This document shows, piece after piece, positions 1 to 47,227 of a stretch of DNA of 47,227 bases (the stretch's first letter is position 1; each line of letters opens with the position of its first letter). The DNA lies in NCBI GenBank assembly GCA_016213775.1, contig JACQZR010000133.1, positions 1 through 47,227 on the forward strand, given 5' to 3'. The notes below the pieces were generated by a model, which saw only the letters and a program-made list of their open reading frames with translations, was not told the DNA's origin and did not search any database. The translations under genes were made by a program, and so were the position numbers. The stretch is from Acidobacteriota bacterium (GTDB lineage: Bacteria; Acidobacteriota; Terriglobia; Bryobacterales; Bryobacteraceae).

Positions 1-2162
1 CAGCAGGATTGCCGGTCTCTGGCGCTTCCATGACGATTCGCAACACGCTAACCGGATACTCGCTGCAGCGGTTGACGGACGATGTGGGCCGATACTCATT
101 TGCAGGTGTGCGTCCTGGCAGGTATTGGGTTGTCGCCTCGCGGCCCGGATTGGCCGACCAGGGAAGCTACGTGGAGGTACTCGAATCCGTCGCCCTTGCC
201 GATACCAACTTCCGTCTGCCTTTGGCCGGCCTCAGCCAGCAGGTGACGGTGGTATCGAGCTCGCGCGTGGAAGAGTTGCGCGAGGACTCGCCCGCGAAAG
301 TGGAAGTCGTCACACGCGAGCAGATGCGAGACACGGGCTACGAGCGTGTGTCCGACGTTCTCGCGGAGATTCCGGGTGTGGTCACACGCCGCAGTTCGTC
401 CTCTGCCGTGGCAGGGGCGCAGATCCAGGGAATCGATTCACGGCAGGTCCTGGTGTTGCAGGATGGCCTCCCCGTCGTCGGCGGGCGCGGCATTAAGAGC
501 GGAGTGCTGAATCTGAACCGGCAATCCGTCGGCCGGCTGGATCAGGTTGAGGTGGTGAAGGGCGCCGCTTCCGCTTTGTACGGCAGCGACGCAATCGGAG
601 GCGTGATCAACATGATCAGCCGCGAGCCAGACAATCCCTTCGAGATGAATCTCAACGTCGCGGGGGGCTCGCTCAGCGCGCTGGACGCCCGCGCGGATTT
701 CGGAACCCAGGTGAAGAACCTCAGCTTGTTCCTCGACCTCGAGAGGCACCAGCAACAGGCCTACGGATTGATTCCGGCGAGCCCCGTAACAGTGGGGCCG
801 CATTACATGCGCAACGACCTTCTGTTCCGCACGCGCTACGCGCTCAACGCTCGCGCGGCTCTCGGCTTCACCGCCAATGCCTACCACAACAACGAAGCCG
901 GACGCGCCTTGGCTGAGACTGGCTTGTCGAGGTCCACCTTGAACGACAGCAGCCAGAACTACGCGCTGACGGGCGACTTCCTGCTGGCTCCTTCTACGAC
1001 GCTCCAGGTGCGAGGGTACTCCGGCCGTTACGACGAGAACTCGCAGGTGAATCCACTCGCCGGGCCGGCCACTGTCACAGCTCTAGCCAATCTCAATGAG
1101 CGGTATCGCCGCCTGGACTCCACGCTGGGGCACAACCTGGGCAGGCGCCAGTTCATCCAGCTAGGCGCCGAGTGGGTGCAGGACCAGTATCGCGGGGCAA
1201 ACCGGTTGGTTGGCGACAATGCCGGCCAGCAGATAACGACGACCGACGGCTGGCTTCAGGACCGGATTCAGCTCTTCTCCCGGGCCACTCTCACCATCGG
1301 CGGACGCTACCAGAACCACTCCGGCTTTGGCGGTCACTTCGTTCCCAAGGCCGGTTTGGTTGTGCGCGCGGTGAATCATCTCATGCTTCGCGCCGGCTAC
1401 GGCCACGGATTCCGTGCTCCCGATCTCGGCCAGCTCTACTATCGGTTCGCGAACCCCGCCAGCTTCTACCAGGTAATCGGGACTCCGAACCTGCGGCCGG
1501 AATCCTCGCGCAGCTATAGCGCGGGCGCGGTCTATTCGCGCACCCATTTTCGAGTAGGGCTGAACTTCTATCGCAATGACTTGCGGGACCTCATCGAGAG
1601 CCTTTTCGTGGGCACGCCGCGGACGGCTGTGGAGCTCGAAGCAATCCAGCGGCAATACGGGATTCCCGCGGCGTTCAACCCCCTTCTGGGCCGGCAACTC
1701 TTCCTCTACCAGAATCTCAGCCGAGTCTACACCCGCGGCTTTGAAGTCGACGGCGAAGCTTCGCTTGGCAGAGGATTCCGAGTTCGAGGCGCGTACACTT
1801 TCCTGGACGCGCGGGACCGGATTACCGGCGCGTCACTCACGCAACGCCACAAACATCAGGGCTTCGTGGGCGGCGATTATCTCAATCGCCGCCGGGGGCT
1901 GACCACCAACCTGCGCGGCAGTTTCTTCAGCAGCTACCTGTTGAACGCCGGCACACGCGCCCGGGCATTCCCATACAGCGTCTGGGACCTCTATTCGTCC
2001 AAAAGCCTGGCTCGTAGAACCACAATCTACGGAGCCATTGACAATCTGCTGGACAGCACCGACCGGAAGCTTCGCCAGCCGCAGCCGTCGTTCGATCGGC
2101 CCGATTATGGCCGGACCTTCCGCATCGGCTTGCGCTATTCGTTCGTCAGGGAAAAGAACTAG
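1..2162 (+). CDS. TonB-dependent outer-membrane receptor, 5' end outside window
   Basis: Outer-membrane beta-barrel receptor for energised uptake of a scarce ligand. The reading frame is open to the left edge and the first visible residues already lie inside a carboxypeptidase-regulatory-like beta-sandwich (PVSGASMTIRN, then DVGRYSFAGVRPGRY), so the signal peptide and true start are missing. The plug domain covers about residues 85-210 of the visible part, with the hallmark stretches QVLVLQDGLPV and YGSDAIGGVINMISREP. The rest is barrel, ending in an aromatic-rich strand (FRIGLRYSF) as expected for BamA-dependent insertion. The plug resembles the BtuB/FepA class in size, rather than the much longer Oar-like receptors elsewhere in this window. 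The gene stops 23 bases before an exported CbiX-type protein, so the pair is probably one transcript. A metal or tetrapyrrole ligand is inferred from that neighbour only. Confidence 0.9.
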   Translation, partial: AGLPVSGASMTIRNTLTGYSLQRLTDDVGRYSFAGVRPGRYWVVASRPGLADQGSYVEVLESVALADTNFRLPLAGLSQQVTVVSSSRVEELREDSPAKVEVVTREQMRDTGYERVSDVLAEIPGVVTRRSSSSAVAGAQIQGIDSRQVLVLQDGLPVVGGRGIKSGVLNLNRQSVGRLDQVEVVKGAASALYGSDAIGGVINMISREPDNPFEMNLNVAGGSLSALDARADFGTQVKNLSLFLDLERHQQQAYGLIPASPVTVGPHYMRNDLLFRTRYALNARAALGFTANAYHNNEAGRALAETGLSRSTLNDSSQNYALTGDFLLAPSTTLQVRGYSGRYDENSQVNPLAGPATVTALANLNERYRRLDSTLGHNLGRRQFIQLGAEWVQDQYRGANRLVGDNAGQQITTTDGWLQDRIQLFSRATLTIGGRYQNHSGFGGHFVPKAGLVVRAVNHLMLRAGYGHGFRAPDLGQLYYRFANPASFYQVIGTPNLRPESSRSYSAGAVYSRTHFRVGLNFYRNDLRDLIESLFVGTPRTAVELEAIQRQYGIPAAFNPLLGRQLFLYQNLSRVYTRGFEVDGEASLGRGFRVRGAYTFLDARDRITGASLTQRHKHQGFVGGDYLNRRRGLTTNLRGSFFSSYLLNAGTRARAFPYSVWDLYSSKSLARRTTIYGAIDNLLDSTDRKLRQPQPSFDRPDYGRTFRIGLRYSFVREKN

Positions 2163-2185
2163 GAATGCTACACAAAGGAGCCCAC

Positions 2186-3913
2186 ATGAATTTGCGAAAA
2201 CTCTCGATACCCGGACTCTTGCTGTGCCTTCTGGCCGTTGGCCAGGCACAGGAGACAAAGCCTTCGCCCGGCGTGCTGCTGCTGGCGCACGGCGGCAGGA
2301 ACAATTGGAATGAGAAGGTCTCAGAACTTGCCGCCGAAGTGAACAAAAGCCTCCCGGTTGAAGTGGCGTTTGGAATGGCCACGAAACGGAATATCCAGGA
2401 TGCGGTTGACCGACTGGTCCAGCGAGGCGTGCGCGAGATCGTCGCCGTTCCCCTCTTCGTGTCGTCTCACAGCTCGGTCATCACCTCCACAGAGTACTTG
2501 CTTAGCCTGCGCGCGGAGGCCCCTCCCGAGCTCGCCCTATATGCCAAAATGAGCCACGATCACGGAGGAGGCCACGCCGGCCACCACCCGGCCGGTGCGG
2601 GGTTCGACCCGGCGTCACCCATCCAGTCGCCAGTGCCGGTCCGCATGGCGTCCGCGCTCAATCGGAACCCCCTCGTCGCCGATATTCTCCTCTCGCGGGC
2701 GAAGAGCATGAGTCGCGATCCGGAACATGAGGTGGTGGTGGTGGTGGCGCATGGTCCCGTCTCCGATGACGAGAACAGCAAGTGGCTCGCGGACATGGGC
2801 GCATTGGTCGAGCGCATGCGGATCGAAAGCAAATTCCGCCGCATTGAATACCTCACCGTTCGCGACGACGCCCCCGCGCCGATTCGCGCGCAGGCGGCGG
2901 CCGAACTCCGATCGGTCGTCGAGCGCGCAACCGGCGAAGGTCAAAAAGTGCTGCTCGTCCCGCTGCTCATCTCCTACGGGGGCATTGAAACGGGCATCGA
3001 GGAACGGCTGAAAGGGCTCAGCTACACGATGAGCCGGCAAGGTCTCCTGCCGGATGAACGCCTTGCGCAGTGGGTGATCCAGGCTGCCAAGTCCGCACGT
3101 GTGGCAGCGCCGAGCGCCACAAATGCGCTCCTCGTGGTCGCACACGGATCGAGCACCGGCGCCTGGAACGACCAGGTGGTGCGCGTAGTAAACCAGGTGG
3201 ATTGGTCCGGTCCCAAGGCAGTCGCGTTCCTGACCCCCAGATCACCGGCAGAGAGCCTTGCGAACGCCGCTGCCCGGCTCGATCAGACCGGCGTCGACCG
3301 CATCGTCATTGTGCCTCTCATGGTCTCCTCGTTCAGCGAGCATCACGAAGAACTGCGCTACTACGCGAAGCAACGGAACACTGCGCCCGGGCATGTTCAC
3401 GGCGAGGCGCTGAATACGCGGGCCGGCCTGACGCTCACCAGGGCCATGGATGACGCGCCGCTGCTGGCGCGAATTCTGGCCGATCAGGCCAAGTCTGTTT
3501 CCACTGATCCGGGCGCCGAATCGGTCGTTCTGGTTGCGCATGGGCCGAACGGAGACGCAGACAACGCGCAGTGGCTCGGTTGCCTCAAGTCGCAAGCAGA
3601 ACGTCTGCAACAATCGCTGGGCTTCCGTCGTGTGGAGTTCATCACCCTCCGCGACGACGCCCCAAATGCGATTCGAGATGCCGCTACCGCTGAACTGCGC
3701 GAGAAGGTGAGACTCGCAAGTATGGATACGAAAGTTCTAGTCGTCCCGGTTTTGATCTCTGTCGGCCACGCCCAGGCTGGGATTGGCAAACGGTTGGAAG
3801 GACTCAGCTTCACGATGTGCGCGGGCGGAGTTTCCAGTCACCCCCTGGCTGCGGAATGGATCCGGCAACAGGCGAACGGCGCCCTCCCCCAGGCGGCTTC
3901 TCTCACACGTTGA
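2186..3913 (+). CDS. Exported protein with four CbiX/SirB-type chelatase domains
   Basis: CbiX/SirB proteins insert Co, Ni or Fe into sirohydrochlorin and normally work in the cytosol. This 575-residue protein begins with a Sec-type signal peptide (MNLRKLSIPGLLLCLLAVG, cleavage near AQA-Q), so it should act outside the inner membrane. Four copies of the chelatase fold are visible, each opening with an AHG motif at His35, His189, His320 and His452. Copies 1-2 and 3-4 look like a duplicated two-domain unit: copies 2 and 4 share (L/I)TxRDDAPxxIR and LVPxLIS. A second candidate ligand His follows in copy 1 (SSHSS), copy 3 (SEHHEE) and copy 4 (SVGHAQ) but not in copy 2 (SYGGIE). Residues 124-134 form a His-rich loop (HDHGGGHAGHH), a likely metal-binding tract. 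The start at 2186 is chosen because AAAGGAG lies 5 bases upstream; an in-frame ATG at 2165 lacks such a site and would bury the signal peptide. It sits just behind a TonB receptor. Confidence 0.85.
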   Translation: MNLRKLSIPGLLLCLLAVGQAQETKPSPGVLLLAHGGRNNWNEKVSELAAEVNKSLPVEVAFGMATKRNIQDAVDRLVQRGVREIVAVPLFVSSHSSVITSTEYLLSLRAEAPPELALYAKMSHDHGGGHAGHHPAGAGFDPASPIQSPVPVRMASALNRNPLVADILLSRAKSMSRDPEHEVVVVVAHGPVSDDENSKWLADMGALVERMRIESKFRRIEYLTVRDDAPAPIRAQAAAELRSVVERATGEGQKVLLVPLLISYGGIETGIEERLKGLSYTMSRQGLLPDERLAQWVIQAAKSARVAAPSATNALLVVAHGSSTGAWNDQVVRVVNQVDWSGPKAVAFLTPRSPAESLANAAARLDQTGVDRIVIVPLMVSSFSEHHEELRYYAKQRNTAPGHVHGEALNTRAGLTLTRAMDDAPLLARILADQAKSVSTDPGAESVVLVAHGPNGDADNAQWLGCLKSQAERLQQSLGFRRVEFITLRDDAPNAIRDAATAELREKVRLASMDTKVLVVPVLISVGHAQAGIGKRLEGLSFTMCAGGVSSHPLAAEWIRQQANGALPQAASLTR

Positions 3914-4344
3914 GGACAGCTCGCTGATCTCTGGGGGCACACTCGCGTACCCCTGGTCACCCGCGGAGTGGAACGATCTGATCGTCCGAATGCGAGGGGT
4001 TCAGGCGAGTCCGGCAGATGGCGCGGGCTCGCCCGGTTTCCGGTCCTTGTCGGCGGGTGTAACGCCATTTTACGGACGCGGGTCGCAGACGGTTGTACCG
4101 GGCTCGGACGTATCGGACCACGGTCCCACCGCAAAGGTTGCGTGGTCACTCTCTCCCAGAACCACCCTCGGCGTCAATGTGGCGAGGAGCATCCGGTATG
4201 AGTTGACCACGGTCAGAGTCGGCCTCGGGTTCGACCTTCCCGGCATCCGGCTGCGCCTTCCTCTCCCGGCGGGAACTTGCACGGCTGAGATAGTCATTCA
4301 AAACAGTTTGAGAAGAATCCCGGCCGAATCGCACTATTATTACG
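3914..4344 (+). other. 431-base gap with a degraded-looking open stretch
   Basis: No complete gene is recognised. One plus-strand frame is open from about 3927 through 4340 and reads like old coding sequence (AYPWSPAEWNDLIVRMRG near the start and TTLGVNVARSIRY near 4170), but it has no convincing start or ribosome site and then runs out of frame into the next gene. It may be the remnant of a third gene of the receptor/CbiX transcript. TATTAT at 4335-4340, just before the methyltransferase ATG, is a possible -10 box. Confidence 0.3.
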
Positions 4345-5178
4345 ATGCATACTCCACCGAAACCAGCGCCGGATCTGACCACGGTCGCCTATTGGGACCA
4401 GGTGGCGCAGGACACGAAGCTTGCGCGGCCTATCGATCCGGCGGGCCGATCTCCTCGAAATCGCCTGCGCCGCGCCTTCCACGAAGAGTTCACCCGCGGG
4501 TTTGGCGAAGCGCCGCTGTGGGGACGCCGCATCCTCGAAATCGGCTGTGCCGGGTCCGTTTGGCTGCCTTACTTCCATCGCACATTTGGACTGGATGTCG
4601 CCGGGCTCGACTACTCGGAGGAGGGGTGCGCGCAGTCGCGTCGCGTGATGCAGCGGGAAAACGTGCCCTGCGAGATCATCTGTGCCGACCTGTTTGCGCC
4701 TCCTGACCATCTGATGGAAGCTTTCGACTACGTTGTCTCATTCGGCGTTGTCGAACACTTCACTGATACCGCGTCGGCGCTCGCGGTGTGCGCGCGCCTG
4801 GTCAGGCCAGGCGGCACGCTAATTACATTTGTTCCGAACATGGCTGGTTCGGTCGGCTTGCTTCAGCGCTGGGTGGACCGGGCTGTATACGACATCCACG
4901 TATCGCTCGATGCTCCGACTCTGGCGCGGGCCCACGCCGAAGCCGGGCTTCAGAATCTGTCTACTCGCTATCTGGCGAGCACCGGCTATAGCGTTGCGAA
5001 CATGAACAAGGCGAAAGGACCGATGCGGATCGCCCGGCAATTGGTCTGGACATCCGCGGTGGCTGCTTCCCTCGGGATCTGGGTGGTGGAATCGGTGGTT
5101 TGCTGCGACCTCCCTGCAACCCGTTTCTTCTCCCCATTTGTTGCCAACTGGGCACTCAAATCAATCCACGCGAAGTGA
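4345..5178 (+). CDS. Class I SAM-dependent methyltransferase
   Basis: A 277-residue Rossmann-fold methyltransferase. Motif I is RRILEIGCAGS near residue 62, followed by an acidic strand end (VAGLDYSEEG) that would bind the SAM ribose, the CADLF loop, and the FDYVVSFGVVEHF motif of the Methyltransf_11/23 group. The substrate cannot be told; the C-terminal 60 residues carry hydrophobic stretches (TSAVAASLGIWVVESVVCC) that could contact the membrane or a lipid-like substrate. The ATG at 4345 has no Shine-Dalgarno sequence, but TATTAT ends 4 bases before it, so a leaderless or nearly leaderless message is possible. The 3' end overlaps the convergent ADOP gene by 18 bases. Confidence 0.85.
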   Translation: MHTPPKPAPDLTTVAYWDQVAQDTKLARPIDPAGRSPRNRLRRAFHEEFTRGFGEAPLWGRRILEIGCAGSVWLPYFHRTFGLDVAGLDYSEEGCAQSRRVMQRENVPCEIICADLFAPPDHLMEAFDYVVSFGVVEHFTDTASALAVCARLVRPGGTLITFVPNMAGSVGLLQRWVDRAVYDIHVSLDAPTLARAHAEAGLQNLSTRYLASTGYSVANMNKAKGPMRIARQLVWTSAVAASLGIWVVESVVCCDLPATRFFSPFVANWALKSIHAK

Positions 5179-7815
5179 TTCGATAGGGTCCACTGACGAG
5201 GCCCGGCGGGCGGGGATATAGCTCGCAATCACCGCTGCCGCGGAAACAATCATTGCGGACGCCACGTAGGAGACCGGGTCTAGCGCTGTCACACCAAACA
5301 GAAGCGAAGAAACCCAGCGCGAAAGCCCGATGGCCGCGGCCAGCCCTGCGACACTGCCGGTGGATGCCAGCAAAATCCCTCGCCGAACGAACAGCCCTTT
5401 CACCTGACTCGGCTGAGCCCCAAGCGCCATCCGAATGCTCACCTCGCGCCGCCGTTGTCCCACTGCGTAGGCAAGCACCCCGTAAACGCCGATGATCGAC
5501 AATGCTAACGCCATTGTTCCTGCGATGCCCAGCAGGATGAACGTGAATGATGTTCGCGCCATGGAGCGCCGGTAAACATCGTTCAGCGTTCGCACCTGCG
5601 TCAAAGGCAGGCTCGGGTTGACGGAGTGGATGGCCGTGGCGACTTCTCTGAGAAACCTTTCGGTGCCTGTCCTGCCGCTTCGAATCGCCAGCGTCAGGCC
5701 ACGGCGGATGGATGGTGGCCGGTCGGGCCGCCACGGGTCGTTCACTCCAGTCCGGAAGTAGACTATCGGAGGAGCCGGCCGGTGAGCCCCGTCGTCATGC
5801 ACGTCCTCGACGACTCCGACCACCTCAAGCCAGATGTCGCCCAAAGCGCCCGGCCGAAGCCGCTTGCCCAGCGCCGTATTGGGTTGGCCCCAGTTCTCGC
5901 GTGCCATGCTCTCCGATACGATCGCGACGAGGCGGCGTTTGAGCAGATCCTCCCAAGTGAAATCCCGGCCGGCCAGTAAACGAGTTCCTTGCGCGGCAAA
6001 CAAGCCTGGAGACACAGACTTGACACGCCGGTTCGGAGGAGGCTGCCCCGGCACGAGCTTGTCTTCGACAGCCACGAGGTTTCCGCTGCGATAGTCCGCA
6101 TCCATCGGCATTCCGGAAGTGAATGCGGCTGCCTGCACACCCGGCAGTCGAGAGACGTTCTCGACTATCTCGGCCTGCATCCGGGCCACGCGCTCCGGTT
6201 CCGGCACCTGCGTTTCCGGAATTGCGATCCGGAGTGTCTGGATCCGCTCCGGCTGTGTGAACCCGGGGTGAACTCCGCGTAGGGCAACGAAGCTGCGTGT
6301 TAGCAACCCGCCCACCACCAGCAGAACCAAGGCAAGCGCAACCTGCGCAATCACCAGTACGTTCTGCGCTCGCAGTTGGTGAAGGCCCATGCTTGCGCCG
6401 CGCGCATTGAGGATCTTGCCGGGGATGCCACACTTGAGAGCGGCGATCAGGCCGAAGAACAGACTTCCGGCGATCGAGCACGCGAGACCAAACGCCAGGG
6501 TCGCCGCATCGACTGAGACTTCGGCCAGTCTGGGAATGGTGGTGAGGCTCTGCGCCGTCAGGATTCGCAACGCGCCGTAAGCAAGAGCCATGCCGAAAGC
6601 GCCACCAAGCAGGCCAAGCATAAGGCTTTCGACGAGCAGTTCTCTGGCGATCCTCCCCCATTCGGCGCCAAGCGCGGCACGAATCGCGAATTCCTGCGTC
6701 CGCGCCTGCGCCCTTACCAGAACCAGGTTCGCTACATTGGCGCAGACAAGCAGGAACACCAGACCGAGCGCTCCCATCAGAACGCCGAGAACCGCGCCAA
6801 TGTCGCCGGTAACGTCCCGCTTCAGCGGGCGCAAATTCGGCTTCACCCGCGCCTGTTCGAAGAACGAGCGCGCGTTCTCCGGGATGACCTTGGTGAGAAC
6901 TCGCGTGCTGTCTTCGTTCGCTAGGCCGATGGTGATGCCCGGCTTCAATCTTGCGATGCCGGAATACGAAAACGGCTCGATGCGCAGGTTCGCCTTGGCG
7001 AAGCGTTGCGGGAGCAGGACGTCGGGCGAAAGATCGAGGAACCGGAAGGTTCGCGGCATCACGCCGATCACCTGGCGTGGAACGAAGTCAACCACAACCA
7101 TTTGTCCAACCATTTGCGTGTCACCGCCGAACCTCCTGAGCCAATACGAGTGAGAGAGGATGACGGTTTCCGCTGTTCCCGGCATGTCATCCTCGATGGA
7201 AAACCGGCGGCCCAAGACCGGCTGAACACCCAAAGCCGGCAGAAGTCCTTGGGTCACGGTGACGGTCTTGATCTGCTCAGGATCGCCGGCGCCGGTCACG
7301 GTTGCTGTGCCCGGCGACCACACACCGAATTCCTGAAACGCCGCCGAGTGCTCCTTCAACGCCGCGTACATTCCGGGCCCGAGACCCATGTCGCTGAATG
7401 TCTCGCCTTGGATCGTGCCTGAGTTGAAGACGCCAACCAGCGACTCGGATTCCGGATACGGGAGCGGACGGATGAGCACAGCGTTCACGAGACTGAAGAT
7501 GGCCGTGTTGGCGCCAATGCCAAGTGCGAGCGAGAGGATCGCAGCCGTGCTGAAGCCCGAGTTAAGCCGGATCATCCGCAGAGCGTGGCGAGCATCCCGC
7601 AGCAGTCCTTCCAGGAAATCCAACGTGTTCATTTGATAGACCTCCTCTCGAATCCATGTCGCGTTACCGAGCTTTTTGCGTGCCGCATCGCGCGCAGCCG
7701 CAGGATGCACACCGCGGGCGATGTACTCCTCCGTAGTGACGTCCAGGTAGAATTCCAGTTCCTCGCGCTGTTCGGTGTCCGCCTTGCCGCGGTGGAAGAA
7801 TCGCCCCCAGTTCAT
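5161..7815 (-). CDS. ADOP-family ABC transporter permease (duplicated MacB/FtsX type)
   Basis: An 884-residue membrane protein of the acidobacterial duplicated orphan permease family. It has the usual N-terminal cytosolic segment (HRGKADTEQREELEFYLD, then YIARGVHPAAARDAARKKLG) followed by two MacB_PCD plus FtsX units. The first starts near residue 85 (SGFSTAAILSLALGIGANTA) with FtsX helices around 340-450. The second begins near 480 (NVLVIAQVALALVLLVVGGLL) and ends with RRREVSIRMALGAQPSQV and a final IPARRASSVDPIESLRVD tail. Length is typical of the family. No ATPase gene lies nearby, as the word orphan implies, so it must borrow one or act as a sensor or mechanotransmitter. The start overlaps the stop of the padR-like gene by four bases, so the two genes are translationally coupled. 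Confidence 0.92.
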   Translation of the reverse strand: MNWGRFFHRGKADTEQREELEFYLDVTTEEYIARGVHPAAARDAARKKLGNATWIREEVYQMNTLDFLEGLLRDARHALRMIRLNSGFSTAAILSLALGIGANTAIFSLVNAVLIRPLPYPESESLVGVFNSGTIQGETFSDMGLGPGMYAALKEHSAAFQEFGVWSPGTATVTGAGDPEQIKTVTVTQGLLPALGVQPVLGRRFSIEDDMPGTAETVILSHSYWLRRFGGDTQMVGQMVVVDFVPRQVIGVMPRTFRFLDLSPDVLLPQRFAKANLRIEPFSYSGIARLKPGITIGLANEDSTRVLTKVIPENARSFFEQARVKPNLRPLKRDVTGDIGAVLGVLMGALGLVFLLVCANVANLVLVRAQARTQEFAIRAALGAEWGRIARELLVESLMLGLLGGAFGMALAYGALRILTAQSLTTIPRLAEVSVDAATLAFGLACSIAGSLFFGLIAALKCGIPGKILNARGASMGLHQLRAQNVLVIAQVALALVLLVVGGLLTRSFVALRGVHPGFTQPERIQTLRIAIPETQVPEPERVARMQAEIVENVSRLPGVQAAAFTSGMPMDADYRSGNLVAVEDKLVPGQPPPNRRVKSVSPGLFAAQGTRLLAGRDFTWEDLLKRRLVAIVSESMARENWGQPNTALGKRLRPGALGDIWLEVVGVVEDVHDDGAHRPAPPIVYFRTGVNDPWRPDRPPSIRRGLTLAIRSGRTGTERFLREVATAIHSVNPSLPLTQVRTLNDVYRRSMARTSFTFILLGIAGTMALALSIIGVYGVLAYAVGQRRREVSIRMALGAQPSQVKGLFVRRGILLASTGSVAGLAAAIGLSRWVSSLLFGVTALDPVSYVASAMIVSAAAVIASYIPARRASSVDPIESLRVD

Positions 7816-8171
7816 GACTGTCCCTCGCGGGCCGGATGCATGATACGGCCAATTGCCTTCACCAACTGCTCCCAGCGGGAGGTTTGTGCCGCCAATTGCT
7901 TTTTGCCTTCGGGAGTGAGCCGATAATACTTCGCTTTCCGGTTATTCTCAGAGGTTCCCCAGAAAGATGCGATCCAGCCCCGATTCTCGAGACGGCGCAA
8001 TGCGGGATAGAGGGAGCCGTGCTCCACTTGCAGCACCTCCTCAGATCCTCTCTCGATGGCATGAGCGATTGTCTGTCCGTGGGCAGGACCAACGACCAGC
8101 GTCCGGAGGACCAGCATGTCCAGTGTGCCCTGGACCATCTCGGATTGGAGAGGCGATTCGCGTCTTGGCAT
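7812..8171 (-). CDS. PadR-family transcriptional regulator
   Basis: A 119-residue winged-helix repressor. The PadR N-terminal domain is complete: VQGTLDMLVLRTL, then HGQTIAHAIERGSEEVLQVEHGSLYPALRRLENRG with the recognition helix and wing, then KAKYYRLTPEGKKQL, and a short C-terminal helix that would give dimer contacts. In Acidobacteria this gene type is the standard partner of ADOP permeases. Here the pair overlaps by four bases, with the regulator upstream, so the regulator most likely controls its own transcript together with the permease. A palindrome 27 bases upstream of the start is a candidate operator. The effector is unknown. Confidence 0.92.
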   Translation of the reverse strand: MPRRESPLQSEMVQGTLDMLVLRTLVVGPAHGQTIAHAIERGSEEVLQVEHGSLYPALRRLENRGWIASFWGTSENNRKAKYYRLTPEGKKQLAAQTSRWEQLVKAIGRIMHPAREGQS

Positions 8172-8197
8172 ATGCTCGTGTTGATGATCGACCAGTG

Positions 8198-8212
8198 TTC
8201 TAACAGCTAGAA
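8198..8212 (-). promoter_or_regulatory. Candidate PadR operator (inverted repeat)
   Basis: A perfect inverted repeat TTCTA-N5-TAGAA lies 27 bases before the padR-like start. On the minus strand it overlaps TATTCT, which could be the -10 box of that gene, so a bound dimer would block its promoter. This is seen directly as a palindrome; the role is inferred from position. Confidence 0.4.
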
Positions 8213-8309
8213 TACGGGTGATTGGACGGAGCGGTTCACTTTTTTTTGCAGATCACCAGCGGAAGAAGCGGAGCAGTCGCTCCTGTTGAGCGCGCTACCC
8301 ACTCGCTTC

Positions 8310-8318
8310 TGTTATACT
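8310..8318 (+). promoter_or_regulatory. Extended -10 promoter of the his operon
   Basis: TG-T-TATACT is a good extended -10 element (TGnTATAAT type). No convincing -35 hexamer exists at 16-18 bases, which extended -10 promoters tolerate. Transcription would begin around 8325-8327, at or just before the ATG of the his leader peptide, so the leader may be translated from a leaderless message. Confidence 0.5.
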
Positions 8319-8326
8319 GGTCATTC

Positions 8327-8401
8327 ATGCTAACGCTCTCCCAGCGGCATCATCACCATCCTCACGCAGGGTCTTGTGTGTGCTACCGGGCTGGGTTCTA
8401 A
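8327..8401 (+). CDS. hisL: his operon leader peptide
   Basis: A 24-codon ORF ending in TAA, with five His codons among residues 8-13 (HHHHPH, codons CAT CAT CAC CAT CCT CAC). It lies directly upstream of hisI and is followed by an intrinsic terminator. Such a His run in front of histidine genes is the signature of a ribosome-sensed attenuator, as in the enteric hisL with its seven His codons; the surrounding sequence here is unrelated. Ribosomes starved for charged tRNA-His would stall at 8348-8365. No Shine-Dalgarno sequence precedes the ATG; the -10 box is so close that translation may start on the very 5' end. It is too short to be picked up by ordinary gene callers. Confidence 0.88.
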   Translation: MLTLSQRHHHHPHAGSCVCYRAGF

Positions 8402-8437
8402 GGCTACGAACCGAAATCTTTGGAGCAACCAAGCCCG
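8387..8437 (+). promoter_or_regulatory. his attenuator: antiterminator pairing
   Basis: CGGGCT-G-GGTT at 8387-8397 can pair with AACC-A-AGCCCG at 8427-8437: ten base pairs with one G/A mismatch. The right side takes the first four bases of the terminator stem, so the two folds exclude each other. The left side covers the last four codons of the leader peptide. A ribosome stalled on the His codons leaves it free, so the antiterminator forms and the operon is read. A ribosome at the stop codon covers it, so the terminator forms. A smaller hairpin GGTTC/GAACC (8394-8398 with 8408-8412) could act as a pause structure. Pairings were worked out by hand. Confidence 0.7.
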
Positions 8438-8460
8438 CCGCGGCTCCGGCGGGTTTTTTT
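8434..8460 (+). terminator. his attenuator terminator
   Basis: Intrinsic terminator with stem CCCGCCG (8434-8440), loop CGGCTC and CGGCGGG (8447-8453), followed immediately by seven T. It lies between the leader-peptide stop and hisI, 17 bases before the hisI ATG, exactly where an attenuator terminator must be. Confidence 0.9.
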
Positions 8461-8477
8461 ATTGTGGACTCTAACTA

Positions 8478-8852
8478 ATGGAACTTGATTTTGCAAAACA
8501 GGACGGGCTCATCGCCGCCGTCATCCAGGACGCCGCCAGTGGCCGTGTGCTCATGCTCGGCTTTATGAACGAAGAAGCCTGGAAGAAGACTCTCGAAACA
8601 GGTTGCGCCGTTTTCTATAGCCGCACCCGCAAGAAGCTCTGGCTCAAAGGGGAAACCTCCGGCCACAAACTCATCGTCAAGGAGATCACCACTGACTGTG
8701 ACCAGGATTCCCTCGTTATCAAAGTCGAGGCCGTTGGCCCCGGCGTTTGCCACAACGGCTATGAAAGCTGCTTCTACCGCCGTTGGGAAGACGGCGCCTG
8801 GGTGGTCACCGATAAACCAACTTACGACCCGGGTCAGGTGTACGGGGGCTGA
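8478..8852 (+). CDS. hisI: Phosphoribosyl-AMP cyclohydrolase
   Basis: Opens the adenine ring of PR-AMP to give ProFAR, the third step of histidine synthesis. The protein has 124 residues, the size of a stand-alone HisI without the HisE domain. The zinc and magnesium site is visible: TTDCDQDSLVIKVE supplies a Cys and the Asp cluster, and CHNGYESCFYR supplies two more Cys. FYSRTRKKLWLKGETSGH is the conserved substrate stretch. First structural gene of the operon, just after the attenuator; three bases separate it from hisG. Confidence 0.96.
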   Translation: MELDFAKQDGLIAAVIQDAASGRVLMLGFMNEEAWKKTLETGCAVFYSRTRKKLWLKGETSGHKLIVKEITTDCDQDSLVIKVEAVGPGVCHNGYESCFYRRWEDGAWVVTDKPTYDPGQVYGG

Positions 8853-8855
8853 GTT

Positions 8856-9725
8856 ATGAAGCTGAAACTGGGAATCCCGAAAGGTAGTCTCGAAACCGCC
8901 ACAGTCGACCTCTTCCGGCGCGCCGGCTTCAACATTACTGTCTCCAGCCGCTCCTATTTTCCCGCCATCGACGATCCGGAAATCGAGTGCATGCTCATCC
9001 GCGCGCAGGAAATGGCGCGTTATGTGGAAGACGGGGTTCTCGACGCAGGACTCACCGGCCTCGACTGGGTGGCCGAAAACGACGCGGACGTCCACAAAGT
9101 CGCTGATCTCATTTACGCCAAGCAGAGTTTCGGCAAGGTGCGCTGGGTACTCGCCGCGCCCGAATCTTCACCGTTCCATTCCGTCAAGGACCTGGAAGGC
9201 AAGATCATCGCCACCGAACTGGTGGGTGCGACCAAAAAGTACCTCGCCAGCCATGGAGTTACAGCAAAGGTGGAATTCAGTTGGGGCGCAACCGAAGTGA
9301 AGCCGCCGGTCCTCGCCGATGCGATTGTCGAAGTTACCGAGACCGGTTCCTCTCTCCGCGCCAATAAACTCCGCATCCTCGACGTGGTGATGGAATCGAA
9401 TACGCAGTTAGTGGCCAACAAAGTCTCCTGGGAGGACGAATGGAAGCGCCACAAACTCGAGGATATCCGCATGCTGCTGGAAGGCGCGATCAACGCCCTC
9501 GGCAAGGTAGGCCTGATGCTCAACGTGAGCAAGGACAATCTCCCTGCGGTTCTCGCGGCTTTGCCGGCTCTCAAGAAGCCCACTATTTCTCATCTGAGTG
9601 ATGACGAGTGGCTTGCCGTGAATACCATTCTCGACGAATCCACCGTCCGCAATATCATTCCCCGTCTGAAAAAGGCAGGCGCTCAGGGAATTGTCGAATA
9701 TCCTTTAAACAAGATAGTAATGTAA
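8856..9725 (+). CDS. hisG: ATP phosphoribosyltransferase, long form
   Basis: First and feedback-controlled step: ATP plus PRPP to PR-ATP. At 289 residues it is the long HisG with a C-terminal ACT-like regulatory domain (about 210-289, ending [12 protein letters not shown]), so it should bind histidine itself and need no HisZ. The catalytic part starts [17 protein letters not shown] and contains the PRPP loop region at [14 protein letters not shown]. It lies between hisI and hisD with only a two-base gap to the latter. Control is therefore double: allosteric on this enzyme and attenuation of the message. Confidence 0.96.
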
Positions 9726-9727
9726 TT

Positions 9728-10972
9728 ATGATTCGAATCCTCGAAGCTAGCCAGGCAACCAAGATCCTCGAACGCCGCACGGCCCGTCTGGAGGAAGCCG
9801 AGCGTATCGTCAGGCCGATCCTCGAGGCGGTGCGCAAGCGCGGCGACAAGGCGCTGGTGGAATACGCCAGGAAACTCGACGGCCTCACGGAGAAAACCGT
9901 CGAAGTCCCGGGCGGCCGCCTCCAACAGGCCGCCGACGATCTCGATCCGCAATTTCGCAGCGCGGTGAAAATCGCTTCGGACAACATCCGCGGCTACGCA
10001 CGGCTCCAGTTGCCTAAGCCGTTCCGGAAAGCGCTCGCACCCGGCATCCGCCTCGGCCAGATCGTTCGCCCGCTTGATTCCGTCGCGGCCTACATTCCCT
10101 CCGGACGCTTCCCGCTGCCCAGCACCTTGATGATGACCGTGATTCCCGCGCAGGTGGCCGGGGTCCCGCATATCAGTGTGGCCTCGCCGAAGCCCAATTG
10201 CGAGATCTACGGCACCGCGGCTTTGCTCGACGTGACCAGGGTATTTCAGATGGGCGGCGCGCACGCCATCGCGGCGTTCGCATTCGGCACCAAGACGGTG
10301 CCCAAAGCCGACCGCATCGTCGGCCCCGGCAACATCTACGTCAGCGCCGCCAAGAGGCTCCTGGCGGGCGAAGTGGGCATCGACTTCGTCGCCGGTCCCA
10401 CTGAAGTGCTCATCATTTCCAATGATGGCGACCCGCGCTGGATCGCCGCCGACATGCTCGCCCAGGCCGAGCACGACGAAGACGCCGCGGCTATCCTGTG
10501 TACGCCTTCCCGCCGGCTGGCCGCCGCGGTCTCGCAGGAGTTGGAGAAACAGATGAAAGACCTGCCCACCGCGAAGATCACGCGCAAATCCATCGAGAAG
10601 AACAGTGCTATCTTTATCACGAATTCGCTCGAACAGGCAGTAGAGATTTCGAACGCCTTCGCGCCCGAGCATCTCGCTATTCCCGAGATGCGCCTGCTCG
10701 ATTCCGTCAAGCACGCGGGCACCGTTTTCGTCGGACCCAACAGCCCGGAAGCCGCCGGTGATTATGCTTCCGGCCCGAGCCACGTTCTTCCCACCAACGG
10801 AGCTGCCCGCCTCCGCGGTGGTCTCTCCGCGGCCGATTTCTGCAAGGTGATCGCGGTGCAGGAGTTGAATGGCGAGGCGCTTCGCCGCTTGGGGCCGTCG
10901 ATTACCACACTGGCGCGCGCCGAGGGGCTGGAGGCGCACGCTCGCAGCGTCGAAGTGCGATTAGGCAAGTGA
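9728..10972 (+). CDS. hisD: Histidinol dehydrogenase
   Basis: Oxidises L-histidinol to L-histidine through histidinal with two NAD; zinc-dependent. The 414-residue protein shows the family signature around VGPGNIYVSAAKRLLAGEVG, the zinc-ligand stretch AQAEHDEDAAAIL with Gln and His, FAPEHLAI with the catalytic Glu-His pair, and the C-terminal GDYASGPSHVLPT. The ATG at 9728 is chosen: it sits two bases after the hisG stop and gives the normal N-terminus (MIRILEASQATKIL); the longer open frame upstream is hisG sequence in another frame. The stop overlaps the hisC GTG start as GTGA. Confidence 0.96.
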   Translation: MIRILEASQATKILERRTARLEEAERIVRPILEAVRKRGDKALVEYARKLDGLTEKTVEVPGGRLQQAADDLDPQFRSAVKIASDNIRGYARLQLPKPFRKALAPGIRLGQIVRPLDSVAAYIPSGRFPLPSTLMMTVIPAQVAGVPHISVASPKPNCEIYGTAALLDVTRVFQMGGAHAIAAFAFGTKTVPKADRIVGPGNIYVSAAKRLLAGEVGIDFVAGPTEVLIISNDGDPRWIAADMLAQAEHDEDAAAILCTPSRRLAAAVSQELEKQMKDLPTAKITRKSIEKNSAIFITNSLEQAVEISNAFAPEHLAIPEMRLLDSVKHAGTVFVGPNSPEAAGDYASGPSHVLPTNGAARLRGGLSAADFCKVIAVQELNGEALRRLGPSITTLARAEGLEAHARSVEVRLGK

Positions 10973-12018
10973 GGCTCCAACCCCGCGATGCCGTGCTCCG
11001 CATGGCTCCCTACTTGCCGCCCTCCGGTGGCCGTACGGGAAAGCTCCGCCTCGACTTCAACGAGAACACCGTCGGCTGCTCGCCGCGCGTGCTCGAATAC
11101 GTCCGCCAACACCTCGATCGCAACATCTTCGCCGTCTATCCCGAATACGTCGAAACGCGCGAAAAGCTATGCGGGTACTTCGGCGTCACGGACGGCCAGC
11201 TCGTTCTCACCAACGGCACCGATGAGGCCATCCAGGTTCTCGTCAACACGTTCCTGGATGACAACGACGAGGTGCTCTTGCTCCAACCCTCGTATGCGAT
11301 GTACCGCTTCTACAGCGAAGTGGCCGGAGCCGCCGTGCACGAAATCCCGTACCACAAGAAGGACCTTGCGTTTCCCCTGGCGGAACTGCTGGCCGCGATC
11401 CGGCCCGAAACACGCGCCATCCTCATCGCGAACCCTAATAACCCGACAGGCACCGGTACGGACATCGCCTCCATCCGCCGTATTCTCGAAGCCGCGCCAC
11501 AAGCCGCGGTCCTGATCGACGAGGCCTACTACGAGTTCTGCGGCATCACCGCGCTGCCCCTGGTTGCCGAATACCCGAACCTCTTCGTCAGCCGGACGTT
11601 TTCCAAAGTCTTTGGCATGGCGGCCATGCGCCTCGGCGTGCTCCTCACGCAAGCGGAAAACGGCGGATTCCTTCGCAAGGCGCAATCGCCCTACAGCGTC
11701 AATCTGCTCGCCGCCATCGCCGTCCGTGCGGCCATCGAAGACACTGAATACGTCCAGTCGTACGTCGAGGAAGTGCTGCAAGCGCGGGACCTCGTCTATG
11801 AGGGACTCGGCCGCATGGGGATTCACTTCTACATCAGCCAGGGCAACTTTGTTCTCTTTGAATGCGGCGACCGCGCCATCGAAATCCGTGACGGTCTCCG
11901 CGCCGCGGGCGTGCTCGTCCGCGACCGCAGCTACGAAATCGCCGGCTGCGTCCGCGTCACTATCGGCACTCGGGATCAGTCGCGCCGGTTCCTCAAAGAA
12001 CTCGAGAGGATCTGGTGA
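10969..12018 (+). CDS. hisC: Histidinol-phosphate aminotransferase
   Basis: PLP enzyme converting imidazole-acetol phosphate plus glutamate to histidinol phosphate. 349 residues, class I/II aminotransferase fold. Visible are NPNNPTGTGTDIAS, the Asp-Tyr pair LIDEAYYEF that holds the PLP ring nitrogen, and SRTFSKVFGMAAMRLG, whose Lys forms the Schiff base. The GTG start overlaps the hisD stop by four bases (GTGA), and the stop overlaps the ATG of the next gene (TGATG), so it is translationally coupled on both sides. Confidence 0.95.
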   Translation: MRLQPRDAVLRMAPYLPPSGGRTGKLRLDFNENTVGCSPRVLEYVRQHLDRNIFAVYPEYVETREKLCGYFGVTDGQLVLTNGTDEAIQVLVNTFLDDNDEVLLLQPSYAMYRFYSEVAGAAVHEIPYHKKDLAFPLAELLAAIRPETRAILIANPNNPTGTGTDIASIRRILEAAPQAAVLIDEAYYEFCGITALPLVAEYPNLFVSRTFSKVFGMAAMRLGVLLTQAENGGFLRKAQSPYSVNLLAAIAVRAAIEDTEYVQSYVEEVLQARDLVYEGLGRMGIHFYISQGNFVLFECGDRAIEIRDGLRAAGVLVRDRSYEIAGCVRVTIGTRDQSRRFLKELERIW

Positions 12019-12704
12019 TGCGGCCTCTGCTCATGTTCGATATGGACGGTGTGCTCGTCGAAGTCACCGAATCCTATCGCGAGACCATTCGCCAGACGGT
12101 TACGCATTTCACGGGCAAGCCCGTCACCTACGACGACATTCAGGCTTACAAGAACGCCGGCGGTTGGAACAACGATTGGAAGCTCTCGCAGAAGATGGCT
12201 GCCGACCTCGGCGTCGCAGTCGATTACGACACGGTCATCGGTCACTTCCAGAAGATCTTCATCGGCGACGGTGACAACGGACTGATTCATCGCGAGCGCT
12301 GGATCGCCCGACCGGGTGTGTTGGAGAGCCTTGGCGAGGCCTTCGACTTCGGCGTCTACACCGGCCGCGACCGTTTCGAAGCGATGATCACCCTCAACCG
12401 TTCCGCCGGACTCATCCGCTTCCACCCGATTCTCACAGCCAACGACGTTACCCACGGCAAGCCGCACCCCGAAGGTCTGCTGAAGGTCCAGGCCATGTAC
12501 CCGGGCCGCGCGCTTTATTACATCGGCGACACGGTGGATGATGCTCGCTGCGCCCGTGCCGCCGGCGTCCCTTTCATCGGCGTGGCCAGCCAGGCGCATT
12601 CCACACGCGCCACGCTGCTCGATCTGTTCGCCCGCGAAAACGCCGCCGCTGTGCTCGACGACATCAACCAATTGGAGAACTACCTTGCGCAAGGCCGGAG
12701 TTGA
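12018..12704 (+). CDS. HAD-superfamily phosphatase in the his operon; candidate histidinol-phosphatase
   Basis: A 228-residue HAD hydrolase of subfamily IA. Motif I is [10 protein letters not shown] near residue 7 with the nucleophile Asp and the acid/base Asp; motif II is VYTGRDR; motif III is the Lys of GKPHPEGLL; motif IV is [12 protein letters not shown]. The helical cap lies between about residues 15 and 95. It is embedded between hisC and hisB, overlapping both, and no other histidinol-phosphate phosphatase (HisN, or a HisB N-terminal domain) is in the window, so that role is the natural inference. HAD proteins of this kind are known next to or fused with imidazoleglycerol-phosphate dehydratase in some lineages, from memory. 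An alternative GTG at 12015 adds one residue only. Confidence 0.8.
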
Positions 12705-13272
12705 ACGCAACACAAAGGAAACGTCCATCATTGGCAGCCTCACCATTGAAGGCCGCGGCCGCTACGACATCCGCACCGGAATCCGGTTCCTCGATCACAT
12801 GCTCGAGTTGTTCACCAAACACGGCGGCTTCGATTTGAAAATCCATGCCTCCGGCGACCTCGATGTGGATCAGCATCATACGGTGGAAGACTGCGGCATC
12901 GTGATGGGCCAGCTTTTCGCGCAAGCGCTTGACGACCGCAAGGGCATCAACCGTGCCGGCTACTTCATTCTGCCCATGGATGAAACGCTAGCCATCGTTG
13001 CCGTCGACCTCGGCGGACGTCCCGCACTGGTTTATCGCGATCTGGTGAAGGTCCGCATGGTAGGTGACCTCCAGGTGGAATTGCTGTACGATTTCTTCGA
13101 CGGCTTTGTGCATCACTGCGGCGCCAACCTGCACACCAAGGTGATGTATGGACGCTCCAGCCATCACAAGATTGAAGCGGTGTTCAAATGTTGGGCGCGG
13201 GCGATGAAATACGCCTGTTCCAAGGACGCGCGGTTGAAGGATCAACTGCCGTCCACCAAGGGGCTACTATGA
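12685..13272 (+). CDS. hisB: Imidazoleglycerol-phosphate dehydratase
   Basis: Dehydrates IGP to imidazole-acetol phosphate using two manganese ions. The monofunctional 195-residue form shows the duplicated metal motif: [17 protein letters not shown] plus [12 protein letters not shown] in the first half and the matching [11 protein letters not shown] and [10 protein letters not shown] in the second. A TTG start at 12685 is chosen because GGAG stands 7 bases upstream and the protein then begins [14 protein letters not shown], the usual HisB N-terminus. An ATG at 12538 in the same frame would add 49 residues of HAD-frame sequence. It overlaps the HAD gene by 20 bases and hisH by four. Confidence 0.94.
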
Positions 13273-13862
13273 TCGGCATCATCGACTACGGGGCGGGGAA
13301 CCTGCGCAGCGTGCAAAACACGCTCGCCGAAATCGGCGCGGCCTACCAGCTTGTTCATACCCCTGGCCAGTTGCGGCACGCCTCCAAGGTGGTTCTGCCT
13401 GGCGTCGGCCACTTCGGCCAGATGATGCGCGCCCTGGAGATGATGGAAATGCGCGACCCCATCAAACGGTGCATCGGACAAGGCGTTCCGTTCCTCGGCA
13501 TCTGCCTCGGTATGCAGGCCTTCTTTGAACGCAGTGAAGAGGCCCCGGAACTGGAAGGTTTCAACCTGCTACCCGGCGTCGTCAAGCGGTTCAACGGCAA
13601 TTTGCGCGTACCCCACATGGGCTGGAATGAGATCGTCCCGCGTCCAGGCACATCTTTGCTCAACAATCTCGGCCCCAGGCCGTATCTCTATTTCGCTCAC
13701 AGCTACTATGGCCCGCTGTGTCCGGCTACCGCCGCCACCTGTGAGTACGGCCATCTCTACACTGCAGTGGTGGAGGCCGCGAACCTGTTCGGCGTCCAGT
13801 TCCATCCGGAGAAATCGGGCGCGCTCGGACTCCGCATCGTGAAGAATTTCGTGGACCTCTAA
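13269..13862 (+). CDS. hisH: Imidazole glycerol phosphate synthase, glutaminase subunit
   Basis: Class I glutamine amidotransferase that feeds ammonia to HisF. 197 residues beginning [16 protein letters not shown]. The triad is Cys79 in GICLGMQ, His179 and Glu181 in QFHPEKSG. The oxyanion strand PGVGHFG is present. The ATG at 13269 overlaps the hisB TGA as ATGA; a longer frame from 13188 is hisB sequence read out of frame. Two bases separate it from hisF, the partner of the heterodimer. Confidence 0.95.
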
Positions 13863-13864
13863 AC

Positions 13865-14629
13865 ATGCTGGCTAAACGCATCATTCCCTGTCTGGACGTC
13901 ACTGCGGGCCGCGTGGTGAAGGGAGTCAATTTCGTCAACCTCCGCGACGCGGGCGATCCGGTGGAGTTGGCCGCGCGCTATAACGATCAGTGCGCCGATG
14001 AAGTGGTGTTCCTCGATATCACCGCATCGTCCGATCATCGCGACACCATGGCAGATGTTGTCGCCCGCACCGCACGCCGCGTCTTCATCCCTCTCACTGT
14101 CGGAGGCGGCATCCGCACCGTCGCCGACGGCCGCAAGATTCTGCTCTCCGGCGCGGACAAGGTGAGCGTCAACACCGCAGCCGTTCGCCGGCCTGACCTC
14201 ATCTCCGAGCTCAGCGAAGAGTTCGGCGCCCAGGCGGTGGTGCTCGCTATCGACGCGCGCAAGCGTCCCGATGGCGGATGGAACGTCTACACGCACGGCG
14301 GCCGTACCGATGAAGGCATCGACGCCGTGGAATGGGCCGCCCGTGGCGAGGAGTTGGGCGCCGGCGAAATCCTGCTCACCTCCATGGACACCGATGGCGT
14401 CCAGACCGGCTTTGACTGCGCCCTCACTTCGGCCGTATCCCGCGCCACGCGCATTCCCATCATCGCCAGCGGCGGGGCGGGGAAGCCCGAACATTTTCTT
14501 GAGGTCCTGACCACCGGCGAGGCTGACGCCGCGCTCGCCGCGTCGATATTCCACTACGGCACTTACACTGTCAATGAACTCAAGGAGTATCTCGATTGGA
14601 ACGGCGTACCGGTAAGGAAACTGGCTTGA
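13865..14629 (+). CDS. hisF: Imidazole glycerol phosphate synthase, cyclase subunit
   Basis: TIM barrel of 254 residues that turns PRFAR plus ammonia into IGP and AICAR. The catalytic Asp11 is in [16 protein letters not shown], and the second catalytic Asp is in [13 protein letters not shown]. Phosphate-binding loops VGGGIR and [11 protein letters not shown] mark the two half-barrels. Stands directly behind hisH and ahead of hisA, its paralog, with which it overlaps by four bases (TTGA). Confidence 0.96.
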
Positions 14630-15327
14630 TTATCCCTTGTATTGATTTGATGGACGGCAAGGTCGTTCAGTTAGTCCGGGGCCGCGATAAGGCTCTCGAA
14701 GGCGGCACTGTGGACCAGATGCTCCACCTGTTCGCGGACTTCCCCGTGATTCAGGTGATCGACCTCGACGCAGCCATCGGACGCGGCGCAAATGACTCAC
14801 TCGTTGAGTATGTCGCCGGCAAAGCGGCCACCCGCGTCGGCGGCGGTGTGCGCGATGCCGAACGCGCCCGCAAACTGGTCTCCCAGGGCGCGCACAAAGT
14901 GATCGTCGGCACCGCGGCGTTCGCTTCACGCGGCATCAACCGCCCGCTGCTCGAAGAGATCGCCGCGGCCGTTGGCTCTGACAGGATCTTCATTGCACTC
15001 GACAGCCAGAACGGCCGGATCGTAGTGAAAGGCTGGCGCGAAGCCACCAATTTGACTGCCGAAGAAGTGATCCGCGACCTGGAGCCGTACTGCGGCGGCT
15101 TCCTCTGCACTTACGTCGACAAGGAAGGCATGATGGAGGGGACCGACCTCGAGTGGTTCGGCCGCCTTCGCGCGGCAACGGGCCATGCCATCACCGCTGC
15201 CGGCGGCATCACCACGTACGACGATATTCGCGCTCTGCAAGCCATGAACATCGACGCGGCGCTTGGCATGGCGATCTACACCGGCCGTCTCGATTTGTCC
15301 GAGCTTGCGGAAATGAATCAGGCTTGA
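14626..15327 (+). CDS. hisA: ProFAR isomerase
   Basis: Amadori isomerase converting ProFAR to PRFAR. Half-barrel repeats give a 233-residue TIM barrel. Catalytic Asp is in [15 protein letters not shown] and the second in [14 protein letters not shown]; phosphate loops are [11 protein letters not shown] and [10 protein letters not shown]. The TTG start at 14626 is chosen: it overlaps the hisF stop, has AAGGAA 6 bases upstream and gives the family's usual N-terminus (xIIPxIDLxDGK). The upstream TTG at 14596 would add ten residues read out of hisF. It is the last gene of the operon. A 379-base stretch of it (14788-15166) recurs at 19941-20319. Confidence 0.95.
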
Positions 15328-15683
15328 CGCTCGTGAAAAGTAAAGTAGTTTGGACCGTATCGCTTAGCGCCGAACAGGAGAAGATCATTCAGGAGCAGAG
15401 CGAGTACTCGCCTGGAGAAAGTGGGAGTCGACGGGGCAATCCGCGCCGAGTCTGGTGAGCGGAACCGTGTGAGCCCGCGAGCCCGTCACTCGCAATCTCA
15501 TGCATGAAGGGCGTGAAATCGTACACCGGCCGGCATGATAGCGGTGTCGCTCCCGACGCCGCATTCCGTCCACCTCCGCACTTCGATCGCTAGCAAGGAA
15601 CCGCGCACAACGGAGTGCGGCGCGAGCAATGTTTCCTGGCTTATAGGAGGTGCGCGCCGCACCCTGTGCGCTCCTGTTTCGCT
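15328..15683. other. 356-base gap after the his operon
   Basis: No gene is recognised. A 41-codon plus-strand ORF from the GTG at 15333 (KSKVVWTVSLSAEQEK at its start) has no visible ribosome site and is probably chance. There is no clear intrinsic terminator for hisA. Close to the receptor stop a GC-rich stretch around 15645-15675 can fold back on itself (AGGA with TCCT plus GCGC pairs) and may help end the minus-strand receptor message, but it has no T tract. Confidence 0.3.
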
Positions 15684-18600
15684 TCAGAACGTCAGTCGCG
15701 CCTGAACATCGAGCCAGCGGTTCGTTCCCTGGCTCTGAGAGGTGATGCGCCCGAAGTTCGTCGAGGTGGGATCGGTGTTGGGCCCGCCCATCTGGGACCG
15801 GTTCTGAATGTTCAATGCGTCCAAACGGAGTTGGAGATTCACCCGCTCGGTGACCCGCACGTTCTTCGACATGTTGAGATTCCACTGGCTCGTCTTGTCG
15901 GCCCGCACATCGGGCACGCGGACAGGGAACACGCGGCGGTGAAAGGCTGCCGGCTGTTTGGCGGAAGCGCGCTCGAAGTTCGCCGTGTTGAACCACTGGT
16001 CGAAGGTCTTGTCGCTTTTGACAATGTCGGCCAAGTCATTTCCGTAGTAGAAAGGGTTACCCCAATCCAGCAGGGCACCGGGCTGGTACTCATAGGTCAC
16101 GCCCGTCTGCCAGCCGCCGATCAGCGTGTCTAAGGCCCGGCCGGCCTGGCTTGCGTAGCGCCTGCCGCGGCCGAACGGGAACTCGAAAATGCCGGTGCCG
16201 ACGATGCGCTGTGGCCGCCCGCTGTTGGAGGTGCGCCAACTCGGTTCCGCATCAAACTCGTTGAAGTAGAAGTTCCTCTCACGGACCTTCAGCGCGGTAT
16301 AGCCGAAGTTGAGGTTGAACCCGTGCGAGAAGCGCTTCTGCACGTGCAACTCAACCGAATGACTCTTGACCTTTCCATCCGGCACGACGTTGTTGGTGAG
16401 GTTGCCATTCATGTGAGGGAATGGCCGCAAGAGGTTGGCCTTGCGGATGGTTGAGCTGGTGTACATCCCCAGCGTGGTCATGTCCTTGTAGATCACCGGC
16501 TGCGACTGCTGCAAACCAGCGAAGTTCGCCAGCCGGAAGGGACTGGCGACGTTGGAATTAAGATCCGTGGCGATGGCGTCGTTGCGCACCTTGCCATCGG
16601 CCCAGAACTGCTGGGGCAATGCATCCAGCTTCCTTGCCACCGAAACGCGGTCCGAATACGATCCGGCGTATGCAGCATCGATCAGCCAGCTACGGCCGAG
16701 CTGCCGCTGCATGCCCGCGCGCCAGCGCTGTTGCCGGGCATGCTCCTGGCTGGAGTTTGTGAAGCCGAAGCCTCGGCCCGCCTTTGCCATGGCGCCCAGT
16801 AGGTCCCGGGTGGGGGCGTCGAAGCGCGTACCGTCGGCTCGCACCGGGAATGGATCTGCGAGTGGTGTCTTCTGACTGGCCGGGCTATTGGCCCCGAACA
16901 AGGGGTTCCAGACATAACCGGCCGGGTCGTTCGCCATCACCGTGCTGGTGTTCTGGGTATAGCCCGATTGATCCGGACCGAAGTTCAGCACATTGAGCGT
17001 GTCGTAGTATATGCCGTAGCCGGCGCGCAGTACAGTCTTGTTATTCCACTGATACGCTACGCCCGCCCGGGGCATCCACATGGCTTGAGACTTATACAGC
17101 TCCCTCGAAGTGCCGCCGACGCCCGGGAAGACGGTCCCACCCAACACCTTGAATTCGGATGCAGCCAGTTCCCGCAACGGACTGGCGCCGTATGCGGCTT
17201 GCGCGGCGCTGGTAATTGGCAACGTCAGAGTCGGATCGAAGCCTCCGATCATACGGTTGTAGCGCTCGGTTGCTCCGCGTTCATATTCCATGCGGAGCCC
17301 CAGATTCAACGTGAGCCTTCGCGAAAACCGCCAGCTATCCTGCACGAATGCGCCATAGTAAGGAGACATTGTGGCATAGCTGTCCAGCGTCTGGATGGTC
17401 ATACTGTTGGGTACACCGAGAATGAAGGCCGCCCAGCCCAGTCCGAGGTCGACAGAGGGCACAAAGCCGTCATCGTCCTTGCGGGTGAAGGACCGGTTGA
17501 AATTGAAATTTCCGCTGGTATTGCCTTGTGGCAGTGCGGTGCGGAAATGGTAGCGATTGTCGAAGGCCGACTGAATTGTATGGTTCCCGCGGATATGAGT
17601 GATCGCAATCTTCGCGGTCGCCATCCGGTAGCGAGTCCAGTTCGATCTGCCGCCCGGGCTGATCTGCGTGTAACCGTTCACGTTCATCAGAGGAAGGATG
17701 TGCTCAGCCCCTGCCTTGTCGTCCAGATACTTCGGCAGCCCGATATCGCTGGGCTTCAGCGACAGCGCGTAGGGCTGAACGCCGCCCTCGCGGAACTGGT
17801 TTATCGCCACGTTGAAGTCCCACAAAGTGGCCGGGCTTTGAGTAAAAACAAGGTCGACGTTGCCGCCCTTGTTATTTCGTACCAAGCCTCCGATGTTCAG
17901 ACCGGGCGCGGTTTGAATCGTCCAGTCGCCGCGGTTCTCCGGCCCGAAGTTGTTGGCCGACCAGCGGCCGTATATGCGAAACCTGTCGCTGATCTGGTAG
18001 TCGACGCGGTTCGAGACCGCGTAGTAGTCCCAGTTGTAAGGCGCCATGAACGAAAGGAAATTGTTCACCGGCTGCTGCCCCGGCGCGGGGGGATTGTTCG
18101 GCAGCGGGTAGAGCTTCGCGATGGCGTCGTATGCCGGATTCACAAAACGGCTCTTGGGAATGACGTTGTCCGCGAACGGCGTCCGGATGTAGTGCGTCGG
18201 ACGCGCCGGATCAGGGACCACGGTGGCAGGGTCGTAGACAACGTACTGACCTGGGTTGGGAAGGGCGAGCATCTCCCGGAAGTCGCCGTTGCGGGCATTC
18301 GCCGTTGGCACGGTCCGGTTGTAGGTAACCGGTTCTTCGCTCTTGACGTCCTTGAGCCCGTTATACGTGAAGGCCCAGAACAGCCGGTTCCTCCCGTCGA
18401 AGATCTTGGGGATATAGACGGGACCCTGGGCTGAAATGCCCCAGTTGTTGGAACGGCCGGGCTGCTGCTTGTCAGTGCCGCGGATCCGGTTGGCCCTGGC
18501 GGTGTCCCCTGCTGCTTCCGCCGCGGCGATGCTGCGGAAGTAGTTCTGCTTCACAAAGAACGGTGTTCCCTGCCAGCGCTGCTGCCAGTGCTGCCAGGTC

Positions 18601-19355
18601 ATGGTGCCGTGCAGGGCGTTGGTGCCGGACTTGGTCACCATGCTGATGGCCACGCCCGTACTCTGGCCGATCCCCGCGTCGAAGTTGTTTGTCTCGATCT
18701 TATACTCTGCTATCCCGTCCGTGTAAGGCAGATAGGCCAGGCGTCTGCTGGGCCCCTGGTTGGGAGAACCGTCCAGCGTCCATGAGTTCCCGCCGACGTT
18801 ACCGTCGATGTTGTAATCGGAACCGCCGATGTTGGAATGTGGCGCCAGGTACAGGTTCACCCCGCCCCACTGAACTCCCGGAGTCCATCGCACCAGCACG
18901 ATGGCGCTGTTGCCCATAACCGGTAGCTCCATCAGACTCTTGTTGTCCACCACGCGGCCGGAGGTGACTGAACTGGTTTCCAGCAATTGAGTTTCTCCGG
19001 TGACGGAGATGACCTCGGTCACACCTCCCACCTCCATCGCAAGGTTCACTTCCAGGCGGGTAGAGACAGGCAGAATGACGCCCTTGTGCGTCAGGTGCTT
19101 GAACCCGGCAGCATCGCAGTCCACCTGGTAGTTGCCGGGCAGCAGCAGCGAAGCCTCGTAGTACCCGGTCTCATTGGTCTTGAATGTGAGCGTAACGTTA
19201 GTGTCGGTGTTCTTGACCACCACGTTTGCGCTGGGAATGGCGGATCCCTGCGGATCGAGCACGCGCCCGAAAATCGTGGCGCGGGTTTCCTGGGCGAAGG
19301 CGCTGGCGCATGCAAGTGCCAGCAGTATAAGTATTATGGCGATACGGCGTTGCAT
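15684..19355 (-). CDS. Oar-like TonB-dependent receptor
   Basis: A 1,223-residue outer-membrane protein of the acidobacterial/Myxococcus Oar type. Signal peptide MQRRIAIILILLALACASAFA, then a carboxypeptidase-regulatory-like domain at about 24-110 (GRVLDPQGSAIPSANVVVKN, GYYEASLLLPGNYQV), a plug at about 120-250 (NKSLMELPVMGNSAIVLVRW, ALHGTMTWQHW), and a very long barrel ending WLDVQARLTF. AGGAGGA stands upstream of the start, with TATAAC about 20 bases further up. Such receptors are numerous in Solibacteres and are linked to polymer or peptide import or to protease export; the ligand cannot be told. It is a clear paralog of the receptor at 36308-39976, with the same length and motif order. 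It lies between hisA and the hisA fragment. Confidence 0.92.
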   Translation of the reverse strand: MQRRIAIILILLALACASAFAQETRATIFGRVLDPQGSAIPSANVVVKNTDTNVTLTFKTNETGYYEASLLLPGNYQVDCDAAGFKHLTHKGVILPVSTRLEVNLAMEVGGVTEVISVTGETQLLETSSVTSGRVVDNKSLMELPVMGNSAIVLVRWTPGVQWGGVNLYLAPHSNIGGSDYNIDGNVGGNSWTLDGSPNQGPSRRLAYLPYTDGIAEYKIETNNFDAGIGQSTGVAISMVTKSGTNALHGTMTWQHWQQRWQGTPFFVKQNYFRSIAAAEAAGDTARANRIRGTDKQQPGRSNNWGISAQGPVYIPKIFDGRNRLFWAFTYNGLKDVKSEEPVTYNRTVPTANARNGDFREMLALPNPGQYVVYDPATVVPDPARPTHYIRTPFADNVIPKSRFVNPAYDAIAKLYPLPNNPPAPGQQPVNNFLSFMAPYNWDYYAVSNRVDYQISDRFRIYGRWSANNFGPENRGDWTIQTAPGLNIGGLVRNNKGGNVDLVFTQSPATLWDFNVAINQFREGGVQPYALSLKPSDIGLPKYLDDKAGAEHILPLMNVNGYTQISPGGRSNWTRYRMATAKIAITHIRGNHTIQSAFDNRYHFRTALPQGNTSGNFNFNRSFTRKDDDGFVPSVDLGLGWAAFILGVPNSMTIQTLDSYATMSPYYGAFVQDSWRFSRRLTLNLGLRMEYERGATERYNRMIGGFDPTLTLPITSAAQAAYGASPLRELAASEFKVLGGTVFPGVGGTSRELYKSQAMWMPRAGVAYQWNNKTVLRAGYGIYYDTLNVLNFGPDQSGYTQNTSTVMANDPAGYVWNPLFGANSPASQKTPLADPFPVRADGTRFDAPTRDLLGAMAKAGRGFGFTNSSQEHARQQRWRAGMQRQLGRSWLIDAAYAGSYSDRVSVARKLDALPQQFWADGKVRNDAIATDLNSNVASPFRLANFAGLQQSQPVIYKDMTTLGMYTSSTIRKANLLRPFPHMNGNLTNNVVPDGKVKSHSVELHVQKRFSHGFNLNFGYTALKVRERNFYFNEFDAEPSWRTSNSGRPQRIVGTGIFEFPFGRGRRYASQAGRALDTLIGGWQTGVTYEYQPGALLDWGNPFYYGNDLADIVKSDKTFDQWFNTANFERASAKQPAAFHRRVFPVRVPDVRADKTSQWNLNMSKNVRVTERVNLQLRLDALNIQNRSQMGGPNTDPTSTNFGRITSQSQGTNRWLDVQARLTF

Positions 19356-19911
19356 TGATCTCCTCCTGAGCAGTTATACTCCACCGATGTGTCCGGTTAA
19401 AGGACAGATCTTGACCTCTTTGTTGTACGTCCGAACAAATAGTAAGACCAAACGGAGTGTCTGTCAAGAGTGATTTCCGTCGTGCCAGCCAGCCGCGCGC
19501 CGTCGAAGTCGAGCACGCAGGCGGCCTTATCAGCCCGTGGTCGGAATCCCATACGCCGCAGCCCGGTAAGCGCAGTTGGGACAACAAGATACGAGGCCGA
19601 GCCGTGCGGTCAGCAAGCGGTCTCCGAATACTGAGGTCGGCGCAAAGAACTTCACGGTTTGAAGCCGTGGCGCACGCACTCCTGTGAGCAGCGTCGAGAC
19701 TCTGACCGGCTCTTCTCGACGCCTCTTCAGAAGTGGAGCACAAGGCGTCGGCATGAGTGCTGGCGCAAAGCGCAAGACGACGCGGCACGCTCTCCAGAAA
19801 CCCACCCGCAACTCGTTGATTTTGCGTGGCGCGCTGAGGGGGGTCTGATACTTGTGACGGCTCGCCGTGAGTCGTCCTCGCTGAAGCATGCGTCACATGC
19901 CGCGGATGCGG
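19356..19911. other. Gene-free scrambled stretch, possible relic of a mobile element
   Basis: 556 bases without a recognisable gene. Open frames on both strands have no familiar motifs and no good ribosome sites. The first part holds the receptor promoter region. The rest ends exactly where a pair of 19-base direct repeats abuts the hisA fragment, which makes it look like the inner end of a decayed insertion element. This is inference from position only; no transposase fragment was identified. Confidence 0.3.
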
Positions 19912-19958
19912 CGCAAATGACCGATCTGTTCGCAAATTTCGCAAATGACCAATCTGTT
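19912..19958. repeat. Pair of 19-base direct repeats at the hisA-fragment boundary
   Basis: CGCAAATGACC-G-ATCTGTT at 19912-19930 and CGCAAATGACC-A-ATCTGTT at 19940-19958 match at 18 of 19 bases. The 9-base spacer carries another CGCAAAT. The second copy overlaps the first bases of the hisA-like fragment. Arrays of short repeats at an edge like this resemble the multiple terminal repeats of IS21-type elements, but no transposase is present. Confidence 0.6.
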
Positions 19959-20319
19959 GTGGACGTCGCGGGCAAAGCGGCCACTCGCATCGGTGGCGGC
20001 GTACGCGACGCCGAACGCGCCCGCAAACTGGTCTCCCAGGGCGCTAATAAAGTGATCGTTGGCACCGCTGCGTTTTCCCCGGACGGAATCAACCGCCCGC
20101 TGCTCGAAGAGATCGCCGCGGCCGTTGGCTCTGACAGGATCTTCATTGCTCTCGACAGCCAGAACAGCCGTATTGTGGTGAAGGGCTGGCGCGAAGCCAC
20201 CAATCTGACTGCCGAAGAAGTCATCCGCGACCTGGAGCCGTACTGCGGCGGCTTCCTCTGCACTTACGTCGATAAGGAAGGCATGATGGAGGGAACCGAC
20301 CTCGAGTGGTTCGGCCGCC
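19941..20319 (+). pseudogene. hisA fragment (second copy, about residues 55-180)
   Basis: This stretch aligns without gaps to 14788-15166 of the intact hisA. By hand I count about 38 differences in 379 bases, concentrated at the left end. It retains [20 protein letters not shown], the second catalytic Asp region and [13 protein letters not shown], then breaks off into unrelated sequence. The first 55 and last 53 codons are absent, so no complete barrel can form. Most changed codons are synonymous and there is no stop or frameshift, so the fragment diverged while part of a working gene and was cut only later. It lies in the same direction as hisA, 4.8 kb downstream, with the Oar-like receptor in between. 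Confidence 0.9.
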
Positions 20320-21280
20320 AATACACCTGTGACCTAGGTCTGGAGTTTGGACATTCAGCCGTTTTGTGGGGCGGCCAATCCTGGCCGCGGCTGGCCTTTC
20401 CAGGCCAGCCCTTCGCGAGGCTGCAACCCTCGCGCGGAGAGGAGCAGCCGGTGGAATTGCGGCGAAGGATGAGTAGAGCCGCCAAGCCCAGGCCGGCGAG
20501 AGCGAATGTGGCTGGTTCGGGCACCGCAATCTGATCCAGAAGCTGCGAGTGGATCATGGCGCCGGGAATGGGAACTCCGTTGGCGTCCACCACGCTCATG
20601 CTCAGCAGGTGCACACCGTTAGTGAAATCGACGCTCAGCTCGCCGGGCGCTAACGTGCCGCTGCTGGAGGAGCTGATGCCACCATTCACGAAGAAGAAAA
20701 ACGCGAACGGGACGCCGAACGTGAAATCCGTCGATGTTCCGATCGATGGAGTGAACGTTGTGTCCACCAACGCCGGTCCAAATGAATTAGCCACTCCTGT
20801 CAGGGCACAGGTGCCTATCCCGAAGCACATGGCCAGAGACGCACTCGCGGTGGCATGGCTGTCTTGAAAAGAGCCCTGCACGCGAAACGTCGGCAAGAGA
20901 TATGCAGTGCCGGCGCCACCGGTTACCGTTACGCCCGTTTCCTGGATTTGGGATTGCACAATCGAGACGATGGAAATGGGAGTGACGAGGTCGCTGGCGG
21001 TCAGGGCCGTATTGGCGCCGGCATTGACGTGATTGAATCCGCCGAGAACGAACGGTGCGCCCTGATTGGCGGCACTGCCGTTGAAAATGGTGGGCGTTGC
21101 TCCGCCGGTCGAGAAGTTGACTGTAAGCTGCTCGAGGGTGTATGCCGTAAACGCCCCCGATGTGAGCGTCTCCCGGCCAGTGGGCTCTCCGAAAAACCGC
21201 GCGTCTCGCAGACTGTACGTAATCGCGCCATGCAGCATGGGCTGCAAGGCCACAATCGAGATTAACAGAAGCTTGTACAT
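20264..21280 (-). CDS. PEP-CTERM sorting-domain protein with a run-on tail
   Basis: Exported protein for the exosortase/PEP-CTERM surface pathway. Signal peptide MYKLLLISIVALQPMLHGA, then a Ser/Thr/Gly-rich beta domain without recognised catalytic motifs. The sorting signal is VPEPATFALAGLGLAALLILRR: the PEP motif, one transmembrane helix and a basic cluster. Normally the protein would stop within a few residues of that cluster. Here the frame continues for about 60 residues through a palindromic repeat and into the antisense of the hisA fragment (stop at 20264), so the native stop seems to have been lost in a rearrangement. The start at 21280 has AGGAAG about 6 bases upstream; the frame is open further up but has no better site. 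338 residues as read. Confidence 0.8.
   Translation of the reverse strand: MYKLLLISIVALQPMLHGAITYSLRDARFFGEPTGRETLTSGAFTAYTLEQLTVNFSTGGATPTIFNGSAANQGAPFVLGGFNHVNAGANTALTASDLVTPISIVSIVQSQIQETGVTVTGGAGTAYLLPTFRVQGSFQDSHATASASLAMCFGIGTCALTGVANSFGPALVDTTFTPSIGTSTDFTFGVPFAFFFFVNGGISSSSSGTLAPGELSVDFTNGVHLLSMSVVDANGVPIPGAMIHSQLLDQIAVPEPATFALAGLGLAALLILRRNSTGCSSPREGCSLAKGWPGKASRGQDWPPHKTAECPNSRPRSQVYWRPNHSRSVPSIMPSLST
20365..20416. repeat. Multi-hairpin palindromic repeat, copy 1
   Basis: A 52-base unit that recurs at 43794-43845 with a single difference (C at 20411, T at 43840). It contains two perfect hairpins back to back: GCGGCCA-ATCC-TGGCCGC (20371-20388) and GGCTGGCCT-TTCC-AGGCCAGCC (20389-20410). 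A third, locus-specific hairpin follows (CGCGAGG with CCTCGCG). It lies inside the run-on tail of the PEP-CTERM gene, next to the hisA fragment. The form is that of REP/BIME-type elements. Confidence 0.85.
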
Positions 21281-21426
21281 GTGTGTCTTCCTATACAGTT
21301 GGCCTTGGCAGCCAAAACGTAGGTGGCACAAAATGTTCCGCAAGAAAAACCTTGCGGCATTGCAGGCGGGTGCCCAATGTCACTTCGACCTGAAACATAA
21401 CTGCCTAAAAATGTTCGAGCACCCCA

Positions 21427-22230
21427 TCAAACAGGCGCGCCACCCCCGTCCCAGGTTTTCAAATTCCCCCGCTGGCTGAGGGCGATCAGGCCGCCGGAGG
21501 GCGATGCGCCCAGGGCGACGAAAATCTCCGGCCGCCCATCGGGAATATCTGTGAAGACGGGAGCCGCGCCGAACGAGGAGACCCTCCCCAGCGCGTCGAG
21601 CGCCCACAACCCATTGCCGTCAGGAGTGATTGCCATGTCCACGAAAGGAACTCTGCTGTCGGGCGGGTCTTGGAAGGCCGGCGCCGAGCGGCCGTAGCTA
21701 TGAACATCCCCCCGCTGGGTGAGAGCAAAGAGCCCGCCGGTGGGCGCGGCGCCCAGGGCTACGAAAAGCGGCTTGGTATCGGGCGGGTTAGTGAAGACGG
21801 GAGCCGCGCCGAACGAGACGACCTTCCCCAGCGCGTCGAGCGCCCACAACCCTTCGCCGCCAGGTGCGATTGCCATATCCACGAAGGGAACTCTCGTGTC
21901 GGGCGCGTCGGCTTGAAGGGGCAGTGCGTCACCCCAAGTCCGGAGGTCCCCGTCTTGCGTCAGGGCGTACAGCCCGCCTCCGGATGGCGTTGCTCCTACG
22001 GCTACGAAAACCGGCTTAATGTCGGGCGGATCAGTGAAGACGGCTCCGTCGCCGAACGAAGTGACCTTCCCCATCAGGTCGAGCATCCACCCGCCCCGGC
22101 CTGTAGGCGTCACAGCCATGTCTACGAACGGAGAACGGAGTTGGGCTGCGGCGGGCCGTCCCAGCAACGCGCCCAGCCCCAGACCCAAACTCCATTTGAA
22201 AAAGCTTCTACGCTTGGTTGGAACATTCAT
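21427..22230 (-). CDS. Tat-exported repeat protein, probable beta-propeller
   Basis: 267 residues. The N-terminus TKRRSFFKWSLGLGLGALLG has the twin-arginine motif RRSFFK, then a hydrophobic helix and AAA cleavage region. The rest is a tandem repeat of about 37 residues in two alternating versions: (R/S)xPFVDMAxxPxGxGxWxLDxxGKVxSFG and FVAxGAxPxGGLxALTxxGDxxxxG. Six to seven blades are visible, suggesting a complete small propeller. No catalytic residues are recognised. The repeats are very alike at DNA level too (for example around 21550-21620 and 21790-21860). It could be a carbohydrate- or protein-binding surface protein; the function is unknown. Confidence 0.7.
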   Translation of the reverse strand: MNVPTKRRSFFKWSLGLGLGALLGRPAAAQLRSPFVDMAVTPTGRGGWMLDLMGKVTSFGDGAVFTDPPDIKPVFVAVGATPSGGGLYALTQDGDLRTWGDALPLQADAPDTRVPFVDMAIAPGGEGLWALDALGKVVSFGAAPVFTNPPDTKPLFVALGAAPTGGLFALTQRGDVHSYGRSAPAFQDPPDSRVPFVDMAITPDGNGLWALDALGRVSSFGAAPVFTDIPDGRPEIFVALGASPSGGLIALSQRGNLKTWDGGGAPV

Positions 22231-22325
22231 TGAACAGCTCCTTTGAAACTGAAATCCAAAACAGACAAGCTTCCCGATGAGCCGGGACTCGGGCAGGCAC
22301 CAGGGGAATGGGATCGGGCGGCCGA

Positions 22326-23273
22326 TCAGCCTGCGACCACACGCCGCCCGGCGGTCAAGAGGGCGGAGAAAGCGTCGCGCAGTCGCGTTGCTTTCCCGGA
22401 TTGCCGCTCGGGCGCCCTGCCGAGCGCGTGCAGGATATCCTCGCCTTCCGCCAATTGCCGGAAGCGCTCGGCCACGCGACCGAGATGGGCACGCGTACGC
22501 GACCCGTCTTCGTCAGTGAGTGGGGGCGGGAGATATTCGCGGAAGAGCGGCTCGCCGAGCGCCAGCGCCGCGAGCACATCCATCGCGGTCGGCGGCGTGA
22601 TTGCAAACGTGACGTGAAGCGAGCGTCCTCGCGGCGTCCGCGCGTCGTGGAACTGCCCGCGTGGAATGTAGAGAACGTCCCCCGGTTGCGTGACGACTGT
22701 CATATGCGCGTTGGCGAGCGCCTCCGCGCGGCGTTCTTCCAGCGCTTGCCGCACGGCCGGCGCGAAGGCTGGCGTGTCCAATGGGCAATTCACGCGCAGC
22801 TTGGAGACCAGCCACTCCTTCTCGCCCTCACACTGGACGGCGAGGACATCGTGCGCGTCGAAGTGCGCTTCGAAGGGCTTCACCGCTGAACCGGTCCAGT
22901 AGACGTTAGGCCATACGGATGCGCCGAAGGCCTCTTTCATCTCCTCGGTAAGGGCATCGAGCGCCGCGGTCGCGCCGCGGGCGGCATTCCACATGACGGG
23001 TTGCCCGGCGTCGAGGTAAGCCCGGAGGGCTTCCTCGCCATCCAGGGCACGATCGAGGGCGCCGACCATGAACCTCCCCTGCTCCCGCTCGCGCCGGAGC
23101 ATCGCCGCCGCCACCCGCTCGCCGGAGATCAGTCCTTCCACGCGGCCGGCCTCGCCGCGCAGCAGCACCGGCTCCTTGCCAAAGGACTCCCGGAGGAAGC
23201 GCCCGAGTCCAGCCGGCGCCAGCAGGCGGGCCAAAGTCCCATTCGTCAATCCATCGTGGTTGTAGGCCTTCAT
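22326..23273 (-). CDS. JmjC/cupin-4 type Fe(II)/2-oxoglutarate oxygenase
   Basis: 315 residues. The double-stranded beta-helix core carries the iron triad HFD (His137, Asp139) and His209 (YIPRGQFHDA), arranged as in the ribosomal oxygenase family (YcfD/RoxA, MINA53, NO66), whose bacterial members hydroxylate an Arg of ribosomal protein uL16. An N-terminal segment with FGKEPVLLRG is also typical of that family. The C-terminal 80 residues look helical and could be the dimer or winged-helix part. GAGGAAG precedes the ATG at a good distance. The gene is transcribed divergently from the FlgO/TPR gene. The exact substrate (ribosomal protein, or another peptide) cannot be fixed from sequence. Confidence 0.8.
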   Translation of the reverse strand: MKAYNHDGLTNGTLARLLAPAGLGRFLRESFGKEPVLLRGEAGRVEGLISGERVAAAMLRREREQGRFMVGALDRALDGEEALRAYLDAGQPVMWNAARGATAALDALTEEMKEAFGASVWPNVYWTGSAVKPFEAHFDAHDVLAVQCEGEKEWLVSKLRVNCPLDTPAFAPAVRQALEERRAEALANAHMTVVTQPGDVLYIPRGQFHDARTPRGRSLHVTFAITPPTAMDVLAALALGEPLFREYLPPPLTDEDGSRTRAHLGRVAERFRQLAEGEDILHALGRAPERQSGKATRLRDAFSALLTAGRRVVAG

Positions 23274-23459
23274 GCTTCCTCTTCCCCGGCCGGCAAATTC
23301 GGGAAAATCCCGGTGTTCGATCCCAGTGTCAGCCCAGCCAGTTTCAACTTGGTACTTATCCTAATTCCGCTCTACGCGAAACAGCCAGCGATTTGGCGTA
23401 TGATAAGTCGTTACCTCGGCGTTAGCGGGGAGACGCTACGCTGATGAAAGTGAACAGTT

Positions 23460-25292
23460 TTGAAGAACGACGAAGTGGAAGCGGCGCTGGTAAGGGTGCT
23501 TGCTGCGCCCTCGTTCCAGCGTGCCGACCGGCAGTCCGCGCTGCTGCGCTATCTGGTGGATGCGCACCTCGGAAGCGTCGAGGTGAAGGAATCCGTCATC
23601 GCCTTGGAGTTCTTCGGGAAGAAGGACTACGACCCACATCACGACTCACTGGTGCGAGTGGAGATCGGGAAGCTGCGGCAACGCCTGGCGAAACACTATG
23701 AGACGGGAGGCACGGCCGATCCCGTGCGCCTGGAGATTCCGAAGGGCGCGTATGCGGTGCTGGTGCAGCGCTCCCCTCTGCCGGTTCAAGCGCCGCCCGA
23801 GCCTCTACCAGTCCCGGCCGCCACGGGCCGGCGGATTCCACTGATCGCCGGCGCGGCATTGGCCATGGTGATGCTGACGGGAGCCGTCATTTGGCTAAGC
23901 CGTCCTAAGCCCGTCCCTCCTCCGGGCGCCACTTACATCGCTGTCCTACCCTTCGTCGATATGAGCCCTGGCAAGGATCAGGGCTATTTTTGCGACGGAC
24001 TCACTGAGGAGTTGATTCATCTGTTGTCAGGTTACAACTCGATCCGGGTTGCCTCACGAACCTCCGTCTTTCAGTTCCGGGGCGTCCCCCAGGATGCGCG
24101 TGAGGTGGGCCGCAAACTGGGGGCGCAGGTGGTGATCGAGGGCAGTGTCAGAAGGGAAGGGAATCGCATCCGCGTGACGGCGCAGGTCATCAATGCCGCG
24201 GACGGCTACCATCTGTTCTCCGAGACCTATGACCGCGACTTCAACGAGGTTCTGGCGATTCAGGAGGAACTCGCGGCTTCCATCGGCAGGGCGCTGCGGT
24301 GGGACCTGTTGACTCTCGGCACGGGGCGCGTCCTTGGCCGGCCGCGGACGCGGAACCCGCAGGCTTTTCACCAATACCTGCTGGCAACGCGGAAGGCAAA
24401 CTTCTCCGAACCGGTCGAGGCCATCGAGTTGTACAGGACCGCGGTGGCGCTCGACCCGCAGTACGCTCTCGCTTGGGCGGGGATCGCGATAGAAGCGATC
24501 ACTACCGTCGACTGGGGGATTGCACCGCCTGCGGAGGCGCTGGCCGAGGCGTCGGAAGCGGCCCGTAAGGCGATGGCGCTCGACAATACGCTGGCCGAAG
24601 CACAGCAGGCAGCCGGGCGCGTTCGGGCCTGTCACGATCACGATTGGAAGGGCGCGGACGAGGCCTTCCGCCGCGCGGTTGAACTCGATCCTGAGTACGT
24701 CTATTTCCAGGAGGACTGGGTGAGGTTCGCACTCCAGCCGGTGGGACGCTTTCCCGAGGCGGTTTCCGTTCTGCAACGCGCGCTGACAGCGCAGCCGGGC
24801 AACAACCATTTGCGCAACGGACTGGCGGGCACATATATCCGGATGGGCCAGTATGACCTGGCAAAGCAGAGTCTGGAAGTCAGCCTGAAGACCAACGCGC
24901 GCGCGCCCGCAGTGCACGTGATGCTCAGCCAGGCGGCTACCGCGGAGGGACGGCATGCGGAGGCGCTACGGCATATCGAGGACGCGGCTCGGATCTGGCG
25001 ATCGCCTTGGGTGCTGGGCGAAATGAGCTATGCCTATGCCAAGGCAGGACGCCGCGTGGATGCAGCCAAAGTACTGGCCGAGTTGCTGGCAATGGAGCCG
25101 CGACGGGTGGCGTACGAAACGGCCGTGGCGCAGTCTGTGCTGGGGGATCGCGAAGGAGCGCTGTCTTCGCTCGAGCGGGCGCTGGCGATGCAGTCGATTG
25201 CCATGCTCTGGATCAAGTTCGATGTCCGGCTCAAGGACCTGCACGCCGAGCCGCGGTTCCAGCAGTTACTGAAGAAGTTGCGCCTTTCCTGA
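23460..25292 (+). CDS. Membrane protein with winged-helix-like N-terminus, FlgO/TolB-N-like domain and TPR repeats
   Basis: 610 residues of a type common in Acidobacteria. Residues 1-105 form a small domain (SALLRYLVDAHLGS, then DYDPHHDSLVRVEIGKLRQRLAKHYE and a PKGAY wing) that looks like a DNA- or protein-binding winged helix. One transmembrane helix sits at about 126-147 (PLIAGAALAMVMLTGAVIWL). Residues 158-290 are the FlgO/adenylate-cyclase-associated TolB-N-like fold (AVLPFVDMSPGKDQGYFCDGLTEELIHLL, VASRTSVFQFRG, VIEGSVRREGNRIRVTAQVI). TPR repeats fill about 320-600. The layout is CadC-like: cytosolic effector, helix, sensing part. The TTG start at 23460 is the only start before an in-frame stop at 23451; no strong ribosome site is seen. 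Confidence 0.75.
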   Translation: MKNDEVEAALVRVLAAPSFQRADRQSALLRYLVDAHLGSVEVKESVIALEFFGKKDYDPHHDSLVRVEIGKLRQRLAKHYETGGTADPVRLEIPKGAYAVLVQRSPLPVQAPPEPLPVPAATGRRIPLIAGAALAMVMLTGAVIWLSRPKPVPPPGATYIAVLPFVDMSPGKDQGYFCDGLTEELIHLLSGYNSIRVASRTSVFQFRGVPQDAREVGRKLGAQVVIEGSVRREGNRIRVTAQVINAADGYHLFSETYDRDFNEVLAIQEELAASIGRALRWDLLTLGTGRVLGRPRTRNPQAFHQYLLATRKANFSEPVEAIELYRTAVALDPQYALAWAGIAIEAITTVDWGIAPPAEALAEASEAARKAMALDNTLAEAQQAAGRVRACHDHDWKGADEAFRRAVELDPEYVYFQEDWVRFALQPVGRFPEAVSVLQRALTAQPGNNHLRNGLAGTYIRMGQYDLAKQSLEVSLKTNARAPAVHVMLSQAATAEGRHAEALRHIEDAARIWRSPWVLGEMSYAYAKAGRRVDAAKVLAELLAMEPRRVAYETAVAQSVLGDREGALSSLERALAMQSIAMLWIKFDVRLKDLHAEPRFQQLLKKLRLS

Positions 25293-25342
25293 TGAGCCTC
25301 GAGCCCCCTCGACAGACGCAGTGCGAAGGGCGCCTTCCGACA

Positions 25343-25786
25343 CTAGGAGTATGCTGGCCGCAGGCTCGATTGCAGGATCCAGTGCAACTGGCGCAGATCG
25401 AGCGGCGGCACAACGTAATCCGCCGCGCCGGCGTCCATGGCATTCAGCCAATCGCGGGCGTCAGGCAGGCGGGAAAGTACGACGACAGGAATAGAAGCGT
25501 CACGGGCAGCGGCGAGAAACGCATTGCGATGGGCAAACTCGGCCGGGCAGAACACGACGTTCGGTCGTGCGGTAGCGAACAGGGCGCGGCAGCCCTCTTC
25601 GTCAGCCGGCGGATCGGGTTCGAAAACCCATTGACACAACGGTAGAAGGTCCTTGAGACCGGCCGCGACCTCGGGGTCCAAACCGCACAGCAAGAGACGA
25701 AGCGACGGACTGACTGCAACTGCGACTGCCGACAATACAGATCTCCTTCTTCTTACTATGTCGGCCGAGGGCGGAATTATTCTCAT
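25343..25786 (-). CDS. Receiver-like protein lacking the phospho-acceptor Asp
   Basis: 147 residues with the alternating alpha/beta pattern of a CheY-type receiver: SLRLLLCGLD (beta 1), VVFCPAEF (beta 3), IPVVVLSRL (beta 4), AGAADYVVPPLDLRQL (beta 5, with the usual hydrophobic PxxxxxL). The acidic pocket at the end of beta 1 is poor and the Asp normally ending beta 3 is a Cys or Pro, so phosphorylation by a histidine kinase is unlikely. The ATG at 25786 is the first start; a later GTG or Met could also serve. It lies 18 bases before the protease gene on the same strand but upstream promoters were not recognised. It may work as a protein-binding pseudo-receiver. Confidence 0.6.
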   Translation of the reverse strand: MRIIPPSADIVRRRRSVLSAVAVAVSPSLRLLLCGLDPEVAAGLKDLLPLCQWVFEPDPPADEEGCRALFATARPNVVFCPAEFAHRNAFLAAARDASIPVVVLSRLPDARDWLNAMDAGAADYVVPPLDLRQLHWILQSSLRPAYS

Positions 25787-25804
25787 AAAATCGACAAAAA
25801 ATCT

Positions 25805-27883
25805 TCACTGGGGCCGTCCCTCCCACAATCCGTGGATCGCCCTGACGAGAAATACCGCAATCTGGCCCCGGCTGGTGGCGTCCAGCGGGCAATACTTAGT
25901 CTCACTACACCCCGAGGTGATCCCCAATTCCTTCATCTTCTGAATGAACGGGAAGAAGCTGTCGGTTGTCGAAACGTCCGTGAACAGCGACTTGGTGGAG
26001 TAGGGGAACTCCGACCGCACCGGCAGATTGTTGCGGAACTGTAACGCGCGAATAATGAACACCGACATCTCCCCGCGGGTCACCGGCGCGTCCGGGCAGT
26101 ACAGCGTGGCGCTGCAGCCGGAGGTGATCGTCAACTCCTTCATTTTCTGCACATAGCGGAACGCCGGGTGGGTCCGCGGAACGTCTGTGAAGTACGGTGT
26201 TTCGCTCTGTATGGCGAAATTGTTATTGAGGAACAACGACTGTATGATGAATTGCGCCATCATGCCGCGGGTGGTGTTCAACGACGGGCAGAAGTTGGCG
26301 TCCGTGCAGCCATAGGCCGCGCCCACCGTCCTACGCTTTAAGTAGTTGATGTACTCGCTGAACGTGTCGAGCGGGTTCAGATCGTTGTACAGCATCGTGT
26401 TATCCGCGCCCGATTGCAGGAAGTGAATCACCCGGCGTTGATCGCCGATGATGCTGATGGACCCGACCCGGCTGATTGTGATTGTAAACGGGCTTACGTT
26501 GGCCTTGAGTTGGTAGTTGATTGATCCGGACCCCGTGCCGGTCTTCGGATACACCGAGAGGAACGAGTTATCAGAGGCGACCGCCCACGGGCACTCAGAT
26601 GTGGTGACGATCTGAAAGAACCCGTCAGTCTCGCTCGTGGGTACGTTTGCGTTGCTTCCGTTTATGGAATAGCTGCAAGCTCCCGGGGCAGTGTTATCGA
26701 TGATGTTCAGTATCCGCGGCAGCAGGGTCGTGATCCGTCCGTACACCGCGTAGCGGTTCGCAGGATTGCAGGTCGGTGTAGGTCCTGCGCTGAGAATCCC
26801 CGACAACAGGAAATCGCTCGTCATGGCAGGCGACCCCGACGAGCCCTCGTTGGTGGGCGTGACCGGCTCCAGGATCGTGTAGTAGTAGTCCGATGGACGG
26901 AAGATCCCGTTCACCTGCAGGTCTCCTTGGATGCCCGGCTCCACCGGGGCGATGGAGCCGAGTGACAGCCGCTTCCACGATCCCTCGGGATGGTGAATTG
27001 TTCCGGTGGGTGTGTTAAGGCCCGCTTCCTGGCGGTTCAATTTGAGGAACACCGGGTTTGCCGGAAGCGAGGGAAGCTCCAGCAGGCTTGCGTCGCCCTC
27101 GCTTTCGCTCAGCGTATAGAGAAGGTGGGCGCCGTTGATGCTCGGCAGCGAGGTCGCCAATGACGGAATGTTCCAGATGCCGCCGACGTTTTGCGCGTCG
27201 GCGGGATAGCTGTTGGTCGACGTGGTCTGGAAGTTCCAGAAAGTGATTACCGTCCTGGCATCCTCCTCACGTTGAATGCAGTGATGCGCGGTGAGAAACA
27301 ACGGACGCCGCGTGTTGTTCTTGTCCGCGACCAGCGCGCCCGTGCAGGTGTACCACATCTGCAGGGCCGTGTCCTGAAAGACCATCAAGGCGACGGCAGG
27401 GGACGCCTGGGCCCAACTCGTACCGTAAACGTCGGCGTAGCACGGCGTGGTGAGTTCGGCGCGCTCGCGGCTCTTCAGCTTCTCTTTGCCATAGAAGTGG
27501 GCCACCTCATCGACGGTGAACGGAATCGGCCCTGGTTCGTTGCCTGCCGGCTGGAACTCCAGATACGCCGTATCTCCGGGCAGGATGTCGCTCCAGAATT
27601 CGCCGTCACGGTGGAGTCCTCCGCCCTGGTACACGGCGGGATTCAGGCCTGTGGCTCCGCTCAGCTTCACGGTTCCGCCGGCAGCATGAAAGTCGCGAAA
27701 ATGCAGCCGCATCGCGCCTGCCTCCGCTGAGGTCAACTGCGCGCGCCATACCCACCGCCCGTTTGTTTGCGACCATTCGCCGTCCACCTGCGGAGCCTTC
27801 TGCGTTTCCCCCACCGGCGTCCGTTGCGTCCGCAGTTGCGCGTAGCCGGGGAAGAGAAGAAACCAGAGCAGCGAGAGAACCAT
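25805..27883 (-). CDS. Secreted trypsin-like serine protease with BACON-like and three SLH domains
   Basis: 692 residues. After a short signal peptide (MVLSLLWFLLFPGYA) comes a beta-rich pre-domain to about 125, then a chymotrypsin-fold protease like Achromobacter lysyl endopeptidase: His201 in LTAHHC, Asp264 in SEGDASLLEL, Ser349 in NEGSSGSP. Residues about 401-490 form a BACON-type beta-sandwich (CPWAVASDNSFLSV). Three SLH-type repeats follow (about 505-555, 562-620, 632-690), each with xFxDVxxxxxxFxxIQxMKELGITSGC and a conserved Cys pair (GCSxTxYCP). Such SLH tails attach proteins to the cell surface or polysaccharide. The Cys pair inside each repeat may form a disulfide. Confidence 0.85.
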   Translation of the reverse strand: MVLSLLWFLLFPGYAQLRTQRTPVGETQKAPQVDGEWSQTNGRWVWRAQLTSAEAGAMRLHFRDFHAAGGTVKLSGATGLNPAVYQGGGLHRDGEFWSDILPGDTAYLEFQPAGNEPGPIPFTVDEVAHFYGKEKLKSRERAELTTPCYADVYGTSWAQASPAVALMVFQDTALQMWYTCTGALVADKNNTRRPLFLTAHHCIQREEDARTVITFWNFQTTSTNSYPADAQNVGGIWNIPSLATSLPSINGAHLLYTLSESEGDASLLELPSLPANPVFLKLNRQEAGLNTPTGTIHHPEGSWKRLSLGSIAPVEPGIQGDLQVNGIFRPSDYYYTILEPVTPTNEGSSGSPAMTSDFLLSGILSAGPTPTCNPANRYAVYGRITTLLPRILNIIDNTAPGACSYSINGSNANVPTSETDGFFQIVTTSECPWAVASDNSFLSVYPKTGTGSGSINYQLKANVSPFTITISRVGSISIIGDQRRVIHFLQSGADNTMLYNDLNPLDTFSEYINYLKRRTVGAAYGCTDANFCPSLNTTRGMMAQFIIQSLFLNNNFAIQSETPYFTDVPRTHPAFRYVQKMKELTITSGCSATLYCPDAPVTRGEMSVFIIRALQFRNNLPVRSEFPYSTKSLFTDVSTTDSFFPFIQKMKELGITSGCSETKYCPLDATSRGQIAVFLVRAIHGLWEGRPQ

Positions 27884-27913
27884 AATTCTCTAGATTACCA
27901 ACGAGCCGGAGGG

Positions 27914-28525
27914 TTATTTCTTCACCAGTGTGAAGGCCAGCCAGTCACCGGCACGCGCCTCCGCCTCCATTCGCCAACTCCTCGCGAACAGGCTGCGTGC
28001 AGCATTGCGTTGCTCGGTTAGTACGCCGCTGGCGAGTAGCGTGCCTCCGGTCTTTACGATGCGGCGCAGGTCCGATTCCACCTGTTCCAAAACGCCCAAT
28101 GCAAGGTTGGCGCTACACACATCCCATTCGCCATCTTTGTATAATTCTGTCGAACCGACTGTATACCGAGCGCCGCGGAATCTGCGCCTGGCCGCGCCTA
28201 CTGCCGCCGGATCGAGATCGCAACCCGCCAACCGAGCGCCTCCCAATCTGTGCGCGGCGATGCACAACAATCCTGAGCCGCAGCCGATGTCGACAAACGA
28301 CGTGCCCGTCCGCACTACGGATTCCATTGCGGCGAGCACCATCCGTGTCGTGGGATGGTCGCCGTTGCCGAAATAGTTGCCGGCGTGCATGCTGAGCCGG
28401 ATGCGCCCCGGCGGCGTGGGCTTGCGGCTCCACGGCGGCGCGAGATACCACTTGTCACCAACGAGTGACGGCTGCCAGGTCCTCTGCCAGGTCTCGTTCC
28501 AGTTGGTCTCCTTCGCCATCGGCAT
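27914..28525 (-). CDS. PrmA-like SAM-dependent methyltransferase
   Basis: 203 residues. The stretch GNGDHPTTRMVLAAME before motif I is the characteristic of ribosomal protein L11 methyltransferase (PrmA; GTGxHxTT), and VDIGCGSGLLCIAAHRLGG is motif I with the following helix. CDLDPAAVGAARRRF is motif II, and SANLALGVLEQV replaces the NPPY-like region by NLAL, similar to PrmA NIxxxxL. It is shorter than classical PrmA (about 290) and lacks its N-terminal substrate-binding domain, so the substrate may differ. The ATG at 28525 overlaps the stop of the PIG-L gene (TGATG); an ATG at 28519 is an alternative. Confidence 0.75.
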   Translation of the reverse strand: MPMAKETNWNETWQRTWQPSLVGDKWYLAPPWSRKPTPPGRIRLSMHAGNYFGNGDHPTTRMVLAAMESVVRTGTSFVDIGCGSGLLCIAAHRLGGARLAGCDLDPAAVGAARRRFRGARYTVGSTELYKDGEWDVCSANLALGVLEQVESDLRRIVKTGGTLLASGVLTEQRNAARSLFARSWRMEAEARAGDWLAFTLVKK

Positions 28526-29508
28526 CAGAGGGATACGGCATTGTTTCGCACGTAGGCGTCGAATGGATCTTCTTCCTGGCCGATGTAATGAAACACTTCG
28601 GCGAACTGCATGCCGTACTGCTTGCCCCGTGTCCGGTCACGCGCCAGCGCCGAGTATTTGGTGTACTGCCGGTTCGCCGTGTCATCGTCGGCGCCGAGCA
28701 GCGGTAGCCGTTTGCCCTGCGCCGCCAGCCTCTGACGCAGCCGCGCCCCGGTGTTGCCGGATGGTCCCTGCGTCACATTCGCCAGATTCACATGGACCTT
28801 CTGATCGATGTAATCGCTGATGTCCACGACGCGATTCACCAACTGCGGTCCGCGCGCGAAATAGTATTTCTCCTTCACGGAATGTGTCTTCAAGCCGGCG
28901 AGGAAATGCTCCGGATAGTCCCAACGGCCCCCTGCCGGGGTGAACGACGATTCTACAGCGCGCGCTGTGATGTAGTGATCGGGATTGCGCTCGTACAAAG
29001 CCGACGGGTCGTAGACAAAGATCGTGTCGATTTTGAGAAGACGGATGAGAAAGACAATCCGTGCGCGCATCTCCGCAATGGGCCACGCATCCATGTTGTG
29101 GTTCGGATAGTTGAGAAAGAAGGCATCCTTCAGTCCCATGCGGCGCGCCACTTCTCTGGTGTCGTTCTCGTTCTTGAGAACAATATCGCCAATGGACGAT
29201 CCGGACCCGGCCATCGAATCGTTGGAGACCGTGATCAGGTAGCCGGTGTAGCCTTCGTCGATCAATTTGAGCACCGTGCCCGCGGCGAAAATCGGCACAT
29301 CGTCGCAATGCGGCTGGATGGCCGCCAGCACTTTACCCTGATGAGGTTTGCCGGTGCGCTTACGTTCCATGGTCACTTTCGGTTGATAGGAGACGCTGCC
29401 TGTGCCGCCGTCTTCAAACTCGCCTTCAAAGACCGGGCCCTGTGTTTGCGCCTGCCCTTGCGCGAGCGCGGGGGCGAGTGAACTGGAGAGGAAATTCCTT
29501 CGTCGCAT
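28525..29508 (-). CDS. Exported PIG-L/LmbE family deacetylase
   Basis: Zinc-dependent de-N-acetylase of the PIG-L fold, 327 residues. The zinc motif is IQPHCDD (His67, Asp69, Asp70); a second ligand His lies in the NPDHYITAR motif near residue 175. Other family marks are LITVSNDS and YPNHNMDAW. The N-terminus MRRRNFLSSSLAPALA looks like a compact Tat or Sec signal, so the enzyme should act outside the cytosol, on an N-acetyl sugar or glycolipid. TACAAT stands 17 to 12 bases before the ATG and could be the -10 box. It is transcribed divergently from the DUF4136 gene 50 bases away and coupled to the PrmA-like gene by TGATG. Confidence 0.85.
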   Translation of the reverse strand: MRRRNFLSSSLAPALAQGQAQTQGPVFEGEFEDGGTGSVSYQPKVTMERKRTGKPHQGKVLAAIQPHCDDVPIFAAGTVLKLIDEGYTGYLITVSNDSMAGSGSSIGDIVLKNENDTREVARRMGLKDAFFLNYPNHNMDAWPIAEMRARIVFLIRLLKIDTIFVYDPSALYERNPDHYITARAVESSFTPAGGRWDYPEHFLAGLKTHSVKEKYYFARGPQLVNRVVDISDYIDQKVHVNLANVTQGPSGNTGARLRQRLAAQGKRLPLLGADDDTANRQYTKYSALARDRTRGKQYGMQFAEVFHYIGQEEDPFDAYVRNNAVSL

Positions 29509-29558
29509 GTTGGTCTGACATTGTAACGCGTGATGTAATGAGGGTGGAGATTCGTGAG

Positions 29559-30065
29559 ATGATTCGCACTTTTTTTCTGGTGCTTGGGATCGCTTCCGCT
29601 GGCTATGGGCAGAAGGTTCAGGTGGAGTTTGATGAGTCGATTGACTTCAGCAAGTACAAGACCTACTCGTTGCAGGCAGGTCAAGTCCGCAGCACGCGCC
29701 CGGAGCTGGATAGCACGCTCGTCGACAAGAAGATCCGCAACGCCGTCATCGCGCGGTTGTCGGCAAAAGGGATGCAGGAGGCGGAAACGAATGCCGATGT
29801 AGTGGTCGGCTACCGGATGGGGTCAAAGGATCGCCGCGAAACTGAAAGCGTTCCCGCGGGCCGCCGCGGCATGCGCACAAAGCGCGTCAGCTATCGCGTC
29901 ACCGATGCCACCTTGACTATCACGATGCGGGATCCCGCTCTCAAGGAGGTGGTCTGGCAGGCTATCGCCACCGACACCGGCCGCGATGCGTCCAAACTTG
30001 AGGAGCACATCAACAAGGACGTGGAAAAGGCCTTCAAGGACTATCCGCCCAAGAAGAAGAAATAG
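29559..30065 (+). CDS. DUF4136 exported protein
   Basis: 168 residues with a hydrophobic signal peptide (MIRTFFLVLGIASAGYG) and a DUF4136 domain: VEFDESIDFSKYKTYS, then KKIRNAVIARLSAKGMQEAETNADVVVGY, and the strand LTITMRDPALKEVVWQAIATD with the conserved Trp. The family is mostly periplasmic or lipoprotein of unknown role. No lipobox Cys is present. The C-terminus is very basic (PPKKKK). The ATG at 29559 is chosen because it gives the signal peptide and has GGAG 9 bases upstream; frames from 29442 or 29538 would only add non-conserved sequence. The stop lies one base before the end of the convergent TlpA-like gene. Confidence 0.75.
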   Translation: MIRTFFLVLGIASAGYGQKVQVEFDESIDFSKYKTYSLQAGQVRSTRPELDSTLVDKKIRNAVIARLSAKGMQEAETNADVVVGYRMGSKDRRETESVPAGRRGMRTKRVSYRVTDATLTITMRDPALKEVVWQAIATDTGRDASKLEEHINKDVEKAFKDYPPKKKK

Positions 30066-30066
30066 G

Positions 30067-31257
30067 TCACTTCTCCGCGAGGAGTTTGCGAATGGTGGAT
30101 TCCATTTCAGCCTTCAAAACGCGGTGCCGTGCACCCGTTGACGGACCGTCAAATCCTGAGTGAATGCCCCGTACCATGCCGTCCCGTCCGATGTAGACCG
30201 CGGTAGGGTATGCGCCGAAGTTCTCCAACTGCGCCAGCTTTTGCGGAGCTTCGTCGGTGGAACCGGCCAGCAGCAGCGGAAATGGCAGTTTGTGCTTGTC
30301 TCTGAAGAGTCGCAACTGGCGCAGATCGCGGTCCGCTTCGCCTGTGTATTCAAACGCGATGCCGACAATCTCGAGACCTTGCGCGTGGTACCGCTCGTAT
30401 AGTTCGCGCAGCAGCGGCGCTTCGTCGTGACAGTTCGGGCACCAGCTTCCGGTGATGGTGACGAGAATCACTTTGCCCTGGAAGCGCGCATCGCTGCCGG
30501 CCACCATCCGTCCCTCGAGATCCGGATAGGCGAACTGGAACCGCGTCTCGCCGGTCTTCATGCGCGTGTAGCTGGACGCTTCCGGTGCTTCCAGGCGGGA
30601 CTGTCCCACGCGCGCGCCTTTCACCTTCACGTTTGAATCAAGCAGGCCGTGCACGGTTCCGTCCTCCGCCATCGTGAGCTCAAAGCGCGTGGCCCGGATG
30701 CCGTCGAAGCGCGCCACCAGCAGCCGCCTGTTTTCCACCAGACCAGTCAGCAGGCCGCTATCGCCGGAGATCTCGATCAGTGTGGTCTGTGCCGTGCTGC
30801 CGTTCTGTTGGATGAGGCCGCGATAGACCTGCGGCTTTCCGTCGTTGTCCATTTCGAGCAGCCATTCGCCGCTGAAGTTGGTTTGCGGGGCGCCCTTGGG
30901 CTTCCATACCGGCGTGCGCTGGGCATGGAATTTCCGGACAAGAATCTCTTTCCGGTACTGCCGGGTGAAAGCGCCGGACCATTCGCCATTGCGCAGATCC
31001 GCTTCCAGCACCCCGTCCCAGTAGTTGAACTCCAGACGTAGTTTGCCGTTGCGGAAGCTACCGGCAGTGGATTCAATGCGCTCCCCGCCGTTGCGCAGAA
31101 AGCCCTTCCAGACAGTGCCGTTGCGGGCCAGTTCCAGTTGGAAAGCGACCTCCTGATCAAGCCTGTTGAGGACCGTGGCGTGCCACAATCCGGAGATATC
31201 CTGCGCCCGGGCGACGCCGGCGAGTAGATAGACAAGTAGTGTGTAGGGCCGCGTCAT
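30067..31257 (-). CDS. TlpA-like thioredoxin-fold protein, exported
   Basis: 396 residues. Signal peptide MTRPYTLLVYLLAGVARA, then about 230 residues of beta-rich sequence (SGLWHATVLNRLDQEVAFQ; two similar halves at about 20-110 and 125-215), and a TlpA/AhpC-type thioredoxin domain from about 245. The redox motif is SWCPNC (Cys273, Cys276) and the cis-Pro is in GAYPTAVYIG near 351. Periplasmic TlpA proteins reduce or exchange disulfides, for example in cytochrome c maturation. The N-terminal half could bind the client protein. It is transcribed divergently from the DUF3604 gene 48 bases away. Confidence 0.8.
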   Translation of the reverse strand: MTRPYTLLVYLLAGVARAQDISGLWHATVLNRLDQEVAFQLELARNGTVWKGFLRNGGERIESTAGSFRNGKLRLEFNYWDGVLEADLRNGEWSGAFTRQYRKEILVRKFHAQRTPVWKPKGAPQTNFSGEWLLEMDNDGKPQVYRGLIQQNGSTAQTTLIEISGDSGLLTGLVENRRLLVARFDGIRATRFELTMAEDGTVHGLLDSNVKVKGARVGQSRLEAPEASSYTRMKTGETRFQFAYPDLEGRMVAGSDARFQGKVILVTITGSWCPNCHDEAPLLRELYERYHAQGLEIVGIAFEYTGEADRDLRQLRLFRDKHKLPFPLLLAGSTDEAPQKLAQLENFGAYPTAVYIGRDGMVRGIHSGFDGPSTGARHRVLKAEMESTIRKLLAEK

Positions 31258-31293
31258 GGGGGAATTCCCATGGTAGCGCCATTCCGGATCGCG

Positions 31294-31299
31294 TATACT
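31294..31299 (+). promoter_or_regulatory. -10 box of the DUF3604 gene, leaderless distance
   Basis: TATACT, five of six bases of the consensus, ends 6 bases before the ATG at 31306. The start point would then fall on or next to the ATG, and no Shine-Dalgarno sequence is seen. No clear -35 box. Confidence 0.4.
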
Positions 31300-31305
31300 T
31301 CCGAC

Positions 31306-34137
31306 ATGCGCCCCATCGTTCCTGTTCTTGCGCTACTCGGCATCAGCGTGGCCTGTGTCGTGCTCTTCCGCGCGCAGCCCACCGCTGCCGTTCAAGCCGC
31401 ATCGCCGAATGAGCGCGGCTTCCGCATTCTCTTTGGCGAGCGATCGACGGAGAGCCGCGATTTCTCGGGCCGCGTGGGCGTTGCCGGCGGCAAGGTTGTG
31501 TCGCTCCGCGGATGGCGATTCCTCGGCGGAGATGAGATCACGGGCGCCGACTCCTGGAAACTTGTAGTGAGGCGAGGCGGGTTTGAACCGCAGCCGGACC
31601 GGCCCAATCCGCTTACCGCGCAAAGTCCGCCAAGCAATGTCCTGCCGGCCGGCGTGGATGTGGTGGTGGACGCGCCGCCCGCATCGAACGTCACACTGCG
31701 AGTGGGGAACGTGCACGCGTCATTCACGGTTGCTTCGCTGCACAAGAATGCGCGGCTGATATATGCCGGTGGCGACATTGTGGTGCAAGCCGCTCCGGTG
31801 GTGGAGAAGCTCTCCGCCGGCGACAGCAAGGAAGAGCACGACTATCCCGCCATTGCAGTGATGCGGGATGGAACGCGCTGGGTGGCATGGCAGGCATATC
31901 AGGATAACGGCGACAACATCTACGCTCGTCATACGACACCCAACGGGTGGTCGCAGACGTTCCGTCTCACTGACACGAAGTCGGACATCTATCGCACTGC
32001 GGTGGCGGAGGACGTGCAGAAGCGTGTGTGGGTGGTCTGGGCCGAGCGCGACCGAGGGCAGAGCGACACCTGGCATCTGTATGGGCGCGCCTACGCAAAC
32101 GGCGCGTGGGGCACTCGCGAACGCCTTACTGACGGCACCTCCCCCAACTTCTCCCACCGGCTGGTGGCGGCCCGTGATGGCGTGCTTCACCTGGTGTGGG
32201 TGGGGCATGAAGGCGGGGAATCGTATGTGTATCACCGCCGCCTTGCTGGATCACAGTGGTCCACCGTGACGCGTATCAGCGGAGCCAGTGCCTGGGTGCC
32301 CGATGTGGCAACAGACTCGCGTGGCAACGCATGGATCGCCTGGGACAGCTATCGCAACGGCCACTACGACGTCTATCTGCGGAGCATCGCGCCGAATGGT
32401 TCGACGGGGCCGGAAATGCAAGCGACGAAATCGCCGCTCTTCCAATCGCACGCCTCAGTGGCCGTGGATAAGGAGGACCGCGTCTGGCTCGCGTGGGACG
32501 AGAGCGGCGCCAACTGGGGCAAGGATTGGAGCCACGAAGATCCGTGGCGCGGGACGGTGCTCTATGCAAATCGCCGGGTGCGCGTGGCGGTGCTTGACAA
32601 GGGGCAATGGAAGATGCCCGCTGACGACGTGATGGCCGCCGCGCCCGCTCGTTATCCACGCTACGTGGAGATGCCGCGCCTTGCCGCGGACGCGAACGGA
32701 CGCATCTGGCTTAGCGCCGAGATCCGTACACTGGCAGGGAATGTTCGCGCCGACTATTGGGCGCCCGGCGGCCGCTGGGAGCGATTTCTCACCGTCCTGG
32801 ATGGCGATCGCTGGTGGCCGCTGCAGCCGGTTCCCTTGAGTAGTTCGCGGCCGGAAGCACCTTGGGCGATGACTGCCGCGGGGCAGGGAATCGCGATGGC
32901 GTTCACGGATGACAACCGTGGCGCCGGCGGCCCGCGCCAGGCTGCGCACCACGAGATCCATGCCAGCCTGCTGGAGGAGCGGACTTCGCCGCCCGCACCG
33001 GTCTTGATCGAGTATGCCGAGCCCCGAGCGCAGGCCGCACCGATGCACGCCGCCGAGACAGCGGACCTCAAGCGCATCCGCGACTATCGCATGAATCACG
33101 GCGGCGCGTCGCTGCGCATTCTTCGCGGCGACTTCCACCGTCACACGGAGATTTCACAGGACGGCTCGGGCGATGGCTCCATCGAGGATTTCTTCCGTTA
33201 CATGATCGACGCGGCAGGGATGGAGACCGGCCTCATCGCCGATCACAATGCCGGCAACGACAACGAATACTCGTGGTGGCGCACAGAGAAGGCAACGCTG
33301 CTCTATCACGTCCCGGGCCGCTACACGCCGATGTTTGGCTACGAACGTAGCGTCCCGTACCCAAATGGCCATCGCAACCTCGTGTTTGCCGCGCGCGGAA
33401 TTCGCACGCTGCCCATCGCGCAAGCCGAGAGCAGGGGCGAAGTGAACAGCGGCTCGGTGCTCTATCCGTACTTGAAGAAGAATAACGGCATCGGCATGCT
33501 GCATTCGCTCGCCACCGGGCAAGGCTCGGATTATCGCGACAATGATCCGCAGGTGGAGCCGCTCGTCGAACTCTATCAGGGCTATCACGCGAGCTACGAA
33601 TACGAAGGTGCGCCGCGCGCCGAAAGCAAAGACTTCACCGTCAACATTCACGGCGGCTACCGGCCACTGGGCTTCTGGTGGAACGCCCTCAACAAGGGCC
33701 TCAAACTGGGTGTGCAGGCGAGTTCCGATCACATCGGCACGCACAACTCCTACACGCTGATCTACTCGCCGGACATGCAGCGGAGCAGCGTGTTGGAAAG
33801 TATGCGGGCGAGACACGCCTATGCGGCCACGGACAACATCGTGGTGGATTTCCGTGCCGCTGACGCCAGTGGCAAGTCGTACATGATGGGCGACGCGCTT
33901 CGCACGAAGTCCGCGCCGCGGCTCGATGTGGTGATCAAGGGCACGGGCAAGATCGACGAGATCGCGATCATCAAGGACAGCAAGTTTGTGTTCCGTACCG
34001 AGCCTGAGGGCAGCGAGGCGCGGTTCTCCTTTACCGATGCCGCCATCGCCCCCAAGGAAAGCTACTACTACGTGCGCGTGCTGCAGCGTGATCGCAATAT
34101 CGCCTGGTCGAGCCCGATTTGGGTGGATTACCGCTAG
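31306..34137 (+). CDS. Large exported protein: beta-propeller plus PHP-like DUF3604 domain
   Basis: 943 residues. The N-terminal hydrophobic helix (VLALLGISVACVVLF) is a signal or anchor. Residues about 150-540 hold repeated WVAWQAY/WVVWAERD/LVWVGHE/WIAWDSY/WLAWDES units, the Trp-rich blades of a sialidase-like propeller. From about 605 comes a DUF3604/PHP module: GDFHRHTEIS gives His611 and His613, ADHNAGNDNEY gives His647, with further metal ligands in SSDHIGTH and MRARHAY, as in polymerase-and-histidinol-phosphatase fold hydrolases. The active site should be a metallo-phosphoesterase or amidase; the substrate is unknown. The final 90 residues look like a beta-sandwich. The ATG at 31306 is chosen for the signal segment and the -10 box; an in-frame ATG at 31270 adds 12 residues. 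The neighbouring sulfatase converges on it, three bases apart. Confidence 0.8.
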   Translation: MRPIVPVLALLGISVACVVLFRAQPTAAVQAASPNERGFRILFGERSTESRDFSGRVGVAGGKVVSLRGWRFLGGDEITGADSWKLVVRRGGFEPQPDRPNPLTAQSPPSNVLPAGVDVVVDAPPASNVTLRVGNVHASFTVASLHKNARLIYAGGDIVVQAAPVVEKLSAGDSKEEHDYPAIAVMRDGTRWVAWQAYQDNGDNIYARHTTPNGWSQTFRLTDTKSDIYRTAVAEDVQKRVWVVWAERDRGQSDTWHLYGRAYANGAWGTRERLTDGTSPNFSHRLVAARDGVLHLVWVGHEGGESYVYHRRLAGSQWSTVTRISGASAWVPDVATDSRGNAWIAWDSYRNGHYDVYLRSIAPNGSTGPEMQATKSPLFQSHASVAVDKEDRVWLAWDESGANWGKDWSHEDPWRGTVLYANRRVRVAVLDKGQWKMPADDVMAAAPARYPRYVEMPRLAADANGRIWLSAEIRTLAGNVRADYWAPGGRWERFLTVLDGDRWWPLQPVPLSSSRPEAPWAMTAAGQGIAMAFTDDNRGAGGPRQAAHHEIHASLLEERTSPPAPVLIEYAEPRAQAAPMHAAETADLKRIRDYRMNHGGASLRILRGDFHRHTEISQDGSGDGSIEDFFRYMIDAAGMETGLIADHNAGNDNEYSWWRTEKATLLYHVPGRYTPMFGYERSVPYPNGHRNLVFAARGIRTLPIAQAESRGEVNSGSVLYPYLKKNNGIGMLHSLATGQGSDYRDNDPQVEPLVELYQGYHASYEYEGAPRAESKDFTVNIHGGYRPLGFWWNALNKGLKLGVQASSDHIGTHNSYTLIYSPDMQRSSVLESMRARHAYAATDNIVVDFRAADASGKSYMMGDALRTKSAPRLDVVIKGTGKIDEIAIIKDSKFVFRTEPEGSEARFSFTDAAIAPKESYYYVRVLQRDRNIAWSSPIWVDYR

Positions 34138-34140
34138 CGA

Positions 34141-35667
34141 TTACTTCCGCACCGGAACACTGCGGTCGCTGGTCTTGTACTTCTCCAACAGCGCGCGCAT
34201 CTCTTTCACTCGATCCGGATACTGACGGTAGAGGTTCTTGGTCTCGCGCAGGTCTTCCTTGATATGGAACAACTCCGCCGGATCGTCATGTTTGGCGATG
34301 CCGTACTTTTCGCGGAACCAGGCCGGCTCGGCGTTGCCGCCGCCTCCGTTCCTCGATTCGATGAACACCCAATCGCCCTGCCGCAGTCCGTACTCATCCA
34401 TCATGCTGTGATGGACTGTGGCTTCACGAATCGGCTTGGAGCGCTTCCTGCTGAACAGCGCCGCACTGATGTCGTAGCTGTCCTGCGCGGAATCGTTCGG
34501 AAGTTTGTAGCCGGTGATGGCGGCGACAGTGGCCATCAGATCGGTGAGGCAGACAATCTCGTGCTCCACTTTGCCCGCGGGAACCCGGCCAGGCCCCCAC
34601 GCGATGAATGGCACGCGGTGACCGCCTTCCCAAAGCATGCGCTTGGCGCCACGCAGTGGGCCGGCGCTGGAGTGGCCGAATTCCGGATACAGAGGGTATG
34701 TGATGTTCTCCGGCCCGTTGTCGCTGGTGAAGATCACGAGAGTGTTGTCCGCTTTCCCGGAGCGCCGGATAGCGTCCATCACCTGGCCCATTGACCAATC
34801 CACCTGATAGACGAAGTCACCGTACTTGCCGGCTTTGCTCTTGCCGAGGTAAGGATCGTCGGGCGCGGTGGGCATGTGCGGTCCCGTCATCGGGAAGTAC
34901 AGGAAGAAGGGGCGCGCATCCTTTGCCCGTTCGTCCACCCACTTGACGGCGCGGCGCGTGATTTCGGGGAGCACGTTTTCCAGCCGCCAGCCCGGTGTCA
35001 TCGGACCCGGCCAGCCGAACATCGAATCCGGCTTCATGCTAGTGGGCTGCGTGGTGAGCCGCTCGTTCTCGATGAAGGAATAGGGCGGCAAATTGGGCAG
35101 GTCGACGCCGAAGTAGTAGTCGAAGCCACGGTCGGTTGGGCCTTCGCGGACGGGTTCTGTGAACACGACTTTCTTTGCGAACTCGTTGCGGATCTCGCGC
35201 TGCGGATCGCCGATGCGCACTTGGGCATTGACCTTCGAGCCGTCGGTGGTGGTCCACTCCCAACCCAGGTGCCACTTGCCGAAACACGCGGTCTGGTAGC
35301 CGAGCTTCTTGAGCATGCCGGGCATGGTGAGCCGGTCGCGCTCGATGAGTGGCTTGTCCCACGGCCACAGAACTTGCCGCTTCAATTCAGACCGCCATGG
35401 ATACCGTCCGGTGAGCAGACCGTAACGAGTGGGAGAGCAGACTCCGCAAGGCGTGTGGGCATCGACAAAGCGGACGCCTTCGGCAGCCATGCGGTCTATG
35501 TGCGGTGTGGGGATCTTCGATTCTGAGTTGTATACGCCAACGTCGCCGTAGCCGAGATCGTCCGCGAGGATGATGACGATGTTGGGGTGGTTGGCCGCGC
35601 TCTGCGCCAGCAGTGGGAGTGCGCTGCCCGCACTGGTCCGAAAGAAATCACGTCTGGTTTGCCGCAT
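34141..35667 (-). CDS. Type I sulfatase, Tat- or Sec-exported
   Basis: 508 residues, arylsulfatase family, hydrolysing sulfate esters. The N-terminus RQTRRDFFRTSAGSALPLLAQ has a twin-arginine motif. The metal Asp pair is in ILADDLGYGD (Asp36, Asp37). The formylglycine site is CSPTR: Cys77, to be oxidised by a sulfatase-maturating enzyme not in this window. KWHLGWEW and SDNGPE are the remaining family marks. The C-terminal part (ELFHIKEDLRETKNL) is usual. Sulfatases of this kind in Acidobacteria and Planctomycetes attack sulfated polysaccharides. Convergent with the DUF3604 gene; its start faces the VapC remnant. Confidence 0.9.
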   Translation of the reverse strand: MRQTRRDFFRTSAGSALPLLAQSAANHPNIVIILADDLGYGDVGVYNSESKIPTPHIDRMAAEGVRFVDAHTPCGVCSPTRYGLLTGRYPWRSELKRQVLWPWDKPLIERDRLTMPGMLKKLGYQTACFGKWHLGWEWTTTDGSKVNAQVRIGDPQREIRNEFAKKVVFTEPVREGPTDRGFDYYFGVDLPNLPPYSFIENERLTTQPTSMKPDSMFGWPGPMTPGWRLENVLPEITRRAVKWVDERAKDARPFFLYFPMTGPHMPTAPDDPYLGKSKAGKYGDFVYQVDWSMGQVMDAIRRSGKADNTLVIFTSDNGPENITYPLYPEFGHSSAGPLRGAKRMLWEGGHRVPFIAWGPGRVPAGKVEHEIVCLTDLMATVAAITGYKLPNDSAQDSYDISAALFSRKRSKPIREATVHHSMMDEYGLRQGDWVFIESRNGGGGNAEPAWFREKYGIAKHDDPAELFHIKEDLRETKNLYRQYPDRVKEMRALLEKYKTSDRSVPVRK

Positions 35668-35712
35668 GACCCATACAACGTATCAAATGTGGGCGCCTAT
35701 TCGGAGAGGGGA

Positions 35713-36024
35713 TTAAGCCAACGGACGTCTCACTTGAGATCGATGCAACTGGTGGCGCAGGATCTCGCGATGTTGTCTTCCGGGGTTTACGACGACTACA
35801 AGCGGATGTGAGTGTAATTCTCCAACGATTGCCATGGCATCGGCCGGTTCCAAAGGCTGCTCGTTGAACTGGGCGTTGGTCGAGATCCTTACAAAGGCCC
35901 AGACAGTTACCCAGGGAATGCCCACAGTTTCCGTACCGGACAAGCGAGACTCTACCCACTTCTGCATGCGGGCGTGAGCGGGAGACCGCCTGGCATAGGC
36001 GTAGAGAAGGATGTTTGCATCAAC
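35713..36024 (-). pseudogene. VapC-type PIN toxin, truncated and without a start codon
   Basis: The frame reads VDANILLYAYARRSPAHA, then GIPWVTVWAFVRISTN and VVVVNPG, a typical VapC/PIN ribonuclease with the first catalytic Asp. Two defects show: the codon facing the normal start is GTT (36024) with an in-frame stop right before it, and the frame ends after QVRRPLA, just where the family continues with TDAHLAALA, so the last third with the remaining acidic residues is missing. The first in-frame ATG (35967) would remove the first catalytic Asp. It overlaps the antitoxin stop, the usual VapBC order. An active toxin is unlikely. Confidence 0.75.
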
Positions 36025-36241
36025 TCAACTCGGAGATACTGTCGTAACTCAGGCCGGCCTTGAGACCGATCTCACGCGGCTTGATTCGAAATACCTTCGT
36101 ACTCTGACGCCGTTGTTCGGCGACGGCGAGGCCATCACGAATGACGTCATTGAGTGTTCCGCGGAATGTGGATTCCCGGAGCCTTGCTTCCGACTGAAGC
36201 CGATCGAGTACGTCGTCATCCAAAACAACAGTGGTGCGCAT
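36020..36241 (-). CDS. VapB-type antitoxin
   Basis: 73 residues. The N-terminus MRTTVVLDDDVLDRLQSEAR is the ribbon-helix-helix DNA-binding part that dimerises and represses its own promoter, and the C-terminal tail (FRIKPREIGLKAGLS) is the toxin-binding strand, as in VapB antitoxins. The ATG at 36241 is chosen; the TTG at 36265 would add eight residues and sit in the terminator of the receptor gene. The neighbour toxin is broken, so this antitoxin may be orphaned. Confidence 0.75.
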   Translation of the reverse strand: MRTTVVLDDDVLDRLQSEARLRESTFRGTLNDVIRDGLAVAEQRRQSTKVFRIKPREIGLKAGLSYDSISELS

Positions 36242-36263
36242 CTTTGATGCTTTGATAGTAGCC

Positions 36264-36288
36264 AAAACCCCCGGCGGCTGACCGGGGG
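36264..36288 (-). terminator. Terminator of the Oar-like receptor gene
   Basis: On the minus strand CCCCCGG - seven-base loop - CCGGGGG is followed by TTTT. It stands 20 bases after the receptor stop and runs into the promoter region of the VapB gene, so it also separates the two. Confidence 0.8.
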
Positions 36289-36307
36289 CTTCTTGCTTGT
36301 TCCGGCT

Positions 36308-39300
36308 CTAGAACGTAATGCGGGCCTGGACCTGGAGCCAGCGGTTGACGGCCGACGTCTGGCTAGTGACCCTGCCGAAGTTGGTGGAATAGGGATCGGT
36401 GCTCGGACCGCCCATCTGCGAACGGTTGGTCACATTGAGCGCATCGAGGCGAAGCTGCAGGTTCACACGTTCCGTAAAGCGCAGGTTCTTCGCCGCGTTG
36501 GCGTTCCACTGATTCGTCATGTTCGAACGAAGTCCGGGGATGCGGGTTTGGAATTGGCGAACGTGGAAGGAATTGGGGCCGCGCCCGGCGGTGCGCTCGA
36601 AGTCCGCCGTGTTGAACCAGGTGTCGAAAGTGCGGTTGACGTTCTTCACGTTGTTCACATCGGAGCCGTAGTAGAAGACGTTGGCGCCGAAATCGAGCAG
36701 GCCACCCGGCTGATATTCGTAGGAGGCGGCAAACTGCCATCCGCCGATCACCAGGTTCATCGGTCTGCCGAGGTTGCCAAGGAACTTCTTTCCGCGGCCA
36801 ACGGGCACCTCATAGATTCCCGTTGCCACGATTCGGTGCGGACGGCCGTCGTTGGATGGCCGCTCGGTGGGCGCGGTGTCGAACTCGGCCCAGAAGAAGT
36901 CCGCCTCGCGCAGTTTCAGTGCGGTGTAGCCGAGGTTGAAATTCCAGCCCGCCGAGAAACGCTTTTCGAAGTTCAACTGGAACTCGTCGGACCGCGTGTA
37001 GCCCACCGGTGTGGTGTTGCGGGTGACGCCGTTCATCTGCGGGAAAGCGCGCAGCAGCGACGACCGGCGGATCGTGGGCGAAGTGAAGAAGCCGTTGGTC
37101 TGCATATCGGCCCAAACCGCCGCCGGGAATTGTGAACGGTCGAAGTTGTTAATGTAGAACGGATTCGTGACGTTGGCGTTGAGGCTGGTTGCTACAGCGT
37201 CATTGCGCGTCAGGCCCGTGGCCCAATACTGCTGGGGCAGCGGCGTCAGCGATTGCCCGATCGAAATGTCGTCCGAATACGAGCCCGAGTACGCCGCGTC
37301 AATCACCATGTTGCGACCGATCTGGCGTTGCACGCCGGCGCGCCAGCGCTGCTGACGGGCATGCGGTTGGTTGTAATCAGTGAACCCGAAGCCGCGGCCC
37401 TGGCGATTCATGCTACCCAGCGTGTTGCCCGTGGGCACGTCGAAGCGGGTGCCATCGGCGCGCACCGGGAACGGATCGTTGAGAATGCTCTTGAAGTTCC
37501 CCGGGTTGGCATCCGCCGGGAAGTTCCACGTCTGGCCGAAGTTGTTGGTGATCGTCGTCCCGGTGCTGCGCGAGAAACCCGTTTGGTCCGGCCCGAAGTT
37601 GAGCACGTTAATCGTGTCGTAGTAGATGCCGTAGCCGGCGCGGATGACTGTTTTCTCGTTCAACTGATAGGCCACGCCGATGCGCGGCAGCCACATCAAC
37701 TGGTTCATGTAGAGGTTGCGCGGCGTGCCATTGACCCCCGTATAGAGGTTGCCGCCCTTCACCTGGAAGGCGCTGGCCTGCAACTCCGCAATCGGATTGC
37801 GCGCATATGCGGCCTGCGCGGCCGAGGCGAACAAGGGCGTGAAGTTCGGATCGAACCCACCCATCATCCGGTTGTAACGCTCGGTGACACCGAGTTCGTA
37901 CTCCGTGCGCAACCCGAGATTGACCGTCAGCTTGGGGCTCACCCGCCAACTGTCCTGAACAAACCACGCATAGTAAGGATTGAACGTCGCGTAGGTATCG
38001 TTGGTGGCGATGCTGGCGCCGTTGGGTATGCCAAGCAGGAAGGCCGCCATGCTGTGACCCAGGGCCGTGGAAGGCGTAAATCCGTCGTCATTGCGGCGCG
38101 TGTACGTATCGGAGAAGGCAAAGTTGCCGCTCGTGTTGCCGCCGCCTCCGCCCGTGCGAAACTGGCCTCGAACGTCGAACGCCGTACGCAGTGTGTGCTT
38201 GCTGCGCACGTGGGTGGCCTCCGCTTTGAACGTCATGCTTCGGAAGCGCGTCCAATTCGAAACCCCACCAGGGCTGATGGTAGAGTAGCCGCCAAGCGCC
38301 ATCTGCGGAAGGATGTGCAGTTCGCTGGCTTTCTGGTCCAGGTAGGCCGGCAGTCCGATGTCCGTGGGTTTCTTGGAAAGCGCATATGGCTGGACGTTGC
38401 CTTCGCGGAACTGATTCATGGCGAGGTTGAAGTCGAAGATCGTGGAAGAAGTCTTCGTCCAGACGACATCGATGTTGCCGCCCTTGTTGTTGCGAACAAG
38501 TCCGTTGACATTCAAGCCGCGCGCGGTCTCATAAGTCCAGTCGGACCGATCTTCGGGTCCAAAGTTGTTGTACGACCAGCGGCCGAACATGCGGACCTTG
38601 TCGCTGAGCTGATAGTCGACACGGTTGGAGTAGGCTTTATAATCCCAGTTGTAGGGAGTCATGGATGCCAGGTAGTTGTTGACGGGATCCTGGTTCGCTG
38701 CCGGAGAGTTGTTCGGCATCGGATAGAGTTTGAGGATCGCATCGGCGGAAGGGTTCACAAAGCGGCTCTTGGGAATGATGTTGCCCGGAAACGGTGTGCG
38801 GATAAAATTGTTCGGACGCGCTGGATCCCGCGTGATCGTGGTCGGGTCGTGAATCACGTATCGGCCTGGGTTGGTGGCGACATTAAGCAGATCGCTGAAG
38901 TCCCCGTTGCGCGCGTTCTGCGTGGGCACGGTTCTGTTGAAGGTGCTCGCGTCTTCCGTCTTCACGTCCTTGAACGCGTTGTAGGTGAAGAACCAGAAGA
39001 GGCGGTTCTTGCCGTTGTAGATCTTCGGTATGTAGACCGGGCCACCGCCGGATGCGCCCCAGTTGTTGGAACGTCCGGTGGGCTGCTTGTCCGTATTTCG
39101 TATCGAGTTGGCGAGCGCCGAATTGCCCGCTGCCTCGGCCGCGTTGATGCGCCGGTAGTAGGCCTGCTTTACAAAGAATGGCGTGCCTTGCCAGCGCTGC
39201 TGCCAGTGCTGCCAGGTGGCGGTGCCGTGCAGTTCGTTATTGCCGCTCTTGGAGATCATGGTGATGGCGGCGCCTGAGGATTGCCCGATGCCCGCATCGA

Positions 39301-39976
39301 AGTTGTTGGTCTCCACCTTGAACTCGGAGACGGCGTCTGTGTAAGGAAGGTAGGCCGTGCGCCGGCTCGGTCCCTGGTTTGGGGATCCGTCCAGGGTCCA
39401 GGAGTTGCCGCCAATGTTGCCGCCCACGCTGTAGTCGGAGCCACCTACGTTGGAGTGCAGCGCGAGGTAGTTGTTCACTCCGCTACTCTGAACCCCAGGA
39501 ACCAGCTTCACCAGCAGGACTGCTGAATTGCCCATGACCGGAAGTTCCATCACGCTCTTGTTGTCCAGCACGCGTCCGGAGCTGACGGCATTGGTTTCCA
39601 GCAGCGGCGCATCCGCCGTTACGGAGACCGTTTCCGTTACCCCACCGAGTTCCAGGTGCAACGGCACTTCAATGCGCGAACTCACCGGAAGCGTGATGCC
39701 CTTGCGCACCAGCTTCTTGAAGCCCTGCATCTCCACGGAAATTTCATAGTTGCCCGGCAACAGGAGGTTGCCCTCGTAGTAGCCGGAGTTGTTGGTTGTG
39801 TACTTGAGTATGACGCCGGTATCCGCGTTACGAATGGAGACGGACGCCGAAACGATGGCGGCACCCTGTGGATCGAGAACGCGCCCGAATAGCATCGAAC
39901 GTGTTTCCTGCGCAAACGAGAGCGCGCAAGCAAGGATAAGGCAAAGCAAACCCTTCGCCATGGAAGAGACTCGCAT
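36308..39976 (-). CDS. Oar-like TonB-dependent receptor
   Basis: 1,222 residues, paralog of the receptor at 15684-19355 with the same order of parts. Signal peptide MRVSSMAKGLLCLILACALSFA; carboxypeptidase-regulatory domain (GRVLDPQGAAIVSASVSIRN, GYYEGNLLLPGNYEI); plug with NKSVMELPVMGNSAVLLVKL and ELHGTATWQHW; long barrel ending RWLQVQARITF. The ATG at 39976 is preceded by GGGAGGT at 8 bases; the longer frame from 40018 has no such site. An intrinsic terminator follows. By eye about 60 percent of residues match its paralog, most strongly in the plug. The ligand is unknown. Confidence 0.92.
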   Translation of the reverse strand: MRVSSMAKGLLCLILACALSFAQETRSMLFGRVLDPQGAAIVSASVSIRNADTGVILKYTTNNSGYYEGNLLLPGNYEISVEMQGFKKLVRKGITLPVSSRIEVPLHLELGGVTETVSVTADAPLLETNAVSSGRVLDNKSVMELPVMGNSAVLLVKLVPGVQSSGVNNYLALHSNVGGSDYSVGGNIGGNSWTLDGSPNQGPSRRTAYLPYTDAVSEFKVETNNFDAGIGQSSGAAITMISKSGNNELHGTATWQHWQQRWQGTPFFVKQAYYRRINAAEAAGNSALANSIRNTDKQPTGRSNNWGASGGGPVYIPKIYNGKNRLFWFFTYNAFKDVKTEDASTFNRTVPTQNARNGDFSDLLNVATNPGRYVIHDPTTITRDPARPNNFIRTPFPGNIIPKSRFVNPSADAILKLYPMPNNSPAANQDPVNNYLASMTPYNWDYKAYSNRVDYQLSDKVRMFGRWSYNNFGPEDRSDWTYETARGLNVNGLVRNNKGGNIDVVWTKTSSTIFDFNLAMNQFREGNVQPYALSKKPTDIGLPAYLDQKASELHILPQMALGGYSTISPGGVSNWTRFRSMTFKAEATHVRSKHTLRTAFDVRGQFRTGGGGGNTSGNFAFSDTYTRRNDDGFTPSTALGHSMAAFLLGIPNGASIATNDTYATFNPYYAWFVQDSWRVSPKLTVNLGLRTEYELGVTERYNRMMGGFDPNFTPLFASAAQAAYARNPIAELQASAFQVKGGNLYTGVNGTPRNLYMNQLMWLPRIGVAYQLNEKTVIRAGYGIYYDTINVLNFGPDQTGFSRSTGTTITNNFGQTWNFPADANPGNFKSILNDPFPVRADGTRFDVPTGNTLGSMNRQGRGFGFTDYNQPHARQQRWRAGVQRQIGRNMVIDAAYSGSYSDDISIGQSLTPLPQQYWATGLTRNDAVATSLNANVTNPFYINNFDRSQFPAAVWADMQTNGFFTSPTIRRSSLLRAFPQMNGVTRNTTPVGYTRSDEFQLNFEKRFSAGWNFNLGYTALKLREADFFWAEFDTAPTERPSNDGRPHRIVATGIYEVPVGRGKKFLGNLGRPMNLVIGGWQFAASYEYQPGGLLDFGANVFYYGSDVNNVKNVNRTFDTWFNTADFERTAGRGPNSFHVRQFQTRIPGLRSNMTNQWNANAAKNLRFTERVNLQLRLDALNVTNRSQMGGPSTDPYSTNFGRVTSQTSAVNRWLQVQARITF

Positions 39977-40126
39977 GGAGACAGACCTCCCGTCAAAACG
40001 GTAATTTCGAAAACTCACCCTGAAGCCGAACGAAATAATTCGGATTCAAAACAATCCACGGGATAGTGTAGCAGTCTTGTAAGCGGTTGCCAATCCCTAT
40101 GATCTCAGCTCTCAGCTCATCTCAGC

Positions 40127-41377
40127 TCAGGAAGCTACTCGCTTCAGACCCGCCTTCGCACGCCGCGCCCATTCCCGCACTTCACCGCGGCGGTGGCTCG
40201 GCATCGTTTCCACGGATTCCACGGCGCGCTCGAACATCTGGCGCGCCTCCCGATCCCGCCCCGCACGATGCAGCGATTCGCCGAGATAGACAAGTCCTTC
40301 CGGATCGTACTCGCGGCGCAAGACGTAACGTTCGAGGGAGGCCAGGCTGTCCGGCCACATCTCCAATGCGATCTGTGTCGCGCCAATCTCCCGCCACACT
40401 TCGCTGTGGGAGGCCTTGTCATTCAGTCGCGCGGATTGCTGTAACGACTCCAATGCCTCGCGGTAGCGCTGCTGCTCGCGCAGCGAACGGCCAAGATGAA
40501 AGTGGTAATCGAAGTCGTCGGCATCGATCTGCAACGCTCTGCGGAAGCAAGCTTCGGCCTCCACCCAATTCCTCCGCTTCATTTGAATCAGTCCAAGCTG
40601 ATAGTGCGAATCAGCATCCTTCTCATTAATCGTGCTGGCGCGAATGCCGCGCTGGAAGGATTGTCGCGAGGAAACGGAACTCCCGATCGCGCCGGCGCTG
40701 GCGCCGATGCGTCCCCAAAACAAGAAGAGCAACCACGGAGAGAGCAGAAGATAGAAGATGGGCGCCAGTCCAGCCGACACCGCCGGGCCGAGAGCCATCA
40801 GCCCGCCTCCACCTGTCGCCATCAGCGCGGCCGAGTTCCACCGTGACCCCAAAGCCGTACGTAGACAACACGCGGAAAATAGCAGGAAGCAGATCGTGGA
40901 AGCTGTGTATACCCAACCCTTGATCACCACGGCTTGTGCCGGCGCAAGCATCAGCACAATCGCCGCGGGAAGTCGCGCGGCAGTCCACGCCATGGCAGTG
41001 CACATCAGCAAGGGCCCGTACTCCTCTTGCAGGATGGTCATGGCGCGCGGCCGTCCTTCAAACAGAATGATTCCTGCGATTGTGAGTGGGACGTACAATC
41101 CGGCGATGAGCAGCAACTCGACAAAGGCGGATCGCGGCGGCAGTCCCCAACGATAGGGTGTCGCGGTGGAAGCACCAGCCGGATTCTCCGCCGCGGGCAC
41201 AGCCGCGCGCTCCATCACGATGCGCTGCCGGTCCCGTTGCGCCGGTGCATAGAGCAGCAACGCAGTGAGCAACGCGAACAGAACGGCCCGCCCGAGGCCG
41301 GCGTTGTCGAGCGCCTCCGATACCGCCCGGATGGGAGCGCGATAGAAGAGGAGAAGGATTCCCAGTTGTTCCCGCAT
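40127..41377 (-). CDS. Polytopic membrane protein with C-terminal TPR repeats
   Basis: 416 residues. Five hydrophobic segments in the first 235 residues (AVLFALLTALLLYAP, AFVELLLIAGLYVPLTIAGIILF, LLMCTAMAWTAARLPAAIVLML, YTASTICFLLFSACCL, LAPIFYLLLSPWLLFLFWG) resemble the Yip1-like membrane module. Residues about 245-410 are four to five TPR units (DSHYQLGLIQMKRRNWVEAEACFRRAL, DYHFHLGRSLREQQRYREAL and so on). A role in protein assembly at the membrane is possible but cannot be shown. It stands 43 bases after the propeller gene on the same strand, so one transcript is possible. Confidence 0.65.
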   Translation of the reverse strand: MREQLGILLLFYRAPIRAVSEALDNAGLGRAVLFALLTALLLYAPAQRDRQRIVMERAAVPAAENPAGASTATPYRWGLPPRSAFVELLLIAGLYVPLTIAGIILFEGRPRAMTILQEEYGPLLMCTAMAWTAARLPAAIVLMLAPAQAVVIKGWVYTASTICFLLFSACCLRTALGSRWNSAALMATGGGGLMALGPAVSAGLAPIFYLLLSPWLLFLFWGRIGASAGAIGSSVSSRQSFQRGIRASTINEKDADSHYQLGLIQMKRRNWVEAEACFRRALQIDADDFDYHFHLGRSLREQQRYREALESLQQSARLNDKASHSEVWREIGATQIALEMWPDSLASLERYVLRREYDPEGLVYLGESLHRAGRDREARQMFERAVESVETMPSHRRGEVREWARRAKAGLKRVAS

Positions 41378-41420
41378 ACGTCTCTACACCAACATAACGT
41401 ATGCGGCCGTTTCGACGGCG

Positions 41421-43157
41421 TCATTGACCGATGATGAAGAGCTTACCGTCGTTCTCGGTATAGAGGATGCCGTTGGGTCCGATTGCGAGCGGTGTGTACG
41501 CCGCGCCGACCGCCAGGGTCAGAAACAAACGTCCGATCTCTTTGCCGCCTTGCCCGATGACGTAGAGGTTCCCGTCCTCGGCGTTGGCGTAGACGTTGCC
41601 GAACACATCCACTGCCGGAGCATTGATGCACCATTCAAATCCGCCCGGAGGTGCGGGCTTGCATACTATGGAGCCGTCTTCCTGACGCTCGCACGCCTGC
41701 GGGTTTGTGTTCTGATAGCGCCACTCCACTTCCAGTCTGGAGTTGAGTTGGGTGATGTAGTACGGTCCGTTGGCCTGCGCCGGACAGATGCGAGGGTCCC
41801 CGCAGTAGGAGCCCACGCCGCCATAATTGTTCTCCTTGATGATCACGGAGTAGGTGCCGTCGTGCTCGTAGACCGCCGGAGTGGTATCCCAGCCGAAATC
41901 GAACGCGTCCAGGAACTCCCCCTGCGCGCTGAAGTGAAACAGGTGGCCGCGGACATAGTTGCTGCGTCCCCACGCTCCATAGAGGATGCTTCCATCGGGA
42001 GCTACCGTTGGGGATGATGAGGAGAGGTCCGTCACCTCGCCGGCGGGCGGCTGGTTGGTTGCCGGATCCACTCCCTGCCGGGCTCCGGCGCGGCAGCCTG
42101 CCTCTCCAATGGGGATCTTCGCGCCGCAGCCATCCGAGAGACGATTGCGCAACGACGCGGCCCACTTCGGAGTCAGGTCAGGGTTGACGGCGACCAGGTA
42201 CGAGTAGCGTGCCGCACGAGTGGCGTGGGCGCGAGTGACCACGTACACTGTCCCATCCGGCCCGACCGCCGGCGCGGCATTCACACCCGGCCGCTGGCTC
42301 AGACAGTCGATGGATGGGGGAGTGGCATTCGGTGCAGGCGGCCAGGGTAGGGCTGTGCCGTTGAAGTCCGTCAGGCAGGAGGCGGGTGCATCCGGGATCA
42401 GGTCCTTGTAAGACGTCACTTGAGAGGTGCCATCGGAGCGCGCCTTGACGAGCCATGCGCCGGCGATGTCCGTGCCCGCGACGCCCCACGGATCGGAAGG
42501 ATTCAACTCAAGGACGTTGTAATAGATGTTGTTGCCCCCGGGGGCCACGGTGATCGGGCTCACCACGTAGCGGTTTGCGGACGCCTCCGCTCCGAATGGT
42601 CTGATCCGCCGCAGCGCATTTCCATTCCGGCGGCGAAGGATGGTCACTTCGCCGCCCGATGAAGGGAGATAGACGAAGCGGTCATCCATGGCGGCATGAA
42701 AGACGGGTTCCCAACCGTTCAGTGCCGGGCCGTTGGGGACGGGCACCCAGTCGCTTTCCACTCGCCAGCGGTCGCGCAACTTCCCATTCACCCACCGGAA
42801 GGCGCGAAGGTTCCAGATCTGGCTGTCCCACCATGCAGATCCGCAGGGACTGGGGCGTCCGCTCCTCGGCGGGTCGCAGTTGAGGTACGTGCCGGTCTTA
42901 AACATCATCATGACATCGTTGCCGTCGACGAGCGGGGACTGGTAGTGCGCCAGCAGACTGCCGCCGCTTTCTAACTGCGCCTGCCGGACAAAGGGGTCGT
43001 AGGTCATAGACGAGAGGATCTGATTTGGTGCGTGCCCCAACACCCGGACGGCGCCTGTGTGGGCGGAGTTGCCACCCCATTGCGTCCACTGTGCCCAACC
43101 CGGACCCGGAAGCAGAAAGAGCAGTCCCGCGATTGCATAGATCCTCATGCGTGCCAT
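41421..43157 (-). CDS. PQQ-like beta-propeller exported protein
   Basis: 578 residues. Signal peptide MARMRIYAIAGLLFLLPGPGWA followed at once by QWTQWGGNSAHTGA, the opening of PQQ-type propellers. The repeated strand motif is GTVYVV/GSILYGA/GNVYAN/GNLYVIG/GILYTE, with the C-terminus IAIGPNGILYTENDGKLFIIGQ closing the wheel (written here in two pieces: IGPNGILYTE and NDGKLFIIGQ). No dehydrogenase cofactor residues are recognised, so a structural or BamB-like role is as likely as an enzyme. Several Cys residues in the middle (near 325-365 and 460-520) may form disulfides. The start can be 43157 or the in-frame ATG at 43148. Confidence 0.75.
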   Translation of the reverse strand: MARMRIYAIAGLLFLLPGPGWAQWTQWGGNSAHTGAVRVLGHAPNQILSSMTYDPFVRQAQLESGGSLLAHYQSPLVDGNDVMMMFKTGTYLNCDPPRSGRPSPCGSAWWDSQIWNLRAFRWVNGKLRDRWRVESDWVPVPNGPALNGWEPVFHAAMDDRFVYLPSSGGEVTILRRRNGNALRRIRPFGAEASANRYVVSPITVAPGGNNIYYNVLELNPSDPWGVAGTDIAGAWLVKARSDGTSQVTSYKDLIPDAPASCLTDFNGTALPWPPAPNATPPSIDCLSQRPGVNAAPAVGPDGTVYVVTRAHATRAARYSYLVAVNPDLTPKWAASLRNRLSDGCGAKIPIGEAGCRAGARQGVDPATNQPPAGEVTDLSSSSPTVAPDGSILYGAWGRSNYVRGHLFHFSAQGEFLDAFDFGWDTTPAVYEHDGTYSVIIKENNYGGVGSYCGDPRICPAQANGPYYITQLNSRLEVEWRYQNTNPQACERQEDGSIVCKPAPPGGFEWCINAPAVDVFGNVYANAEDGNLYVIGQGGKEIGRLFLTLAVGAAYTPLAIGPNGILYTENDGKLFIIGQ

Positions 43158-43497
43158 CGTCCCATGTGGGGCGAGGCGGGAGCAACTGGCAACATTTCAA
43201 CTTTTTGCCGTTTAAAACAAAAAACCTCTTGTATGTTTCAAACACTTCTGCCACAATGCGGGAAACGCCAGTAGTAGTGCTGTACCGAATGCCCAATAGA
43301 CGACCCACGGAAACCCGCCCGTTGCCAGGCGGCTTCTGCGCCCGCGCTTCAGCAGGTTCCCTCTTCTGCGGTTTTCCCCAGCTCGCCCTTCCGGGCTTGG
43401 CGTTTCCCCCTCCGGTTCCGGAGTGGAATCCAATCCTTCCGCATTTTCAGACCGGCCGAACGGGCGTGCGCGCCCAAGGTTTGAAGGAGATTTCCCT
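43158..43497. other. 340-base gap holding the cold-shock gene leader
   Basis: The part before the csp ATG is long enough to be a structured 5' leader, common for cold-shock messages. A weak plus-strand promoter is possible: TTGTAT at 43229-43234 and CACAAT at 43252-43257, 17 bases apart. The strand opposite holds one open frame, listed separately. Confidence 0.35.
43212..43433 (-). CDS. Possible small single-helix membrane protein
   Basis: A 73-residue frame from a TTG at 43433: an acidic Pro/Glu-rich head (STPEPEGETPSPEG), a very basic patch (NRRRGNLLKRGRRSR), and one transmembrane helix (WVVYWAFGTALLLAFPALW). The order fits the positive-inside rule with the head in the cytosol. There is no family recognised and no good ribosome site, and it lies antisense to the leader of the csp gene, so it may be chance. 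Confidence 0.3.
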   Translation of the reverse strand: MDSTPEPEGETPSPEGRAGENRRRGNLLKRGRRSRLATGGFPWVVYWAFGTALLLAFPALWQKCLKHTRGFLF

Positions 43498-43710
43498 ATG
43501 ATGATGACTCGCGAAAAAGGCACAGTGAAGTGGTTTAACGCCGCCAAGGGTTACGGCTTCATTCAACGGAGCACGGGCGAGGATGTCTTTGTGCATCACT
43601 CGGCTATTCAGATGAATGGCTACCGTACGCTCAACAACGGAACCATCGTGGAATTTGAGGTGCGGGAGGGGCCAAAGGGCCTGCACGCAGAAAACGTAAT
43701 GTCCAACTAG
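43498..43710 (+). CDS. Cold-shock domain protein (CspA family)
   Basis: 70-residue OB-fold RNA-binding protein that melts RNA secondary structure. RNP1 is KGYGFIQ and RNP2 is VFVHHSAI; the start KGTVKWFNAAKG is the classical Csp opening. AAGGAG at 43484-43489 is an excellent ribosome site 8 bases before the ATG. Length matches the family exactly. Behind the stop come two small hairpins and a multi-hairpin repeat. Confidence 0.95.
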   Translation: MMMTREKGTVKWFNAAKGYGFIQRSTGEDVFVHHSAIQMNGYRTLNNGTIVEFEVREGPKGLHAENVMSN

Positions 43711-43712
43711 CC

Positions 43713-43745
43713 AAGGGCTTCGCCCTTGATATCCCTGCGGGATAT
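43713..43745. repeat. Two small perfect hairpins after the csp gene
   Basis: AAGGGC-TTC-GCCCTT at 43713-43727 and ATATCCC-TGC-GGGATAT at 43729-43745 follow two bases after the csp stop, without a T tract. They may stabilise or end the message, or belong to the same palindromic family as the repeat at 43794-43845. Confidence 0.6.
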
Positions 43746-43793
43746 AGAAGCCAGGAGCCAGAATGGCAGGGTAACCGCCTATGTGGCGTCTTG

Positions 43794-43845
43794 TGTGGGG
43801 CGGCCAATCCTGGCCGCGGCTGGCCTTTCCAGGCCAGCCTTTCGC
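43794..43845. repeat. Multi-hairpin palindromic repeat, copy 2
   Basis: Matches 20365-20416 at 51 of 52 bases. The same two hairpins (7-base arms with loop ATCC; 9-base arms with loop TTCC) are followed by a locus-specific third one (CGGCT-GGAA-AGCCG, 43845-43858). It lies between the convergent csp and Gfo/Idh/MocA genes, 24 bases beyond the stop of the latter. Confidence 0.85.
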
Positions 43846-43869
43846 CGGCTGGAAAGCCGCCCTGCGAGC

Positions 43870-45162
43870 TCACACCTTTTCGGGAACGATGTAAGGCGCG
43901 CGGTATGGCCGCGTCAGCATCTTGTTTGCCTCCGCGTCATTGACGAACTGCATCTTCACCGGATCGAAATGCAGGGTGCGCTTCAAGCGGTAGCTGATGT
44001 TGGCCATATGCACGAGCACGACGGATCGCACGCCGACCTCCACGTCGGCGGTGAGGTCCTTGTAGTTGCGGCTGCGGCAGGCCGCAAGGAAGTTCTTCAC
44101 GTGGCCGGCCCCGTCCCGATCCTCGCCCTTCACGTCCATCACCTTCTCGCCCTTCTCTCCCTTGTACACCTGATAGCCCGACCCATCCACTGCCATCCAA
44201 CCGTCGCTGCCGTAGAACAGGTCGCCGATCACATTGCCCCGATGGGGCAGACCGCCCTCGGAACCGGTGAGAATACCGCGCACTTCAAACATCAGCTCGG
44301 CGTCCCCGTAATCGAACGTCGCCATCTGGGTATTCGGCGTCTCCTGATCGTCATCGTAGACGTACTTGCCGCCGGTGGAGGACACCATTTTCGGCAGGTC
44401 GCGATTGAGGCCCCACCGCGCGACGTCCATCTCGTGAATCCCTTGATTGCCGATGTCGCCGTTGCCGGTGTCCCACATCCAATGCCAGTTGTACTTGAAG
44501 CGGTTTTCGTTGAACGCGCGCATCGGCGCCGGCCCGAGGAACTTGTCCCAATCGACGCCGGGCGGCACCGGACCGTTGGGTTTCGTTCCAATCGACTTGC
44601 GCCGCTTGAAGCACAGCCCCTTGGCGAGGTATACCTTGCCGATTGTCCCTTCGCGAAGCAGCTTCATCGCCTCAATCTTGTGCGGCGTGGATCGGCTTTG
44701 TGATCCGATCTGGACCATCCTCTTGTATTTGCGCGCGGCCTCAATCATCTTGAGACCTTCATAAACGTTGTGCGATGCCGGCTTCTCCACATACACGTCC
44801 TTGCCGGCCTGGCAGGCCCAAATGGTGGAGAGCGCATGCCAGTGATTGGGCAGCGGCATCGACACGGCATCGACGTTCTTGTCATTGAAGACATCACGCA
44901 TGTCGGCGTAGCCCTTCGCCTTCCTGCCCGACGCCTTTTCCACCTTCGCGATGGCGCGTTCGAGCGACGCCTGGTCCACGTCGCACAGAGCCGATACTTC
45001 GCAGCCGCTGGTGGCGGTGTACATGTTCATGTGCGCCTGCCCGCGCCCGCCGAGGCCGATGATGCCTACCTGAATCCGGTCATTGGCGCCCATGACCCGC
45101 GTCGATTGCGCGGCGGTCAGCGCCATTGAGGTTGACAGAAAAAAATGCCTGCGAGATTGCAT
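43870..45162 (-). CDS. Gfo/Idh/MocA family oxidoreductase, Tat-exported type
   Basis: 430 residues. The twin-arginine leader MQSRRHFFLSTSMALTAA is followed by a Rossmann domain with GIIGLGGRG (dinucleotide loop), and the EKPASHN motif whose Lys is catalytic in the family. The C-terminal part is the alpha/beta sheet domain with GNQGIHEMDVARWGL. Members with Tat leaders are common in Acidobacteria and Planctomycetes and carry NAD(P) into the periplasm for sugar oxidation; the sugar is not identifiable. TAGAAT ends 6 bases before the ATG and no Shine-Dalgarno sequence is seen, so the message may be leaderless. Its 3' end faces the palindromic repeat. Confidence 0.88.
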   Translation of the reverse strand: MQSRRHFFLSTSMALTAAQSTRVMGANDRIQVGIIGLGGRGQAHMNMYTATSGCEVSALCDVDQASLERAIAKVEKASGRKAKGYADMRDVFNDKNVDAVSMPLPNHWHALSTIWACQAGKDVYVEKPASHNVYEGLKMIEAARKYKRMVQIGSQSRSTPHKIEAMKLLREGTIGKVYLAKGLCFKRRKSIGTKPNGPVPPGVDWDKFLGPAPMRAFNENRFKYNWHWMWDTGNGDIGNQGIHEMDVARWGLNRDLPKMVSSTGGKYVYDDDQETPNTQMATFDYGDAELMFEVRGILTGSEGGLPHRGNVIGDLFYGSDGWMAVDGSGYQVYKGEKGEKVMDVKGEDRDGAGHVKNFLAACRSRNYKDLTADVEVGVRSVVLVHMANISYRLKRTLHFDPVKMQFVNDAEANKMLTRPYRAPYIVPEKV

Positions 45163-45180
45163 GGCTTGATTCTACAGCAT

Positions 45181-45651
45181 CTATTGGCGTCCAATGTCGC
45201 CGCAAACGGCCGAAACGGCGCGAATGTAATCGGCGGGCGCGAGGACGATTTGCGTGCCGCGAACGCCCGCCGATACCGCGATCCGTTCATACAACTCGAT
45301 GGTCTCGTCGACGAATACCGGGTAGTCCTTCCTGCACGCCAGCGCGGTGACGCCGCCGCGCACATAGCCGGTCAACGCCTGCACTTCCTTCAACGGTACG
45401 AGTTCCATTTTGCTGTCGGCGGCCAGCCTGGCAAGGCCCTTCAGATCGAGTTGGGTGTTACCGGGGACGACCGCAAGGCAGACGCCGGTTTTGGGCCCGC
45501 GCGCCACCAGCGTCTTGAACACCTGCTCGGCCGGCATACCGATCCGCTGAGCGACGGTTTCGGCGTCCAGATGGTCGTCACCCACTTCGTAGTCACGAAG
45601 CTCGTAGGGGATGCCAAGGCGATCGAGCTGGCGCGCGGCGTTGGTCTTCAT
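45181..45651 (-). CDS. YbaK/EbsC-type aminoacyl-tRNA deacylase
   Basis: 156 residues of the YbaK/ProX fold that hydrolyses mischarged tRNA, typically Cys-tRNA(Pro). Lys46 in EQVFKTLVARG is the conserved essential Lys; the substrate loop CLAVVPGNTQLDLKGLA and GGVTALACRKDYPVFVDE are in place. The ATG at 45651 overlaps the stop of the membrane-protein gene by four bases, giving the normal length; the much longer open frame upstream is out-of-frame membrane-protein sequence. Confidence 0.88.
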   Translation of the reverse strand: MKTNAARQLDRLGIPYELRDYEVGDDHLDAETVAQRIGMPAEQVFKTLVARGPKTGVCLAVVPGNTQLDLKGLARLAADSKMELVPLKEVQALTGYVRGGVTALACRKDYPVFVDETIELYERIAVSAGVRGTQIVLAPADYIRAVSAVCGDIGRQ

Positions 45652-46415
45652 GGGCGGCGCTCCAACGCGTGGCCCAACATTCCGGCGGTGCAGAAGCCGA
45701 TGGCGTTCGCTACTCCGTGTGTGATGGCCATTTGCGGGATGGGCAACCAGAAGGCGCCTCCCATTCCCGTCCATGCGTACATGCAAGCGATCGCCATTCC
45801 GAGCACCGCCGACGCGGCCGCGACGGAAAAACACAACTGCGCGATTCTGTTTTTGGCGGAAACCATGGCTAGCGCTGCAATGATGGTGACTCCCATCGCC
45901 AGCAGCATTCCCGCGGCAACTTCCACCCAGCGGGCCAGTGTGGTTCCGGCCACCATCATTGCCGGGCCACCTATCACCGCCCGCCTGGACCAACGGAAGA
46001 GCAAGGTGGTGCTGCGATCCCCCAACGCCTCTCCCGTTGCTGCCGCCAGGACGCTCGCCCCAAATCCGGCATAGAGGAAGTGCAGAGCCGTCATAATGAC
46101 GATTGCGTCGGTGAAATGCGGCATGCGAAGACCGCCCCGTGATGCCACGATCCACACGGCGCTGATCACCAACTGCGCCAGCGCCAGGCGCGCCGATGAT
46201 CGACGGTGTATCCAACAAACCCACGCCGCAAGGAACAGGTACGGTGTGGCGAGAGCAGCCGCGAGCAAACCCTGCTCCATCGCAAACGACCCGCCGCTCA
46301 ACAACCCCGCGAGCGCCGCCGCAGTGCACAGCCGGCCTCGCAACCCACACAGCCACAACCCGAGCGGAACGACAACCAACAGCCCGTAGGGGGCAAGCAA
46401 TTCCAGTACCGTCAC
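45648..46415 (-). CDS. YndJ-like integral membrane protein
   Basis: 255 residues with seven to eight hydrophobic helices. The middle part HFTDAIVIMTALHFLYAGFGASVLA resembles the YndJ family signature (a HFxYAGF stretch after a Thr/Ser-rich helix); the family has no known function. It overlaps the YbaK-type gene by four bases downstream and the M20 peptidase by four bases upstream, so the three are one operon. Confidence 0.6.
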   Translation of the reverse strand: MTVLELLAPYGLLVVVPLGLWLCGLRGRLCTAAALAGLLSGGSFAMEQGLLAAALATPYLFLAAWVCWIHRRSSARLALAQLVISAVWIVASRGGLRMPHFTDAIVIMTALHFLYAGFGASVLAAATGEALGDRSTTLLFRWSRRAVIGGPAMMVAGTTLARWVEVAAGMLLAMGVTIIAALAMVSAKNRIAQLCFSVAAASAVLGMAIACMYAWTGMGGAFWLPIPQMAITHGVANAIGFCTAGMLGHALERRP

Positions 46416-47227
46416 TCTGCTTCCGCCGCTATGTCCAGATACCGCGCCACTGCTTCGATCCCGCGATAGAAGTTCGGCAAATACAGCTTCTCGTTGGGAG
46501 CGTGCAGGTTGTCATCGGGCAGCCCGAAACCCATCATCACGCTCGGTATGCCGAGATTGCGGTCAAAGACGCCGACGATCGGAATGGACCCGCCGCTGCG
46601 CACGTACACCGTCTCCTTGCCAAACACTTCAGTCATGGCCTGCGCGGCTGCGCGAATAAAGCGGTTGTCGGGGTTCACCAGCGAAGGCGCCGCTCCGTGC
46701 AGTAGTTTGAACTCCGCAGCTACGCCGCGCGGGCACGCCGCTGCAACGGCCTGCTGAATCATAGTGACGGCTTCGTCCGGCCGCTGGTCCGCCACCAGCC
46801 GCGCGCTCAGCTTGGCGACGGCAACAGCGGGGATCACGGTCTTGGCGCCCTCGCCGGTGAAGCCGCCGCGAATGCCGTGAACCTCGATGGTGGGCCGCGC
46901 CCACGTTCGTTCAAATACGGAAAACCCGGGCTCTCCGGTGAGCGCGGTCACACCCACCTCCTCCTCGCGATACTTGCGCTCATCAAAGGGCAAGCGCGCC
47001 CACGCGGCTGTCTCTTCGCCCGCGGGAGGCACTACGCGATCAGTGAAGCCGGGGATCTGAATGCGCCCATCGCGGTCCTTGAGCGCGGTGAGAATCTCCG
47101 CCACCGCCATGATGGGGTTCGGCGCTGCTCCGCCGTAGACGCCGGAGTGCAGATCCTGCTTGGCGCCCTTCACAATCAGCTCGCCGTAGATGATCCCGCG
47201 CAGTCCGATGCATAACGTTGGCAGCTC
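46412..47227 (-). CDS. M20 family dipeptidase, 5' end outside window
   Basis: The frame is open to the right edge; 271 residues of the C-terminal part are visible. KGAKQDLHSGVYGGAAPNP is the start of the dimerisation (lid) domain of M20 dipeptidases such as carnosinase-type enzymes; VHGIRGGFTGEGAKTVIPA is the following conserved stretch, and DDNLHAPNEKLYL holds the last zinc-ligand His. The catalytic zinc-ligand residues of the first half are off the window. A cytosolic or secreted dipeptidase; no signal can be judged. First gene of the M20, YndJ-like, YbaK-like operon. Confidence 0.88.
   Translation of the reverse strand, partial: ELPTLCIGLRGIIYGELIVKGAKQDLHSGVYGGAAPNPIMAVAEILTALKDRDGRIQIPGFTDRVVPPAGEETAAWARLPFDERKYREEEVGVTALTGEPGFSVFERTWARPTIEVHGIRGGFTGEGAKTVIPAVAVAKLSARLVADQRPDEAVTMIQQAVAAACPRGVAAEFKLLHGAAPSLVNPDNRFIRAAAQAMTEVFGKETVYVRSGGSIPIVGVFDRNLGIPSVMMGFGLPDDNLHAPNEKLYLPNFYRGIEAVARYLDIAAEAE

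Follow-up and report, generated by a model that had tools for sequence, protein, structure and literature searches.

A his operon that is preceded by a short open reading frame with a run of His codons raises the question of whether its transcription is governed by the ribosome that reads this frame. Such a locus was found in the window, which denotes here the whole stretch of 47,227 nucleotides analysed, from a member of the Acidobacteriota. The element is very probably an attenuator of his operon transcription that is operated by a ribosome on a leaderless leader ORF and senses the charging of tRNA-His. Judged from its sequence, this switch most likely lets the his genes be read only when histidine is short. 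The features are collected in Table 1.

Table 1. Features of the his leader region and operon in the window
Feature	Position	Strand	Remarks
Extended -10 element TGTTATACT	8310..8318	+	TGn 8310-8312, hexamer 8313-8318
Leader peptide ORF MLTLSQRHHHHPHAGSCVCYRAGF	8327..8401	+	24 codons and stop (8399-8401); inferred to be leaderless
Strand 1 (CCCAGC)	8340..8345	+	can pair with 8390-8395 (GCTGGG); weakest part
His sensing codons HHHHPH	8348..8365	+	His codons 8348-8359 and 8363-8365
Strand 2, antiterminator left arm	8387..8397	+	inside the last leader codons
Strand 3, antiterminator right arm	8427..8437	+	overlaps terminator 5' arm 8432-8440
Intrinsic terminator	8432..8460	+	5' arm 8432-8440, loop, 3' arm 8447-8455, T run 8454-8460
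hisI (phosphoribosyl-AMP cyclohydrolase), first structural gene	8478..8852	+	PF01502, E 2.4e-32
hisG, hisD, hisC, HAD phosphatase-like gene, hisB, hisH, hisF, hisA-like ORF	8856..15327	+	hisA-like ORF named by eye

The host genome has a size of 10.96 Mb. The nearest relatives of its HisI come from MAGs with the title Candidatus Solibacter usitatus (82% identity), followed by MAGs titled Bryobacterales or Bryobacteraceae (77%), which bears out the acidobacterial origin proposed earlier from the DNA letters. The gene order behind the attenuator is hisIGDC-HAD-hisBHFA. The HAD hydrolase between hisC and hisB (12015-12701) has its best NCBIfam match to TIGR01548 with 119.2 bits, where the cut-off is 140.2, and is a candidate histidinol-phosphatase.

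Leader ORFs with His codons in relatives

The 24-codon ORF with five His codons in six lies where the sequence-only reading had placed it. A short ORF with at least four His in seven codons was found upstream of hisI in 117 of 129 regions, and in none of the 129 reverse complements or the 129 shuffled sequences. The regions comprise 127 from the GTDB family of the window, the window included, and two from outside it (L211 and L212). Among the 140 family genomes with a match, 30 were included as loci, 97 more were fetched, and 13 were omitted without a fixed rule, some of them contig ends or partial matches. The dense His ORF is absent in 12 of the 129 regions, one of which (L110) is incomplete. 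The leader peptides have a length of 14 to 26 aa in 121 of 122 leaders, and the remaining one, of 41 aa, is a spurious ORF in L162. The tests on 117 sequences were made after removal of this ORF and of four leaders in which no terminator had been detected. When the first 80 relatives are sorted by title, 29 of the 32 loci L004 to L035, all acidobacterial except L031, reach four His in seven codons; none of the 48 loci from other groups (L036 to L083) does, and two reach three.

The leaders also occur in other families of Acidobacteriota. Upstream of hisI, the His ORF was found in 34 of 40 regions (0/40 in each of two controls). These regions were picked by hand after the phylum had been scanned with our covariance model R1, 15 with an R1 match directly upstream and 25 without. 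Six regions lack the His ORF, and in three of them (L270, L271, L274) a HisF-like coding sequence extends to hisI, by eye. Among hisG regions from 39 genomes of other families, 8 of 40 possess the His ORF and none of 38 controls does; one region is just 82 nt long, hisG need not head the operon in all 40, and one of the eight leaders (L309) has a doubtful TTG start. The leader thus stands at operon heads in many families, yet the 32 hisG regions without it indicate that it is not universal. Earlier, the regions before hisI and hisG of Acidobacteriota had been named as the place to search for leader ORFs with His runs, and conservation of the run and of the alternative pairing in relatives had been named as one point on which the idea would stand or fall. 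The idea passed on the His run with the counts above, and on the pairing with the coevolving arms described below.

Model R1 found one significant match in the genome of the window, which is the window itself; two others had E values of 0.59 and 0.66. In 297 genomes of the phylum it matched in 63, and 25 matches lie directly upstream of hisI by eye, while many of the remaining ones cover the terminator end alone. The R1 match at L228 has an E value of 4.4e-6 and yet represents an ordinary terminator behind a transporter gene, which calls for caution with models dominated by a terminator. That GC-rich terminators of like shape exist elsewhere, as L228 illustrates, could suggest that the window holds a fortuitous His-rich ORF beside the ordinary terminator of the upstream gene. 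We regard this as practically negligible. The gene before the leader (7812-8171, minus strand) is divergent, and the terminator at 8432-8460 therefore serves the leader transcript; moreover, the His ORF, the promoter spacing and the arms are conserved jointly before his operons. A chance ORF was ruled out by its conservation (117/129 and 34/40) against zero in the controls.

The His run is conserved as codons. The 117 leaders contain 655 CAY triplets in frame, against 29 and 70 in the other two frames, and the in-frame ones are divided into 397 CAT and 258 CAC. This excess with both codons in use indicates that His is selected as codons and not as letters. It speaks against non-translational control by a T-box, a metabolite-binding RNA or a repressor with the ORF as a relic, as does the absence from the window of any Rfam family at gathering score. 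Such control is extremely unlikely, in spite of two loci, L145 and L162, that keep the -10 box and the terminator without the His ORF.

Several individual loci deserve mention. L145 and L162 come from two genomes of one genus, and a gap of some tens of bases stands in place of the leader ORF, which may mean that the sensor was lost naturally or that the switch is run differently. Five other family members (L156, L193, L202, L020 and L025) have a -10-like box and no His run; in L193 an ATG close behind the box opens an ORF without His run. L211 and L212 carry a family-like hisI and leader in genomes (G423 and G366) assigned to other families, by transfer or contamination. The contig of L031 is titled Bordetella parapertussis, but its hisI is 67% identical to that of the window and its His leader resembles the Bryobacterales locus L019; it is probably a mislabelled MAG.

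Promoter and start codon of the leader

The extended -10 box reported at the head of the locus is present. Its TG is common in the family, with T in 92% and G in 97% of leaders aligned on the hexamer. Only 8 nt separate the hexamer from the ATG at 8327, so that there is hardly space for a Shine-Dalgarno site; this spacing and the possible helix of strands 1 and 2 go beyond the sequence-only reading. A consensus scan found no -35/-10 promoter at the window leader; note that extended -10 promoters are not scored by such a scan. Transcription usually starts 6-8 nt behind a -10 box. With the observed spacing, the RNA would have its 5' end on the AUG or a few bases upstream, and the leader is probably translated leaderless, which we state with slightly less confidence than the class of mechanism. 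Leaderless genes were predicted in all three acidobacterial genomes covered by PMC3160421, with a mean of 13.3%.

The spacing is fixed across the family. A TAnnnT box lies 4-12 nt upstream of the ATG in 111 of 116 family leaders, against 16 of 580 in a shifted control, with a spacing of 8 nt in 61 and of 9 nt in 33 leaders. For these counts the in-frame ATG nearest to the His run was chosen without a bonus for the -10 box; earlier counts of 115/117 and 32/34 were inflated by start codons chosen with such a bonus. Among family leaders with a single in-frame ATG, 87 of 89 have the box at this distance. The same arrangement was found in 28 of 32 leaders of other Acidobacteriota families (control 7/159), and 24 of these 28 boxes are preceded at the proper distance by a -35 box of TTGNN type, which is TTGAC in 22 cases (control 3/196). 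These counts weigh against the reading that the attenuator is the same and its leader ordinary, with a start further upstream and the TGnTATACT near the ATG being coincidental or a second start. That reading is favoured by 7 of the 117 leaders, which have an SD-like tetramer between positions -14 and -5 (ten bases), and by the lack of a box at leaderless spacing in 5 of 116 family leaders and in 5 of 8 hisG leaders (it is present in L307, L308 and L310). On balance, we consider an ordinary leader unlikely and a leaderless one probable.

Leaders of the window's family possess TGnTATACT without an evident -35 box, and those of other families a TTGAC-type -35 with a weaker -10. In sequence, this amounts to a change of promoter type at a single site across a lineage. 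The fused layout itself is TGnTATACT, 8-9 nt and ATG inside the family, and a TTGAC-type -35, TAnnnT, 8-10 nt and ATG in most of the leaders checked outside it. It is quite possible, and we propose it tentatively, that they all belong to one phylum-wide and probably ancestral his attenuator of Acidobacteriota, a leaderless family of its own with the promoter fused to the start codon, which moved with the operon head between hisG and hisI. This proposal is weakened by the five of eight hisG leaders without such a box. If true, the fusion of promoter and start lets a ribosome that initiates at the 5' terminus of the growing transcript read the charging of tRNA-His.

The pattern TGNTATAMTN{7,10}ATG occurs eight times in the genome of the window, and once in the backwards control. 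Apart from the site in the window, four of these sites stand before longer ORFs (149-428 codons), among which an ABC ATPase and an Rrf2-like regulator were recognised by eye. An 87-codon ORF follows another site, and the last two sites precede ORFs of 20 and 36 codons with no visible amino-acid run. Scanning one TrpE locus and six TPP-enzyme loci, with starts limited to those a short way behind a TAnnnT box, revealed no leader with an amino-acid run.

Terminator, antiterminator and the proposed switch

The 7-bp terminator with its T7 tail (8454-8460) was found as claimed. Its core has seven G-C pairs (8434-8440 with 8447-8453), and ten pairs are formed with the G-U and A-U extension. A script detected a terminator between the leader ORF and the first gene in 118 of 122 leaders. 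The helix is nearly invariant and gave no covariation signal in an alignment of 42 sequences. As a whole, the window leader folds no better than its own shuffles (z -0.22).

The competing antiterminator of 10 bp could likewise be reproduced. Strands 2 and 3 form 10 of 11 pairs with G8393 and A8431 mismatched, and the left half is covered by the last four leader codons (R-A-G-F, 8387-8398), as had been stated. Arm duplex energies over 117 sequences were -20.0 kcal/mol for cognate, -18.7 for swapped and -13.4 for shuffled arms. The true partner beats the median foreign partner in 82 of 117 leaders for strands 2:3 and in 90 of 117 for strands 1:2, against 63 of 117 for the control 1:3; foreign partners with a similarity of at least 0.75 were left out and relatedness is thus controlled roughly, so these counts are not probabilities. 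In alignment A1, which was picked by hand from easily aligned leaders by preference and contains the window and 41 of 73 non-redundant references, 79.9% of the antiterminator cells are paired, against 40-52% when slid and 76.4% from composition alone in pair shuffles. The covariation score was 0.155 versus 0.112, a value reached by 4 of 500 shuffles; two of the five measures, the number of pairs with both sides changed and the number of pair types, were not unusual (reached by 223 and 94 of 500 shuffles). Columns 87:130 display GC 11 times, UA 7, CG 3, GU 3 and UG once, with 17 unpaired. Taken as sequence evidence, these results indicate that the antiterminator arms coevolve. These tests replaced an approach in which the left arm was taken from the longest uninterrupted helix and which was rejected as it often chose other stretches (32 of 117 above the 95% null and 17 above 99%).

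The left arm shows how RNA and peptide are related. In 89 of 117 leaders the stop codon has an exact CGGGY core in its vicinity, and the other 28 lack it. The core falls in frame 0 in 61 leaders, in frame 1 in 9 and in frame 2 in 11, and 8 have it at the stop codon or behind it; most often (59/89) it is placed 15 nt ahead of the end of this codon. The arm is read in all three frames and is therefore selected as RNA, and peptide ends such as RRAGF, RRALF, GGRSLF and ATG are best read as a shadow of it. Outside the His codons the leader peptide varies in sequence and length. Both observations, the variable peptide and a C-terminal motif that follows the RNA arm through changing frames, make it very unlikely that the leader acts mainly in trans, with the terminated short RNA or the His-rich peptide as the product, although the leaderless trpL attenuator of Sinorhizobium meliloti has an RNA and a peptide that act in trans (PMC7298713). 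A trans role in addition to attenuation may exist and is compatible with the peptide variability. For attenuation itself, the anatomy of the element, its conservation, the selection of His codons, the selection and coevolution of the arms, and the fixed spacing from -10 box to ATG are directly supported.

The transcription start, translation, stalling and regulation are what we infer from the DNA. RNA polymerase would begin at the AUG or a few nucleotides before it, and a ribosome would bind the 5'-terminal AUG. When charged tRNA-His is scarce, the ribosome would stall on the His codons, where it would mask strand 1 and leave strand 2 free. Strand 2 would then pair with strand 3 before strand 4 is synthesized, the terminator would come late, and the his genes would be transcribed. 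With plentiful histidine, a ribosome at the stop codon would cover strand 2, strands 3 and 4 would pair, and transcription would end before hisI. If the leader is not translated, a helix of strands 1 and 2 may cause termination.

The switch was modelled on 117 sequences with a ribosome that covers 13 nt from the first base of the A-site codon, a choice of ours based on the footprint of a ribosome on RNA. Before strand 4 is made, the predicted probability of 3:2 pairing has a mean of 0.86 for a ribosome at the first His codon, where it exceeds 0.5 in 114 of 117 leaders, and a mean of 0.78 for a ribosome at the last codon of the His cluster; for a ribosome at the stop codon it exceeds 0.5 in none of 117. 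With strand 4 present, equilibrium favours the terminator in all ribosome states (medians 0.97-1.0; window 0.97-1.0; means 0.74-0.98, the minimum being that for a ribosome on the first His codon). The switch must thus work kinetically, by the order of synthesis. In free RNA, 2:3 pairing exceeds 0.5 in 78 of 117 leaders, and the 1:2 helix has a low predicted occupancy with a mean of 0.21 and a value of 0.003 in the window. Termination in the absence of translation is therefore poorly supported, and our confidence in a role of the 1:2 helix is low.

Comparison with known systems

The enteric his operon begins with hisG, and its hisL is led by a Shine-Dalgarno site. The sequence-only reading had ascribed the logic of hisL to the window, and this is supported by a His ORF, a terminator and a competing antiterminator that are conserved before his operons. 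Like the enteric type in Rfam RF00514 (His_leader), the window has a leader ORF with His codons and an antiterminator/terminator pair before a his operon; it differs in the start codon directly behind the -10 box and in the operon that begins with hisI. Membership in RF00514 was rejected, with 27.4 bits versus a gathering score of 49. The leader peptide (8327-8398) matched no Pfam or NCBIfam family at E up to 1, and both results fit the earlier remark that it is unrelated to the enteric peptide.

Ribosome-mediated his attenuation is classical in Proteobacteria and was predicted in Firmicutes too. The predicted attenuators of the Bacillus cereus group, Erysipelotrichales and others have 3-5 consecutive His codons with a terminator and an antiterminator (PMC9413887, PMC2965389). 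They belong to another phylum than the window, and leaderlessness is not mentioned for them in the portions consulted of these two papers; the string "acidobacteri" has no occurrence in the main text of PMC9413887. Within the literature searched, which includes portions of PMC4833913 and PMC1262725, no his attenuator of Acidobacteria was found, and an earlier mention is possible. The trpL of Sinorhizobium meliloti has a leaderless leader ORF, with an RNA that starts with the ATG, and a terminator/antiterminator switch (PMC7298713). It resembles the window in the switch and probably in the leaderless ORF, and differs in the sensing of tryptophan and its place in the Alphaproteobacteria.

With more than 100 sequences, the leaders described here offer natural material for studying the timing of leaderless initiation versus transcription in attenuation. 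They are also a way into the regulation of soil bacteria that have been little studied, and the element could be modelled for Rfam. The kind of control is known, the lineage and the sequence family are apparently undescribed, and the distinctive trait, set beside the systems above, appears to be the conserved and probably leaderless form.
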